Shown piece by piece: positions 1-64,000 of a stretch of 64,000 nt of DNA (position 1 is its first letter; every line of letters begins with the position of its first letter). The notes under the pieces are model-generated. The model worked only from the letters and a program-made list of their open reading frames with translations, was not told where the DNA came from and did no database searches. Source of the stretch: Flavobacteriia bacterium (lineage in GTDB: Bacteria; Bacteroidota; Bacteroidia; Flavobacteriales_D; Crocinitomicaceae). The stretch lies in NCBI GenBank assembly GCA_947463445.1, contig CANHRS010000001.1, forward strand, positions 1 to 64,000, written 5' to 3'. A program made the translations under genes and the position numbers.

Positions 1-1
1 G

Positions 2-259
2 GTAGATCAAAAATTCTATTTGGCATTGTTTAATGAAGTATATATTAAACAATTCGAACAAAATCAACTAGATAGTGCAATTTACTACTATACAAGTGCA
101 ATTGAACTACAACCTAAATTTGTTAAGGGTTGGCATAATCTAGGATTATGTTATGCTTCTCAGGGGAGAAAACCGGAAGCATTAAATGCTTTTGCAACTG
201 CCTTAAAGCACAACCCTAAGTTTGAAATTTCACGTATCGAAGCCAATAAATTAAAATGA
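2..259 (+). CDS. TPR-repeat protein, C-terminal fragment (5' end outside window)
   Basis: Frame is open to the window start; TPR-like sequence AIELQPKFVKGWHNLGLCYASQGRKPEALNAFATALKHNP; TTG start in the ORF track is probably internal. Confidence 0.7.
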   Translation, partial: VDQKFYLALFNEVYIKQFEQNQLDSAIYYYTSAIELQPKFVKGWHNLGLCYASQGRKPEALNAFATALKHNPKFEISRIEANKLK

Positions 260-837
260 ATTCACAATCTAAAATAACACAACTTATTGGAGATCTTGCA
301 ATTCCCTTAATCGGTTATTATTTCTGGGGTTGGAATATGTTATTTATCTTATTTTTCTACATTTTGGATGTAGGAGTTTCTACCACATTTACTTTTGTAA
401 AAACGAAATCTATCAACAAATTTCACCAAACCAACTATTATCCTTGGAAACACATCTTACTTATATTACTTGGATATTTACTTACATTTTACTTAGTCTA
501 TTTTTTGATCCAAAACATTAGTCCTAAAGTCAATATTTACCATGAAATTCTTCGCTTTCTTCTGATCAAAGACATGGGATTACCACAAATGGTTCTGCTG
601 CTCCCGTTACTTATAGTTGGAGGTTATATGCAATACAAAATTTCGTTTTTAGTCACCCGTGCTTTCGAAACCACCAAAATTGATTCCTTGTGGCACGAAC
701 ATGTAAAAGTGTTTTTATTGATCGTTGGCGTTATCGCATTGTTATTAGGACTATCAAATTGGATTGTATTTCCAGCATGGGTGTATGTTTGGGGTATGGT
801 GTTGGGAAGTTCTGGGTATCGGTACTATGTGAGATAA
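256..837 (+). CDS. multi-pass membrane protein, unknown function
   Basis: 193 aa ORF with several hydrophobic helices; ATGA overlap with preceding TPR gene. Confidence 0.7.
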   Translation: MNSQSKITQLIGDLAIPLIGYYFWGWNMLFILFFYILDVGVSTTFTFVKTKSINKFHQTNYYPWKHILLILLGYLLTFYLVYFLIQNISPKVNIYHEILRFLLIKDMGLPQMVLLLPLLIVGGYMQYKISFLVTRAFETTKIDSLWHEHVKVFLLIVGVIALLLGLSNWIVFPAWVYVWGMVLGSSGYRYYVR

Positions 838-899
838 GAGTGACGAAGTGACGAGTAATGGAAGATTATAAATTTGCAGATTACAGATTGGAAGATTTT
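832..899. repeat. compound short tandem repeat: (GTGACGAA)n followed by AGATTnCAGATT
   Basis: agataagagtgacgaagtgacgag...ttgcagattacagattggaagatt; first 23 bp identical to 53058-53080. Confidence 0.75.
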
Positions 900-1008
900 A
901 ACTTTTTAGCTATAGTTTAAACAATTGTTTTACAAAATTATACAATTATAAAAGATTGTATTTATACGCTATTTTCTCTTAAAAATTAATCATCGAATAA
1001 TTATCATC

Positions 1009-1016
1009 TATTTTTG
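1009..1016 (+). promoter_or_regulatory. Bacteroidota -7 element TATTTTTG
   Basis: Matches TAnnTTTG about 25 bp upstream of the ATG at 1041. Confidence 0.4.
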
Positions 1017-1040
1017 TGTATTCAAAAAGATACATATTTG

Positions 1041-1574
1041 ATGATAAAAATAGATTTTGATGACACTTATGATTTATATGAATGTGGTGAGAATTTATCT
1101 TTCATTACATTTTTTACAACACTTTTTGACAATTCAAAATTGTTATTAAAAGTAATAATTGCTCCATTAAATAATCCTTTACTTCCGAATGTGTTCAATT
1201 TATCTTTTGGTCCAATGATGGAAAATGGAGATATAAATGACACTATCAAAATAAAACACAAAAACATCAACAAAGTATTTTCAACCATTATTTTTTATGC
1301 ACTCACTTTTATAAAAAACAATGAAAGCATATCTATTGGAGTGGATGGTTCAAATGATGCTAGAGCATACTTATACCATCGTATGTTTATATCAAATAAA
1401 GATTATTTAAAGGAATATTTTGATACAATAGGAGTTGATTGGTATGTTAGACTATTGCGTAATAATGAAATTGAATGTGACGCTACAGGTTATGCATTTT
1501 TCAAGCCTAAACCTGAACCATTTGACTATATAAGAAAATCAACAGATTTATACCGTTATTATATTTTTAAATAA
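1041..1574 (+). CDS. DUF6934-like protein
   Basis: ORF track starts at a TTG (1014), but the ATG at 1041 fits the TAnnTTTG element better; NVFNLSFG...NDT...NKVFSTI...I.GVDGSNDARAYLYHRMI-like pattern resembles DUF6934. Confidence 0.55.
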   Translation: MIKIDFDDTYDLYECGENLSFITFFTTLFDNSKLLLKVIIAPLNNPLLPNVFNLSFGPMMENGDINDTIKIKHKNINKVFSTIIFYALTFIKNNESISIGVDGSNDARAYLYHRMFISNKDYLKEYFDTIGVDWYVRLLRNNEIECDATGYAFFKPKPEPFDYIRKSTDLYRYYIFK

Positions 1575-1611
1575 ATTTTAGTGTTTGAAAAAATTCCTTT
1601 AAATTTGATAT

Positions 1612-1806
1612 ATGACTTCTGCTATTCAACAAAAAATCGATGATTTAATTAAACGTTCTAAAGTAAATGGAACGGAATGTAGAAATAATGATATTAACAA
1701 AAGAATTACTAATGATAGTCTTTTGAAAGTCATTCGTAATAAAAAAGAAGCTGATTTATTTTTAGCTGAATTAGATGCTGCTTTTAAACTTGCTAAATCC
1801 GTTTAG
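1612..1806 (+). CDS. small 64-aa protein, possible partner of the upstream DUF6934-like gene
   Basis: Same strand, 37 bp downstream; charged helical small ORF. Confidence 0.55.
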   Translation: MTSAIQQKIDDLIKRSKVNGTECRNNDINKRITNDSLLKVIRNKKEADLFLAELDAAFKLAKSV

Positions 1807-1814
1807 GATTCATT

Positions 1815-2675
1815 TCACCCTTTCTTAACCCTCACCAAATTCCCATAAAACAACTCTTTTCCAAGTTTTGTTTTACCCCATAATTCATTTGCTTCGATGT
1901 TGCGTTTGTCGAAAAACTTAGTTGTTTCACGAACTACATCTTGTAAGGTAATTTTAGGTGAATAGGTGTTTAAAATCAACGTTCCGTTGTCTGAAAGTAG
2001 TTGATAAGCAGTTTCCAAAAGGGCAGGTAATTTTTGTTCTAGGATCCATTTTTCTCCTTTTGCGCCAAATCCAAAAGCTGGAGGATCCATTAATATCACA
2101 TCGTATTTTTTAGCCCGTTTAACTTCCTTTTGCGCAAAGGTTAAGGCATCTTCATGCATCCAACGAATATCCGAAAGTTGGTTGAGTTCCATGTTTTCCT
2201 TCGCCCAATGAATTAATTGCTTTACGGAATCTACGTGGGTAACAGCTGCACCTGTATTTCGTGCAACCACCGAGGCTATTCCTGTGTATGCGAAAAGGTT
2301 TAAGAAGGACTTAGAAGGGTCTAAATTAGACGAAAGAAAATCCCAATTAATCACTTGTTCTGGAAAAATACCGACATGTTTAAAGGAAGTTAGTTCTAAT
2401 TTGAACTGCAAGTCTTTGTATGCAATGTTCCAACTATCGTTTTCAAGCGTATTTCTTCGCTTCCATAAACCTTTAGTCGTTGATTTCTCAATAAATGCGC
2501 AATCGGCTTTTTTCTCCCATTCTACAAAGGTGGTATCCGATTTGAAATACGCTTGTAACTCAGGTCGAATGGTGGTTACAGCACCAAAACGCTCCAATTT
2601 CTTTCCACCACCAGCATCTAGTAGTTCGTAGGAATCCCACGCTTGGGTGAAAAGTTTGGTAGCTATTGACACCAT
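1815..2675 (-). CDS. class I SAM-dependent rRNA methyltransferase (RlmI-like)
   Basis: SFLNLFAYTGIASVVARNTGAAVTHVDSVKQLIHWAKEN...VILMDPPAFGFG. Confidence 0.8.
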   Translation of the reverse strand: MVSIATKLFTQAWDSYELLDAGGGKKLERFGAVTTIRPELQAYFKSDTTFVEWEKKADCAFIEKSTTKGLWKRRNTLENDSWNIAYKDLQFKLELTSFKHVGIFPEQVINWDFLSSNLDPSKSFLNLFAYTGIASVVARNTGAAVTHVDSVKQLIHWAKENMELNQLSDIRWMHEDALTFAQKEVKRAKKYDVILMDPPAFGFGAKGEKWILEQKLPALLETAYQLLSDNGTLILNTYSPKITLQDVVRETTKFFDKRNIEANELWGKTKLGKELFYGNLVRVKKG

Positions 2676-3263
2676 TTATTTCTTAGCACGAGGCATTTTC
2701 TGACGACCTTTCGTCATCTGAGCCATACGCATTTGATTTTTAGAAGGAACGGCAGAAGAAAGTTGCCCTTTCATCATCGAAATTTGCTCTTTCAAAATTC
2801 CGTTTTCATCCATTTTCTTTGCTTCATTTAACAAAGTGGTTGCTTCTTGTTTTCTTCCTGTTTGTGCGCAAATACCAGATAAATGTAAACGAGCAACCGC
2901 ATTGTCTTGTTTCGTTCTTAATCCCATTTGAATGGCTTGACGTAACATTTGTTCTGTTTTCGCAAAACCTAATTCTTGTGTACCTAACATCGCTTTTAAA
3001 TACAACACATACGCATGTTGTTTTTTAGGTAATAAGTCTGGACGTGAAATTTTGTTTAAGTATCCATGTGCTTTTTCATGGTTTCCAACTCGCATTTGGT
3101 TTAAGGCTAAAATCATGTATTGATTTCGGAAGAACGACAATATAATTAATGCAGAAACAAAAATCATAACGATACCCCATCCCCAGTGACCTGTAGCAAA
3201 GGAATACACTAATAAAAACAGAGAAAATGCTGAAAGTATACAGCGAATTACAAAACCTAACAT
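2676..3263 (-). CDS. membrane protein with TPR-like repeats
   Basis: Two N-terminal TM helices then helical repeats. Confidence 0.6.
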   Translation of the reverse strand: MLGFVIRCILSAFSLFLLVYSFATGHWGWGIVMIFVSALIILSFFRNQYMILALNQMRVGNHEKAHGYLNKISRPDLLPKKQHAYVLYLKAMLGTQELGFAKTEQMLRQAIQMGLRTKQDNAVARLHLSGICAQTGRKQEATTLLNEAKKMDENGILKEQISMMKGQLSSAVPSKNQMRMAQMTKGRQKMPRAKK

Positions 3264-3275
3264 AGAAATATAGAA

Positions 3276-3710
3276 TTAATCAATAGTGGCAATACATTTC
3301 AATTCAATCGCGATTGGCGTTGGTAATGAATTGATTTCGCAAGTAGTACGACAAGGTAAATTATCCTTGAAATACTCAGCGTATAAACGGTTATATGTGT
3401 GGAAATCACGTTTCATATTTACCAAGAAAACAGTAACATCTACTAAATTTTCCCAGCTAGAACCAGACTCTTCAAGTATCACACGTACATTATCAAAAAC
3501 GCTTCGGCATTGTGCTTCAAAATCAAACTCTAAAAAGTTTCCATTTTTATCCAATTTCAATCCTGGAACTTCAGAATCTGTTGCGTCTGAACCTGCAGTT
3601 CGAGGTCCAACCCCAGATAAAAACAATAAGTTACCTACGCGTCGTGCGTGAGGATATAAACCAACTGGTTTTGGTGCTTTGCTAGTGGAAATACGTGAAT
3701 TATCAGACAT
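3276..3710 (-). CDS. RidA family protein
   Basis: PVGLYPHARRVGNLLFLSGVGPR...VTVFLVNMKRDFHTYNRLYAEYF..LPCRTTCEINSLP; start set at MSDNS (ORF track 3752). Confidence 0.85.
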   Translation of the reverse strand: MSDNSRISTSKAPKPVGLYPHARRVGNLLFLSGVGPRTAGSDATDSEVPGLKLDKNGNFLEFDFEAQCRSVFDNVRVILEESGSSWENLVDVTVFLVNMKRDFHTYNRLYAEYFKDNLPCRTTCEINSLPTPIAIELKCIATID

Positions 3711-3742
3711 GAGTACTATTTTGATGTGCAAATATAAGAAAT

Positions 3743-4450
3743 CTATTCCCAAATACTTTCAATCACTTCCAAGGAATTTGTGGGATTAAAATTAGGAATG
3801 TGGTGCTTGAAATACGTCAAAAGTAATTGTAAGACTTGCTTTCGAATATCTTTTGGAATGACAAATTGTAATAACACATCTTTTGGCAGTGCTAAAAGGG
3901 AACCTAATACATCGACATCTAGTCCTGATTTATAGCTAAAATTAGAGGGGATATAGGGAAGAAACTCTCCATTCTCTACATCGAAATAAGGTGTATTATC
4001 TTCTGTTTTTAAAGGATAAAACCCTAGTTGTTGTGAAACTTCTAACATCCAATAGATCGGATAATTTGCCAGAGTATCATTTGCATCTAACCAGGCTAAT
4101 TCTTCTTCTAAAAAAGTATACAGATGTTTATCTATCACCCCCTCATGTAACACGTTTGCTAAAATTTCTACTTGAAAAAAAACAACGGTAGATTTTACGG
4201 GGTCAAAAGGTATAGTAGCAAACGATTGATATAAGGTAGCATCCGTCATTTTAGCGAGTTGACTTTCCTCTTTTTGATAATAGGAAAACTCGATGGGCGA
4301 CAGAGGCAATAATACAACCCCCTTCTTTTTTTTAGCCCCTTGAAATAAAAACGATTTTAAGCCTTCATTTTCGGTAAAACAGTGGACGATGAGACTGGTT
4401 TCGGAATAGGAAAAGCGTTGGATAATAAGTCCCCTTGCAGTTTTCTTCAT
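3743..4450 (-). CDS. recO: DNA repair protein RecO
   Basis: N-terminal KTARGLIIQRFSYSETSLIVHCFTENEGLKSFLFQGAKKKK typical of RecO. Confidence 0.85.
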   Translation of the reverse strand: MKKTARGLIIQRFSYSETSLIVHCFTENEGLKSFLFQGAKKKKGVVLLPLSPIEFSYYQKEESQLAKMTDATLYQSFATIPFDPVKSTVVFFQVEILANVLHEGVIDKHLYTFLEEELAWLDANDTLANYPIYWMLEVSQQLGFYPLKTEDNTPYFDVENGEFLPYIPSNFSYKSGLDVDVLGSLLALPKDVLLQFVIPKDIRKQVLQLLLTYFKHHIPNFNPTNSLEVIESIWE

Positions 4451-4495
4451 GTTGTTGACTTCTATATATTGCTTTTTCTTCGTTCAACTGCAAAA

Positions 4496-6826
4496 TTAAT
4501 TTATCACTACAAACTCCCCTACCTTTCTTCCTTCCCCTTCATTTGGAGCGGTCCATATAAAATATACGCCTGCTTTAACACGTTCACCACTTAAGGTTTT
4601 ACAATCCCAATGCGCTGTTCCGCCATTGGAGGTGGTTTTATAGACCAAATTACCTCCCGCATCTGTAAAACGCACATCGGAATCGTAAGCAATCCCTTGT
4701 ATAGTAACACCATAGCTATTCTCCGGTTTTAAAGGATTCGGAAAGACCAAAGTGTTTTCATAGGTATTATCTCCTTCTGTTGCATCCGTTCTGAATGAAA
4801 CCAAACCTTCTTCAGTAATTATAAACAATTCACCCGTTTGATGATTTAACTTCAAGTCTAAGATAGCATTTGAAATCAGTGGACTATTTTCTTTGTTATA
4901 ACTTGCAAGAATTTCAGAACCATCCGGAGAAAGTAAAAATAAACCTGCACTTGCGGTAGCGATCCATTTTCGGTTTCCACCATCCACTTCAATATCGGTA
5001 ATCGCAGTTTTACCTAACATGAATTCTACATTCCCTTCAAAACGCAATTTAATGCGTTGTGCAGCAAATGAGGTTGTTTGATTTGAGAGAATAGAACTAG
5101 CATTATACAAAATACAGAATCCATTGTCTGTTCCTATCCATAACTGATTATTAAAATCCATAGCTAGAGCTGTCACTTCTTTAGAAGGTAGAGCACCACT
5201 TGTTAATCCATCATTTACCAACTTATATACATCATCCGATGGATCATCCAAAGTTCCTCCATCTGAAAAACCTACAATACCAGTCCCATATACCGTAAAC
5301 CATTTATTATCCTTATTATCAATAATCAATTTTGGATTAAATACTTTTTTAGTTGCCCCACCTGTTTCAAACACATACCATTGTCCTGATTTACTCAACA
5401 TTTTCAAAGGGTTATCTGTATAGGAATTCAACATCCATAAATTTTCATTCTTGTCATATTTTAAATCTGATATACATGTCCAACCATTATCACCCAAAGC
5501 AAACTTTTCAATCGCGGAATTTGTAAAATCATAGGTTGTATCTATTTGATTTCCAAAACTCATTATGGACAATGGTACTTCTGAGAAAGAACCGAAGGCT
5601 ATTTGATTCGTGTTGATTGGGTTAATTGCAACAGAGGACACATCCCAAATATTTTTATTCAACCAGCGTTTTTGATTCCATGGGTTAAACATTTTCCAAG
5701 TGTCATTTTCATAGCTGTAAGCCCCTGTTTTATTAAAAGCAATAGATGCTTTTTGTAAAATTCCACCCGAAAAAGCCATCTTACCTTTTTGGCAATCAGC
5801 AGTAAAAAAGCTCCGTTTGGCAGGGCCTACCATTGGAATACGCTTGTTGAGGTAATTATGTTTCCATTGTATCAATCCATTTTCATTGTCTGCAACCCAA
5901 TAATAATCCGCACCAAATGCAATTTTTTGGGGTCTTGCGGAAGAAGTAAACACATATTGATATAAGGTTTCCGTGCGCTTAAATGAGGCGTCGTAAAAAC
6001 AAACATTATTATAGATACAAACAGTAAAATTAAAATTAGTAGATTGAATAGCAGTTATTTCTACATCTATTGAAAATAAGGTACTATTCATTTCCGTTAA
6101 TTTATCCTTCGATAAACAGAAAATAGAATCTTTACCATACATAGGATGAAGTGATGCTATATATATTTCATCTCTAAACGTGGTTATTAACTTAAAATTA
6201 GAAGTATCTCTCTTCTTAACACGTTGATCTATTGTCCAATTGGATGGATTAGCAATTAAGGGATGTTTCGATGCAATCACAAATAAATTTGTATCACTCA
6301 ACACATAGATTGAGTCTTTATGAAAAGTAAAATCGTTTAATTTTCTTCCATTTAGCGGAGGATAATACGTGTCAAGCACCTCCATACGCACAGGATCGAT
6401 TTTTAGAATTCCAAACTGCGTTGCTGCATATAAATATTTGCCTTTGGAAATAAATTTGACAATCTTTTTATCTCCCATTATACTAGCCAATTTTAGCGAA
6501 GGGAAATTATATATCGTAGATCCATCCAATTTGTCCATATTTCCATTGGCATAGCCAATCCAAAAAGCTTTGGAGGTAGAATCATATACAACACTGGTAA
6601 CCAGCACTTCCGAAAGATGATTAATTTTATTCCATTCGGTTGTTTCATTGTGGGCAAAATCATATTCCAGCACTCCATTTTCAAATGCTGCCAATACTTT
6701 GTTGTTTCCAAAACACACATCGAACGCGTTTGCTGCATTAACATGCAAGCGCCACTGACCAGTAGCAATTTGAGCAGAAAAGTTTGTTATAGTCAATAAC
6801 AGTGTGAGCGTAAATAATGTTTTCAT
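4496..6826 (-). CDS. PorZ-like two-propeller protein (T9SS accessory)
   Basis: Signal peptide, GQWRLHVNAANAFDVCFGNNKVLAAFENGVLEYD, WIGTDNGF propeller repeats, C-terminal Ig-like T9SS domain; next to recO as I recall for porZ loci. Confidence 0.7.
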   Translation of the reverse strand: MKTLFTLTLLLTITNFSAQIATGQWRLHVNAANAFDVCFGNNKVLAAFENGVLEYDFAHNETTEWNKINHLSEVLVTSVVYDSTSKAFWIGYANGNMDKLDGSTIYNFPSLKLASIMGDKKIVKFISKGKYLYAATQFGILKIDPVRMEVLDTYYPPLNGRKLNDFTFHKDSIYVLSDTNLFVIASKHPLIANPSNWTIDQRVKKRDTSNFKLITTFRDEIYIASLHPMYGKDSIFCLSKDKLTEMNSTLFSIDVEITAIQSTNFNFTVCIYNNVCFYDASFKRTETLYQYVFTSSARPQKIAFGADYYWVADNENGLIQWKHNYLNKRIPMVGPAKRSFFTADCQKGKMAFSGGILQKASIAFNKTGAYSYENDTWKMFNPWNQKRWLNKNIWDVSSVAINPINTNQIAFGSFSEVPLSIMSFGNQIDTTYDFTNSAIEKFALGDNGWTCISDLKYDKNENLWMLNSYTDNPLKMLSKSGQWYVFETGGATKKVFNPKLIIDNKDNKWFTVYGTGIVGFSDGGTLDDPSDDVYKLVNDGLTSGALPSKEVTALAMDFNNQLWIGTDNGFCILYNASSILSNQTTSFAAQRIKLRFEGNVEFMLGKTAITDIEVDGGNRKWIATASAGLFLLSPDGSEILASYNKENSPLISNAILDLKLNHQTGELFIITEEGLVSFRTDATEGDNTYENTLVFPNPLKPENSYGVTIQGIAYDSDVRFTDAGGNLVYKTTSNGGTAHWDCKTLSGERVKAGVYFIWTAPNEGEGRKVGEFVVIN

Positions 6827-6886
6827 ACTAATTTACAATACGGTTCAAAAACGAATGCGAATCAAATTTATTTTAAATTTTTTGCA

Positions 6887-6918
6887 TTGTACTATATTAA
6901 CGAATTTATTTACCTTTG
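6887..6918 (+). promoter_or_regulatory. promoter for the tRNA-Arg locus: TTG-N21-TACCTTTG
   Basis: TTG at 6887-6889 and TACCTTTG at 6911-6918, matching the Bacteroidota -33/-7 consensus. Confidence 0.5.
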
Positions 6919-6981
6919 CCTAAGCAAAAACATCCTGCTTTTAGAAACAACCGATGATAATCGATAGTTTAAAGCAAAAAA

Positions 6982-7012
6982 AGCTCCGTGGCGCATCCCG
7001 ATAGCTATCGGG
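6982..7012 (+). repeat. 5' tRNA partial copy (gctccgtggcgca) fused to 18-bp palindrome TCCCGATAGCTATCGGGA
   Basis: 13 bp identical to 7034-7046 of the intact tRNA; palindrome at 6995-7012. Confidence 0.85.
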
Positions 7013-7032
7013 AGTAAAGCGAAGTAGATAAT

Positions 7033-7106
7033 GGCTCCGTGGCGCAATTGTATAGCGCATCAGATTTCGGCTCTGAGGGTTGGGGGTTAGAATCCCTCCG
7101 GGGTCA
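7033..7106 (+). tRNA. tRNA-Arg, anticodon TCG
   Basis: Full cloverleaf: GGCTCCG/CGGGGTC acceptor, GCGC/GCGC D stem, TCAGA/TCTGA anticodon stem with loop TTTCGGC, GGGGG/CCCTC T stem. Confidence 0.9.
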
Positions 7107-7111
7107 CAAAA

Positions 7112-7154
7112 TTGGGGGTTAGTCCCGAAAGCTTTCGGGACCCTCCGGGGTCAC
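7112..7154 (+). repeat. 3' tRNA partial copy split by 18-bp palindrome TCCCGAAAGCTTTCGGGA
   Basis: ttgggggttag (7112-7122) + palindrome (7123-7140) + ccctccggggtcac (7141-7154); same as tRNA 7080-7107 with AAT replaced by the palindrome. Confidence 0.85.
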
Positions 7155-7161
7155 GATTATG

Positions 7162-7202
7162 AATCCCATTTAATTGTTAATCAGTTAGATGGGATTTTTA
7201 TT
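7162..7202 (+). terminator. candidate terminator of tRNA locus
   Basis: aatcccat...atgggattttta inverted repeat followed by T run. Confidence 0.5.
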
Positions 7203-7379
7203 ATAGACACAATCTACAAAAAAGTGTTTTTTTTAAAAAAAAATTACCTCATCAATCAATTCACATACTTTTAATTGATTTAAGCAAATTTAATTTCTGA
7301 AATACAAGTTAATATTTTTAAAATAAATGCATTATGCGCATTCCTTTTACTTATGTTTGTAGGATAATAAAATGAAAAA

Positions 7380-8258
7380 ATGAAAATAATAATATTTCTT
7401 CTGTGTTTTGTTTCAATTGTATCGAAATTAAATGCACAAAATAATTTTGAATATAATTTTCTTGGTCGGGAATATTTGCATTACAAAGGGGTGCAATTTA
7501 AACTTAATGTAAATGAATATTTCGGATTAGAATATTCTTTTTATTCAGACATTATAGAATGTCAATTATCATACAATAAAAATGTAAAATACCAAGACCC
7601 TAATATGGTGGGGGCTACGCTCAAAGATTCGTTAGTTAATAAAGTTTATCTTGTTGAAAAAATAATTGATTATAATGGTAATGAATTATCAGATAAAACC
7701 GTTAATTACAGTAGTACAAATCCAATATTAGTGTTAAAAGATTTACACAATGGAGAAATAATATTCTATAAATACAATAAAGATATATCTATAGAATTTC
7801 CTTTCTTAACATCTAAAATAATCTACCCTAACAATTTTTTCTGTTCAAAAATTGAAAAAGAAATAGATGAATTTACCAATGAAATCAAATTTAGCACACC
7901 AACATTGAGTGATGGAGAAATCTCACCTGTGTCAATATTAAAGATTATATCGAAGGGTAAAACAATTTATTATTTATCATTAAGAACACAAGGTAGTACT
8001 ATCAATATAAATAAAACAGGTGTAATTATTTTATTCCAAGATGGAACAAAATGGTCAAAAGACGCTAAAATAGACGCAGATGCTGGTAGAAATGGATTTG
8101 ATTATTCAGCATTTATTACATTAAATCCAAATGACCTTGCCATTTTCTCATCAAAGAAAATTAAAAAATTCAGACTTTATATTTATGATCAAGAAATAAG
8201 TCCTCGAAATGCTGATCTTTTTAAATATTATGTAGATTGTATTAAAACGATAAAATAA
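7380..8258 (+). CDS. secreted protein of unknown function
   Basis: 292 aa ORF with signal peptide MKIIIFLLCFVSIVSKLNAQ. Confidence 0.65.
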   Translation: MKIIIFLLCFVSIVSKLNAQNNFEYNFLGREYLHYKGVQFKLNVNEYFGLEYSFYSDIIECQLSYNKNVKYQDPNMVGATLKDSLVNKVYLVEKIIDYNGNELSDKTVNYSSTNPILVLKDLHNGEIIFYKYNKDISIEFPFLTSKIIYPNNFFCSKIEKEIDEFTNEIKFSTPTLSDGEISPVSILKIISKGKTIYYLSLRTQGSTININKTGVIILFQDGTKWSKDAKIDADAGRNGFDYSAFITLNPNDLAIFSSKKIKKFRLYIYDQEISPRNADLFKYYVDCIKTIK

Positions 8259-8278
8259 AATTGATTATTATAGATTTA

Positions 8279-9157
8279 TCACTTACCCTTCAAATCCATT
8301 GCTTTTAGCGTATTAATCATCAACGACGCAATTGTCATTGGACCAACACCACCTGGAACAGGAGAAATATACGCACATTTTGGTGCAACCTCCTCAAATT
8401 TAACATCCCCAGCTAATCTCCAGCCACTTTTTTTCGTTGCGTCTTCGATGCGCGAAGTACCTACATCAATAACTACTGCTCCTGGTTTAATCATGTCGGC
8501 AGTTACAAATTCTGGTTGACCAAGTGCAGCGATTAAGATATCTGCGGTTAAACAGATATCGCGCAGGTTTTGTGTATGCGAATGTGTTAGTGTTACTGTA
8601 CAATTTCCTGGATTTGTATTTCGGGTAAGCATAATGCTTAATGGTGTACCAACAATGTTCGAGCGACCAATAATGACACAATGTTTCCCTTCTGTTTGGA
8701 TGCCATTTCTGTGCATTAACTCCAAGATACCAGCAGGCGTTGCAGATAAAAATCCTGGTAAATTAAGCACCATATTCCCAACATTAAATGGATGAAAACC
8801 ATCTACATCTTTTTTCGGATCAATGGCTAAGGTTACTTTCATCTCATCAATATGCGCAGGAAGCGGTAACTGAACAATAAATCCATCGATACTAGTATCT
8901 TCATTTAATTGATGTACACGACGCAATAACGTTTCTTCTGAAACAGAATCATCATATCGAATCAAGGTGCTTTCAAATCCACATTCCTCACATGCTTTTA
9001 CTTTAGCCGCAACATACGTCATGGAACCACCATCCGTACCAACTAAAATGGCAGCAAGATGCGGTATTTTTTTTCCTGCAGCCTTTCTGTCTTTTACTGC
9101 TTGTGCAAGTTCTTGCTTAATCGCAATGGCTGTAGCTTTTCCGTCGAGTAGTTTCAT
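8279..9157 (-). CDS. folD: bifunctional methylenetetrahydrofolate dehydrogenase/methenyltetrahydrofolate cyclohydrolase
   Basis: [12 protein letters not shown]..., [26 protein letters not shown]; start set at [10 protein letters not shown] (ORF track 9235). Confidence 0.95.
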
Positions 9158-9246
9158 GTGGGTCCGTTTTCTGGCGCAAAGATACGATTTTAAGTGGGGT
9201 AACACATTCAATTTTATCGTATTTTTGTTAATCAATAACTACCTAC

Positions 9247-11112
9247 ATGTTCCAAAAACTAACCATCCATTTTTTAAAACTACTGCTTTTTTGGATATTA
9301 CTATTTGATTTTCAACGTATCACTTTTTCCTTATTTCATTGGAGAAAATTTCAAAGTTCTACTTTTTTTGAGTGGCTTCAATCGTTTGTATTTTCGATAC
9401 GTCTAGACCTTGGAATGGCAGGTGCTTTATGTATTTTACCAATGCTGTTTTTGAGTCTAAAGCTAATTTCCAATAAGCGTTGGATTTCTCGTACTTTTTA
9501 TGCGATTCTTGTTTTTGAAATTAGTATTGTCTGCCTGATTCACAGTGGAGAAATCAATGTATACGATGAATGGAACCACAAACTTACATCCCGTGTATTT
9601 AAACATTTAGCAAACCCGGACGAAGTATTTCGAACAGCTGCATGGAGCAATACTTTTTGGTATGTTTTCTTTTTTGCGCTAGAAGTTTTTGTAGCATGGA
9701 AAGGAATGCGTTGGTTATTCAATCTCGAACCACTGCGAATTCCAAGACATTGGGCAATTCGCTCCTTGGTATTTCTAGGATCTTTTATCCTTTTTGGAGG
9801 AACTAGTTTCGTTTTATTGCGTGGCGGTTTCCAACAGATTCCATTGAATATCAATACCGCGATTTATTCGACTAATCCATTGAACAACGACTTGTCCATC
9901 AATTCCACCTACAATTTTGCGAAAAGCTATTTATTATACAACCGTTCCGATATCGATATATTCCTGCCTAAAATGGATACCGTCGTTTCCAAACAATTAG
10001 TAAAAAAACTCTACGACTACCCAAAACAGCACACTAATTATTTCCTTACAACACAAAAACCAAACATAGTATTTGTAGTATTAGAAGGTTGGTCTGCCAA
10101 TGCTATGGGATGTTTAAGCGAAACAAAACGAGCTACACCAAATTTTGATAAACTTGCTTCAGAAGGCTTATTATTTACGAATATACTTGCAGCAAGTGGA
10201 ACTTCCGAAATTGGCAACTCTACTATTTTTAGTGGCTTTCCGGCAATTCCAGAAGTTTCTATCACGATGCAACCAGAAAAACATCGAAAAGTAAGAAGCA
10301 TCAACCAAGATTTAAAAGAAAGCGGCTATTCGAGTTCCTACCTTTTTGGAGGAGATTTAAAATATGGAAATATTGGAGGATATTTACTAGACCATGGTTT
10401 TGATAACGTAATAGACGAAAACAATTTACCCGACATCCCGCGCGGAAAATTGAACTACTATGATCCAGATGTGTACCGTTTTTTCCTAGACGAAATCAAA
10501 CAAGCAAAACAACCATTCTTACAATGTGTTTTTACAGGAAGCTCGCACTCACCCTACGACCATCCAGGAAGATCCATTCATACATTCGATGGTCCTGAAG
10601 CAGATTATATGAATGCGCTTATTTATTGTGATAAAGCGATTGGAAAATTCATACAATCCTGTAAAAAATTACCAAGTTATAAAAACACCTTATTTGTTTT
10701 TGTTGCAGATCACGGTCACGGAACCCCAGCTTATGAAAGTACACAAGTGAGTCCATACTTTAGAATCCCATTACTTTTTTGGGGAGAAGTAATTAAACCC
10801 GAATATAAACATAAGAAAATAAATACCTTAGGGTCTCAAACTGATCTAGCTGCTACCCTACTCTATCAATTAGGGAAAGATCCGAAAAACTACCCATGGA
10901 GTAAAGATTTAATGAATCCAAACGTACCGGAATTTGCATTATATTCCATAAATAAAGGCTATGGATGGATGACAAGCAAAGGAAGTATGTTGTTTCAACT
11001 AGAAAGCAATATTTATATAGAAGATCTATTTAACCCTAAAGTTCGAAAAGAAGAAATCAGAAAAGGAAATGCCTTATTAAATGAGGTGTATCGTTATTAC
11101 AAGAAGTTATAG
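9247..11112 (+). CDS. LTA synthase family protein / membrane sulfatase-phosphoglycerol transferase
   Basis: N-terminal TMs; PNIVFVVLEGWSANAMGCL, GTSEIGNSTIFSGFPAIP, FVFVADHGHGTP. Confidence 0.85.
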   Translation: MFQKLTIHFLKLLLFWILLFDFQRITFSLFHWRKFQSSTFFEWLQSFVFSIRLDLGMAGALCILPMLFLSLKLISNKRWISRTFYAILVFEISIVCLIHSGEINVYDEWNHKLTSRVFKHLANPDEVFRTAAWSNTFWYVFFFALEVFVAWKGMRWLFNLEPLRIPRHWAIRSLVFLGSFILFGGTSFVLLRGGFQQIPLNINTAIYSTNPLNNDLSINSTYNFAKSYLLYNRSDIDIFLPKMDTVVSKQLVKKLYDYPKQHTNYFLTTQKPNIVFVVLEGWSANAMGCLSETKRATPNFDKLASEGLLFTNILAASGTSEIGNSTIFSGFPAIPEVSITMQPEKHRKVRSINQDLKESGYSSSYLFGGDLKYGNIGGYLLDHGFDNVIDENNLPDIPRGKLNYYDPDVYRFFLDEIKQAKQPFLQCVFTGSSHSPYDHPGRSIHTFDGPEADYMNALIYCDKAIGKFIQSCKKLPSYKNTLFVFVADHGHGTPAYESTQVSPYFRIPLLFWGEVIKPEYKHKKINTLGSQTDLAATLLYQLGKDPKNYPWSKDLMNPNVPEFALYSINKGYGWMTSKGSMLFQLESNIYIEDLFNPKVRKEEIRKGNALLNEVYRYYKKL

Positions 11113-11173
11113 ACGAAAGACATAAGACACTAGAAGAAAGACGGAAAGACATAAGACATAAGATGAAAGACTA
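11111..11173. repeat. degenerate tandem repeat of unit GAAAGACATAAGACA
   Basis: Exact 15-bp direct repeat at 11115-11129 and 11144-11158 within purine-rich sequence right after the stop codon. Confidence 0.75.
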
Positions 11174-11245
11174 TATTTTACAATTTTTCTTGATTGTCGC
11201 AAGAATGGTCTGTAATCTTTTTATCTTTATTCCTCATTTACATCC

Positions 11246-12319
11246 ATGGAAAAGAAAATCAACATTCGCAATTTAACATTACCAGAATTACAAGCAGCAT
11301 TTGTAGACATGGGAGAAAAAGCATTCCGTGCTAAACAAGTATATGAGTGGCTTTGGAAAAAAAATAGTGGGAATTTTAGCGAAATGTCTAATTTAAGTGT
11401 CGCTTTACGGGATAAATTAGAGACAACTTTTTTCATCGATAAAATTATTCTAGACGACCAACAAATAAGTTCCGACAAAACCATAAAATGTGCATTTGAA
11501 GTGGAACCAAACAAAGTAGTGGAAGGGGTGCTAATACCAACTACCTCCCGAACTACTGCATGTATCTCTTCCCAAGTTGGGTGTAGTTTAGCATGTACGT
11601 TTTGTGCTACTGGTAAACTTAAATTATTACGTAACCTGACAGCAGGGGAAATTGTAGACCAAGTTGTCTATCTCAAAAATCAGGCGGAATCTCGGTATGG
11701 CCAAACACTCTCTAACATAGTATATATGGGCATGGGAGAGCCTTTATTGAATTACAAAAATGTGTTACGTTCCACTGAATTACTTACTTCGGAAGAAGGT
11801 TTAGGTATGTCCCCAAAACGTATTACGGTTTCTACAGCAGGCATTGCAAAAATGATTAAACAACTAGGAGATGATGAAGTTAAATTCAATTTAGCATTAT
11901 CCCTGCATGCCGCAAATGATGAAAAACGAAATAAAATCATGGAAATTAATGAATCCAACAATTTAGAAACATTGAAGGAAGCGTTGATCTATTTTCATGA
12001 AAAAACGGGTACTCGTGTCACCTTCGAATACATCATCTTTAAAGACTTCAACGATACCTTGATGGACGCTAAAGAACTTGCAGAATTTTGTAAATGTGTG
12101 CCTTGTAAAATCAATATTATCGAATACAACCCAATTGACGGAGAAAACTTCCAAAAAGCAGATGAAAAAGCAACAAATGCATTTGCAGAATTCTTAGAAG
12201 CACGAAATCTAATCGTAAATATTCGTCGTAGTCGTGGTAAAGATATTGATGCTGCCTGCGGACAATTAGCAAATAAAAATAAGACGATTGCAAAAGAAGA
12301 AAGAATTTTAAAAAAATGA
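11246..12319 (+). CDS. rlmN: 23S rRNA (adenine2503-C2)-methyltransferase RlmN
   Basis: SSQVGCSLACTFCATG, GMGEPLLNY, SLHAANDEKRNKIM. Confidence 0.95.
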   Translation: MEKKINIRNLTLPELQAAFVDMGEKAFRAKQVYEWLWKKNSGNFSEMSNLSVALRDKLETTFFIDKIILDDQQISSDKTIKCAFEVEPNKVVEGVLIPTTSRTTACISSQVGCSLACTFCATGKLKLLRNLTAGEIVDQVVYLKNQAESRYGQTLSNIVYMGMGEPLLNYKNVLRSTELLTSEEGLGMSPKRITVSTAGIAKMIKQLGDDEVKFNLALSLHAANDEKRNKIMEINESNNLETLKEALIYFHEKTGTRVTFEYIIFKDFNDTLMDAKELAEFCKCVPCKINIIEYNPIDGENFQKADEKATNAFAEFLEARNLIVNIRRSRGKDIDAACGQLANKNKTIAKEERILKK

Positions 12320-13443
12320 TTCAAAGGTACATTGCTCCTAAAATTAAAGAACACCTCGCCACACACAATATACTTGTATTGTTAGGTACACGTGGTGTGC
12401 AAAAATTTGAATTGGTAGCGAGTTGTATTGAAAATCAAGAAGACATTTTAACCATAGATGCCTCGAAGAAAAAAGTACGAAAAGAAATAGAAGCCCTAAA
12501 AACAGAAGGATACCTCTCCTATTTTGGATCCAAAAAATACATTCTTATTCGCGATGCCCAATACCTAGCGAATTTGCAAGAAATAATTGAAGAAGTTCTA
12601 GATAAAAATGCGGCTATTAACCTCGTGCTACTATGTTCCTATGAACCTATTCTAGATCCCGTTCTGCGTGATGTTCTGCAAATGGAAGGATTGGAAATTC
12701 AAATCTTCCCACTACTATTCCAAGAAATCGCCAATCAACAAGGAATCGTAGAATTCGACAAACGACTAGAGCAACGCATCGTATTTGGTAATTACCCAAG
12801 TGTAGTAGCAGACCCAGAATCCGCAGAAACGTTTTTGAATCAACTCGTCAAAGATGCTATTTTCACGCAATTAAACCCGAATGAACGCATCAATAAAGGG
12901 CCAAAACTGCTGAAAATGCTACAGATTTTAGCGTTTGAAATCGGTCAGGCTATCTCCTACAACGATGTTGGTCTACGCTGTGGTTTAGATAATGAAACTG
13001 TAGAACGTTACATTGAATTATTAGAAAAAGCATTTTTGCTAAAAAAAATACCCTGTTATTTTAACAACAACACCTACGAATTAAAGAAAACGCATACGGT
13101 TTACTTCCTGGACAATGGAATCCGAAATGCCATTATTAAAAATTTTCATGGTTTCGATTTGCGCAATGATATCGATGCTTTATGGAAAAATTGGTTGATT
13201 GCGGAACGAATTAAATGGAACGATTACAACGGATTAAAGGCAAATTACTACTTCTGGAAAACGCATACAAAACAACAGATGGACTTCATCGAAGAACGCG
13301 CAGGTAAATTAATGGCTTACAAGTCATTATGGGACAAGCGCAAAAAACCGAAATTTCCAGCAAGTTTTAAAAAATACTACCCAGAGGCAGGTTTATTTGC
13401 CTTAAATAGAACTACATACTGGGGATTTTTAAGTAAAAAATAA
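12316..13443 (+). CDS. DUF4143-type AAA family protein with degenerate nucleotide-binding motifs
   Basis: Overall DUF4143 ATPase layout (IFPLLFQEI...RIVFGNYPSVV...TVYFLDNGIRNAIIKNF) but P-loop position reads LLGTRGVQKFEL. Confidence 0.75.
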   Translation: MIQRYIAPKIKEHLATHNILVLLGTRGVQKFELVASCIENQEDILTIDASKKKVRKEIEALKTEGYLSYFGSKKYILIRDAQYLANLQEIIEEVLDKNAAINLVLLCSYEPILDPVLRDVLQMEGLEIQIFPLLFQEIANQQGIVEFDKRLEQRIVFGNYPSVVADPESAETFLNQLVKDAIFTQLNPNERINKGPKLLKMLQILAFEIGQAISYNDVGLRCGLDNETVERYIELLEKAFLLKKIPCYFNNNTYELKKTHTVYFLDNGIRNAIIKNFHGFDLRNDIDALWKNWLIAERIKWNDYNGLKANYYFWKTHTKQQMDFIEERAGKLMAYKSLWDKRKKPKFPASFKKYYPEAGLFALNRTTYWGFLSKK

Positions 13444-13573
13444 ATATATCACTATGAAATAGCAGCAGGTACAGTTTTTTGTAAAAATGGCTTGTTGAAA
13501 TCATTTTAAAAGTATAATTATTCAATAATCTAAATTTTTTACCTTTACACTACTTCATAAAAGCACTAAAAGT

Positions 13574-14383
13574 ATGTCAAAATTTGATACCAAAGAAGAA
13601 TTATTAGTTTCTATTCAATTGTTATTTAACAATTTAAAAATCGGAAAACTAAGCGAAGAGGATATGGAAACATTGGTAAATAGCACCCGCGAATTACACG
13701 AACGCGCACTCATTCTTCGATACAAAGCATACGAACATAAAATTTATGGAGAATCTGCTAGCGAAATAAACGATGTTGTACTTCCAGAAGCTGTGCATGA
13801 ACACCTATTAGTGGAACCAGAAATTCCAAGTTTCGAAGCGGAAATAACAGAAGTTGTCGCAGAACCAAAGCACGTAGATACACCTTCTTTTGATATGTCA
13901 TTCTCGTTGTTTGACCAATTAGAAGAAACACAAAAAGAAGAAGAAGTAATACTACCAACCGAAACTAGCTCTAAAGCACTAGAACCTGAAATAGATAATT
14001 TCACCGTTTCGGAAGCTTTAGAAAATGTGGAAATAATTGCTACCCCAGAAACAATTATACCTACTACAGAAACTGCTTCCGCTCCAAAAGACATGTTCGA
14101 CAAAATGCTAGATCAAGATAATTCACTTGGTGCAAAATTAATGTTCTCCAAAATTGAGTCGCTACAAACGGCTTTTGGATTAAACGAAAAACTGCAAATT
14201 ATTCGAGAATTATTTAAAGGTTCTAGCGAAGATTATACACAAGCAATTCAAATATTGGATGTTCAACCAAATTTCGAACAAGCAAAAACAATACTTAGCA
14301 ACTTTACCTTAGAATATGCTTGGGAATTAGATACACCAATTACAATTGAATTCGTTCAAAAAATTGCGCGTAGATATGCATAA
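13574..14383 (+). CDS. conserved hypothetical protein
   Basis: 269 aa ORF with acidic low-complexity middle. Confidence 0.6.
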   Translation: MSKFDTKEELLVSIQLLFNNLKIGKLSEEDMETLVNSTRELHERALILRYKAYEHKIYGESASEINDVVLPEAVHEHLLVEPEIPSFEAEITEVVAEPKHVDTPSFDMSFSLFDQLEETQKEEEVILPTETSSKALEPEIDNFTVSEALENVEIIATPETIIPTTETASAPKDMFDKMLDQDNSLGAKLMFSKIESLQTAFGLNEKLQIIRELFKGSSEDYTQAIQILDVQPNFEQAKTILSNFTLEYAWELDTPITIEFVQKIARRYA

Positions 14384-15650
14384 ATGGTGTGTTACATTTT
14401 GTTTCCTACTTCTAATTCAGGCTCTATTTGCACAATTAGAAGAAGCAAAAAGAATCACACAACACTTATGTTCTAAAGAACTCCTTGGAAGAGGATATGT
14501 CAGCCATGGCGACTCCCTTGCTGCACGTTTTATAGAAAACGAATTTTCAAAAATAGGACTAAACTACATCCAAAATCAAACATCTTACTTTCAGTCTTTT
14601 GCACATAATGTAGTCACATTTCCAGGTGAAATGTCTGTAGTACTAAATACGGACACCCTAGTACCTGGAATAGACTTTATGGTAGATCCAAATTCTGGAT
14701 CAAGTAATGAACTATGGAATTATCGTATTTTAACTATCGAGGAATTATTTGATGTAGAATTAAAAAACAGATTCCAAGATTCCAAACGAAAGATCGCTGC
14801 AAACATAAATAGTTGCATTATCGACATACGACAAATCAAAGGAGACTCTTTAAAAAAACTGCATCGTGAAATCATTCCAACATTAGCACAACAGTTACAT
14901 GTATTGGTGATAACCGATGAAAAATTTACTTTTTCCGTTGGTAATGAACCTTATCCGTATAGTCTGCTTTATGTTAAAGGTTTCAAATTTAAGGATGTAT
15001 CAAGCATAAAAACGCATATTCAATCCCGCTTTAAAGAAAATTACCTTTCTACAAATATCATCGGAACAATTCCTGCGGTAAAAAAGACAAAAAAAACCAT
15101 TGTGATAACTGCACATTATGATCATTTAGGGAAAATGGGTAAAAATACGTTCTTTCCTGGCGCTAATGACAATGCTTCTGGAGTGGCTATGCTTCTGGAA
15201 TTTGCGCGGCATTATTCCAAAAATCCAACAAAATATAACCTAGTTTTTATTGCTTTTGCTGGAGAAGAAGCTGGTTTAATCGGATCGTCTTATTTTGTAC
15301 AATATCCTTGGATAAAACTGGAAGACATACATTTCTTATTGAATCTGGATATCATGGGAAGCGGAGAAGAAGGAATCACCGTGGTAAATGCAACAAAACA
15401 TCCTGAATCATTTCAAAAATTGGTGGATATCAATATCCAAGAAAAATATGTCCCACAGGTTAAAGCTAGAGGTCCTGCTGCTAATTCCGATCATTACTGG
15501 TTTTCAGAACGAGGTGTTCCAGCATTTTTCATCTACACCATGGGACCTAACAAAAATTACCACGATATTTTCGACACCCATGAAAACCTAAGTTTTTCAA
15601 AGTTCATTCCGATTTCAGAATTACTCAAAAAATTCATTGGTGGATTGTAG
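14376..15650 (+). CDS. M28 family metallopeptidase
   Basis: TIVITAHYDHLG...FFPGANDNASGVAMLLEFAR...IAFAGEEAGLIGSSYF; start set at MHKWCV (ORF track 14346). Confidence 0.9.
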   Translation: MHKWCVTFCFLLLIQALFAQLEEAKRITQHLCSKELLGRGYVSHGDSLAARFIENEFSKIGLNYIQNQTSYFQSFAHNVVTFPGEMSVVLNTDTLVPGIDFMVDPNSGSSNELWNYRILTIEELFDVELKNRFQDSKRKIAANINSCIIDIRQIKGDSLKKLHREIIPTLAQQLHVLVITDEKFTFSVGNEPYPYSLLYVKGFKFKDVSSIKTHIQSRFKENYLSTNIIGTIPAVKKTKKTIVITAHYDHLGKMGKNTFFPGANDNASGVAMLLEFARHYSKNPTKYNLVFIAFAGEEAGLIGSSYFVQYPWIKLEDIHFLLNLDIMGSGEEGITVVNATKHPESFQKLVDINIQEKYVPQVKARGPAANSDHYWFSERGVPAFFIYTMGPNKNYHDIFDTHENLSFSKFIPISELLKKFIGGL

Positions 15651-16638
15651 ATCTATTTTCTGGAAATTAAAATATCCTTGTACCAAAGAACAGGTATCAT
15701 TTCATTGTCCCACGCAGCGTAGTCGAAGTGCTTTACTTTTTACTACCTTCTTTCTTCTTTTCTCTTTCTTCTTTTCTCTTTCAACTACCTACGCGCAATC
15801 TACATGCTTTACAAATTCGGATACGCTAAACTACAAACGAAGTATAGGAATTAATACATTATATGCAAGTGTATGGTCGAGTAGCCTAGTTATGCTAAAT
15901 AATGCTTGGTATAAAGACTATCCAAAATCATCTTTTCATACCTTTAATGATGCTGGTGAATGGATGCAAATGGATAAATGTGGTCATGCCTACACGAGTT
16001 ACCAGATTAGCAAATCGCTTACTTCCTTGTACCGTTGGACAGGAATGCAACCAAAAAAAGCAGTCATCGCAGGTACACTAATTACGTTAGGGTATCAAGC
16101 ATCCATAGAATATTTAGATGGTCGAAGTGCTACTTGGGGATTCTCTTGGAGTGATATCGCAGCAAATACTTACGGTGGTTTACTGTTTGGTATTCAACAG
16201 TATTTTTGGGATCAACAATATATTCTTTTTAAAGAAAGTTATTCCGATAGCCCCTATGCAAAATTACGCCCAAACGTTCTTGGAAAAACCCTAGCCGAAC
16301 GCTATTTAAAAGATTATAATGGACAGACATATTGGTTGAGTTTTGCGCCTAAAAATATTTTACCAAATGCTAAAATACCAAATTGGATATTACTTTCTGT
16401 TGGATATAGTGTGGATGCAAAAATAATCGGTGATAAAAACAATTATATATCATCCAATAATGAAACATATACAGCTTCTCGGGAATTTTTAGTTTCCTTG
16501 GATATAGATCTATCAAAATTGCCTATCAAACGCAAATGGATTAAAAATATACTACGTCCGATAAATGCTATAAAAATTCCTCTTCCTACGTTAAGATGGA
16601 AGAACGGAATCTGTTACGGACACGGAATGTATTTTTAG
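15637..16638 (+). CDS. DUF2279-like (YfiM-like) protein
   Basis: MQMDKCGHAYTSYQISKSL, GYQASIEYLDGRSATWGFSWSDIAANTYGG. Confidence 0.75.
   Translation: MVDCRSIFWKLKYPCTKEQVSFHCPTQRSRSALLFTTFFLLFSFFFSLSTTYAQSTCFTNSDTLNYKRSIGINTLYASVWSSSLVMLNNAWYKDYPKSSFHTFNDAGEWMQMDKCGHAYTSYQISKSLTSLYRWTGMQPKKAVIAGTLITLGYQASIEYLDGRSATWGFSWSDIAANTYGGLLFGIQQYFWDQQYILFKESYSDSPYAKLRPNVLGKTLAERYLKDYNGQTYWLSFAPKNILPNAKIPNWILLSVGYSVDAKIIGDKNNYISSNNETYTASREFLVSLDIDLSKLPIKRKWIKNILRPINAIKIPLPTLRWKNGICYGHGMYF
15751..15783 (+). repeat. 14-bp polypyrimidine tandem repeat (tttcttcttttctc x ~2.3) in signal-peptide coding region
   Basis: Direct reading of tttcttcttttctctttcttcttttctctttc. Confidence 0.8.
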
Positions 16639-16723
16639 TGACGAGTTAAGTGTAAAGATCGACGTTTTTAGACTTTACAGAAATTAAATATATCCGTCAC
16701 TCGTCACTCATTACTCGTCACTT
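16637..16723. repeat. inverted GTGACGAG repeats between convergent genes
   Basis: AGTGACGAGT at 16637-16646 and its exact inverse ACTCGTCACT at 16713-16722, plus further tcgtcactc units. Confidence 0.75.
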
Positions 16724-17008
16724 ACTTAGTACTTTTGGAATTCTGAAATAATCTGAATCACGTTTTGGTGCATTTTTCAATGCTTCTTCGTGCGTTAATG
16801 AATCTACCGCAATATCATCCCGAAGCACATTTACCTCATCGGACATGAAAATTAATGGCTCAACACCTTCTGTATCTACTTCAGATAATTTATCCATAAA
16901 CGTAATGATACGTTCCATATCTTCTTTTATAGCTTGTTTGCCTTCTCCAGTAAATTCTAATCTTGCCAAATGAGCAATGTGATCAACCGTTTTTTCATCG
17001 ATATGCAT
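16718..17008 (-). CDS. gatC: Asp-tRNA(Asn)/Glu-tRNA(Gln) amidotransferase subunit GatC
   Basis: DHIAHLARLEFTGEG...MDKLSEVDTEGVEPL...LRDD, EALKNAPKRDSDYFRIPKVL. Confidence 0.92.
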   Translation of the reverse strand: MHIDEKTVDHIAHLARLEFTGEGKQAIKEDMERIITFMDKLSEVDTEGVEPLIFMSDEVNVLRDDIAVDSLTHEEALKNAPKRDSDYFRIPKVLSK

Positions 17009-17046
17009 AGGATCTTATTTTTTACAAATATAATTCGAATTTCGAT

Positions 17047-17823
17047 TTATTCTAAACTTTTAAAAACCTTTCGTTTGTTCCATTTCGATTTGCTGAGAAA
17101 TGGAGTATTAATCGTTTCAAAAGCATTTAATTTCAAGTCTTCTAGTTCAGTATTAGTAACCGTAATTGCATCTATTATTGGGTGAACTACCACTTGCGCA
17201 GTTCCAGGCCGAGCAACGCTTTGCCTCACCGCTGGATCTTCGAGTAGTTCGTAATTATTCATAAAAGTAATCGGAACAATTGGGACTTGATTATTCTTTG
17301 CCAAACGAAAAGCACCATCTTTGAAAACCTGTAAAACCGGAACAAGATGTTCTTTAATTCCTCCTTCCGGAAAAATGATGATACTCCACCCTTGTTTTAA
17401 TGCTTTATCTGCCGCTTCCAAAGCTTTATGGGCATTCCTACCTCCTTTATTACGATACACCGGAATGTGTAATCGTTTGAAAAATGTCTTTACCAACGGA
17501 ACTTTAAGTAATTCTGCTTTTCCCAAGAACAAAAAAGGATGCTTTGGAAACAAAAGATACATAAATACAATATCTAAAAAGGAAGTATGATTTGCAATGA
17601 AAATACATGGTCCTTCAGGTACCGAAAAAGCATGCTTTGGTTTAACACGATAACCAGCTAAAAAACAAAGTAATCGACACCAAAAAACAAATAACGGAAA
17701 CGCTTTCTTCTTGGTTTTATCCTGCAATAAAAACAGTAAAATCGGCACATAAAACAACAACAAGGTGACTAAAAACAATAGCACCAAATACCATTTGAAG
17801 AAAAAAGAGCAACCGTTTTTCAT
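17047..17823 (-). CDS. lysophospholipid acyltransferase family protein (PlsC-like)
   Basis: FIANHTSFLD, IIIFPEGG. Confidence 0.88.
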   Translation of the reverse strand: MKNGCSFFFKWYLVLLFLVTLLLFYVPILLFLLQDKTKKKAFPLFVFWCRLLCFLAGYRVKPKHAFSVPEGPCIFIANHTSFLDIVFMYLLFPKHPFLFLGKAELLKVPLVKTFFKRLHIPVYRNKGGRNAHKALEAADKALKQGWSIIIFPEGGIKEHLVPVLQVFKDGAFRLAKNNQVPIVPITFMNNYELLEDPAVRQSVARPGTAQVVVHPIIDAITVTNTELEDLKLNAFETINTPFLSKSKWNKRKVFKSLE

Positions 17824-17852
17824 TTATGGTTAAAGGGTTAGCATCAACTGGC

Positions 17853-18905
17853 TTATTTAAACTCCCAATTATAGGTATCTAAATCCGTAACACACGCAGT
17901 CAATAAATCAATACTCGCCTGAATGTCGTCTTTGTTCGCCATTTCGATCACTTGATGTAAATGTCTTGTAGGCACAGAAACCGCTCCTGCAATAGATCCT
18001 CCTTGGGTCATACGTTGAATACCTGCTGTATCTGTTCCTCCTGCCGTTAGAATCTCAGGCTGCCATTTGATTTGATGTTTATCTGCTGTCTTTTTCATGT
18101 AATCCACCATACGGTAATCACAAATCGTAGAAGCATCCATAATCTTAATTGCAGTACCTTCTCCTAATTTCGTAATCATCTCATGTTCTGCAGCTCCCGG
18201 TAAATCAAAAGCGATTGTTGTGTCTAAACCAAATCCAAAATCTGGATTGATTTTTAACGAAGCAACATTAGCACCACGAATTCCTACCTCCTCTTGTACG
18301 GTAAATACCCCGTAAATATCGTATGGAACCTCTTTTCCTTTTAAGGTTTTGAACATCTCGATCAAAATGAAAACTGCCAAACGATTATCCAAGGATTTAG
18401 AATTCACACAATTCCCCATCTCAATAAACTCACGCTCACGTGTAATTGGATCCCCAATCGAAATATGTTTCAATACTTCTTCTTTAGATAAACCTGTATC
18501 GATAAAATAATCGGTCAATTTAGCGACTTTATTTCGTTCATCAGGCGTCATTACGTGGATTGGTTTAGATGCCATTACGCCGATAATATCTTTTTTACCG
18601 TGAATAATTACACGTTGTGCCGTCAATGTTTTTGGATCAAAACCACCTAAAGTAGTTACGCGAATAAATCCTTTGTCGTCAATGTGCGTTACCATAAATC
18701 CGATTTCATCCATATGCGCACCAATCATTACGCGCTTGTCTTCTTTCCCTTTTTTAACTGCGTAAACGTTTCCTAAATTGTCTATAGAAAATTCGTCTAC
18801 ATATCCTTCCAATTCTTTTAGTACCAACGCACGAACTTTTTGCTCAAATCCAGAAGTACCAGGTGTTTTACATATTTCTGCTAATAATTGAATATCTAAT
18901 GCCAT
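17853..18905 (-). CDS. M42 family metallopeptidase
   Basis: IGAHMDEIGFMV, SLDNRLAVF, TVQEEVGIRGA, AGGTDTAGIQ. Confidence 0.92.
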   Translation of the reverse strand: MALDIQLLAEICKTPGTSGFEQKVRALVLKELEGYVDEFSIDNLGNVYAVKKGKEDKRVMIGAHMDEIGFMVTHIDDKGFIRVTTLGGFDPKTLTAQRVIIHGKKDIIGVMASKPIHVMTPDERNKVAKLTDYFIDTGLSKEEVLKHISIGDPITREREFIEMGNCVNSKSLDNRLAVFILIEMFKTLKGKEVPYDIYGVFTVQEEVGIRGANVASLKINPDFGFGLDTTIAFDLPGAAEHEMITKLGEGTAIKIMDASTICDYRMVDYMKKTADKHQIKWQPEILTAGGTDTAGIQRMTQGGSIAGAVSVPTRHLHQVIEMANKDDIQASIDLLTACVTDLDTYNWEFK

Positions 18906-18941
18906 GTGATTTATTTTTTAGAAAGTTAAGAAATTATTTTT

Positions 18942-19418
18942 TTAGTCAACCACCTCTAACAACAACTTCCAAAATTCTTCCGATGATTTTACACAGCCTT
19001 GCTCAATCATTTGGTGAATTTCTTCTTCGCGTTGTTTTGTATAGGCTTTTGTATGTTTAAAAAATCCAACCTTTTTAGGATGAATAGTTAAAGCTTCATG
19101 AATAGATTCAGGAGTCTCAAAAGTCACCACATCTGTATCTGTGTCTTTTTTTTGCAAGCCAATCATCTCTATGAGATCCTTACCAAGTTTAAATACCAAA
19201 CAAGCATCTTTGCTACGATGCTCTAAATAAGAAATGTTTTCATATACCCGTTGTAGCACTTGATCACTAAACAATCCTACTAAATCATTGGCTAATGCAG
19301 GTGTATCGCGATTCATGCGTTCCCATTCCTCTTTGTACACATGATTAATAATCAAAAACTGCTTTAACTCTTCTTCTAGATGTGTTAATTCTTCGGTCGT
19401 GAGCATTCTGTATTTCAT
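18942..19418 (-). CDS. DUF6495-like conserved hypothetical protein
   Basis: MKYRMLTTEELTHLEEELKQFLIINHVYKEEWERMNRDTPALANDLVGLFSDQVLQRV. Confidence 0.6.
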   Translation of the reverse strand: MKYRMLTTEELTHLEEELKQFLIINHVYKEEWERMNRDTPALANDLVGLFSDQVLQRVYENISYLEHRSKDACLVFKLGKDLIEMIGLQKKDTDTDVVTFETPESIHEALTIHPKKVGFFKHTKAYTKQREEEIHQMIEQGCVKSSEEFWKLLLEVVD

Positions 19419-19498
19419 AAATGGAAATTAGATGGATAAAATTAAAATATTATCTATTCGCTTGAGTGAATCTGAAACAAATTATGACGGATTTGACA

Positions 19499-19530
19499 TA
19501 AAAAAACCGCCAACAATTAAGTTGACGGTT
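19499..19530 (-). terminator. intrinsic terminator
   Basis: Minus-strand aaccgtcaac-ttaatt-gttggcggttttttt hairpin plus T run. Confidence 0.75.
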
Positions 19531-19557
19531 ATCTAATAAATCTAATTTAATTGTTGC

Positions 19558-19941
19558 TTAGAATTTTTTAGTTAAAATGTTAACTAAATCAACTAGTGCC
19601 CAAATACCACAACCACCTCCAGTTAAGATAAATAAAATATTCCAACCAGCTGGTTTACCTTTGTACCATCTGTGCGCTGCTAAACCACCTAAAAACAATA
19701 ATAATAACAAAGTAATGATGAATTCTTCATCTACAGCTGGCGCACTTGGTGTTGCTGCTTTTTTATCTGCTTTTTTGTTAAGTTTCGTGATAGACTTTTC
19801 TGTTTTTGAAACAGGATTTTCTTCCTTAGATTTTGTAACAGTTTCAATTTTTACTTCTTCTTTTTTAACTGGGAAAGAAGCATAAGCTACACCTGAAATT
19901 AGAAATGCAGCAATTGTTAAGCTTAAAATAATTTTTTTCAT
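19558..19941 (-). CDS. small secreted/membrane protein with TM2-like C-terminus
   Basis: Signal peptide; GGLAAHRWYKGKPAGWNILFILTGGGCGIWALVDLVNIL. Confidence 0.65.
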   Translation of the reverse strand: MKKIILSLTIAAFLISGVAYASFPVKKEEVKIETVTKSKEENPVSKTEKSITKLNKKADKKAATPSAPAVDEEFIITLLLLLFLGGLAAHRWYKGKPAGWNILFILTGGGCGIWALVDLVNILTKKF

Positions 19942-20017
19942 CGTTATAATTTTAGTTTACACAAAGATATTTTTATTTAGTTAACTAGGAAACAATACGT
20001 AAACTTTTTATTTTTTT

Positions 20018-20857
20018 ATGCACTTTTGCAAACGTATGAAATTCATCTTTTGTTTATTTTTATTATTGCCTCTACATTTGTATTCTCAAACAACGAATAC
20101 ATACATTGGTTACCTTACGACAACCGCAAAAGACATTATAACCTACCAAATTGATTTTGAAATAAATGCAGATAATTCCATCCGTGGGGAATCAACAACA
20201 GATATTTACGGGAAAAATAAAACAAAATCACTCCTTAAAGGCAATTACAATTCCGACAAAAAACTATATTCTTTTAAAGAAATTAATAATACCACGACTA
20301 AATCAGCTTCCTCAAAAGACGAATTCTGTTTTATTGAATGCAACGATTTAAAACTAAAAATCCTTGCAGGCAAAGAGGTTTTAGTAGGTAAATTTACAGG
20401 TCGTTATCCCAACGGAGAATCGTGTGCAACAGGCAGCATCTATTTGACCAACAAAAATGTATTCGAAAAAGAAAAAATAAATTTTGCAACTATAGATTCA
20501 TTACTTAAAAATAAACTAGAATACAAATCCATTACTTCCAAAAATGCCATTTCCATTCCATGGCAATCGAAATCGATTAATTTTTTTGTTTGGGATGGAT
20601 CTAATGAAGATAATGACGTAATTTCCATTTACTTCAATGATATGGTAATCAAAGAAAATTTATCCATAAAAAATAAAAAAGAACATATTGAAATTCCATT
20701 TAAAAAAGAGGGAAAAGGAATCGTAAAAATAAAAGCTGTATCTTCAGGAAAAGAAGGTAAAAACACCGTCAACATTCTTTTTGTAGATGATACTAATTTA
20801 CACCCGTATATTTCGATTTTAGAACTTGGAGAATCGATTTCTATTGAACTAAAATAA
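20018..20857 (+). CDS. hypothetical secreted protein
   Basis: 279 aa ORF with signal peptide. Confidence 0.65.
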   Translation: MHFCKRMKFIFCLFLLLPLHLYSQTTNTYIGYLTTTAKDIITYQIDFEINADNSIRGESTTDIYGKNKTKSLLKGNYNSDKKLYSFKEINNTTTKSASSKDEFCFIECNDLKLKILAGKEVLVGKFTGRYPNGESCATGSIYLTNKNVFEKEKINFATIDSLLKNKLEYKSITSKNAISIPWQSKSINFFVWDGSNEDNDVISIYFNDMVIKENLSIKNKKEHIEIPFKKEGKGIVKIKAVSSGKEGKNTVNILFVDDTNLHPYISILELGESISIELK

Positions 20858-20861
20858 AACC

Positions 20862-21185
20862 ATGTATAACGATAGAAAAGAAAAGGGTAGATACATTGCA
20901 TTATGGTTACTATTTGTTGTCATAGCGCTTCTCTTTATTACGCTACTCTTCTTACCAAAAGACTTTTTTGACTACGGAAAACCAATATGTATTTCTGTTA
21001 ATCTATTCCACCGGGAATGCTATGCATGTGGTTTAACAAGAGCAACACAACATTTGATTCATTTAGATTTTGATGGAGCAGCCAAATTCAATCGATTATC
21101 GTTTGTAGTAGTCCCTTTACTTATCTACATGATTATTTGGGAATTTTTAAAATTTAGAAAAGAGAAAAAAACGAAACAAGAATAA
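20862..21185 (+). CDS. DUF2752 domain-containing membrane protein
   Basis: LFHRECYACGLTRATQHLIHLDFDGAAKFNRLSFVVVPLL. Confidence 0.85.
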   Translation: MYNDRKEKGRYIALWLLFVVIALLFITLLFLPKDFFDYGKPICISVNLFHRECYACGLTRATQHLIHLDFDGAAKFNRLSFVVVPLLIYMIIWEFLKFRKEKKTKQE

Positions 21186-21213
21186 AACCAACGATTTGTG
21201 TTTTTTCCTAAAA

Positions 21214-21247
21214 TAAAAAAACCGCCAACTTTTCAGCTGACGGTTTA
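21214..21247 (-). terminator. intrinsic terminator of odhA-odhB operon
   Basis: Minus-strand aaaccgtcagctgaaaagttggcggttttttt. Confidence 0.7.
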
Positions 21248-21277
21248 CTATATTGTCACATGGAGCCTATCGAAATC

Positions 21278-22540
21278 CTATAATCCCAAAAGTACTGCTA
21301 ACGGATCTTTACCTCCGAATATCATTCTTTCTGGATTTTCTAACATCTCTTTCACTTTCACTAAGAAACCTACAGATTCCTTACCATCGATGATTCTATG
21401 GTCATACGAAAGCGCTACGTACATAATAGGACGAATTTCAACCTTACCATTAATTGCAACCGGACGCTCAACAATATTGTGCATACCTAAAATCGCAGAT
21501 TGCGGAGGATTGATAATTGGTGTAGACAACATCGATCCAAATACACCACCATTTGTGATTGTAAATGTACCGCCTGTCATATCATCTGGTGTAATTTTTC
21601 CATCACGTGCTTTGATTGCTAAACGCTTAATTTCACGCTCAATCTCAGCTAATGTCATTTGCTCCGCGTTGCGAACTACTGGTACCATTAATCCTTTTGG
21701 TGAAGAAACAGCGATACCAACATCTGCATAATTATGGAAAATAACTTCATTTCCATCAATTTGTGCATTCACCGCTGGGAAAATATTCAATGCCTCTGTT
21801 ACTGCTTTTGTAAAGAAAGACATAAATCCAAGGTTCACTTCGTGGAATTTAGCAAAACTATCTTTGTATTTCGCACGTAAATCCATGATTGGTTTCATAT
21901 CCACTTCATTGAAAGTAGTCAACATCGCAGTTTCGTTTTTCACAGAAACCAAACGCTCTGCAATTTTACGACGTAACATAGACATTTTTTCACGCGATTG
22001 ATCACGTGTACCACCCCAACCTTGCGCAGCATCTGCAGATATACCAGCAGACATCGCCGCTACTACATCTTGTTTCGTAATACGACCATCTTTTCCAGAT
22101 GCAACAACTTTGTTCGCAGGAATATTATTTTCTGCCATAATTTTTGCAGCAGCAACAGAAGGTGTTCCACTAGCATACGATGTTTTTTCGTTTACTGGAT
22201 TTGGAGAAGGTGCAGCAGCCTTATTTTCAACCGCTTTTGGTGCTTCAACAACTGGTGCATCTTCTTTTGCAACTGGAGCTACACTTCCTTCCGGACGAGC
22301 AGCAGATGTATCAATCAAACATACTACTTGACCAACTTTTACAACATCTCCCTCTTCTGCTTTCAAGGTGATAATTCCACTTTGTTCTGCAGGTAATTCT
22401 AATGTCGCTTTGTCTGAATCTACTTCAGCAATCGCTTGATCTTTTTCTACATAATCTCCATCCGATACCAACCAAGTTGCGATCTCTACTTCTGAAATCG
22501 ATTCTCCTGGACTAGGTACTTTCATTTCTAATACTGACAT
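21278..22540 (-). CDS. odhB: 2-oxoglutarate dehydrogenase E2 (dihydrolipoamide succinyltransferase)
   Basis: Lipoyl domain [33 protein letters not shown]. Confidence 0.95.
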
Positions 22541-22561
22541 GCTATATTCGGTTTTATAGTG

Positions 22562-25291
22562 TTATTGTTTTGCGTAATTACTAGCATATTGAAATAAATC
22601 ATCATGCAATTTTTTCAATATACGTTTGTGTAAAGAAGAAGATCCTTCTGCAGCAGCAGCGGATGCTTGACGTGTAATACCAATCAAAGGTAAATGTCTT
22701 AATGTCATTGCTATATATCTCCATGCACCCATATTCTCTGGTTCTTCTTGCGCCCAAATTAAATTTTTAGCACTTGGATAACTTGCAACTAAATCGTCAA
22801 ATTGTTGTTGTGGGAATGGATATAATTGTTCAATTCGAACAAATGCCATATTTTCAACTCCTAATTCAACCGCTTTTTCAGAAATCTCATAATAGAACTT
22901 ACCGGAACAAAAAACAACAGTATCTACTTGATTTCTATTTGCATTTTTGTCATCGATAATTTCTTGGAAACTACCAGTTGCCATTTCGTCTAAACTTGAA
23001 ACTGCGCTTGGATAACGCAACAACATTTTAGGAGAAAAAACTACCAAAGGCTTTCTAAAATCACGTTTCACTTGACGACGTAATAAATGGAAGTGATTCG
23101 CTGGTGTGGATGTATTTACTACTTGAATATTATCGTCTGCAGCTTGTTGTAAGAAACGCTCCATACGACCCGAAGAGTGCTCTGCACCTTGTCCTTCATA
23201 TCCATGAGGTAACAACATAACCAATCCAGATTGCGTTGACCATTTATCTTCTCCAGCGGTAATAAACTGATCGATCATAATTTGTGCACCATTGAAAAAA
23301 TCTCCAAATTGTGCTTCCCAAATCGTTAACCCTTTTGGTGTAGCTAATGAATATCCATACTCATAACCAAGTACACCATATTCAGACAACAATGAATTAT
23401 ATACACTAAAATTTGCTTGTTTTTCAGCTAACAAATTCAAGGTGATTAACTCTTCTTCGGTATCTTCTGTTTTAACTACGGCGTGACGGTGTGAGAATGT
23501 CCCACGCTCTACGTCTTGACCTGATAAACGAACAGGGTGACCTTCTACTAATAAGGAAGCATATGCCAACATTTCAGCAGTACCCCAATCTAATTTATCG
23601 TCTTTAACTGCATTTAAGCGATCTTCAAAAATTTTAGAAATCTTACGGAAATATTTTTTTCCTTCTGGAAGGGTTGCCAACTTATGTCCTAATTGTTCTA
23701 GTTGCTTTCTCTCAACTCCTGTCTCAATAGACTTTACAAAATCAGCAGCAGTTGAATGTCTATAACCTTCCCACGTTGTTTTTAAGAAATCCCAAACAAT
23801 TGCTTTTTCACTTTGCTTAGAAGCTGCATGTTGTTCTTCCAAGTAGTTATTATAAGCAGCTTCAATTTCAAAGGCTTTTTCTTTTGTTATAATACCTTCC
23901 GCTAGAATTTGTTTTAAATAAACATCTTTTGGATTTGGGTGCTTAGCAATAATATTGTATAAATGTGGCTGCGTAAATTTAGGCTCATCACCTTCATTAT
24001 GACCGTATTTACGGTAACATAACAAGTCAATAAAAATATCTCGGTGGAATACTTGTCTATATTCAATCGCTATTTCAACCGCTTGAAGTACTGCCTCAAC
24101 GTCATCTCCATTTACATGGAAAACAGGACATAAAGTTGTTTTAGCAACATCTGTACAGTAGGTAGAAGAACGTGCATCTAAATAGTTTGTGGTAAATCCA
24201 ACTTGGTTATTTACAACAATATGTACAGTACCACCAGCGCGGTATCCATCCAATTGGGCCATTTGAATCACTTCATAAACAATTCCTTGACCTGCAACAG
24301 CAGCATCTCCGTGAATCATTACTGGACAAACTTTCGACTCATCGTGAAAAGTAGCGTCCAATTTAGCGCGTGCAATACCTTGTACAACAGGATCAACTGC
24401 TTCCAAATGGGATGGATTTGGTGCTAATGTTAATCCTACTTTTTTACCATTTTTAGAAATGATTTCTGAAGTATATCCTTGGTGGTATTTAACATCCCCG
24501 TCAAAGTTTCCTTCAAATTCAAATTCTTTTCCTTCGAATTCACAGAAAATATCCTGTGGTCGTTTTTCAAAAATATTAGTTAATGTATTTAAACGACCAC
24601 GGTGAGCCATTCCCATTACGAAATATTCAATCCCCAAATCAGCTCCCTTTTGAATTAGGGTATCTAATGCAGGAATCAAAGCTTCCCCTCCTTCTACTGA
24701 AAAACGCTTTTGACCTACGTATTTTTTACCTAAAAACGCTTCAAAACTGGATGCTTGATTTAATTTCGAAAAAATTTCGATTTTTTTAGCAGCATCATAT
24801 TTCGGACGATTTTTAAGTTCTATTTTATTTTTAATCCATTCTAAACGCTCTGGTTCACGTGTATACATGTACTCAATACCTATCGACTGACAATACGTAT
24901 CTTCCAAATGCGCAATAATATCCTTCAACGATGCTGGACCAATTCCAACTTGTGTTCCCGATTGAAAAACAGTAGTTAAATCGGCTTCCGTCAAACCAAA
25001 ATTTTCAATCGCTAATGTCGGTTCGTATTTTCTACGATCACGAACAGGATTGGTTTTAGTAAATAAATGTCCACGAGTACGGTACCCATTGATCAAGTTA
25101 ATTACCTTAAATTCTTTCTGAAAATTCTCTGGAATATCTCCTTTTTCTTCATAATTTGTCTGAGCAAATTCAAATCCTTCAAAGAATTTTTTCCACCCAA
25201 GATCAACACTTTCAGGGTCTTGTTGGTATGACTTATACAAAAAATCAATCGCCGTCACATCCGCATTCCCAACGTAGGTTACTTTATCCAT
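22562..25291 (-). CDS. sucA: 2-oxoglutarate dehydrogenase E1
   Basis: GMAHRGRLNTL, HGDAAVAGQGIVYEV, SGRMERFLQ. Confidence 0.95.
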   Translation of the reverse strand: MDKVTYVGNADVTAIDFLYKSYQQDPESVDLGWKKFFEGFEFAQTNYEEKGDIPENFQKEFKVINLINGYRTRGHLFTKTNPVRDRRKYEPTLAIENFGLTEADLTTVFQSGTQVGIGPASLKDIIAHLEDTYCQSIGIEYMYTREPERLEWIKNKIELKNRPKYDAAKKIEIFSKLNQASSFEAFLGKKYVGQKRFSVEGGEALIPALDTLIQKGADLGIEYFVMGMAHRGRLNTLTNIFEKRPQDIFCEFEGKEFEFEGNFDGDVKYHQGYTSEIISKNGKKVGLTLAPNPSHLEAVDPVVQGIARAKLDATFHDESKVCPVMIHGDAAVAGQGIVYEVIQMAQLDGYRAGGTVHIVVNNQVGFTTNYLDARSSTYCTDVAKTTLCPVFHVNGDDVEAVLQAVEIAIEYRQVFHRDIFIDLLCYRKYGHNEGDEPKFTQPHLYNIIAKHPNPKDVYLKQILAEGIITKEKAFEIEAAYNNYLEEQHAASKQSEKAIVWDFLKTTWEGYRHSTAADFVKSIETGVERKQLEQLGHKLATLPEGKKYFRKISKIFEDRLNAVKDDKLDWGTAEMLAYASLLVEGHPVRLSGQDVERGTFSHRHAVVKTEDTEEELITLNLLAEKQANFSVYNSLLSEYGVLGYEYGYSLATPKGLTIWEAQFGDFFNGAQIMIDQFITAGEDKWSTQSGLVMLLPHGYEGQGAEHSSGRMERFLQQAADDNIQVVNTSTPANHFHLLRRQVKRDFRKPLVVFSPKMLLRYPSAVSSLDEMATGSFQEIIDDKNANRNQVDTVVFCSGKFYYEISEKAVELGVENMAFVRIEQLYPFPQQQFDDLVASYPSAKNLIWAQEEPENMGAWRYIAMTLRHLPLIGITRQASAAAAEGSSSLHKRILKKLHDDLFQYASNYAKQ

Positions 25292-25369
25292 GTTTTTAGA
25301 ACATTTTTATAGAATAGCGAAGTTACAAAGAAAATGTTTTTGCAGGGGAATTTTAGGGGAATATTTTGG

Positions 25370-25729
25370 TTAACTGTACTTTTCTCTAAAAAACACTTTT
25401 AATGCTTCTCGTCGTAGTACAATCCATGTAAATTCAGCCAACCAATTAGGATTGTTGGAAGTGGCTAATTGTAAATAGGTTTGTTCTGAAATATCCATGG
25501 TGTATAACAAAGGATGCCAACTCGAGGATTGTTTTTCAATCATGTACATCAATGCTTCTGCCAACGTATCTACTAAAGCTTCAATCGCATATGCATGTAA
25601 TGAAAATGTAGGTGCAAATTCAAAACCATGGACAGCAAAATCTTTAACAATTTGCAATTGGGTTTTTAAACGAAATTGTTCGTGATCGAATTTTTCTTCT
25701 AATTCTAATTGGTTCTTTTCTGAAAGCAT
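25370..25729 (-). CDS. hypothetical protein
   Basis: 119 aa ORF, abuts the cyclase gene. Confidence 0.55.
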   Translation of the reverse strand: MLSEKNQLELEEKFDHEQFRLKTQLQIVKDFAVHGFEFAPTFSLHAYAIEALVDTLAEALMYMIEKQSSSWHPLLYTMDISEQTYLQLATSNNPNWLAEFTWIVLRREALKVFFREKYS

Positions 25730-26490
25730 TACTTCTTCAAGATTTCAAAAAGTACAGGGCGACTAGGGGTAGCATCATTTTCAAATGGAGCAGTTTGTAA
25801 ATTGAGCAAATACAATCCATCTTTTATGGAATCTTCTATGTAAACAAATTCCGTGATGGTTTTATGAAATTGTGGATTTGTTGGAACTTGCCAAAAAGCA
25901 TGGTGAAACAATAATTTCCCTTCGTCATTTTCTCGATCAACGGAAGGTAGATCAATTAAAAAATGTTGAACACCTTTTTGATTTAACAACTCGACACAAT
26001 CAACATCTAAATAAGGTGGATTAGTCGACGAATAGTTTTTATGCTTTTTGGATAGTTCATTTGGTGTGGTGCGTAAAACAATAGCTTCCACATGTAAACT
26101 TTGTATAGCGGTGGACATTTGAGATAAACTAATTACTTCGTCGAATAGTTGCTCTTTTTCATTCCATATTTTCTCTGGAATTATTGAAATTACTTCAGCT
26201 GTAAAGAACGAATCTTTTAGTTTTTTATTTACCGAATGTATCTCTGAAGTAATATGTCCCAAACATTCCGTATGGGTACCATGTCCATGTGGATTGAAAG
26301 AAATATTTCTAAAATTAGTACTACTTCCCTCCGTCACTAAACCTATAAATCCCTCCGCTCTGACAGGTTCAAAAATAGGTTTATCTACATACCAAGCCAA
26401 TGGATTTTGTTCATCATTGGAAAGGGGAATAGAAATATCCAAACCTTTAGAAGTATCGATATATCTTTCTGAATCTAAATGCAATAACAT
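25729..26490 (-). CDS. cyclase family protein (kynurenine formamidase-like)
   Basis: FNPHGHGTHTECLGHI motif. Confidence 0.8.
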   Translation of the reverse strand: MLLHLDSERYIDTSKGLDISIPLSNDEQNPLAWYVDKPIFEPVRAEGFIGLVTEGSSTNFRNISFNPHGHGTHTECLGHITSEIHSVNKKLKDSFFTAEVISIIPEKIWNEKEQLFDEVISLSQMSTAIQSLHVEAIVLRTTPNELSKKHKNYSSTNPPYLDVDCVELLNQKGVQHFLIDLPSVDRENDEGKLLFHHAFWQVPTNPQFHKTITEFVYIEDSIKDGLYLLNLQTAPFENDATPSRPVLFEILKK

Positions 26491-26496
26491 AACTAA

Positions 26497-27330
26497 TTAT
26501 TTAGGTAATTTAGCAAGCATCTTAACATAATCTTCTTTGAATGTATTTTTTCCAATACAACCCATGCCAACTTTTGCATTATGAAAATGCTCGATGCGGT
26601 TCTCTGGATTGGGATGCGTACTCAAAAATTCAGGAACCTTTCCTCCTTTGTTGTTTTTTTCTAATTTTTCAAAAAATCCAGCTGCTCCGTCCGCATTGTA
26701 AGGTGTACCACATAAATACAATACGGAACGTTGATCCGCTTCCGTTTCATGTCCTCTTGAATTTTTTAAATTAATTAATCCTAAACCTAATTGATTAATT
26801 TGTGGTGTAGTTTGACCTAAAGCTATCATTTGAGCAACTTCAAGAACGATTTGCAATCCATACATAGTAGTTATTTGTCTCGTAGAATGCCGCATATCTG
26901 CATGTCCAATTTCATGCGCTAACACACCCGCTAGTTGATCTTCGCTTTCTAAAAATTTCAAGATACCTGTATACACATAAATATAGCCTCCAGGAGTACA
27001 AAATGCATTTAAAGTATTGTCATCGTGTATAATGTGAATTTTCCAAGCAAATTCATTACGATAATCGACTTTTCCAGAATTTAGAATATTATCCTTGACT
27101 TTATTTACATATGCATAAATATCACGGTATTGATTTGGATCTAGAATCGGATACTGTTTGGGATCCGAAGCAATTTGTCTTTCAGTTTGTACCCCAAAAT
27201 TTTTATCCGCAGAAAGTGGCAATATATTAAACCCTTTGCCTTTATTTTTAGGATCAATTATTCCACATGCTCCAATGCCTAGAACGATGGCAATAATCAA
27301 TAAACGATATTTTGTTTTCATAAATTTCAT
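26497..27330 (-). CDS. M48 family metalloprotease, lipoprotein
   Basis: VLAHEIGHADMRHS (HExxH), lipobox GIGAC. Confidence 0.9.
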   Translation of the reverse strand: MKFMKTKYRLLIIAIVLGIGACGIIDPKNKGKGFNILPLSADKNFGVQTERQIASDPKQYPILDPNQYRDIYAYVNKVKDNILNSGKVDYRNEFAWKIHIIHDDNTLNAFCTPGGYIYVYTGILKFLESEDQLAGVLAHEIGHADMRHSTRQITTMYGLQIVLEVAQMIALGQTTPQINQLGLGLINLKNSRGHETEADQRSVLYLCGTPYNADGAAGFFEKLEKNNKGGKVPEFLSTHPNPENRIEHFHNAKVGMGCIGKNTFKEDYVKMLAKLPK

Positions 27331-27453
27331 TTTACATAATTGATTATTAATATAGATTTTTCGAGGCAGACAAGAAATTTATTCCGCAGTTTACATTAGT
27401 AAATGAGGAGATAAATTTTGATGTCGAACGAAGAAAAAGCATATTATAATCAA

Positions 27454-30279
27454 TTATATTACGACGTTAACGATTCGACCTGGAACTACGATTAACTTCT
27501 TCGGAGCCTTACCTTCCAAATATTTATTCATTTCATGCATTCCAAGGATGTGTTCTTCAATTGCTTTCACCTCCATACTTGCTGGCAAATCTACTTTAAA
27601 ACGAACTTTTCCATTAAAGGATATTGGATACGAAAATGAATCCGAAACCAAATACGATTCATTACAAATAGGGAAAGCTGCATAACTCAAAGTTCCTGCT
27701 TCATGACCTAATTTCACCCATAATTCTTCACAAATATGCGGAGCATATGGAGACAATAAAACCACCAAATTTGTTAATATTTCACGATTATTACATTTTT
27801 GTTCACCTAATTCATTCGTTGCAATCATGAAGTTGGAAACCCCAGTATTAAATGAGAATCGCTCTAAATCAGAAGTCACTTTCTGAATTGTTTTATGTAA
27901 TGTTTTTAGCGCATCTTTACTTGCTTCTCCTTCTGAAACTAAAAAGCTATTTTCTATACCCTGGTGAAATAATCTCCAAAACTTACGCAAGAAATTATGT
28001 ACGCCATTTATTCCTTTGGTATCCCAAGGTTTCGCTTGTTCAATCGGGCCCAAAAACATTTCATACATACGCAAGGTATCTGCACCAAATTTTTCTACCA
28101 ACTCATCTGGAGTTTGCACGTTGAATTTAGATTTAGACATTTTCTCCACTTCGGTACCACACACATACGTTCCATCTTCTTCTAAAATGAATTCAGCATT
28201 TTTATATTCCTCACGCCAATTTTTAAATGCTTCGATATCCAATTTGTCATTATCCACAAACGAAATATCAACGTGTAATGGAATGGTAGTATATTGATCT
28301 TTTTTAGAAGCAGTTACATAGGTATTTCCATCAGTAGTTCGATAGACAAAACTACTTCTACCTAAAATCATCCCTTGATTGATCATTTTTTGGAAAGGTT
28401 CGTCAAAACTTATGAAGCCTTGATCAAATAAAAACTTATTCCAGAAACGTGCATATAACAAGTGACCTGTCGCATGTTCTGAACCTCCTATATACAAATC
28501 AACACTATTCCAATAGTCCGATTTTTCTTTATCTGCAAATGCAACTTCGTTAGTTGCATCCATGTAACGCAAGAAATACCAAGAACTACCAGCCCAACCT
28601 GGCATAGTATTTAACTCTAAAGGAAAGATAGTTATATCATCAATTAGATCATTAGATACAACGGTTTTTTTAGTTGTATCCCAAGCCCAGTTTTTCGAGT
28701 TACCTAAAGGCGGTTGACCGTCTTTTGTAGGTAGATATTTCTCTACTTCTGGAAGGATAATTGGTAAGTGTTTAACATCAATCATTTTTGGTAATCCATC
28801 TTGGTAATATACCGGAAATGGTTCACCCCAATAGCGTTGTCTAGAAAACACAGCATCACGTAAACGGTAATTTGTTTTCCCTTTTCCTAATCCACGTGCT
28901 TCAATCTCAACGATTACTTTTTTCATCGCATCTTTCACCTCCAAACCTGAAAGAAAATCTGAATTTGCTATTTTGCCTGATTTCTCTGTATAAGCACTTT
29001 CTGAAACATCGATATTTTCAAAAATATTTTTAATCTCAATATGGAAATGCTTTGCAAAATCCCAATCGCGTTGATCACCACAAGGAACCGCCATCACAGC
29101 ACCTGTTCCATAGGATGCTAATACATAATCTCCAATCCAAATCTGAATTTTTTCGCCTGTAAATGGATGCAAAGCATAAGCCCCTGTAAACTGTCCTGAA
29201 ATATTCTTGACGTCTGACTGTCGATCGCGTTCTGACTTTAAAGATGCTGTTTTTTTGTAATCTTCAATTGCTGTTTTATATGCTTCGGTTGTAATTAAAT
29301 CAACCAATGGATGTTCAGGTGCTAATACCATAAACGAAACTCCGAAAACAGTATCAGGACGAGTAGTAAACACCTCGATAACTGAATCTGTCAATTTGGA
29401 ATCTGCAATTTTGAATTTTAAAGAACAACCTGTCGATTTTCCAATCCAATTTCGTTGAATGTCTTTTACGGAATCAGTCCAATCCAATCCTTCCAATCCA
29501 GTCAATAAACGTTCTGCGTAAGCTTTAATTCGCATCGACCACTGACGCATTAATTTTTGCTCTACTGGGTGACCTCCTCGTTCCGAAACACCATTCACAA
29601 TCTCATCGTTTGCTAATACTGTTCCTAATTTTGGACACCAATTTACCCAAGAATCAGCCAAAAATGCCAAACGATAGGTTTGAAGTATGTCTTCTTTTTG
29701 TTTGGAATCAAATAAATTCCATTGTTCTGCAGTAAATGTTACCTCACAATCTGTACAAGCATCTACATTTTTATTTCCTTCTTTTTCAAATACTTCTATC
29801 AACGAAGAAATTCGTTCTGCTTTATCTTTGGAGTTATCATAATAACAATCAAACAACTGCATAAAAATCCATTGTGTCCATTTATAATATTCTGGACTAG
29901 AAGTTCGCACCTCACGCGACCAATCGAAGGAAAAGCCAACATTATCTAACTGATCACGGTAACGCAATATATTTTCTTCTGTCGTAACTGCTGGATGTTG
30001 TCCTGTTTGAATCGCATATTGCTCTGCTGGCAAACCAAACGAATCATACCCCATTGGATGTAATACATTAAAACCTTTCAAACGTTTGTATCGCGCATAA
30101 ATATCCGAAGCAATATATCCTAGCGGGTGACCAACATGTAAACCTGCACCTGAAGGATATGGAAACATATCCAGTACATAATATTTTGGTTTATCAGAAG
30201 TGTTTGGTGTTTTAAAATTTTGATTTTCAGCCCAAAATTTTCTCCATTTGGTCTCTATCTCGCGAAATGTATATTCCAT
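27454..30279 (-). CDS. leuS: leucine--tRNA ligase
   Basis: DMFPYPSGAGLHVGHPLGY, KMSKSKFN. Confidence 0.97.
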   Translation of the reverse strand: MEYTFREIETKWRKFWAENQNFKTPNTSDKPKYYVLDMFPYPSGAGLHVGHPLGYIASDIYARYKRLKGFNVLHPMGYDSFGLPAEQYAIQTGQHPAVTTEENILRYRDQLDNVGFSFDWSREVRTSSPEYYKWTQWIFMQLFDCYYDNSKDKAERISSLIEVFEKEGNKNVDACTDCEVTFTAEQWNLFDSKQKEDILQTYRLAFLADSWVNWCPKLGTVLANDEIVNGVSERGGHPVEQKLMRQWSMRIKAYAERLLTGLEGLDWTDSVKDIQRNWIGKSTGCSLKFKIADSKLTDSVIEVFTTRPDTVFGVSFMVLAPEHPLVDLITTEAYKTAIEDYKKTASLKSERDRQSDVKNISGQFTGAYALHPFTGEKIQIWIGDYVLASYGTGAVMAVPCGDQRDWDFAKHFHIEIKNIFENIDVSESAYTEKSGKIANSDFLSGLEVKDAMKKVIVEIEARGLGKGKTNYRLRDAVFSRQRYWGEPFPVYYQDGLPKMIDVKHLPIILPEVEKYLPTKDGQPPLGNSKNWAWDTTKKTVVSNDLIDDITIFPLELNTMPGWAGSSWYFLRYMDATNEVAFADKEKSDYWNSVDLYIGGSEHATGHLLYARFWNKFLFDQGFISFDEPFQKMINQGMILGRSSFVYRTTDGNTYVTASKKDQYTTIPLHVDISFVDNDKLDIEAFKNWREEYKNAEFILEEDGTYVCGTEVEKMSKSKFNVQTPDELVEKFGADTLRMYEMFLGPIEQAKPWDTKGINGVHNFLRKFWRLFHQGIENSFLVSEGEASKDALKTLHKTIQKVTSDLERFSFNTGVSNFMIATNELGEQKCNNREILTNLVVLLSPYAPHICEELWVKLGHEAGTLSYAAFPICNESYLVSDSFSYPISFNGKVRFKVDLPASMEVKAIEEHILGMHEMNKYLEGKAPKKLIVVPGRIVNVVI

Positions 30280-30349
30280 GCTACTAACTTATTTTTTTGA
30301 AAAAGTAAAGATAGAATATTTTTAAACGCTTTTAACGTTCTTTTTGTCA

Positions 30350-31465
30350 CTATTTACTTGTTGCTAGAATGTTCTCCGCAACCTTTTCGCTCGCACTTCC
30401 ATTACCCAACATTTCAATTAATGTCGCACAATCTTTTGCTTGTTGCGCACGTTTTTCACCTCCTTGTAGAACAAACGATAGTTCTTCCGCAACTTGATCT
30501 ACATTACAAGCATCTTGTATCAATTCACGCACTACTTCTCTATCGAAAATTAAATTTACCAGCGAAATAAACTTAATTTTTATCAAGCGTTTTGCGATTG
30601 TGTAGGATATTGGTGACGCAATGTAACACACTACTTGTGGAACTCCAAAAAGTGCTGTTTCTAATGTCGCAGTGCCAGAAGTAACTAATGCTGCTTCTGC
30701 AGATTCTAGAATTTCATATGTTTTTCCAAACAAAATTTTCGCATTATAACCCTCAATAAATGGCGCATAAAAAGTTTCTTCCAATGAAGGTGCTCCAGCA
30801 ATAACAAATTGATAATTTGAAAATTTACCTGCGGCCTCCAACATGACAGGTAGCTTAGTTCTAACCTCTTGCCGCCTGCTCCCAGGTAAAATTGCTACAA
30901 TCGGCTTTTCTACCCCCATAACCGTCGCGCGTCCCTCGTCCCTCGTCCCTCGATAGTCCGCAATAGCATCTACTAATGGGTTTCCAACATATACTACATC
31001 AAAATCATACTTCTTGAAAAAAGCAGTTTCAAAAGGAAAAATGGTAAATAATGTATCTACGTACTTTTTGATTTTATATACACGAGACTCTTTCCAAGCC
31101 CACACTTTCGGAGATATGTAATAATAAACCTTGATTCCTTGTGATTTAGCCCATTTTGCCATGCGCAAATTAAATCCAGGATAATCAATTAAAACGAGTG
31201 CATCCGGTTGAAATAACAGAATATCCTCCTTACACTTTTTGAAATTTTGTACAATACGACCTAAATTCATTACAACTTCCACAAAGCCCATAAAAGCCAA
31301 AGCTTTATAATGTTTTTCTGGCTTCCGAGACGCTGCTTTCTCCATTAAATCACCACCCCAAAAACGAAGGTCAATGGCGGCGTCTTTTTGAATTAATGCC
31401 TTGATTAAATTGGATCCATGTAAATCACCCGATGCTTCTCCAGCTATTAAAAAAAGCTTCATCAA
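30350..31465 (-). CDS. lpxB: lipid-A-disaccharide synthase
   Basis: MKLFLIAGEASGDLHGSNLI, ILPGSRRQEV, ATLETALFGVPQVVCY. Confidence 0.95.
   Translation of the reverse strand: MMKLFLIAGEASGDLHGSNLIKALIQKDAAIDLRFWGGDLMEKAASRKPEKHYKALAFMGFVEVVMNLGRIVQNFKKCKEDILLFQPDALVLIDYPGFNLRMAKWAKSQGIKVYYYISPKVWAWKESRVYKIKKYVDTLFTIFPFETAFFKKYDFDVVYVGNPLVDAIADYRGTRDEGRATVMGVEKPIVAILPGSRRQEVRTKLPVMLEAAGKFSNYQFVIAGAPSLEETFYAPFIEGYNAKILFGKTYEILESAEAALVTSGTATLETALFGVPQVVCYIASPISYTIAKRLIKIKFISLVNLIFDREVVRELIQDACNVDQVAEELSFVLQGGEKRAQQAKDCATLIEMLGNGSASEKVAENILATSK
30923..30952 (-). repeat. heptanucleotide tandem repeat (GAGGGAC)n inside lpxB
   Basis: Minus strand cgagggacgagggacgagggacgcgcgacg encoding RGTRDEGRATV. 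Confidence 0.85.
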
Positions 31466-31466
31466 G

Positions 31467-31784
31467 TTATTTTATATATTGAACGTACACGATGTAAGGA
31501 ATAAAAGACATCGATGCTAAAATAATTCCTGTGGTAAAGTTATAGCGACGTTTATTTAAAGACCAATAAAACCAACTGAGATTAGCAATCACCGAAATCG
31601 AAAGAATTTTACAACGAAAAATATCATTCGTAAAAAACATATCCCAATAATAATCAAATTTTAAAAAACTTGAATTATCAATCCAAGGATAAATAAACTC
31701 CACAATAGGTGTCGCTAAAAAAACGGTTACTAATCCAAGTAATAGTCCGTATGTATGCTGTTTACTCCAATAGCGTAGATTCAT
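31467..31784 (-). CDS. hypothetical membrane protein
   Basis: 105 aa, hydrophobic segments, 1 bp from lpxB start. Confidence 0.6.
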   Translation of the reverse strand: MNLRYWSKQHTYGLLLGLVTVFLATPIVEFIYPWIDNSSFLKFDYYWDMFFTNDIFRCKILSISVIANLSWFYWSLNKRRYNFTTGIILASMSFIPYIVYVQYIK

Positions 31785-31853
31785 AACTCAAAGATAAAGA
31801 CTTTTTGTTTTGAAACATTTAATATAATTGAAATTAAATCTACATTTGTTAAT

Positions 31854-32246
31854 ATGAATCAATCCCTCGGAAAAGAATACAAACTCTGCAGTCAAAAAAT
31901 TATACAACAAATTTTTGAAGAAAAACGCAGTGTGAAACAATTTCCGTTTGTACTGAATTATTGTTTCTCCGAATTACCTTCAGAAAAATCATTTCAAATC
32001 GTAATAGCAGCACCTAAACGAATTTTCAGAAAAGCACACGACAGAAACAGAATTAAACGTTTATGCAAAGAAACTATTCGAAAAAATAAATATATATTAG
32101 AAGAATACCTAACGGAAAACAAACAACAATTAGCCTTATTTTTTGTCTATACAAACAAAGAAGAAATGGTCTATGAAGTTCTTTTTAAAAAAACGGAAAC
32201 ACTCTTTAAAAAATTAATCACAGAATTCAGTAAATTAGACGCTTAA
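31854..32246 (+). CDS. rnpA: ribonuclease P protein component
   Basis: APKRIFRKAHDRNRIKRLCKETIRKNK. Confidence 0.92.
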   Translation: MNQSLGKEYKLCSQKIIQQIFEEKRSVKQFPFVLNYCFSELPSEKSFQIVIAAPKRIFRKAHDRNRIKRLCKETIRKNKYILEEYLTENKQQLALFFVYTNKEEMVYEVLFKKTETLFKKLITEFSKLDA

Positions 32247-32252
32247 TTCATC

Positions 32253-33896
32253 TTGAAACACATGTATATTATGCAAAAAATACTTTTTTTAGTTCTTACT
32301 CTCATCATAACTGTAAAAATATCCGCCCAATCTAATGGATTCGAGCTGATCAAAGGAATGGAATTAATGGATTTAATCCACCAAAATCTAGAATTGCATT
32401 ATGTCGATGAACCGAAGCCAGGAAAACTTTGCAAGGTCGCAATTGACGCCATGTTGAAAGAACTAGACCCATATACAGTTTATTACCATGAAGCTAACAT
32501 GGAAGATTATAGAATGATGACGACTGGTCAATATGGTGGTATCGGTGCATTAATTCGTAAAATCGATAATTGCATATATATATCTGAACCTTACGAAGGA
32601 AATCCTGCACAAAAAGCAGGGTTAAAAGCAGGGGATAAAATCATTTCTATTGATGGGAAAGATATGTGTAATAAAACTTCCGACGATGTTTCAGCTGCTT
32701 TGAAAGGCCCTAAAGGAACTACAATTCAAGTAAAGGTATTGCGAGATGGTAAAGAAATAAACATACCTATTACAAGAGATGAAATAAAAATTCCAGATGT
32801 ACCCTATGCTGGTATACTTTCTAAAAATATTGGATACATCAAATTAAATAGTTTTACGCAAACAGCATCTGAAGAAGTAATAAAGGCGTTTAAAGATTTG
32901 AAAAGTCAAGGAATGAAAGAGTTAATCTTAGATTTACGTGATAACGGAGGAGGATTACTCATGGAAGCTGTTAAAATTGTAAATATGTTCATCCCTAAAA
33001 ATCAACTCGTTGTTAGCACAAAAGGCAGAATTCAAGATGAAAATAAACTATACATTACATCAGAAGAGCCTCTTGACCTTACGATTCCTTTAGTCGTATT
33101 AATTGATGAAGGGTCCGCTTCAGCAAGCGAAATTGTTTCTGGTAGTTTACAAGATTTAGACCGTGCTGTAATTATCGGAACCACATCTTATGGTAAAGGG
33201 TTAGTACAACGTACATTCGACCTAAAATATGGTTCAAAAATGAAACTGACAATTGCAAAATATTACACTCCTTCTGGAAGATGTGTGCAAAAATTAGAAT
33301 ACTACGAAAAAGCGGAAGGTGAACGTCCACATGCAATTGCAGATTCTTTAATCAAAAAATTTAAAACTACAAACGGAAGAGAAGTGATTGATGGAAGAGG
33401 TATTGAACCAGATATCAAAATAAAAGAAAAAGAATTTAGCAGACTAACTGCAATGTTAGTAAACAAAAACTTCATCTTTAATTACGCTACTAACTACGCC
33501 AACACACACACTTCTATACCGGAAGCTGGTACTTTTGCATTAACTAAAGAGGATTACGAAGATTTTAAAAAATTAGTTTTAAAAGACACGTTTGACTATA
33601 CAACTGCTTCAGAAGAAATGCTACGTAAAATGCGTAAAACCGCTGAAGAAGAAGGTTATTTCGACGATTCAAAAACAGAATATGAGGCGTTATTCAAAAA
33701 ATTAACCCCTTCAAAAGAAAGTGATTTAGAAAAATTTAAAGTGGAGATTAGTAATATTTTGGAGAATGAAATCGTATCAAGATTTTATTTCCAAAAAGGA
33801 AGAGCAATTCATGCGTTTAAATCCGATAATTTCGTCGAAAAAGCAAAAGAAATTATACTAAATTCGAAAGAAATAAATACGATTTTGAAAAAATAA
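32253..33896 (+). CDS. S41 family C-terminal processing peptidase (PDZ)
   Basis: GQYGGIGALI...AGLKAGDKIISIDGK, DLRDNGGGLL, LIDEGSASASEIVSGSLQD. Confidence 0.93.
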   Translation: MKHMYIMQKILFLVLTLIITVKISAQSNGFELIKGMELMDLIHQNLELHYVDEPKPGKLCKVAIDAMLKELDPYTVYYHEANMEDYRMMTTGQYGGIGALIRKIDNCIYISEPYEGNPAQKAGLKAGDKIISIDGKDMCNKTSDDVSAALKGPKGTTIQVKVLRDGKEINIPITRDEIKIPDVPYAGILSKNIGYIKLNSFTQTASEEVIKAFKDLKSQGMKELILDLRDNGGGLLMEAVKIVNMFIPKNQLVVSTKGRIQDENKLYITSEEPLDLTIPLVVLIDEGSASASEIVSGSLQDLDRAVIIGTTSYGKGLVQRTFDLKYGSKMKLTIAKYYTPSGRCVQKLEYYEKAEGERPHAIADSLIKKFKTTNGREVIDGRGIEPDIKIKEKEFSRLTAMLVNKNFIFNYATNYANTHTSIPEAGTFALTKEDYEDFKKLVLKDTFDYTTASEEMLRKMRKTAEEEGYFDDSKTEYEALFKKLTPSKESDLEKFKVEISNILENEIVSRFYFQKGRAIHAFKSDNFVEKAKEIILNSKEINTILKK

Positions 33897-33909
33897 TCGT
33901 TAGTATCGT

Positions 33910-35454
33910 ATGTTTCTTCAAAAAATGAATCCAAAAAACACCCAATTACTTTTATTAGTTGGTTGCTTATTCGTTCTAATTGGACTTCTATTTAGTAAGG
34001 CAATATTATCTTTAAGTACCGCATATTTAATACTGTTATTTATTTTGTTCGGAAACTATTCAGAAGGTTTTATACGAATACAAAAAAATATATCCCTACT
34101 TCTATTTATCCTTTTCATTGGATTTTATATTACCTCATTATTTTGGTCTAAACTAATTATTTCAGGACTTTCAGACTTACTCTCCAAAGGCAATTTAATT
34201 CTTTTACCGATAATTTTAGTTGCATTACCAGTTTTATCGAATAAAAACAAAGCAATCATTTTACAACTTTTTGCAGGTTTAGTAATTATTGAAAGTTGTA
34301 TAAATTTTAGTAATTTTTATCTAAATTACTCTCCGGATAAAGACATAAGAACAATGTCTTTATTTGTTTCACACATTCGTTTCTCCTTATTTGTTGTTTT
34401 TGCACTATGCATTCTAGCCTATCAAAAAATCGCGAAAATTAGCACTAATATACTACGCTGGATGGGAATAGTTTGGTTGCTTTTTTATATCTACTATGCA
34501 CAAGTATTAAGCGGTGTATTAGCACTACTAATATGTATTTTTGTTTCTTTAATACTCGGGATAAAGAGCACCCATAAAAGAGTAGTAATGTATTCACTTA
34601 TAGTTTTAACTGCTATTATTTCATCTTTAGGTGTTTTTATTTTTAATACTTCTTCCAACGAAAAAATAAACATCCAAGCATATCCTACACATACAAAACT
34701 AGGACATCTATATTTTCACGATACTACGTCAAATGCAACGGAAAATGGATATCCATTACATTGTTTTATTAATGAAAAAGAGTTAGATAGCACTTGGAAG
34801 ACAAAATCAACTATTGCACTCACATCTTTGACAAAAAACAACTTTAACTACCATACTGTATTGATACGCTACTTAACATCTAAAGGACTCACAAAAGATG
34901 CAGAAGGGATAAATAAATTGTCCAATCAGGACATAAAAAACATTGAATTAGGAATTCCTACTATTTTAAGCTTACAAACTGGTTTACAAAACAGATTAAA
35001 CGAGTTACATTATCAATTAAATTGTTTTGAAAATCCAAATGGTCATAGTATTTTACAACGCTTAGAATATTGGAAAACTGGATGGTCCATTTTTAAAAAA
35101 AACTGGTTTATAGGAACTGGAATTGGAGATTATAAAGAAGCATACCAAACAGAATACATGAATTTGAACTCGCTACTTCAACAAAAGAACAGACTAGAAA
35201 GCCATAACCAATTTTTAGGAATCGCAATAGCTACAGGTAGTGTCGGATTATTATTATTCTTACTGCATTTGACCTATACCTTTCGAATATTCTGGCAAAA
35301 AAAAGAGGTAATACCTGTCCTTTTTCTTTCGATATGTATATCCTCTTTTTTAGTAGAAGATACATTAACAACTTTGGCGGGTATGAGCTTTTTTAGTTTT
35401 TTTATAGGATTATTTTTAACAAATAATTCTATAAAAAACGAAGTAAATAATTAA
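33910..35454 (+). CDS. O-antigen ligase/polymerase family membrane protein
   Basis: Multi-TM; FGNYSEG..., WKTGWSIFKKNWFIGTGIGDYKEAYQTEY, ESHNQFLGIAIATGSVGLLLF. Confidence 0.8.
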   Translation: MFLQKMNPKNTQLLLLVGCLFVLIGLLFSKAILSLSTAYLILLFILFGNYSEGFIRIQKNISLLLFILFIGFYITSLFWSKLIISGLSDLLSKGNLILLPIILVALPVLSNKNKAIILQLFAGLVIIESCINFSNFYLNYSPDKDIRTMSLFVSHIRFSLFVVFALCILAYQKIAKISTNILRWMGIVWLLFYIYYAQVLSGVLALLICIFVSLILGIKSTHKRVVMYSLIVLTAIISSLGVFIFNTSSNEKINIQAYPTHTKLGHLYFHDTTSNATENGYPLHCFINEKELDSTWKTKSTIALTSLTKNNFNYHTVLIRYLTSKGLTKDAEGINKLSNQDIKNIELGIPTILSLQTGLQNRLNELHYQLNCFENPNGHSILQRLEYWKTGWSIFKKNWFIGTGIGDYKEAYQTEYMNLNSLLQQKNRLESHNQFLGIAIATGSVGLLLFLLHLTYTFRIFWQKKEVIPVLFLSICISSFLVEDTLTTLAGMSFFSFFIGLFLTNNSIKNEVNN

Positions 35455-37004
35455 GCATTCAACTTAACAAAATTCACTTTTTCTTCTCCAGAGTTCTTTT
35501 GGATACGCAACACATAATTTCCAGCCGGTAAATCGCTAAAATCAAGGGGTAATTTATGCACTTCTTGTGTTAACATGCCTTCATACATATTTTGTTGCTC
35601 TTGCCCTAATAATGAATAAACGGATACTTTGACAAATTCATTCGCTGTAACAAACCGAAGTGTTGCAGTAATTGAGATAGGATTAGGATACAGCAAAGTC
35701 AGTGTACCATCTTCCGCTACTTCATCCATACGTAATGTACATCCACCAATTATACGATGAAACTTAATTTCATGTGCAAACATTTTTTGAATATCTATAG
35801 GGGATACCTCAAACCAATCTTTTAATATAGAAGCATATACATCCCTGAAATCAATCTCCATTGGAACACCGTCTTGGTGAGTTATCTGATCCGAAATAAC
35901 CGGATTGCTTCCGTAAATAGGAGTTTCTAAACAAGATCCAAACAAAAATAATGGAGCTGCATCTCCATGATCCGTTCCAAAACTAGCATTAGAAGCAATT
36001 TGTCGACCAAACTCTGAAAATGTCATCCCTGCTACGCGTTTATCTAAGCCAAGCAAATTAAGGTCATCCTGAAAGGCTTCTATTGCATCTGAAACTGATT
36101 GTAATAAATTAGCATGGTTGCCTAGTGTTGTGTCCGATTCTAATACTTGTGAATCATGGGTGTCAAAACCAGATACATTAACAACATACACATTCGTTTT
36201 CAAACCACCTGAAATCATTTGAGCTACGTATTTCAACTGCCTAGCTATCTGATTTTTAATATCGTATTTTTGGGATAAATTTTTGCCTTTTTTCGCAGCC
36301 TCAAGTACACGTGTCCCGTATTTGTTTGTTTGAGCGATAATTGTACTTAAAAATTCCATGTGACTACCATAATAGCTTCCATCATTCACTGCTGTGGATA
36401 ATGAAACATTTAATGCGTCATTTGGATTATTAACCGTATGTGAGAAATTACCTAAAACACCTTGACAAGTAGCAGATACTTCATAACCCATACTAATTGC
36501 AAACGGATCTTTATATGTTTCATTTGGAAAACCATCTGGAAACCCCGGAAAATCATTCTCAAAATTTCTACCTAACCAACCTGTTGTAATCGTTTGTTCT
36601 AGTGAACCACTTGTCCAAATATCTGTTGAACGAAAATGAGATCGATTTTGCGTTGGATAACCTACATTTTGTATCACAGATAATTTACCTTTCTGTAGTA
36701 AATTGGCCATCCCTGTCATTGCAGGATGAAAAGCATTTTTAGTAGTGATTGGAATCAACTTATTCTCTGGAAGAATGATATTTGTTCGTTGCTTGTATAA
36801 ATTAGCATATGCATCCATAGGAATAACAGTATTTAAACCATCGTTTCCTCCATTAAGACAAATTAATACCAATACTTTATCTTCTACACTTCGTTTTAAA
36901 TTAAATAAGGGTTCCGTTATTGCAGCATAACTATAATTCTTAAACATGAAAGGTATAGTCAACGATGCAAGAGCTGAATTTTTAATAAATTTTCTTCTTT
37001 CCAT
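35451..37004 (-). CDS. DUF1501 domain-containing protein with Tat-like signal and T9SS-like C-terminal sorting domain
   Basis: MERRKFIKNSALASLTIPF; LVLICLNGGNDGLNTVIP; C-term LLYPNPISITATLRF...LPAGNYVLRIQ. Confidence 0.85.
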   Translation of the reverse strand: MERRKFIKNSALASLTIPFMFKNYSYAAITEPLFNLKRSVEDKVLVLICLNGGNDGLNTVIPMDAYANLYKQRTNIILPENKLIPITTKNAFHPAMTGMANLLQKGKLSVIQNVGYPTQNRSHFRSTDIWTSGSLEQTITTGWLGRNFENDFPGFPDGFPNETYKDPFAISMGYEVSATCQGVLGNFSHTVNNPNDALNVSLSTAVNDGSYYGSHMEFLSTIIAQTNKYGTRVLEAAKKGKNLSQKYDIKNQIARQLKYVAQMISGGLKTNVYVVNVSGFDTHDSQVLESDTTLGNHANLLQSVSDAIEAFQDDLNLLGLDKRVAGMTFSEFGRQIASNASFGTDHGDAAPLFLFGSCLETPIYGSNPVISDQITHQDGVPMEIDFRDVYASILKDWFEVSPIDIQKMFAHEIKFHRIIGGCTLRMDEVAEDGTLTLLYPNPISITATLRFVTANEFVKVSVYSLLGQEQQNMYEGMLTQEVHKLPLDFSDLPAGNYVLRIQKNSGEEKVNFVKLNA

Positions 37005-37014
37005 AATTCTATCC

Positions 37015-38601
37015 TTAAATTGTTTGAAACTCCGGTAACTTAAATAAACTATCTAAGGTTAATCCAACTCTAGTCATTAGAGCCTTTTTCATCGAGATGT
37101 CTGAAGGATTTTTCACATATTCATCATATTGAACTGTCCACTCAAAATCAGGAAGTCCATTCGTTAAAATAAACCTAAGCTTTGTTTTAGCATCTTGAGT
37201 CAATCCTTTAGGACAAAATACTAATGCTAAATCATCTATTAATTGAACTGGATCGGAAGGGGAAGAAAGTCCTTGAATAAAAGCAATTAAATCTATTTGC
37301 CAAGATTTAGTTTTATCTACTTTAGATGTAAATTTATCTGTTAATGTTAATACGGAAGAAATCAAAAAACGTAAATTAACATAACTAGAATTTATCCACA
37401 ATCTAGTATAATTTGGTGCTTGATAATAGGCAGGCCAACCTCCAACATTCGGTGGTCTAAAATAGTTCATACCCATAACCGCACAAATGCCACCCAACTG
37501 ACTATAAAAATCATAATTAATTGGTGTTGTATAGGAAATCTTAGACCCAGTACTATTTAACATCGAAAACACCAATTCTATTGGATTCTTAATAATAGTA
37601 CCACGATTTGTAATTGCATAAAAATGAGAACTAGACAACAATGCTTTAATGACTGGTTTCAATTCATAATTATGCATGCGTAATAATTGAACCATTGGAT
37701 CAATAACATTTAATTGAACAACCGGAGTTATTGCATAATTTACAAACCATCTATATAATTTTTTACAAATAAATTGCGCAGCATGATCTGTTTCGAATAA
37801 AATATCAATATAATTTGCATATTCATTTTCGTTACCATTTACAACAACTTTATTTCCTAATCTGGATGATAAATTCTTGGTTGTAGTATCGTGTTTACTA
37901 GCAATAAATGTTGCATTTACTTTCGTACTTATACTACTTTGAACACCATCAATTCTCCATCCTGTCAATATTTTTGCTCCTTCTTTTATATCAGATTCTG
38001 TATAATTTGTATAATCTCCCTCACCTACCTGCTCTCCTTTTCCTATAGAAAATAATTCCAATAATTCACGCGAATAATTTTCATTCGGACTATTCTTTGT
38101 ATTTGAATTTCCATTTAAAAATTGCAACATACTTGGATTAATCGTGATTTTTTTAACTAAATCTTTAAAATTTCCAAGTGCATTATCTCGTAATAGCTTA
38201 TAGTAATAATAGGTAGCTCTTGCATCATTACTTTCCTCCACGGCAAAATGATTTTGCCAAAATAACGTCATCTTTTCATGTATACTTAAAGATTCATTAC
38301 TAATATTTTGAAATACCCATCCAGCTAAAGATTCATTACGCGCATTTTGGGTTTCTTGTGGATTTGAAACTGGAAAAGGAGAATCCACCCATGTTTGCCC
38401 CTGACTAACAACTGCTTCTTTGTCACTAACCACCAATGGCAAGTTTGAAGCTGGTAAAATGAGTAATTCATCAATAATAGTTTCCATCCCTTGTTGAGTA
38501 GCATACTTTATTTGCTGAAAAGTAGGGCCAAACATCGTTCTTCTTAGTAAATGAGATGCTACCTGCTCATCCCAAACTCCAGAGTAGGTTTCCAAAGACA
38601 T
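37015..38601 (-). CDS. DUF1800 domain-containing protein
   Basis: HLLRRTMFGPT, EKMTLFWQNHFAV, NENYSRELLELFSIG, RPPNVGGWPAYYQAPNYTRLW. Confidence 0.9.
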   Translation of the reverse strand: MSLETYSGVWDEQVASHLLRRTMFGPTFQQIKYATQQGMETIIDELLILPASNLPLVVSDKEAVVSQGQTWVDSPFPVSNPQETQNARNESLAGWVFQNISNESLSIHEKMTLFWQNHFAVEESNDARATYYYYKLLRDNALGNFKDLVKKITINPSMLQFLNGNSNTKNSPNENYSRELLELFSIGKGEQVGEGDYTNYTESDIKEGAKILTGWRIDGVQSSISTKVNATFIASKHDTTTKNLSSRLGNKVVVNGNENEYANYIDILFETDHAAQFICKKLYRWFVNYAITPVVQLNVIDPMVQLLRMHNYELKPVIKALLSSSHFYAITNRGTIIKNPIELVFSMLNSTGSKISYTTPINYDFYSQLGGICAVMGMNYFRPPNVGGWPAYYQAPNYTRLWINSSYVNLRFLISSVLTLTDKFTSKVDKTKSWQIDLIAFIQGLSSPSDPVQLIDDLALVFCPKGLTQDAKTKLRFILTNGLPDFEWTVQYDEYVKNPSDISMKKALMTRVGLTLDSLFKLPEFQTI

Positions 38602-38604
38602 AAA

Positions 38605-39534
38605 TTATGATTTAGTTTGTATGAAATTAATATTTCGCATTAGTCCATCTTTCTTAGTGCGTTTAACAGCGCTATTCTTAAACAAATTAGAAAACAATTC
38701 ATCTGTCAAATCTTTCCAATCATTTTTAGAATAATTTAACCATCCATTAGCAGAAGAAAATAAAGGCTCAGCGTGCGGCGTTGAAAATCGATTCCATGGA
38801 CAAACATCCTGACATATATCGCACCCAAATATCCAATCTTTCATCTTACCCGAAAACTCGGTTGGTAGGATTTCATCTTTTAATTCAATCGTTAAATAAG
38901 AGATACACTTAGAACCATCCACTACATACGGTTCAACGATAGCATCTGTAGGACATGCATCAATACATCGTGTGCAAGTTCCACAATAATCCTTTATAGG
39001 ACCATCTGCTTCTAATTCTAAATCTATAATTAATTCAGCAATAAAGAAAAAAGACCCTTTTTTAGGGTGAATCAAATTACTATGTTTTCCAACCCAACCT
39101 AAACCGGATTTTTTTGCCCAAACTTTATCCATTACAGGTGCTGAATCCACAAAAACCCGACCATCTACATCCCCAATTTCAGTACGAATACGTTCCAAAA
39201 AAAGTTTTAATTTATCTTTTAAAACAAAATGGTAATCGGTTCCATAAGCATATTTTGAAACATGAAACGAGTCTTCACGCTGTTTTTGTTCAGGATAATA
39301 GTTATATAAAAGAGAAACAACACTTTTTGCACCAGGAACCAATAAACGTGGATCTAATCGCATATCAAAATGATTCTCCATATAAGCCATTTTTCCGTGT
39401 TTAGAATCCTTTAACCATTTTTCCAAACGAGGTGATTCCTCAGCTAAAAATTCAGCTTTAGAAATTCCACAAAATTGAAAACCTAATTCGTATGCAATTT
39501 TCTTTATAATTGAAGTGGAATTAACGGAATTCAT
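38605..39534 (-). CDS. queG: epoxyqueuosine reductase
   Basis: [50 protein letters not shown]. Confidence 0.94.
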
Positions 39535-39540
39535 AAGCGT

Positions 39541-40566
39541 TTAAAAAAGACCACCTTGAACATAACCAAGATCTCTACCTAAATGTTTATAAGCTTTTTC
39601 AGTAGCTTTTCTTCCACGTTGCGTACGAATTAAAAATCCCTCTTGAATTAAAAAGGGTTCATATACTTCTTCTAATGTACCTGCATTTTCTCCAATGGCC
39701 GTAGCAATTGTAGTTAATCCAACAGGACCACCTTTAAACTTATCGATAATAGCTAATAAAATTCGATTATCCATCTCATCTAAACCATATGCATCCACAT
39801 GTAACGCTTCCAATGCTATATCAGTAATCGCTAAATCGATACTACCATTTCCCTTTACTTGAGCAAAATCTCTAACACGACGTAATAATGCATTTGCAAT
39901 TCGAGGAGTTCCCCGACTTCTACTTGCAATAGCATAAGCCGCTTGTTCATTTATACCAATATGTAATAAATCAGAAGATCTTTCCACAATAGCAGTTAAC
40001 GTTTTGGAATCGTAATATTGTAACCGAGCATTAATACCAAAACGCGCGCGCAAAGGAGACGTAAGTAAACCCGAACGAGTAGTGGCTCCAATTAATGTAA
40101 AAGGATTCAGTGAAATTTGAACAGTACGAGCATTAGGACCACTATCAATTAAAATATCAATTACATAATCCTCCATAGCTGAATATAAATATTCTTCTAC
40201 CACTGGACTTAAACGATGAATTTCATCAATAAATAAAACATCTCCAGTATCTAGGTTTGTTAATAAACCAGCTAAATCACCTGGTTTATCCAATACAGGA
40301 CCACTAGTAACTTTAAATCCAACTCCTAACTCGTTAGCTATAATATTTGCCAAAGTAGTTTTACCAAGCCCAGGAGGTCCATGTAATAAAACATGATCTA
40401 AAGGTTCACCTCTTTGGGTTGCCGCTTGAACAAAGATTTCTAAATTTTCAACAACCTGTTTTTGACCAGCAAAATCAGTCAATTTTTTAGGACGTAATAC
40501 TTTATCGTAATCGTTGTCGTTGGTTTTATCAACCTCCCCGCGATAATCAAATGATTCTTCTTCCAA
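39541..40566 (-). CDS. ruvB: Holliday junction DNA helicase RuvB (likely TTG start)
   Basis: [57 protein letters not shown] track start 40614 (TTG) falls in a terminator hairpin; next in-frame candidate TTG at 40566. Confidence 0.93.
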
Positions 40567-40590
40567 AACAGTAGTTGTAAATGATAATAC

Positions 40591-40630
40591 AAAAATAAAA
40601 AAGCCTCCTAACAAATGTTAGAAGGCTTTC
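40591..40630 (-). terminator. intrinsic terminator of act-cox operon
   Basis: Minus strand aaagccttctaac-attt-gttaggaggctttttttattttt. Confidence 0.8.
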
Positions 40631-40646
40631 AAATATTATAAACAGA

Positions 40647-42461
40647 TTAATGTTCTTCTTCTCCTTCTGCTAAAGGAACAGTTTGGAGAATAAAGTCTTC
40701 TTCAGCACCTGGCTTAGAATAATCATAAGGCCATCTATGAACAATAGGTAAAGCACCTGGCCAGTTACCATGAACATGCTCCACAGGTGTTGTCCATTCC
40801 AAAGTATTAGATCTCCAAGGGTTTTGAACCGATTTAGGTCCTCTAAAAATACTGTAGAAGAAATTAAACAAAAAAATTGTCTGCCCTATAGCTGCAATAA
40901 TAGCAAAAACAGTAATAATTACATTTAAATCCAACATCATCTCATACGTATTAGTATCAAACTCATTATATACTGAATAATCATAATAACGACGAGGTGC
41001 ACCAGCTAATCCAACAAAGTGCATAGGGAAAAATACACCGTAAGCACCAACGATAGTAACCCAGAAATGTGCATATCCTAAACGCGTATTCATCATACGT
41101 CCATACATTTTTGGAAACCAATGATAAACACCAGCAAACATACCAAAAACTGCAGACATACCCATCACAATATGGAAGTGAGCAACAACGAAATAGGTAT
41201 CATGAATAGCTATATCTAAAGCAGAATCCGCTAAGATAATACCAGTTACACCACCAGTAATAAAAGTAGAAACTAATCCAATTGCAAACAACATAGCAGG
41301 AGTGAAAACTATACTACCTCTCCATAGAGTAGTAATATAATTAAAAACTTTAACAGCAGAAGGTATAGCAATAAGTAATGTAGTAAAAACGAAAACACTT
41401 CCTAAGAAAGGATTCATACCAGTCACAAACATATGGTGACCCCAAACAATAAATGATAAAAACCCAATCGCTAAAATAGAACCAATCATTGCTCTGTAAC
41501 CAAATATTGGTTTTCTAGCATTCGTTGAAATAATCTCTGAAGATAGACCTAAAGCAGGTAATAATACAATGTAAACTTCTGGGTGACCCAAGAACCAAAA
41601 TAAATGTTGGTATAATAAAGGTGAACCACCATGATTCTCCAACATCTCACCACCTACTATGATATCCGATAAATAGAAACTTGTACCAGCTAAACGATCC
41701 ATCATCAACAACACAGCAGCAGATAATAAAACAGGGAAAGAAAGTACACCTAATATAGCAGTAACGAAAAATGCCCATATTGTAAGTGGCATTCTTGTCA
41801 TAGACATACCAGTTGTTCGTAAATTCAAAACAGTAACTATGTAGTTCAAAGAACCAATTAATGAACCTGCAATGAATAGAGTCATAGATACCAACCACAA
41901 AGTCATTCCCAATCCAGATCCTTCCACAGCTTGTGGTAAAGCAGATAAAGGAGGATAAATTGTCCATCCAGCCATAGCTGGTCCGGTCTCGATAAACAAG
42001 GAAACTAACATTATTACAGAAGAAGCTGCAAATAACCAATAGGAAACCATATTCAAGAAACCTGAAGCCATATCTCTAGCACCTAATTGTAACGGTATAA
42101 GTAAATTGGAAAAAGTACCAGATAGTCCACCTGTAAGCAAGAAGAATACCATGATAGTACCATGAATAGTTACCAAACCAAGATACATATTCTCTTTTAA
42201 TACACCACCTGGAGCCCAAGTTTCTCCTAAAAACAAAGATAAAAAATCAGAACTTTCACCTGGCCAAGCCAACTGAATACGAAATAATAAGGATAATAAC
42301 ATAGCTACCAACCCCATGAATACAGCAGTAATCAAAAACTGCTTTCCAATCATTTTATGATCTTGACTGAAAATGTACTTTGAGATAAACGTTTCCTCAT
42401 GGTGATCGTGGTGATCATGAGCATCGTGATGTCCGTGTGTGTCGTGTGTAATTGCTGACAT
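40647..42461 (-). CDS. cytochrome c oxidase subunit I
   Basis: WFLGHPEVYIVLLPALGLSSEII, HDTYFVVAHFHIVM. Confidence 0.95.
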   Translation of the reverse strand: MSAITHDTHGHHDAHDHHDHHEETFISKYIFSQDHKMIGKQFLITAVFMGLVAMLLSLLFRIQLAWPGESSDFLSLFLGETWAPGGVLKENMYLGLVTIHGTIMVFFLLTGGLSGTFSNLLIPLQLGARDMASGFLNMVSYWLFAASSVIMLVSLFIETGPAMAGWTIYPPLSALPQAVEGSGLGMTLWLVSMTLFIAGSLIGSLNYIVTVLNLRTTGMSMTRMPLTIWAFFVTAILGVLSFPVLLSAAVLLMMDRLAGTSFYLSDIIVGGEMLENHGGSPLLYQHLFWFLGHPEVYIVLLPALGLSSEIISTNARKPIFGYRAMIGSILAIGFLSFIVWGHHMFVTGMNPFLGSVFVFTTLLIAIPSAVKVFNYITTLWRGSIVFTPAMLFAIGLVSTFITGGVTGIILADSALDIAIHDTYFVVAHFHIVMGMSAVFGMFAGVYHWFPKMYGRMMNTRLGYAHFWVTIVGAYGVFFPMHFVGLAGAPRRYYDYSVYNEFDTNTYEMMLDLNVIITVFAIIAAIGQTIFLFNFFYSIFRGPKSVQNPWRSNTLEWTTPVEHVHGNWPGALPIVHRWPYDYSKPGAEEDFILQTVPLAEGEEEH

Positions 42462-42494
42462 TATATTTAATTTAAAAAAATTAATTCAATTTAT

Positions 42495-43751
42495 TTACAT
42501 TCCTAATTTAGATGAATCACCAACAGTGACTGCAACAGCTGAAGAATCAGTAGCAACAGCAGCTGGTTTTAAGTAATCATCCTTAAATGTTGTTTTTGAT
42601 TTTAACCAAGAAGAATACTGTTGAGGTGTATCAATTACAACAATCATTTTCATTTTATAGTGAGCACTTCCACAAATCTTATTACACATTAAAACGTAAT
42701 TAAATTTAGGGTTATTTTTGCGCACACGCATCTCAGCTGTGGAAATTGTAGGCGTCACTTTCAAACGAGTAACCTGTCCAGGAACAGTATTAATTTGTGC
42801 TCTTAAGTGAGGAAAATAAGCAGAATGAATTACATCTTTAGCTCTAAAACTAATTTCATATTCTTTACCTTTTAATAAATGTAATGTATCTTTTTGTAAA
42901 ATATCATCATAAGCAGAAGCATCTAATTTAGCATTATGCCTTGCTTTAATTTGATACAATAAACGTAAAAGACGAGTTTTACGATCTAAATCAGTTTCCA
43001 TTTTAATACGATCTTCTGGAATAAAGATATTCTTTGGATTATTTAATTTATATTCCAATAATTTAATACCAAGAACAGTACTATCCGATTTACCAAACTC
43101 CATATAGCGAATAGCAGAATCAAGTGTAGCAGTTGTCAATAAAGCCAACTCATTTTCTTGCGTAGTTAATTTATAATCAAATTTACCTAAAACATTATCT
43201 TCCCCTGAATAACGAGCTGTCCAATCAAACTGTTTTGAAAACAATTCAATACGAATTGCCTCTTTGGTAGACTCTCCTGTAATACCATTCCATGTTTTTA
43301 AACCTAAAATAATAATGACAGCTAATACAATTGCAGGAACTACAGTCCAAATTAATTCTAGTTTATTGTCATGTGGATAGAAATATGCTTTAACACCTGG
43401 CTTACGTACATACTTCCAAGCAAATACAAATAATAAAGTATTTGTTAAGAAGAAAACAGCAATGATAATTACAAAATTTAGATTTAACAACCAATCTGTA
43501 GTTTCACCATGAACCGAGGCAGCATCCCCTCTACCAGTCCAACCGTACTCAGTCATTAAATAAATGAAACCAGCATAAAAGAAAATCATGAAAGCAAGCA
43601 ATAAATTAGCATTTAATTTATTATCACGATTTGTTACATCCTCTTCTCTTCTATTTCTTAGTTTAGAAGATAGCTCATATAATCTTACCAATTGAGATAC
43701 TGCAAGAACTCCCAATACGATTACTATAATTGTTATTAATTTAAAACTCAT
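42495..43751 (-). CDS. cytochrome c oxidase subunit II
   Basis: VIHSAYFPHLRAQINTVPGQVTRL, CNKICGSAHYKM CuA site. Confidence 0.93.
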   Translation of the reverse strand: MSFKLITIIVIVLGVLAVSQLVRLYELSSKLRNRREEDVTNRDNKLNANLLLAFMIFFYAGFIYLMTEYGWTGRGDAASVHGETTDWLLNLNFVIIIAVFFLTNTLLFVFAWKYVRKPGVKAYFYPHDNKLELIWTVVPAIVLAVIIILGLKTWNGITGESTKEAIRIELFSKQFDWTARYSGEDNVLGKFDYKLTTQENELALLTTATLDSAIRYMEFGKSDSTVLGIKLLEYKLNNPKNIFIPEDRIKMETDLDRKTRLLRLLYQIKARHNAKLDASAYDDILQKDTLHLLKGKEYEISFRAKDVIHSAYFPHLRAQINTVPGQVTRLKVTPTISTAEMRVRKNNPKFNYVLMCNKICGSAHYKMKMIVVIDTPQQYSSWLKSKTTFKDDYLKPAAVATDSSAVAVTVGDSSKLGM

Positions 43752-43784
43752 CTTGTTTTGGTTAGCTATGAATAAAAAATATGA

Positions 43785-44972
43785 TTAAATATCGTGGTGA
43801 ATACTTTCATCTAAGAAAGGGTGATTCACAACAGTTAAAGGTGCCTTGGTTAGATTATTTAAAATAGTTTTTAAAAACAAACCTAGAACAGCAAGTAATA
43901 AACCAATTTCTAAGAAACCAATTCTTGCATGCTCTCCCATAGAACCAGCCATGATCATAATATATACATCCACCCAGTGTCCAACTAAGACGATAGAACC
44001 AACAAAAGTTAAAATACCTGCATGACGTTTGGCATCTCTTGACATTAACAATACCATAGGGAAAGCAAAATTAATTAAAAACATTCCAAAGTATAAAAAT
44101 CTAAAGTCTTTAATTCTTGTAAGGTGATAGGTAGTTTCTTCAGGAATATTAGCATACCATATCAACATAAATTGAGAGAACCATAAATATGACCACAAAA
44201 AACTTGTTGCAAACGTCCATTTACCAAGATCATGTATATGACTTTCATTTACATTTGGTAAATAACCATTTTTCTTCAAATAAAGTGTAAGTGTTACTAG
44301 TGTAATCATAGTAGTACACCACATACCAGCAAAAACGTACCATCCAAATAAAGTACTAAACCAGTGAGCATCAACAGACATAATCCAATCCCAAGATTGC
44401 ATAGAACTAAAAACAGCAAAGAAAACTAAAAATACAGCTGCTTTTTTGTAGTTAGTAAAGTGAATATCTGTACCTCCAACAGTATCCTCTAATAAAGATC
44501 TTTTTCTAAAACCTTTATAATAAATATAGTAAACTGCTAAATATACAATTGTTCTCAACCAAAAGAATCCTTTGTTCAAATATGTTGATTTTCCTTGAAG
44601 AATTTCGTCATTTTTAACAACTTCTTCATCCATCCAAATATATAAATGAGCACCATCTTGTAAAGTTATAATTAACAAGGTTACTACCAATAATATAATA
44701 CCTACAGGTAAAAATCCAGATACAGCTTCAATAACTCTTTTTACAGAAGCATACCAACCAGTTTCGGTAGCATATTGCAATGCCAAAAAGAAAAGAGCTC
44801 CTAGACCTATTCCAAAAAAGAAAAAGCTATCAATAAGTAAATTACCAGCAATACGAGTGTTTAAATTATGATCACCAATACTTGTAGCAATTCCAATACC
44901 TGTAAACAACAATCCTACGACAATCAATGTCAATGTAAGTATGTTAGCGTTTTTTGTTACTTTGAATTCCAT
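43785..44972 (-). CDS. actF: alternative complex III subunit ActF
   Basis: Multi-TM quinol:cytochrome c oxidoreductase-like; position in act cluster. Confidence 0.88.
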   Translation of the reverse strand: MEFKVTKNANILTLTLIVVGLLFTGIGIATSIGDHNLNTRIAGNLLIDSFFFFGIGLGALFFLALQYATETGWYASVKRVIEAVSGFLPVGIILLVVTLLIITLQDGAHLYIWMDEEVVKNDEILQGKSTYLNKGFFWLRTIVYLAVYYIYYKGFRKRSLLEDTVGGTDIHFTNYKKAAVFLVFFAVFSSMQSWDWIMSVDAHWFSTLFGWYVFAGMWCTTMITLVTLTLYLKKNGYLPNVNESHIHDLGKWTFATSFLWSYLWFSQFMLIWYANIPEETTYHLTRIKDFRFLYFGMFLINFAFPMVLLMSRDAKRHAGILTFVGSIVLVGHWVDVYIMIMAGSMGEHARIGFLEIGLLLAVLGLFLKTILNNLTKAPLTVVNHPFLDESIHHDI

Positions 44973-44989
44973 CTTACTTTATCTTTATA

Positions 44990-45757
44990 TTATTTTTTTG
45001 CTGGTTTATCTACTTTAACAGAATCTGAAACAGCAGCAACAGCTGAGGTTCCATCCGGACTAAAAGTTCCATAAGAAGCATTTTGAAACTTACGAATATA
45101 GTGCACCAAAGTCCAAATCTCTTTTTTATTCAACATGGAAGCATGTGCACCCATAGCACCTTTACCATAATAAATAGAATAGAACAATTGGCCATCCCCT
45201 AGAGCTGCTTTATCCGCATAATTTGGAACACCAGCATAAGCACCACTAGTAACCATAGGTCCGTTTCCATCACCTTTTTCACCATGACAATGCATACAAT
45301 TAGCAGCAAACAATTCTTTACCTTTTTTGAAGATTGCTTCAGAATTTTTTACATTCAAAATTAAAGGGTTTTTATCATTAGCAGCTTGGTTATATTCATA
45401 ATCAGCTTCGGTATTAGTTGTATAATCATACCCAAATAAACCATGTGTTGAAGCGAATGCAGCGGATGGTTTACGATTGTAAGGTAACATTAACAAAACA
45501 TCCTCTTCATTTGTTCCATAATAAGGAACAGTATGTTTAGGTGGTGTTAATGCAGAAGCAGTATTTTTTAATGTTTCATTAATTTTTCCACGAACTTCAC
45601 CATAATCAACATATGGTTCGATAGCAGGTGAACGATACATGTCAGGCATATACTCTAAACCAGCGCTATCCTTATCAGCAGAACAAGAAACCATAATAAT
45701 TCCAGTAACTGCAACTGCGGACAAATTTGTTATTATCTTAAAAATTTTATTCATCAC
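44990..45757 (-). CDS. actE: alternative complex III subunit ActE, monoheme cytochrome c lipoprotein
   Basis: CMHCH motif; MYRSPAIEPY; lipobox VSC. Confidence 0.9.
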   Translation of the reverse strand: MMNKIFKIITNLSAVAVTGIIMVSCSADKDSAGLEYMPDMYRSPAIEPYVDYGEVRGKINETLKNTASALTPPKHTVPYYGTNEEDVLLMLPYNRKPSAAFASTHGLFGYDYTTNTEADYEYNQAANDKNPLILNVKNSEAIFKKGKELFAANCMHCHGEKGDGNGPMVTSGAYAGVPNYADKAALGDGQLFYSIYYGKGAMGAHASMLNKKEIWTLVHYIRKFQNASYGTFSPDGTSAVAAVSDSVKVDKPAKK

Positions 45758-45786
45758 TCTGATAAATTACGATATAATTGGATAAT

Positions 45787-46323
45787 CTATTTAACTTCCT
45801 TTTGGTCTAACTCTACGTATCCAGTTGTTTGAATTAAAGAAGTTAATTCTTCTTCCGTAAAATTACTATTTTCAGACATTCTGAATTCCATTACAAAACG
45901 GTCATCTGTAGTACGTGGGTCTGGATTAGATGCAGGTAAACCTGGTAAAATTTTATTTCTTAGAAAATAAGTTAAAGCCATACCATGTGCTGCACACAAA
46001 ACGGTGAACTCAAAAGTAACTGGTATAAATGCAAGAATGTTGTCAAGATATGTGTTATTTGGTTTACCTCCAATATTCATTGGCCAATCTGTAATCATGA
46101 AATAACGCATAGCTATAGTAGCTAACATTGTTCCAGTAATTGCATATAAAAATGCCATGATACCTAAACGAGTATTTTGCACTCCAATAATAGGATCAAT
46201 TCCGTGAATCGGAAATGGAGAGAATACTTCAGATACTTTAACTCCTTTTGCGACTAATTTCTTTGCACCATCTTTTAGTACATCGTCATCGTCATACATT
46301 GCGTAGATAATTTTTTCTGCCAT
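45787..46323 (-). CDS. actD: alternative complex III subunit ActD (DUF3341)
   Basis: EVFSPFPIHGIDPIIG. Confidence 0.92.
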   Translation of the reverse strand: MAEKIIYAMYDDDDVLKDGAKKLVAKGVKVSEVFSPFPIHGIDPIIGVQNTRLGIMAFLYAITGTMLATIAMRYFMITDWPMNIGGKPNNTYLDNILAFIPVTFEFTVLCAAHGMALTYFLRNKILPGLPASNPDPRTTDDRFVMEFRMSENSNFTEEELTSLIQTTGYVELDQKEVK

Positions 46324-46332
46324 GACTCCTTA

Positions 46333-47757
46333 TTAATGATTGTTAGTATTATGGTTATCATCTGCATGCCCATCATGTCCATGCGTATCTGTTGCGTTTT
46401 TGTAAGACTCACCAGAAGATTTTAATATTGTTTTCAACTCAGCAATTGGTAATACAGGGAAGAAACGCGCGAACAATAAGAAAAATACAAAAAATAATCC
46501 AATTGTTCCAACGTATACCCCTAAATCTATATGACTTGGATAATGCATACTCCAAGAAGATGGTAAATAATCACGGTGAATAGAAGAAACGATAATTACA
46601 TAACGCTCAAACCACATACCAATATTCACTACAATTGAAATGATGAAAGTAAACAATAAACTTCTTCTTAATGGTCTAATCCACATTAACTGAGGAGAAA
46701 TTACGTTACATGTCATCATCGACCAATATGCCCACCAATAAGGTCCAGAAAAACGATTAATGAAAGCATATGCTTCATACTCTACACCAGAATACCAAGA
46801 GATAAATAACTCAGTAATATATGCAGTACCAACTATTGATCCGGTAACCATAATAACGATGTTCATGTACTCAACGTGACGTGTATGAATATAAGCTTCT
46901 AAACGCATCGCTTTACGCATAACAAGCATTAAAGTTTGCACCATAGCGAATCCTGAGAATACAGCACCTGCAACGAAGTAAGGAGGGAATATAGTAGTAT
47001 GCCATCCCGGAATTACAGAAGTAGCAAAGTCAAAAGATACAATCGAGTGAACGGAGAACACAAGAGGCGTAGCTAAACCTGCTAATATTAATGAAACCAT
47101 TTCAAAACGATTCCAGTTTTTAGCTCTACCAGACCAACCAAAAGAAAGTATAGAGTACATTTTTTTAGGGATTGGTCTTTTAACACGATCTCTCAAGGTA
47201 GCGAAATCAGGAATTAGTCCAATGTACCAGAAAACTACAGAAACGGAAAGATACGTAGAGATTGCAAAAACGTCCCAAAGCAGCGGTGAGTTAAAGTTAA
47301 CCCACAAAGATCCAAACTGATTTGGAAGTGGAACTACCCAGTATGCTAACCACAATCTTCCCATGTGAATCAATGGAAATATACCAGCCATAAATACAGC
47401 AAAAATTGTCATTGCTTCTGCAGAACGGTTGATTGCCATTCTCCATTTTTGTCTAAATAACAATAATACTGCTGAGATTAGCGTACCAGCGTGACCGATA
47501 CCTACCCACCAAACGAAGTTAGTGATATCCCATGCCCAACCAATTGTTTTGTTTAATCCCCAAACACCAATACCAGTTCCAATCAAGTAAGCTATACAAC
47601 CTACTCCATATAATCCGATAATCAATGCTATTGAGAAAAGAACATACCACATTTTTGGTGCCTTATCCTCGATAGGTTTACATACATCAGCTGTAATATC
47701 TGTGTATGTTTTGTGACCTAAAATTAGAGGTTCTCTAATTGCTGCTTCCTTATGCAT
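46333..47757 (-). CDS. actC: alternative complex III subunit ActC (NrfD-like)
   Basis: NrfD-like multi-TM; WVGIGHAGTLISAVLLLFRQKWR. Confidence 0.93.
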   Translation of the reverse strand: MHKEAAIREPLILGHKTYTDITADVCKPIEDKAPKMWYVLFSIALIIGLYGVGCIAYLIGTGIGVWGLNKTIGWAWDITNFVWWVGIGHAGTLISAVLLLFRQKWRMAINRSAEAMTIFAVFMAGIFPLIHMGRLWLAYWVVPLPNQFGSLWVNFNSPLLWDVFAISTYLSVSVVFWYIGLIPDFATLRDRVKRPIPKKMYSILSFGWSGRAKNWNRFEMVSLILAGLATPLVFSVHSIVSFDFATSVIPGWHTTIFPPYFVAGAVFSGFAMVQTLMLVMRKAMRLEAYIHTRHVEYMNIVIMVTGSIVGTAYITELFISWYSGVEYEAYAFINRFSGPYWWAYWSMMTCNVISPQLMWIRPLRRSLLFTFIISIVVNIGMWFERYVIIVSSIHRDYLPSSWSMHYPSHIDLGVYVGTIGLFFVFFLLFARFFPVLPIAELKTILKSSGESYKNATDTHGHDGHADDNHNTNNH

Positions 47758-47775
47758 TACTTTCTAATTTAGCGA

Positions 47776-50700
47776 TTAATGATGAGCTTTATTTTCTTTC
47801 TTTTCACCGTGGTGAGCAGTTTCTTTAACAACTTGTAACTTTTCTAAGTCAGCATTTTTTTCATTTCTAACTTTTACTTGGTACCAAACGTTAGGTTTTA
47901 CACCAACCTCTTCTAAAGCTTGGTAAGAACGTTTATCATCTGCATTTTTACGAACCATAGATTTAATATCGTTCCAGTCACCAACAGTAATTGCGTTTGT
48001 AGGACAAACTTCAGCACACGCAGTAGTTACATCTCCATCAATTACTGGTCTAGATTCTTTTTTAGCAACTAATTTTCCAGCTTGAATTTTTTGCACACAA
48101 AAAGAACATTTTTCCATTACACCACGAGTACGAACAGTTACGTCAGGATTTAACACCATACGACCTAGATCGTCTTGTGCAGGATTTACTTGTGTGAATT
48201 TTTTATACGAAGGATAATTAAACCAGTTGAAACGTCTTACTTTGTAAGGACAATTGTTTGCACAATATCTAGTTCCAATACATCTATTGTAAGCCATCTG
48301 ATTTAAACCTTCATTACTATGGTTAGTAGCAGCAACTGGACAAACTGTTTCACACGATGCATGATTACAGTGTTGACACATCATTGGCATATGAACAACT
48401 TTAGGATTTTGAGCAGCTATTTCCGCTTTACCATAATCAAAAGTTTCTTTATTTTCTCTTGTACCTACTGTAGCTTCTTCATCCGATGCATAGTAACGGT
48501 CAATACGTAACCAATGCATTTCACGACCTCTACGTACTTCATCTTTACCAACAACAGGAACGTTGTTTTCAGATTGACATGCAACCAAACAAGATCCACA
48601 TCCGATACAAGAGGAAAGATCGATAGTCATTCCCCATCTGTGGCCAATTTTCTCCACTGGATGTGCTTCCCATAAGTCAAACTTACTGATATGCTCTGGA
48701 CCATGATGCGTTTCCAACATATGAGGAGGATTGTACGCTTCTTTATCTTTAGAAGTATAAATATCTAATGTCGTTTCACGAACAATAGAATGACGACCCA
48801 TTACTGTATGGTGAATCTGAGTTGCAGCGATTGGATAGATTCCATCCACTTTTGTTACAGTCCCATTTGCAGCATAGGATAATGTACCGTGTTCAAAAGA
48901 GGTAAAAACGAAAGCGTTTTTACCAATCGGTAAGCGTTTACCATTTTCGTCAGTTGCGTGACCACCGTATTCTTTTGTTTGAAATGCAGCGTTACCGATA
49001 TTTTCATCGTTAGCACCTCTTCCATATCCTAATGCAACACCAACAGTACCTGGAGCTTGACCAGGAGAAGGGTATACAGGTAATCTTAATTCTCTATTTC
49101 CAACTTTAACAGATGCTAAATTCAATCCATTTTCTTGATCAAAAGTAGTAGCGTATGTAGTACCCATTTCAGTAGGGTTCATTGTAATATAGTTATCCCA
49201 AGTTACTTTAGAGATAGGATCTGGTAACTCTTGCAACCATGGATTGTTAGCCTGTGCACCAATACCAATACCCGCTTTTATGTAAAGAACAACTTCTAAA
49301 GCAGAACCCTTAGGAAGTTTTCCAGCAACTTTATTCAAGGCACCTTCGTTAAAAAGAGCAGGAGTATTTTCTACAGCAACCTCAATACAACTGTCGTGAA
49401 TTGCTTTATTCCAAAAAGTTTCGAAATCAGCATATTTTGAAGTTGCTTTAATATTATCTGCAGACCATGTTGTTTTGATTAAATCATACACCACTGAAGA
49501 ATCCTTTCCAGAACGTTTAACAGCACCAGCCCAAACTAAGAAAGATTCTTGTGCAGCTGAAGTTTCAAATAATGGACGGATTGTAGGTTGTGCGATTGCA
49601 TAATGACTTTTCTTTGGATTAAAATCATTCCAAGCTTCTAATGCATGGTGATCCGGACAAACGTATTTACATTTAGTCGCTGTTTCATCCGCATAACCTG
49701 CTAATGAAATTGTTAAATCAACTTTAGTCAAAGCTTTTCCAAAAGCTTCTCCATTTGCTAATGTATACACAGGGTTCACACCATAGAAAATCACCGCAGC
49801 TGGAGCATTACCAGCAATTGTGTTTGATACAAATGTATTCAAAAACTCATCGTTGGAGGCAAATAAATTAACAGTATTAGATGTGTTAATTGTTTTGCCA
49901 TAATTTCCCAATACTGAATTAAGCTTGTTAACCAGTATTTGAACAGCAGTATTATTAGAACCAGCAACAACAATAGATTCACCTTTTGATTTTCTTAAAG
50001 ATTCAAAAGCCAAATCAGCTATCTCTTGTGCTTGTTTTGAAAGCGTGGTTGCTGCAGCAGTTTTAACACCAAATTTATTTAATAAATATGCAAGTACATT
50101 TGCTTCTTCAGAAGGTTTAACCATCCCTCTGTAATCAGCATTAGTACCTGTTATAGAAAGTATAGACTCAAATTGGAAATGTTTAGACATCCATTCACCG
50201 TCAGGGTTTCTTCTAGTACTCCATTGGGATGTATATTCAGTTGCTAATAACCAAGTAGATAAGAAATCAGCACCTACAGATACAATCGTTTTAGCCTTAG
50301 AGAAATCATATTCTGGAATAAAATCAGCACCAAAAGATTCTTTATTTGCATTTCTAATACCAGCATAAGATACAGCATCGTATTGAATGTGCTCAAAATT
50401 ACTAGCAGTTTCCTCACCTCCATTTACAAATGCTTTCAATTGTGCAATAGCAGCGTTTGTAGATGGAGAAATAATTGTATTAGAAACTAAAACAACCTTT
50501 CCTTTTTTGCCTTTGATATCCTTTAATTTCGCTTTAATCTCAGCATCAACTGTAGACCAAGAAGCAGCGCTATTCCCTTTTCTTGCTCCAGCTAAACGTG
50601 CTGAATCATACAAAGGAAGAACAGATGCAATAATTTGAGGATTTGCAGCACCTTTTGATATACCGAAATCTTTATTTCCTTTAATGTAAATAGGGCGACC

Positions 50701-51039
50701 TTCTCTCGTTTTCACCAAGATTGAAGCATACGATGTTCCATCGTAATACGTAGACGCATACCAAGTTGGCATACCTGGAGTAACGTTTTCTGGTTTAACT
50801 ACATAAGGTATTGCTTTTGTCACTGGTGATTCACACGCAGCAACAGTAGCAGCAGCAACACTAAAACCTAAAAATTTCAAGAAATCTCTACGGGCAGTAG
50901 AAGTTTCTTTTAGATTTTCGTCTGCTAAAAATTCATCCACTGACATGGATTGAGGAAACTCTTGGTCTCTACCTTCCACGAAACTAGGAGTTTCGTTTAA
51001 TTCTTCAAGACCTTTCCAATATTTTCTATTCGTACTCAT
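47776..51039 (-). CDS. actB: alternative complex III subunit ActB (TAT-variant molybdopterin/Fe-S protein)
   Basis: TARRDFLKFLGFSVAAATVAACE; Fe-S ligands CIGCGSCLVACQSENNVPV, CQHCNHASCETVCPVAAT. Confidence 0.94.
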   Translation of the reverse strand: MSTNRKYWKGLEELNETPSFVEGRDQEFPQSMSVDEFLADENLKETSTARRDFLKFLGFSVAAATVAACESPVTKAIPYVVKPENVTPGMPTWYASTYYDGTSYASILVKTREGRPIYIKGNKDFGISKGAANPQIIASVLPLYDSARLAGARKGNSAASWSTVDAEIKAKLKDIKGKKGKVVLVSNTIISPSTNAAIAQLKAFVNGGEETASNFEHIQYDAVSYAGIRNANKESFGADFIPEYDFSKAKTIVSVGADFLSTWLLATEYTSQWSTRRNPDGEWMSKHFQFESILSITGTNADYRGMVKPSEEANVLAYLLNKFGVKTAAATTLSKQAQEIADLAFESLRKSKGESIVVAGSNNTAVQILVNKLNSVLGNYGKTINTSNTVNLFASNDEFLNTFVSNTIAGNAPAAVIFYGVNPVYTLANGEAFGKALTKVDLTISLAGYADETATKCKYVCPDHHALEAWNDFNPKKSHYAIAQPTIRPLFETSAAQESFLVWAGAVKRSGKDSSVVYDLIKTTWSADNIKATSKYADFETFWNKAIHDSCIEVAVENTPALFNEGALNKVAGKLPKGSALEVVLYIKAGIGIGAQANNPWLQELPDPISKVTWDNYITMNPTEMGTTYATTFDQENGLNLASVKVGNRELRLPVYPSPGQAPGTVGVALGYGRGANDENIGNAAFQTKEYGGHATDENGKRLPIGKNAFVFTSFEHGTLSYAANGTVTKVDGIYPIAATQIHHTVMGRHSIVRETTLDIYTSKDKEAYNPPHMLETHHGPEHISKFDLWEAHPVEKIGHRWGMTIDLSSCIGCGSCLVACQSENNVPVVGKDEVRRGREMHWLRIDRYYASDEEATVGTRENKETFDYGKAEIAAQNPKVVHMPMMCQHCNHASCETVCPVAATNHSNEGLNQMAYNRCIGTRYCANNCPYKVRRFNWFNYPSYKKFTQVNPAQDDLGRMVLNPDVTVRTRGVMEKCSFCVQKIQAGKLVAKKESRPVIDGDVTTACAEVCPTNAITVGDWNDIKSMVRKNADDKRSYQALEEVGVKPNVWYQVKVRNEKNADLEKLQVVKETAHHGEKKENKAHH

Positions 51040-51064
51040 ATGCTTTTAGCCTAGTCGTTTAATA

Positions 51065-52429
51065 TTAATAGTGACATTTTGCGCATTCCCATCCTCCAAG
51101 TTCTTTAACGGTAACTTTACCATCATCTAAGTACTTGTTGTAAAGAGATTTGTCGTTATTCAATAGACGTCTATGAATTTCATCATAGTATCCATCTTTT
51201 TTACCATCTAATGGCCCTTCTTGAATTGCTTTTTCACCGTGACATTCGATACACCATCCCATCGTTAATGTTGGACGAGTCAACGGAATATTTCCTTCAA
51301 TTTTATTTAATTCACCAACAGGAACTACACGAGCAGTTTCTTTTTGTTTTGTCATATCACCATGACACTGCTTACAGTCTACGCCACCAACAACAACGTG
51401 TTGTGAGTGATTAAAATAAACGTGATCTGGAAGAACGTGTACTTTATTCCATTTGATAGGTTTAGTGTGACCAGTATATGACCCAGCACCTTCCGTACTC
51501 CAACCAGCTGCTTCGTAAATAGCTTTGATTTTTTCTTGTTGTTCTGGAGTTCTACCATTAACTTGTTTGTGACAATTCATACAAACATTGACAGTCGGTA
51601 AACTAGCAGATTTAGATTTTGTTACAGAATTATGACAGTATTTACAATCGATGCCATTTACGCCTGCATGTATATCATGCGGAAATTCAATTGGCTGTGA
51701 TGGTTGGTAATCTTCTACAACACCTATATCGCCCAAACTTAGAACTAGAGAAACAATTAAAGAGAAAACCAACACTAAAGAAGTTATACCTACATAAATT
51801 TTATTTTTCCAAGCCCAAGCTTTAAACTCTTGCATGTAACTTTGTTCGTCTGCATCATTCGCTTCATTTAAAGCAGCTTTCAGCTGACGACGAACACCAC
51901 TCACAGCACCTATAATTACAGCAAAAATTACACCTAAAAGAATCCACACCCAAGAAAAAGAACCCTCTTCCGTTTCTTCAGACATATTAGATTCTCCCAT
52001 AGCACCTCCACTACCATCAGCTGCTCCCCCTGCAGCTCCACCTGCCGCTGGGTCTGGTGTAGAATCTACATAATCAAAAATCGCATCGATTTCTTCTTTT
52101 TTCAATTCAGGAAATGCTTGCATCGCACTAGCAGCCCAAGTAGAAACTGTTTGTGCGTAAGGATCGGAAGCTGCTGCTGCTTGCCAGTTATTTACCCATT
52201 GGTAAATTGAACCTTCTTTCGCTCCTCCATCAGCCCATTTTTTACGAACTTGGAATAATTTTGGCCCAGTCCCATTCTTATGTGGTTGGTGACAGGTAGC
52301 ACATTTAGCCTTAAAAAGACCTTCTCCTTGTGCATTAGCATTAAATGAACCTGCAAAAAGCAACATAGATAACGTTGCTAAAGCCCATTTGTTAACTGAT
52401 TTAAACACTTGATTTATAAATATTTTCAT
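51065..52429 (-). CDS. actA: alternative complex III subunit ActA, multiheme cytochrome c with N-terminal monoheme domain
   Basis: Six CxxCH motifs: CATCH, CKYCH, CMNCH, CKQCH, CIECH, CAKCH; start set at MKIFINQV (ORF track 52492). Confidence 0.9.
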   Translation of the reverse strand: MKIFINQVFKSVNKWALATLSMLLFAGSFNANAQGEGLFKAKCATCHQPHKNGTGPKLFQVRKKWADGGAKEGSIYQWVNNWQAAAASDPYAQTVSTWAASAMQAFPELKKEEIDAIFDYVDSTPDPAAGGAAGGAADGSGGAMGESNMSEETEEGSFSWVWILLGVIFAVIIGAVSGVRRQLKAALNEANDADEQSYMQEFKAWAWKNKIYVGITSLVLVFSLIVSLVLSLGDIGVVEDYQPSQPIEFPHDIHAGVNGIDCKYCHNSVTKSKSASLPTVNVCMNCHKQVNGRTPEQQEKIKAIYEAAGWSTEGAGSYTGHTKPIKWNKVHVLPDHVYFNHSQHVVVGGVDCKQCHGDMTKQKETARVVPVGELNKIEGNIPLTRPTLTMGWCIECHGEKAIQEGPLDGKKDGYYDEIHRRLLNNDKSLYNKYLDDGKVTVKELGGWECAKCHY

Positions 52430-52631
52430 AAATAAATTTTTTGTCGTGTGAGAAAATACACCATTTGACATCAGCAAAATTAAAATAATCACAGTGATTT
52501 ATGACAATTCTATGACAATTTTACTTGTAGATGTTTTAATTTAAAATGATTCTAAATAAGGATGTGAAAAATTAAAATGAATTAACAATTTTATGGTGAC
52601 AACTCGATAGAGTAAAATTCCTATTTAAGTA

Positions 52632-52639
52632 TATCTTTG
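52632..52639 (+). promoter_or_regulatory. -7 element TATCTTTG
   Basis: TAnnTTTG 5 bp before ATG at 52645. Confidence 0.4.
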
Positions 52640-52644
52640 CAAGC

Positions 52645-53085
52645 ATGAAAACACAATTATTTATACTTTTTATCTTATTGTCTGCCATTGGATTTAGTCA
52701 GAATACTAAGGAAAATTCAGGAGTAGTAATTATTAAAGACAAAAAAATTGATGATTTAATTAAAAATAAAAGTAACATACGACGCGTTTCTACAGCAGGA
52801 TATCGGGTGCAAATTTATTTTAGTACAGATAAGGATAAAGTGCAAGAATTGCGCATGAAATTCATCAAACAATACCCTAAGATGGAAACATATATAACTT
52901 TTGATGCTCCAAATTACATTTTAAGGGTAGGTGATTTCTCGGAAAAAAACGATGCTGAACGATTTAAAAAGGAAATATTTCGTGAATATCCTGAAAACTT
53001 CATTATTAAAACAGCAATCAATGTTCCAAATGATGATGAAGACAATTGGGACTCTAAAGATAAGAGTGACGAAGTGACGAAGTGA
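52645..53085 (+). CDS. SPOR domain-containing secreted protein
   Basis: GYRVQIYFSTDKDKVQELRMKFIKQYPKMETYITFDAPNYILRVGDFSEKNDAERF. Confidence 0.85.
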   Translation: MKTQLFILFILLSAIGFSQNTKENSGVVIIKDKKIDDLIKNKSNIRRVSTAGYRVQIYFSTDKDKVQELRMKFIKQYPKMETYITFDAPNYILRVGDFSEKNDAERFKKEIFREYPENFIIKTAINVPNDDEDNWDSKDKSDEVTK

Positions 53086-53172
53086 CGAAGTGACGCTTTT
53101 ATTATAGTTTTTAGATTAACAGATTGCAGATTGGTAGATTGCAGATTACAAATTGACAGATTTTCAGATTGG
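53058..53172. repeat. compound short tandem repeat (GTGACGAA)n + (AGATTGCAGATTNN)n
   Basis: agataagagtgacgaagtgacgaagtgacgaagtgacg then ttagattaacagattgcagattggtagattgcagattacaaattgacagattttcagattgg. Confidence 0.85.
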
Positions 53173-54318
53173 TCGTGTGGCTACGAAGCCCGTTGAAAAA
53201 CATGCTTGGAGAAGATATCCACCGGTGGGTGCGTCCCAGTCAATCATTTCACCAACAATACTAATTTTTGGATAGTTGATTAAACGTAAGTTTTCATCCA
53301 ATTCATTCCAAGAAACTCCACCACAACACGAAATTGCTTCTTCAATAGGCCTGAACGAAATTGGTTGAATGAAAAAAGACTTTATTAATTTTGCTATATA
53401 ATGTGTTGATGTATAGTTATCCTTTGTTAAGTAAGTTTTAAACCAAAAAATTATTGGATTGGGAATTTTCAATTTGTTTAATCCTTCCGAAATATTTTTT
53501 GCATTGCTTAAAACTTCAACAATTTCATTTTCGAAAAAATCGGGTTTGAAATCAATCAAAATTGGTAAAGAAATATTTGAGCGAATTGAAGGATTGAGAT
53601 AATAAATAGGTGCTCCTTCTACTCCGTAATTGGTCAAAACAACCTCTCCTTTTCGCCTTGCATTGTGATGAGAGACAATTACATTTTTAAAAACTTCTCC
53701 TTGAAATTTTTGTAAAAATTCAGTTGGTAATAAACAGTTAATTCCTGCATTAGAAGCCTGGAATGGAACAATTTCAATTTTTTTAGATTTAAATAACGAA
53801 ACCCAAGCAGTATCTGATCCTGTTTTTGGCCAAGAGGCAGCACCTAGTCCTAAAACAAGGTGATCGAATCGGTGTTTTTCAAAAACTGTATTTGTTTTTA
53901 TAACAACTTCATCCGAAGAAAAGTCTTGGAGTGTTGCGTTGAAGAAAAACTTTACACCTTGACTTTTTAAAAAATTCAACCAAGTTTTCAAGACAAAAGC
54001 CGGTTTGACTTCTTTCACAGGAAAAATTTTACCAGAGGAACCTACATAGGTTTCAATTCCTAATTCTTTGAACCAAGCAATTAAGTCAACGTTCGTAAAC
54101 TGACGAACAATAGCTGCAATTTGGGAATGAGAATAATAAGAACTAAAGTCATCCAATGAGCCTTCATGCGTTAGATTAAAACCACCATCCCCTGCAACAA
54201 GAAACTTACGACCAGCGGTTTTCATTTTCTCAAAAACAAGTACTTCATAACCATTTTTGATTGCATGTGTAGCAGCCATGAGTGAAGCAGGTCCAGCACC
54301 GATGATAATAGTTTTCAT
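53164..54318 (-). CDS. TIGR03862-like NAD(P)/FAD-dependent flavoprotein (BaiN/RdsA-like)
   Basis: IIGAGPASLMAATHAIKNGYEVLVFEKMKTAGRKFLVAGDGGFNLTH; GVSWNELDENLRLINYP; WDAPTGGYLLQACFSTG. Confidence 0.88.
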   Translation of the reverse strand: MKTIIIGAGPASLMAATHAIKNGYEVLVFEKMKTAGRKFLVAGDGGFNLTHEGSLDDFSSYYSHSQIAAIVRQFTNVDLIAWFKELGIETYVGSSGKIFPVKEVKPAFVLKTWLNFLKSQGVKFFFNATLQDFSSDEVVIKTNTVFEKHRFDHLVLGLGAASWPKTGSDTAWVSLFKSKKIEIVPFQASNAGINCLLPTEFLQKFQGEVFKNVIVSHHNARRKGEVVLTNYGVEGAPIYYLNPSIRSNISLPILIDFKPDFFENEIVEVLSNAKNISEGLNKLKIPNPIIFWFKTYLTKDNYTSTHYIAKLIKSFFIQPISFRPIEEAISCCGGVSWNELDENLRLINYPKISIVGEMIDWDAPTGGYLLQACFSTGFVATRPI

Positions 54319-54332
54319 ATAGAAAAATTAAA

Positions 54333-54366
54333 TAAAAATTCCGCAGGATTATAAATCACTGCGGAA
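54333..54366 (-). terminator. intrinsic terminator of purT
   Basis: Minus strand ttccgcag...ctgcggaatttttattt. Confidence 0.7.
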
Positions 54367-54405
54367 CATTTTATTAATGTGTAGAATTAATATACTTTAT
54401 ATATT

Positions 54406-55566
54406 TTATTTCACTGATATTTGAGCAGCCATTGCTTGTGCTTTTTCCACGAGCTCTGTGACATCTTGATTTCCGTAAGTTAAAGTAACCGCCATTCTTC
54501 GGTAAGGACGGGTAGATGGTTTACCAAAGAGACGCAAATCACTATTTGAGAAAATAGCCGCTTGGTCTAATCCTATAAAAACTGGTTCGTTTTCTGAAGT
54601 TTCAGTCGCTAAAACAACTGCACTTGCACCATTTCTATGCAAATCGATTTGAGGAATTGGAATATTTAATATTGAACGTGCGTGTAATTCAAATTCATTG
54701 TAGGATTGTGTACCTGCTAGTGTAACCATACCAGTATCATGAGGTCTTGGAGAAAGTTCTGAAAAATAAGCACCTTCTTTTGTAATAAAGAATTCAACTC
54801 CCCAAAGACCAGCGCCACCTAAAGCTTTCGTAACATCTGCAGCCATTTGTTGTGCCTCTTTTAAATGTTCTTCATTCATTGGCATTGGTTGCCAACTTTC
54901 TTGGTAGTCTCCTCGTTCTTGTCTATGACCTATTGGTGGACAAAATAATGTTGGTCCATCTTTTTGAGTTACTGTTAACAAAGTAATTTCGTAGTCAAAA
55001 TCTATGAAACCTTCCACTATTACTTCTTTCAAATCTCCTCTTGAACCTTCTAAAGCGTAGTCCCATGCTTTTTGCCAATCTGCTTCCGTTTTAATTACGG
55101 ATTGTCCTTTACCAGAACTTGACATTAATGGTTTTACAACACATGGCATTCCGGTAAATTTTACTGCTTCTACTAACTCATTATAGGAAGTAGCATATTT
55201 ATATTTCGCAGTTCGAACTCCTACTTCAATAGCGGCAAGGTCTCGAATCGCTTTACGGTTCATCGTAAAATTCGCTGCTTTGGCACTTGGCACTACTTGT
55301 ATTCCTTGTTTTTCATAATCATAGAAACGTTCTGTACGAATCGCTTCAATTTCAGGTACTATAAGATCTGGTTTGTGTTTTGCAACAATTTGATCCAACT
55401 GATCCCCATTTAACATATCTATCACTTCAAAATCGTGCGCAACTTGCATCGCTGGTGCATTTTCATAACTATCTACTGCTATTACATATTGTCCAAGACG
55501 TTGTGCAGCGATGGTAAATTCTTTTCCTAATTCACCAGAACCTAGTAGTAAAATTTTTTTTCTCAT
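54406..55566 (-). CDS. purT: formate-dependent phosphoribosylglycinamide formyltransferase
   Basis: [50 protein letters not shown]. Confidence 0.95.
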
Positions 55567-55650
55567 AAAACAAAGGTAATAAATAAGAAAAAATAGCGCA
55601 AAAAATTATTTCTTCTTACAAGCAAACTCATAACCAAAGTAAAAAAAGAC

Positions 55651-55658
55651 TACTTTTG
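55651..55658 (+). promoter_or_regulatory. -7 element TACTTTTG upstream of prs
   Basis: TAnnTTTG 21 bp before ATG at 55680. Confidence 0.45.
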
Positions 55659-55679
55659 TTGTTTTCAAAACAAGAATTT

Positions 55680-56618
55680 ATGTCGATTGGTGTTAAAATA
55701 TTTGCTGGAAGAGCCTCGAAAGATTTAGCAGGAAGAATTGCAGCTTCCTATGGTACTACTTTAGGTGATGTTAAAGTATTAGATTTCAGCGATGGGGAAT
55801 TTCAACCATCTTTTGAAGAAACTGTTCGTGGACAAGATGTATTTATTGTACAATCTACTATGCCGCCAAGCGACAATTTATTTGAATTATTATTATTAAT
55901 TGATGCTGCAAAAAGAGCATCTGCTAGAAAGATTATAGCTGTTATTCCTTATTTTGGATTAGCAAGACAAGATAGAAAAGATAAACCACGTGTTGCAATT
56001 GGTGCTAAATTGGTTGCGAATATGTTAATGGCTGCTGGTGTAGACCGTGTAATAACGATGGATTTACATGCGGAGCAAATTCAAGGATTTTTCGAAGTTC
56101 CTGTAGATCATTTATATGCATCTACTATATTCTACAAAGAGTTACATGAGTTAAACAAAACTGGAAACTTAATCATGGCTGCACCAGATGCTGGAGGAGC
56201 TAAGCGCGCAAATTCATATGCTAAAGTTTTAAATATCGGTTTAGCATTATGTCACAAAAATCGTAAAAAAGCGAATGAGATTGCGGAGATGACCGTTATT
56301 GGAGATGTTGCAGGTAAAGATGTAATCCTAGTTGATGACATGTGTGATACCGCTGGGACATTGACAACTGCGGCTGATTTATTTATAGAGAAAGGTGCAA
56401 AAAGTGTTCGTGCATTTTGTACACATGCCATCTTATCGGGTCCAGCTTATGAGCGTATTGAAAATTCAAAAATTACAGAATTAATCGTTACGGATACCAT
56501 TCCATTAAAGAGACATTCTGACAAAATAAGAGTATTGCCAGTTGACGAGTTGTTTGCAGATGTTATTAAAAGTTTGATAACAAACAAGTCAATTAGTGAT
56601 TTATTTGTAATTTCGTAA
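55680..56618 (+). CDS. prs: ribose-phosphate pyrophosphokinase
   Basis: IPYFGLARQDRKDKPR, DMCDTAGTL; start set at MSIGVKIF (ORF track 55656). Confidence 0.95.
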   Translation: MSIGVKIFAGRASKDLAGRIAASYGTTLGDVKVLDFSDGEFQPSFEETVRGQDVFIVQSTMPPSDNLFELLLLIDAAKRASARKIIAVIPYFGLARQDRKDKPRVAIGAKLVANMLMAAGVDRVITMDLHAEQIQGFFEVPVDHLYASTIFYKELHELNKTGNLIMAAPDAGGAKRANSYAKVLNIGLALCHKNRKKANEIAEMTVIGDVAGKDVILVDDMCDTAGTLTTAADLFIEKGAKSVRAFCTHAILSGPAYERIENSKITELIVTDTIPLKRHSDKIRVLPVDELFADVIKSLITNKSISDLFVIS

Positions 56619-56641
56619 TCTAATAATCAAAAATAAAACAA

Positions 56642-57226
56642 ATGAAAGTATCAAAATTGAGCGGTTTGTTGAGAGCAAACGTAGGGAAGAAAGATGCTGC
56701 AGCACTTCGCAGAGAAGAGAGAGTACCATGTGTACTTTATGGACAAGGAACGCAAGTTCACTTTTCAGCTCGCAGAATTGACGTTGAAAAATTAGTGTTC
56801 ACTCCAGAGGTGTATCAAGTTGATTTAGATGTTGAAGGAAGAACAGCGAAAGCGATTATCCAAGATATCCAACAAGATAATTTAAATGGAAAAGTAAAAC
56901 ACGTAGATTTCTATGAGTTGAACGAAGCTAAACCAGTTAAAGTTGCATTACCAGTTCGTTTAACTGGAGCATCTCGTGGTGTATTAGCAGGGGGTAAATT
57001 ATTACAAGTATTCCGTCGTTTGACAGTATTTGCTTTACCAAGTGCTTTACCAGATGCTGTAACAATTGACATTACAAAATTACGTATTGGACAATCTATT
57101 CGTGTAGGACAAATCGAAGCGAATGGTTTATCTTTCTTGGAGCCTGCTAACGCAGTAGTAGTTTCCGTTAAAATGGCAAGAGGAGCTGCTAAAGGTTCTG
57201 ATGCTGATGACGAGGACGAAGAGTAA
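56642..57226 (+). CDS. rplY: 50S ribosomal protein L25/general stress protein Ctc
   Basis: VPCVLYGQG..., AIIQDIQQDNLNGKVKHVDFYE. Confidence 0.93.
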   Translation: MKVSKLSGLLRANVGKKDAAALRREERVPCVLYGQGTQVHFSARRIDVEKLVFTPEVYQVDLDVEGRTAKAIIQDIQQDNLNGKVKHVDFYELNEAKPVKVALPVRLTGASRGVLAGGKLLQVFRRLTVFALPSALPDAVTIDITKLRIGQSIRVGQIEANGLSFLEPANAVVVSVKMARGAAKGSDADDEDEE

Positions 57227-57247
57227 GAAATATCTTTTTAGAATTGG

Positions 57248-57277
57248 AAGCCTGGCGATTTTTCGTCAGGCTTTTTT
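57248..57277 (+). terminator. intrinsic terminator after rplY
   Basis: aagcctggcgatttttcgtcaggcttttttat. Confidence 0.8.
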
Positions 57278-57302
57278 ATGTTATAAATCTTATCTTTGTA
57301 TT

Positions 57303-57923
57303 ATGACTGAACTAGAACAAAACCTACAAATACGCTTTCCGAATGCAGAAATCACCCTGTTGGAAAAACAATCGGATACGGATATGGATTTACTATTAAT
57401 TTCTACTGTAAAACGTTCGCCAATTCAATTATTAATGACTTGTGGACTATCCGAATACGAGCAGCCTGTTCCAGAGAAATACAAAACACTTCAACATATT
57501 GAACTTTATTTTTGTTTACCAAGTTATTGGGATTTAAATGCTATTGACAGTCCTTCTATGCATTGGGTAAAACCATGGATACAGAAACTAGCTCGATTTT
57601 TACTCGAAAAACAAACTTGGTATGGTGTTGGACATACATTTCCGAATGGAAATCCTTCGGAAGCAATCTCCCCAACGATGCAGCAAAAATATTTTTTATT
57701 GAATACCCCAACCTATTTTTCGGAGGAATTACAACCTTTATTTGTAGCTGGAAAAACCATTGAATTTTTAGCGATTGTTCCCATTTTTGAGGATGAATTA
57801 GATTATAAAATGGGAAAGGGTACGTATAAATTACAAAAGAAATTCTTAGATAAGAATATAACAGAACTATTGGATGATTATCGTATGTCTACCTTAAAAA
57901 ACAAATGGCGTGTATTTCGTTAA
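57303..57923 (+). CDS. suppressor of fused domain-containing protein
   Basis: SPIQLLMTCGLSEYEQPVPEKYKTLQHIELYFCLPSYW; ORF track start 57201 crosses the rplY terminator. Confidence 0.82.
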   Translation: MTELEQNLQIRFPNAEITLLEKQSDTDMDLLLISTVKRSPIQLLMTCGLSEYEQPVPEKYKTLQHIELYFCLPSYWDLNAIDSPSMHWVKPWIQKLARFLLEKQTWYGVGHTFPNGNPSEAISPTMQQKYFLLNTPTYFSEELQPLFVAGKTIEFLAIVPIFEDELDYKMGKGTYKLQKKFLDKNITELLDDYRMSTLKNKWRVFR

Positions 57924-57991
57924 ACGCTAATTTTTCTATAACAAAAAAACACTAATTACTTCAAGCTAACGAACTTTAGCTAATTATACAA

Positions 57992-57999
57992 TATATTTG
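57992..57999 (+). promoter_or_regulatory. -7 element TATATTTG
   Basis: TAnnTTTG 35 bp before ATG at 58034. Confidence 0.4.
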
Positions 58000-58033
58000 C
58001 AAGTTATACGTTATAGGGTACAATTTTAAGATT

Positions 58034-59026
58034 ATGGAACAACAATTAGATACAATCATACAAAAGGAAAATATCGTTCAATTTATCTGGAAAAAGCGGA
58101 AATTAATTGGCGCAGTTACCTTTTTTGGTGCTATTACATCTTTGATTATTTCATTTTTTATCACCCCTGAATATTTATCCACTGCGATTGTTTTCCCAAC
58201 AGCAACAAGTTCTGTATCCTTCTCTGAGCAACGGAATGCTAAAGCATCCTCTATGGATTTTGGAGAAGAGGAGCAATCTGAACAAATGATACAAATCTTG
58301 CAATCTGCCCAAATACGTGATCGTATAGTGAAGCAATTTGGACTGATGAAGCATTATGAAATTAAACACACAGATCCATATAAGAATCATAAATTAGGTG
58401 AACAGTATACCAGTCACTTTAGTTTTACTCGCACACGTTATGGTTCAATTCAAATAGATGTATTAGATAAAGATGCTACAAAAGCTGCTGCTATGGCAAA
58501 TAAAATTGTAGACCTCATCGATACTGTAAAAAATGAAATGATTAAGGCTAGAACTATTCCTGCTTATGAAATTAATAAGCGAGAAAAAGAACTAATTGAA
58601 CAAGATATTAAAATCATTCTTAACCGCCTGGATAGTTTAAGTGCTATTGGTGTAGTAACGGATGAAGGTCGCGCAACCCTTTTTCAAGCATATAATGAAG
58701 CAAAAGGGAAAGAAGATAGACGTTATTTCCGAAAGCAGATTGAAGTGAATATAAAACATGGAGCAGAATTTGATGGTTTATCGATGATGCGGGATGAAAA
58801 AATGACAAAATTAGCAGAATTTGAAACCGCGTATGACCAGGCAGAATCAGATGCAAATGCCAATTTTAGTCACAAATTCGTTGTGGAACGAGCAGTGAAA
58901 GCAGATAAGAAAGAAAAACCAAAAAAATCAGTGATTGTTCTTATTTCAACACTTTCTACCCTATTATTTATGATATTCTTATTGTTGTTACAAGAACGTA
59001 TCCAAGAACTTAGAAAAACGTCCTAG
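58034..59026 (+). CDS. Wzz/chain-length determinant-like protein
   Basis: Two flanking TM helices, STAIVFPTATSS, C-terminal TM with PKKSVIVLISTL. Confidence 0.82.
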   Translation: MEQQLDTIIQKENIVQFIWKKRKLIGAVTFFGAITSLIISFFITPEYLSTAIVFPTATSSVSFSEQRNAKASSMDFGEEEQSEQMIQILQSAQIRDRIVKQFGLMKHYEIKHTDPYKNHKLGEQYTSHFSFTRTRYGSIQIDVLDKDATKAAAMANKIVDLIDTVKNEMIKARTIPAYEINKREKELIEQDIKIILNRLDSLSAIGVVTDEGRATLFQAYNEAKGKEDRRYFRKQIEVNIKHGAEFDGLSMMRDEKMTKLAEFETAYDQAESDANANFSHKFVVERAVKADKKEKPKKSVIVLISTLSTLLFMIFLLLLQERIQELRKTS

Positions 59027-59031
59027 TGCAA

Positions 59032-60468
59032 ATGGTTAAATCCAATTTATTCGCAATTATCGGAGGTAGTTTATTTATACTATTTTCTCTAGTTGCTTTT
59101 TATGTAGAAAATTGGTTTTACTTTTTTACGCCATTTGCGCTTCTTATTATCTACATATCGATTTATCACACCAAATATGTATTTCTATTTATCCTGTTTG
59201 CAACTCCATTAAGTATAAACATTGAGGAATTTGTAACGAGTGTTGGTTTATATGTCCCAACTGAACCCTTGTTATTTGGACTACTATTACTCGTGATTAT
59301 GTATCAATTACGGACAAATTTTATCCCCGCATTTATTTTTAAAAACGAAATTGTTTGGGCTATTGGTATCTATTTAACTTGGATTTTTATTAGTGCTTGC
59401 ATGAGTACACATCCCCTAGTCTCTTTTAAATTTTTATTGGTAAAACTTTGGTATGTAGTTCCGTTAATTGGTTTTGGTGCACACATTTTTCAAAACAAAC
59501 GGTATATCCGTTCATTTTTGTGGCTCTATAGTGTGTCTATGTGTATTGTGATTGTTTACACCGTCATTAAGCATGCTGGGTATGGTTTTGCGGAAAAACA
59601 AAGTCATTGGGTAATGGATCCTTTTTTTCGGGATCACACAATTTATGGCGCAGCGGTAGCATTGATTTTTCCATTTCTTTTAGGATTATACTTCTCCAAA
59701 AAGCACGATTTATTTACCCAAGTTATTTTAATAGTGCTGTTAATAATCAATTTAACCGGTTTGTATTTTTCCTATACCCGTGCTGCCTGGTTAAGTATTG
59801 TTGCTGCAGGCGGAGTTTGGTTATTAATCGCTTTTAAAATAAAATTTAAGTACATTCTCTTCACTGTTATCAGTTTGGTTGTGGTATTGGCTCTCTCTTG
59901 GACCGAAATTCAATTTGCATTAGCCAAAAATAAATCCGAACATACAACAGAAGATTTTGGAAAACGTTTGGAAAGTGCAGCAAATGTTACCACGGATGCT
60001 TCCAATTTGGAGCGTTTAAATCGCTGGTCGTGTGCTATTTCCATGTTTGAGGAACGTCCTATTTTTGGTTTCGGTCCAGGAACCTACGCTTTTGAATATG
60101 CACGTTTTCAAAAACCAGAAAATTTAACGATTATTTCCACCAATTTTGGGGATGGTGGAAATGCGCACAGTGAATATTTAGGGCCATTATCGGAAATGGG
60201 CGTTTTTGGGTTAATAACGACTTTGTTGTTAATTGGTACAATTTTTTATAAAGGAATTACCTTATATAATCGTTGGGACGAAGGAGATCGCGAGATGCGC
60301 GTATTATTATTATGCATGCTATTGTCTTTGGTAACTTATTTCGTACATGGAATACTTAACAATTACTTGGATACAGATAAAGCATGTGTGCCGATTTTTG
60401 CGATTTGTGCATGTATTGTTGTGATGGAGAAACGAGTGACGGGAGACGAGAGACGAGAGACGAAGTGA
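59032..60468 (+). CDS. O-antigen ligase family protein
   Basis: Multi-TM; LYFSYTRAAWLSIVAAGG, FGFGPGTYAFEYARFQ, NAHSEYLGPLSEMG. Confidence 0.85.
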   Translation: MVKSNLFAIIGGSLFILFSLVAFYVENWFYFFTPFALLIIYISIYHTKYVFLFILFATPLSINIEEFVTSVGLYVPTEPLLFGLLLLVIMYQLRTNFIPAFIFKNEIVWAIGIYLTWIFISACMSTHPLVSFKFLLVKLWYVVPLIGFGAHIFQNKRYIRSFLWLYSVSMCIVIVYTVIKHAGYGFAEKQSHWVMDPFFRDHTIYGAAVALIFPFLLGLYFSKKHDLFTQVILIVLLIINLTGLYFSYTRAAWLSIVAAGGVWLLIAFKIKFKYILFTVISLVVVLALSWTEIQFALAKNKSEHTTEDFGKRLESAANVTTDASNLERLNRWSCAISMFEERPIFGFGPGTYAFEYARFQKPENLTIISTNFGDGGNAHSEYLGPLSEMGVFGLITTLLLIGTIFYKGITLYNRWDEGDREMRVLLLCMLLSLVTYFVHGILNNYLDTDKACVPIFAICACIVVMEKRVTGDERRETK

Positions 60469-60470
60469 CG
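60431..60470. repeat. GTGACG/GAGACGA short tandem repeat overlapping gene 3' end
   Basis: aacgagtgacgggagacgagagacgagagacgaagtgacg; encodes KRVTGDERRETK-stop. Confidence 0.85.
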
Positions 60471-60476
60471 AATTAT

Positions 60477-61178
60477 TTAAACGCTTACTCCGAATAGGTA
60501 ACCTACAAGTGCTGTTAGCCCCATTGCGAGGGTGCCCCAGATGGTTATGCGCAAGATTGCTTTTTTAATACTGGAACCACCAGTTTTTGCAGCGATTGTT
60601 CCGAGTAAAACTAAAAAGAGGATCGACGAGCCGTATAAGGCATATTCCATTCCTGTTAAAGGACAAAAAAGCACAACTAGCAAAGGTAAAACTCCACCGA
60701 GTGTAAATGCAGCGCCAGAAGCCAATGCAGCTTGGATAGGATTTGCCTGACTTATTTCATTGATACCTAACTCATCGCGGACATGCGCAGCCAACGCATC
60801 TTTTGCAGTAAGTTCTTTAGCTACTTGCATGGCTGTTTCTTTGGATAACCCTCTTTGTTCATAGATGGTTGCTAGAATTTGAAGTTCTTCTTCCGGCATG
60901 TCTTGTAGTTCTTGTGCTTCTCGGGCAATATCTGCTTTTTCGGTATCCATTTGGGAACTTACCGACACATATTCTCCGGCAGCCATTGCCAATGCACCAG
61001 CAACTAGGCCAGCAATGGTAGCTAACACAATAGGTTCACGCGAATTACTCGCTGCAGCAATACCAATAGCGATACTCGTAATGGAAAGAATACCATCGTT
61101 GGCACCTAATACAGCGGCACGGAGCCAATTACTTCTATGTATGTAATGATTGTCTAGGTAATTATCGATATCTACCAT
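60477..61178 (-). CDS. VIT1/CCC1 family transporter
   Basis: HRSNWLRAAVLGANDGILSITSIAIG, AMAAGEYVSVSSQMDTEKADI. Confidence 0.92.
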   Translation of the reverse strand: MVDIDNYLDNHYIHRSNWLRAAVLGANDGILSITSIAIGIAAASNSREPIVLATIAGLVAGALAMAAGEYVSVSSQMDTEKADIAREAQELQDMPEEELQILATIYEQRGLSKETAMQVAKELTAKDALAAHVRDELGINEISQANPIQAALASGAAFTLGGVLPLLVVLFCPLTGMEYALYGSSILFLVLLGTIAAKTGGSSIKKAILRITIWGTLAMGLTALVGYLFGVSV

Positions 61179-61440
61179 ACGATCTTGAATTATAGTTGAC
61201 TTAAAGATACATTAATAGTAGATTATGTATGAAGAAAAAATAACATTTCAGATTAATAATTGGTTTAACTTGTCAAAAAAATGATTTTAATTTGACAAAT
61301 AAGCCAAATTCAAGTAAGTTTGTGTTAGTCTCAAACGGGAGAGACTTATTAAAAAATAGGGTTTGCTAAACTGCCTGTTTAAGAAAAGAAAACAGTATGA
61401 AAAGTGATTTAAAACAAAAGCACTAGAATTAAGTTTAGCT

Positions 61441-61800
61441 AGAAACAATATGAATGAGATAATAGAAAGGTTAGGGATAAAAACTCATAATGAGTTTAAA
61501 AAGCAGTTAGAAAGCTCTTTAATAGGACATAGTATGAGCAAAAATAAAATTGTTGGGAAAACACTGAGGAAGAGATCTTTTTCAAATCTTTAAAGAAAAA
61601 ATGCATTTACAGAAATAATTATTTAACGCTTAAAGAAGCTGAAATATCTATTTTTCAATGGATAGAAATGTGTTATAATACAAATCGAATTCACAATAGT
61701 CTTTGGAATAAATAATTTAAACAATTGACTAAATCAAATTAAAATCAAAACTTATCATCATAGCATAATTTAGTCTCCAGAATTTTAGGACAAGTCTAGA
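61441..61800 (+). pseudogene. IS3-family transposase relic with possible terminal end
   Basis: Frameshifted reading FKKQLESSLIGHSMSKNK / ENTEEEIFFKSLKKKCIYRNNYLTLKEAEISIFQWIEMCYNTNRIHNSLWNK resembles the IS3 integrase DDE C-terminus; gtctccagaattttaggacaagtcta resembles an IS3 end. Confidence 0.75.
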
Positions 61801-61814
61801 GGAGAAGGTAGATT

Positions 61815-63077
61815 TTAAGTACCAAGTTGATCAATAGTTTCTAAATTATTTTCTCTTTTTTTGATCAACTCATAACTTATTTTTATCCAGATTAGAATAC
61901 ATGGAAATGCTTTTAAAGCATAAGGAATAATTAGGCTTTCTCTTAGTTGTCTTGGAAATAAATCTGTAGGGGAAAACGAGGTAAGTAGCATTGCAAGGAT
62001 AAATAACGTATTATTTATTTTGTTTTTCTCGCTGATAATATACCATATCGCCACACCAGCCATAGCAATAATAAAGGTTGGAGATTCTGCTTTATGGTTA
62101 AAAATAACAATCCATAATAATACCGAACATAGCATTAGAATACGGAATGTTTCGTCTTTATATAACTTGATTTTAACTAAAGGAATTAGAAATACAACAA
62201 TCCCAATCAAAACTACGATGTTCTTATTAAAGTCTACCGAAAACCAAGTGTGAATCCATCCCATGACTGAAAATCCGTAAGACGCATTGTGATCGTCTTT
62301 AAGTAAATATAAATAACTTGAAAACAGTTTTATGTACTGATTATAATCTACAAAAAATAAAGGGATAACTAGTAAAATAGTACTCCAGAAAACTGTGTAA
62401 ACAATCGATTTCCATTTGTTTGGGTAAAACAAAAACAATACAAAACCGACAATCCCAAAGAGTTTTATAAAGACAGAAAAGACGATACATAGAGATGCCC
62501 AAAAGACTTTGTCGCGTTCTAATAGTCCGAAAGTCAATACTAATAATCCTGCAATCAATCCGTTTGATTGTTCACTTTGCATGGAAGTTAATAATTCTAG
62601 AAGAACGATAAATAACAATAATCCTTTTTTTAAATTGCTGATCTTCGGAAGATAGTAAATTGCAAAATAGAGAATTAAAGCATTCAATAAATTCCACAAA
62701 CACAACCCAAGCCAATCAGGTAACACATTAAAAATCGTAAAAAATGCAGAAAACGATGGAGTGTATTTAAATAAATCCCAATGTTCTTGGGGATATAATT
62801 TATATAAGTCCTGACCATGTCTTAGGTGTTCAGCTGATTTTTCAAAAATAACGTAGTTATTATATTTATTGTATTCTAATCCATTATCAAACGTAGTTTT
62901 AGAACCAAAATACGATTGAAAACTTGCTATTAGTGCAAATAGAATGTAAATAACAAGAACTATTCGTAAATTAGAAACTATTTTATTAACTTTTTCTTTC
63001 ATTTTTTTAATTGTATTCCGATAAAAAAGAATCCATTTAAATGGCTTCTTTATGAAAATCGTTATTTTGTTTTGCAC
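61815..63077 (-). CDS. DUF2029/GT87-like mannosyltransferase family membrane protein
   Basis: Multi-TM; HLRHGQDLYKLYPQEHWDLFKYTPSFSAFFTIFNVLPDWLGLCLWNLLNALIL. Confidence 0.75.
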   Translation of the reverse strand: MQNKITIFIKKPFKWILFYRNTIKKMKEKVNKIVSNLRIVLVIYILFALIASFQSYFGSKTTFDNGLEYNKYNNYVIFEKSAEHLRHGQDLYKLYPQEHWDLFKYTPSFSAFFTIFNVLPDWLGLCLWNLLNALILYFAIYYLPKISNLKKGLLLFIVLLELLTSMQSEQSNGLIAGLLVLTFGLLERDKVFWASLCIVFSVFIKLFGIVGFVLFLFYPNKWKSIVYTVFWSTILLVIPLFFVDYNQYIKLFSSYLYLLKDDHNASYGFSVMGWIHTWFSVDFNKNIVVLIGIVVFLIPLVKIKLYKDETFRILMLCSVLLWIVIFNHKAESPTFIIAMAGVAIWYIISEKNKINNTLFILAMLLTSFSPTDLFPRQLRESLIIPYALKAFPCILIWIKISYELIKKRENNLETIDQLGT

Positions 63078-63512
63078 AACTAAACATACTAATTGTAAAA
63101 GTAGCTATTTTTCAAGTAAATATGTTTTCGGACAGCTGATTTATTTAATCAATGATAAATTTATCAAAGATTCTATTAAAAAAGTGATTCCGATAGATAC
63201 ATTAAGCTTTTAAAGATTAAAGATCATCTATTTAGTATGCTTTTCTGCTCTATTTCGAAATGTAATTCCTTAGGAAAAGTTTAAGGAGCAATGCACGGAT
63301 TGTCATGAAAAACATACCATTTCATATTGATTAATATTACAAAAAAGAATTACTTTATCAGATACTAATAATAAAAGTAAAGTTGAATTTTTGAAAATAT
63401 TTATAATAAACTAATAAATCAATATGAGGCTATTTTACGGGAAATGAAACCGCTAGTAATAACGGTTTTATTCATTAAAAACATGCGAAAAAACCTTACA
63501 AAAAACTTAAAC

Positions 63513-63552
63513 AACATAGGCTACCACTTTTTGGTAGCCTATGTTTTTTTTA
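63513..63552. terminator. strong, likely bidirectional intrinsic terminator
   Basis: aacataggctacca-cttt-tggtagcctatgttttttttaa, about 14-bp perfect stem. Confidence 0.85.
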
Positions 63553-63554
63553 AC

Positions 63555-64000
63555 TCAAATCCCCATGAGTTCTTTTAATTCATTGGTGTTATTAATTTTA
63601 GCTAGTGGCTTAAAGGTCAGTTTTTGAGAAGTTGGATTATCTTTAGAACATTTAAGTAGTTGCTCTGTATCCACTTTTGCTAGTACATCTCCTTCTAAAA
63701 CAGTGTATAAAGCTGCAGATTCATCTTTCATAAGAATTAATTTTTTAGAGAAAGCATAATCAATACTTATTTTATCGCGTTTACTTACATAGAAAAAACG
63801 TTCTGGTACAAATCCATTTTTCCCTTTTGGGACAACTAGCTCTACTATTGCTTCGAAAGCCTCTGGATTTTGATAAAAACGATCACAGTTATATACACCA
63901 AACTGACTAATAGTCAATGCTCTATAAACATCATTCATTTTAGCAAGTATACTTTCTTGCTCTTGAATTTCTTTTAATGTTTCTGCATAGTTAGTATCCC
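63555..64000 (-). CDS. hypothetical protein, C-terminal part (5' end outside window)
   Basis: Frame stays open through the window edge upstream of the M at 63938 (DTNYAETLKEIQEQESILAK...). Confidence 0.6.
   Translation of the reverse strand, partial: DTNYAETLKEIQEQESILAKMNDVYRALTISQFGVYNCDRFYQNPEAFEAIVELVVPKGKNGFVPERFFYVSKRDKISIDYAFSKKLILMKDESAALYTVLEGDVLAKVDTEQLLKCSKDNPTSQKLTFKPLAKINNTNELKELMGI

Follow-up and report, generated by a model that had tools for sequence, protein, structure and literature searches.

Palindrome-bearing pieces around an intact tRNA-Arg gene in Bacteroidota: a possible relic of a tRNA and GIY-YIG endonuclease cassette

How did an intact tRNA-Arg gene come to stand between two broken pieces of itself, each with an 18-bp perfect palindrome in place of loop bases? 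The locus lies in a 64,000-nucleotide stretch of a Flavobacteriia genome (the window), for which the original prediction had described this arrangement from the letters alone. The anatomy was seen directly, and the sequence, ARAGORN and a repeat analysis confirmed every element of it (Table 1). The coordinates of the terminator and of the 3' piece (7112-7154) held, whereas the 5' piece was corrected from 6982-6994 to 6983-6995 and the end of the tRNA from 7106 to 7107. In the following, G000 denotes the genome of the window, other G numbers the comparison genomes and L numbers the loci. G054, G001, G485 and G077 have the same promoter and leader ahead of the tRNA, and co-transcription of the partial copies with the tRNA in the window, as had been proposed, is plausible.

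Table 1. Features of the tRNA-Arg locus, with positions in the window
Feature	Position	Strand	Basis or remark
Probable Bacteroidota-type promoter, TTTG ... TAccTTTGc	6881..6919	+	read from sequence; putative function
5' remnant of tRNA-Arg GCTCCGTGGCGCA, positions 2-14 (acceptor 5' strand, D stem 5' strand)	6983-6995	+	
Palindrome TCCCGATAGCTATCGGGA substituting D-loop ATT (positions 15-17) of 5' remnant	6996-7013	.	
Remaining D arm of 5' remnant, positions 18-25, GTAAAGCG	7014-7021	+	
Spacer, copy of tRNA leader	7022..7032	+	agtagataat resembles pre-remnant leader agcagataat in G001
Intact tRNA-Arg (TCG)	7033-7107	+	ARAGORN; Rfam RF00005, 59.4 bits
3' remnant, T stem 5' strand and T-loop start, TTGGGGGTTAG	7112-7122	+	
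Palindrome TCCCGAAAGCTTTCGGGA substituting T-loop AAT of 3' remnant	7123-7140	.	
3' remnant, 3' strands of T stem and acceptor stem, CCCTCCGGGGTCAC	7141-7154	+	
Terminator hairpin and T run, homologous to G054 terminator	7162..7202	+	sequence reading and comparison

In full extent, the 5' piece spans 6983-7021 (tRNA positions 2-25) and the 3' piece 7112-7154 (about positions 47-73). The repeat analysis aligned 6983-6995 with 7034-7046 of the intact tRNA at 13/13 identical positions, 7112-7122 with 7080-7090 at 11/11, and 7141-7154 with 7094-7107 at 14/14. The segment GTAAAGCG at 7014-7021 showed one mismatch to GTATAGCG of the intact tRNA, and the copy in G001 was identical at 8/8 positions. 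When up to two mismatches were allowed, the palindrome was found in the 64-kb window just in the two tRNA pieces (chance expectation 0.00). A homing endonuclease gene of the small GIY-YIG type was not found in the window. In the leader, at 6951-6965, there is a decayed hairpin CCGATGATAATCG with a counterpart CCGATAACAATCGG in G001, and this hairpin could be an earlier member of the palindrome family.

The palindrome family TCCCGAWAGCTWTCGGGA comprises 18 exact copies in G000 and four near variants, with 0 matches to the reversed-pattern control. The AT-type palindrome occurred in 30 of 100 genomes of the family to which G000 belongs, where the reversed pattern had no match, and a scan of GTDB genomes detected at least 118 stretches with the palindrome. 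Among the GTDB matches listed, one record was titled uncultured bacterium and all others Bacteroidota taxa, in agreement with the earlier impression that these palindromes recur in Bacteroidota. Most AA-type copies of G000 are part of tandem arrays with a 7-bp unit (gacgagtgacg) or stand in a ccctcctt/aagggagg context; its AT-type copies are within tRNA pieces in four cases out of five. Of the 70 AT-type copies in the family sample, 21 were within a partial copy of the adjoining intact tRNA, compared with about 0.2 expected by a rough estimate from the genome share near tRNAs, so the predicted enrichment beside tRNA fragments was indeed present in this family. Across a phylum-wide sample, however, only 3 of 125 copies were in tRNA pieces and the majority were outside tRNAs, which makes the palindrome a general dispersed element rather than a tRNA-specific one. 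The suggested targeting of tRNA loops thus applies within the family, where loop sites are hit and 3-4 nt replaced, but not as a general rule.

Two other origins of the palindrome were rejected. Half-sites without a partner half numbered 13, nearly all of them decayed palindromes, against 430 full palindromes in a sample chosen for palindromes or tRNAs, and this scarcity speaks against a TIR remnant of a longer element (IS or MITE). As for insertion into hairpin loops generally, complementarity of the flanks was not above shuffles in the family (11/48 versus 7.7 expected at 4 bp) and was above shuffles in the phylum sample (12/120 versus 3.3 expected at 5 bp), indicating a partial preference only. 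Palindromes were also noticed at hairpin positions of what appears by sequence to be RNase P RNA (rnpB) at L114, L132, L138 and L153.

Each interrupted sequence was compared with an uninterrupted copy nearby, and the palindrome proved to substitute A-N(1-2)-T. From 38 loci, the replaced stretch measured 3 nt in 27 instances and 4 nt in 6, and the reversed-flank control gave none at either length. The stretches lost were mostly AAT, ACT, AGT, ATT, AGCT and AATT, and the 7-bp arrays and a RAYT gene followed the same rule. It thereby becomes possible to test how one class of very small dispersed palindromes originated. The original prediction contains neither this rule nor the empty sites, the newcomer tRNAs or the GIY-YIG genes at analogous loci, all of which were seen directly.

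In the tRNA pieces of the family, the palindrome occupies constant D-loop or T-loop positions. D-loop pieces break at tRNA position 13-14 and restart at 17-18, and in a T-loop case the sequence runs from 58 to 62 across the palindrome. A partial copy accompanied 36 of 219 distinct tRNA genes by a loose 10-nt criterion, in a survey of five genomes picked partly for such pieces, hence non-random, together with the genus-wide Arg, Ser and Leu loci. Most of the upstream partial copies had the palindrome or a variant, and the others had a different hairpin at the same loop; in G000, all four piece-bearing tRNAs have the palindrome. A second palindrome, TCCGTCNNNNGACGGA, follows the anticodon-loop CATA in 3' copies of tRNA-Met. 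Several further arrangements were noted. At L128 (about 7700-7809), behind a GIY-YIG gene, a partial copy of tRNA-Thr has a different palindrome, CCTGTCTGCCGACAGGCAGG, in its T loop. Tandem repeats of a unit made of tRNA 5' piece, palindrome and spacer precede the tRNA at L067, L066 and L383. At L284 (G066:C166:293-370), the AA palindrome lies in a 3' piece of tRNA-Arg that is followed by a copy of the tRNA-Arg terminator, and the intact tRNA-Arg is on another contig.

Relatives of G000 document gain and loss. At the tRNA-Arg locus, G054 is an empty site lacking the 5' remnant that G001 possesses, and the 3' piece is common to G000, G486, G485 and, in decayed form, G077. A further-downstream tRNA-Arg 3' remnant was not found within 100 kb in G001. 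As the pieces and an empty site are found in independent genomes, an assembly artefact, a concern raised beforehand, is excluded. At the tRNA-Ser locus, ten genomes including G001 and G054 are empty, G000 and G077 are filled and G486 is decayed; the downstream flank is ancestral, and therefore a 5' piece can arise without a visible larger insert. At the tRNA-Leu locus, G001 and G054 are empty. Downstream of this tRNA-Leu in G000 (L257/L496, 9858-10869), the DNA is wholly unlike that of G001 and G054 while the upstream leader is near-identical, and the contig ends 0.9 kb on.

At some loci the intact tRNA is a newcomer. The tRNA-Leu locus of G077 carries a 5' remnant that reads GCCCGAG, like L256 of G000, and has the same leader; its intact tRNA reads GCCCAGG. 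In G061, the tRNA-Leu 5' remnant is likewise GCCCGAG, the ancestral host allele, and the intact GCCCAGG differs from it. At the Arg locus of the window, G485 and G077 have an intact tRNA reading AGCTCTG... and a palindrome-bearing 3' remnant CCCTCCGGGGTCAC as in the sister species. The remnants were assigned to ancestral alleles by hand, on draft genomes. Since the remnant is the ancestral allele and the intact tRNA differs at these loci, the intact tRNA replaced the gene of the remnant, at least there.

Furthermore, GIY-YIG endonuclease genes adjoin such pieces in relatives. In G077 and G061 the arrangement of the window recurs, with a GIY-YIG gene separating the intact tRNA from the 3' piece. 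The tRNA-Leu locus of G077, in the same genus (L063/L504), has the AT palindrome in the D-loop piece, the AA palindrome in the T-loop piece and the endonuclease gene. A closely similar cassette is present in G061 of another genus (L047), with a newcomer tRNA 95% identical and the same GCCCGAG type of ancestral 5' remnant; its GIY-YIG identity was recognized by motif and not by profile search. At the tRNA-Met loci, the segment from the intact tRNA-Met to the palindrome-bearing 3' copy is a GIY-YIG ORF (PF01541), and such an ORF also lies between intact tRNA and 3' piece at Val (L370), Thr (L128) and Leu (L063, L110) loci. At L191, the ORF is between the 5' D-loop piece and an intact tRNA-Phe. 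The five ORFs scanned (L442, L191, L348, L370 and L128) matched PF01541 with E values of 5e-12 to 8e-18, and those of L063, L110, L066 and L071 were found by a PF01541 genome search (E of 1e-10 to 5e-7). The stop codon of the ORF is often inside the palindrome of the partial copy (L110, L370, L128, L047 and the tRNA-Met loci). By a hand count, 7 of 16 small GIY-YIG genes were within 300 bp downstream of a tRNA (binomial 4e-17). A general association of palindrome and GIY-YIG gene outside tRNA loci was rejected, at 2 of 125 under a strict motif filter that missed several genuine ones.

We propose that the window holds an endonuclease-less relic or minimal form of a cassette of tRNA and GIY-YIG gene that invaded a tRNA gene, and we regard this reading as evenly poised. 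The tRNA-Arg gene would have been split by a copy of itself, with the outer pieces as remnants of the earlier gene and the central tRNA as the working copy. A complete cassette, as in the relatives, would consist of a working and often recoded tRNA, a terminator and a small GIY-YIG gene. The endonuclease might first cut the resident tRNA gene; repair would then import the cassette with its rescue tRNA; and the dispersed palindrome would replace A-N(1-2)-T in the D, T or anticodon loop, disabling the leftover pieces. By analogy, we infer that the GIY-YIG protein would cut tRNA genes, that the cassette would home and that the window would once have possessed the gene. A relic is something we infer at this locus, because a PF01541 search of G000 (91% complete) found just UvrC and a 296-aa protein and no small GIY-YIG gene, and because the intact tRNA of the window does not differ in sequence from its remnants or from the G054 tRNA and is not recoded, so that the window by itself gives no sign of a newcomer. 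Further observations count against a cassette: three of the four piece-bearing loci of G000 have a 5' piece only, the 5' piece at the Ser locus goes with no visible larger insert, the palindrome is not linked to GIY-YIG genes outside tRNA loci, and in several cassettes the 3' piece is as similar to the cassette tRNA as to the host tRNA.

The main rival is a local duplication with no cassette, in which template switching would insert the 18-bp palindrome in a tRNA loop and, at the same time, the nascent hairpin would slip, duplicating 30-60 bp of leader and tRNA arm; survivors would be only those arrangements that retained an intact tRNA. Such an event would suit the way in which pieces stop near where the D stem or T stem ends, the leader sequence included in the duplicated unit (G001, L067, L070, L071), the 57-nt net gain of G000 at tRNA-Leu relative to the near-identical empty leaders of G001 and G054, and the lack of a small GIY-YIG gene in G000. 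It leaves unexplained, however, the intact tRNAs that are unlike their remnants (G077 Leu, G485/G077 Arg and G061 Leu) and the GIY-YIG genes in the same arrangement. We consider it possible but somewhat unlikely.

It is less probable still that the pieces are functional RNA, with palindrome-extended D- or T-arm hairpins in the precursor aiding folding or processing of the tRNA. Over 22 loci, the mean predicted pairing of the acceptor stem of the intact tRNA was 0.46 with the palindrome, compared with 0.24 for the native loop (p=0.005) and 0.28 for a shuffled 18-mer (p=0.003). For the full transcript of the window, the predicted pairing was 0.58 with both palindromes and 0.02 with native loops. 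The folding test suggests that native loops would disturb the intact tRNA. However, random 18-mers were equal in the window (0.51) and random palindromes no better (0.45), so any advantage may lie in the breaking of the loop rather than in the palindrome itself; in the window, RNA insulation is not specific to the palindrome. A functional role is also at odds with sister species without any pieces and with decayed palindromes (L316, L276, L411). Some 3' pieces lie past the terminator (L420, L374) or past the endonuclease ORF (L063, L047, L110), which makes the processing signals suggested in the original prediction unlikely.

REP-type mobility, in which a RAYT (Y1 transposase) would move the palindrome and tRNA loops would be one target among others, is very improbable. 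A Y1_Tnp gene was present in 27 of 30 palindrome-positive and 41 of 70 palindrome-negative family genomes (Fisher p=0.002, ignoring genome size and phylogeny), but none of the RAYT-like genes inspected was flanked by the palindrome, neither a GTAG nor a CGTC tag was present, no constant tag appeared in the flanks of 70 family copies, and in G001 and G041 the palindrome is found within decayed RAYT genes. With a weak genome-level association and no flanking copies, this mobilization was set aside. The two latter copies, L056 (G001:C31) and L057 (G041:C1), come from two species of the genus and are at the same site of the decayed genes, which are of the RAYT type of Y1 transposase; there the palindrome apparently substitutes AATT of a V-x-N-W motif. 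Scars of attachment sites of elements integrating in tRNA genes are the most improbable origin: partial copies do lie beside intact tRNAs and foreign DNA follows the tRNA-Leu of G000 compared with G001 and G054, but the distances between copies are tens to a few hundred bp, the retrieved cassettes, 50-700 bp long, showed no integrase, D-loop pieces predominate, and att duplication would not place a palindrome in a loop.

Rickettsia palindromic elements (RPE) and the very small mobile repeats of cyanobacteria are tiny elements inside genes and other repeats. The palindrome studied here resembles them as a very small palindromic element inside genes, but it differs in sequence and phylum, in the strict A-N(1-2)-T replacement and in the strong link to tRNA remnants. 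RPE are discussed together with CGTC-tagged palindromes and with REP/BIME elements, which have RAYT transposases; some families are reported to occur within small palindromes (PMC3733652). Among known palindromes, REP elements and the CGTC-tagged ones come nearest, being likewise short and dispersed in many copies; unlike them, the present family has no GTAG/CGTC tag and no adjoining RAYT, is a perfect 18-bp palindrome and replaces 3-4 target bases. Phage SegB-type GIY-YIG endonucleases are found together with tRNA genes and cause the tRNA segment to be amplified in tandem, and for SegB of T6, the endonuclease gene was reported to share a sequence at its 3' end with a tRNA end (PMC13096335). 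The loci described here share with this free-standing homing endonuclease a GIY-YIG gene beside tRNA genes and the tandem repeats of tRNA segments reported there. Unlike phage SegB, however, they are chromosomal loci of bacteria in which the host tRNA gene survives as broken pieces with palindromes in place of the loops, and at some of them the cassette tRNA is unlike the tRNA that it displaced. In a literature search that scarcely covered subscription journals, we found neither palindrome strings nor tRNA-GIY-YIG cassettes in Bacteroidota, nor any description of palindrome-capped tRNA remnants.

In synthetic cleave-and-rescue gene drives, a nuclease breaks an essential gene and a recoded rescue copy is carried on the element. 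The cassette proposed for the window would, by analogy, follow the same logic. Tentatively, and with less confidence than in the relic itself, we suggest that a natural selfish element of this kind targets tRNA genes of Bacteroidota: its nuclease would destroy the gene, a resistant tRNA would be supplied and the palindrome would cap the pieces, the window being a fossil of such an event. The newcomer tRNAs unlike the displaced ones in G077, G061 and G485 fit, without proving, an enzyme that cuts the empty allele and spares its own. If true, tRNA pieces with palindromic loops, common yet overlooked in Bacteroidota, would record repeated takeover of essential tRNA genes by tiny cassettes, forming a natural counterpart to the engineered drives, a route by which genera exchange tRNA genes and a cause of wrong annotation of tRNAs and GIY-YIG genes. 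Small GIY-YIG genes at L468, L469 and L478 lie away from tRNAs, between direct repeats of 13-50 bp, which suggests that the same class of element uses other targets.
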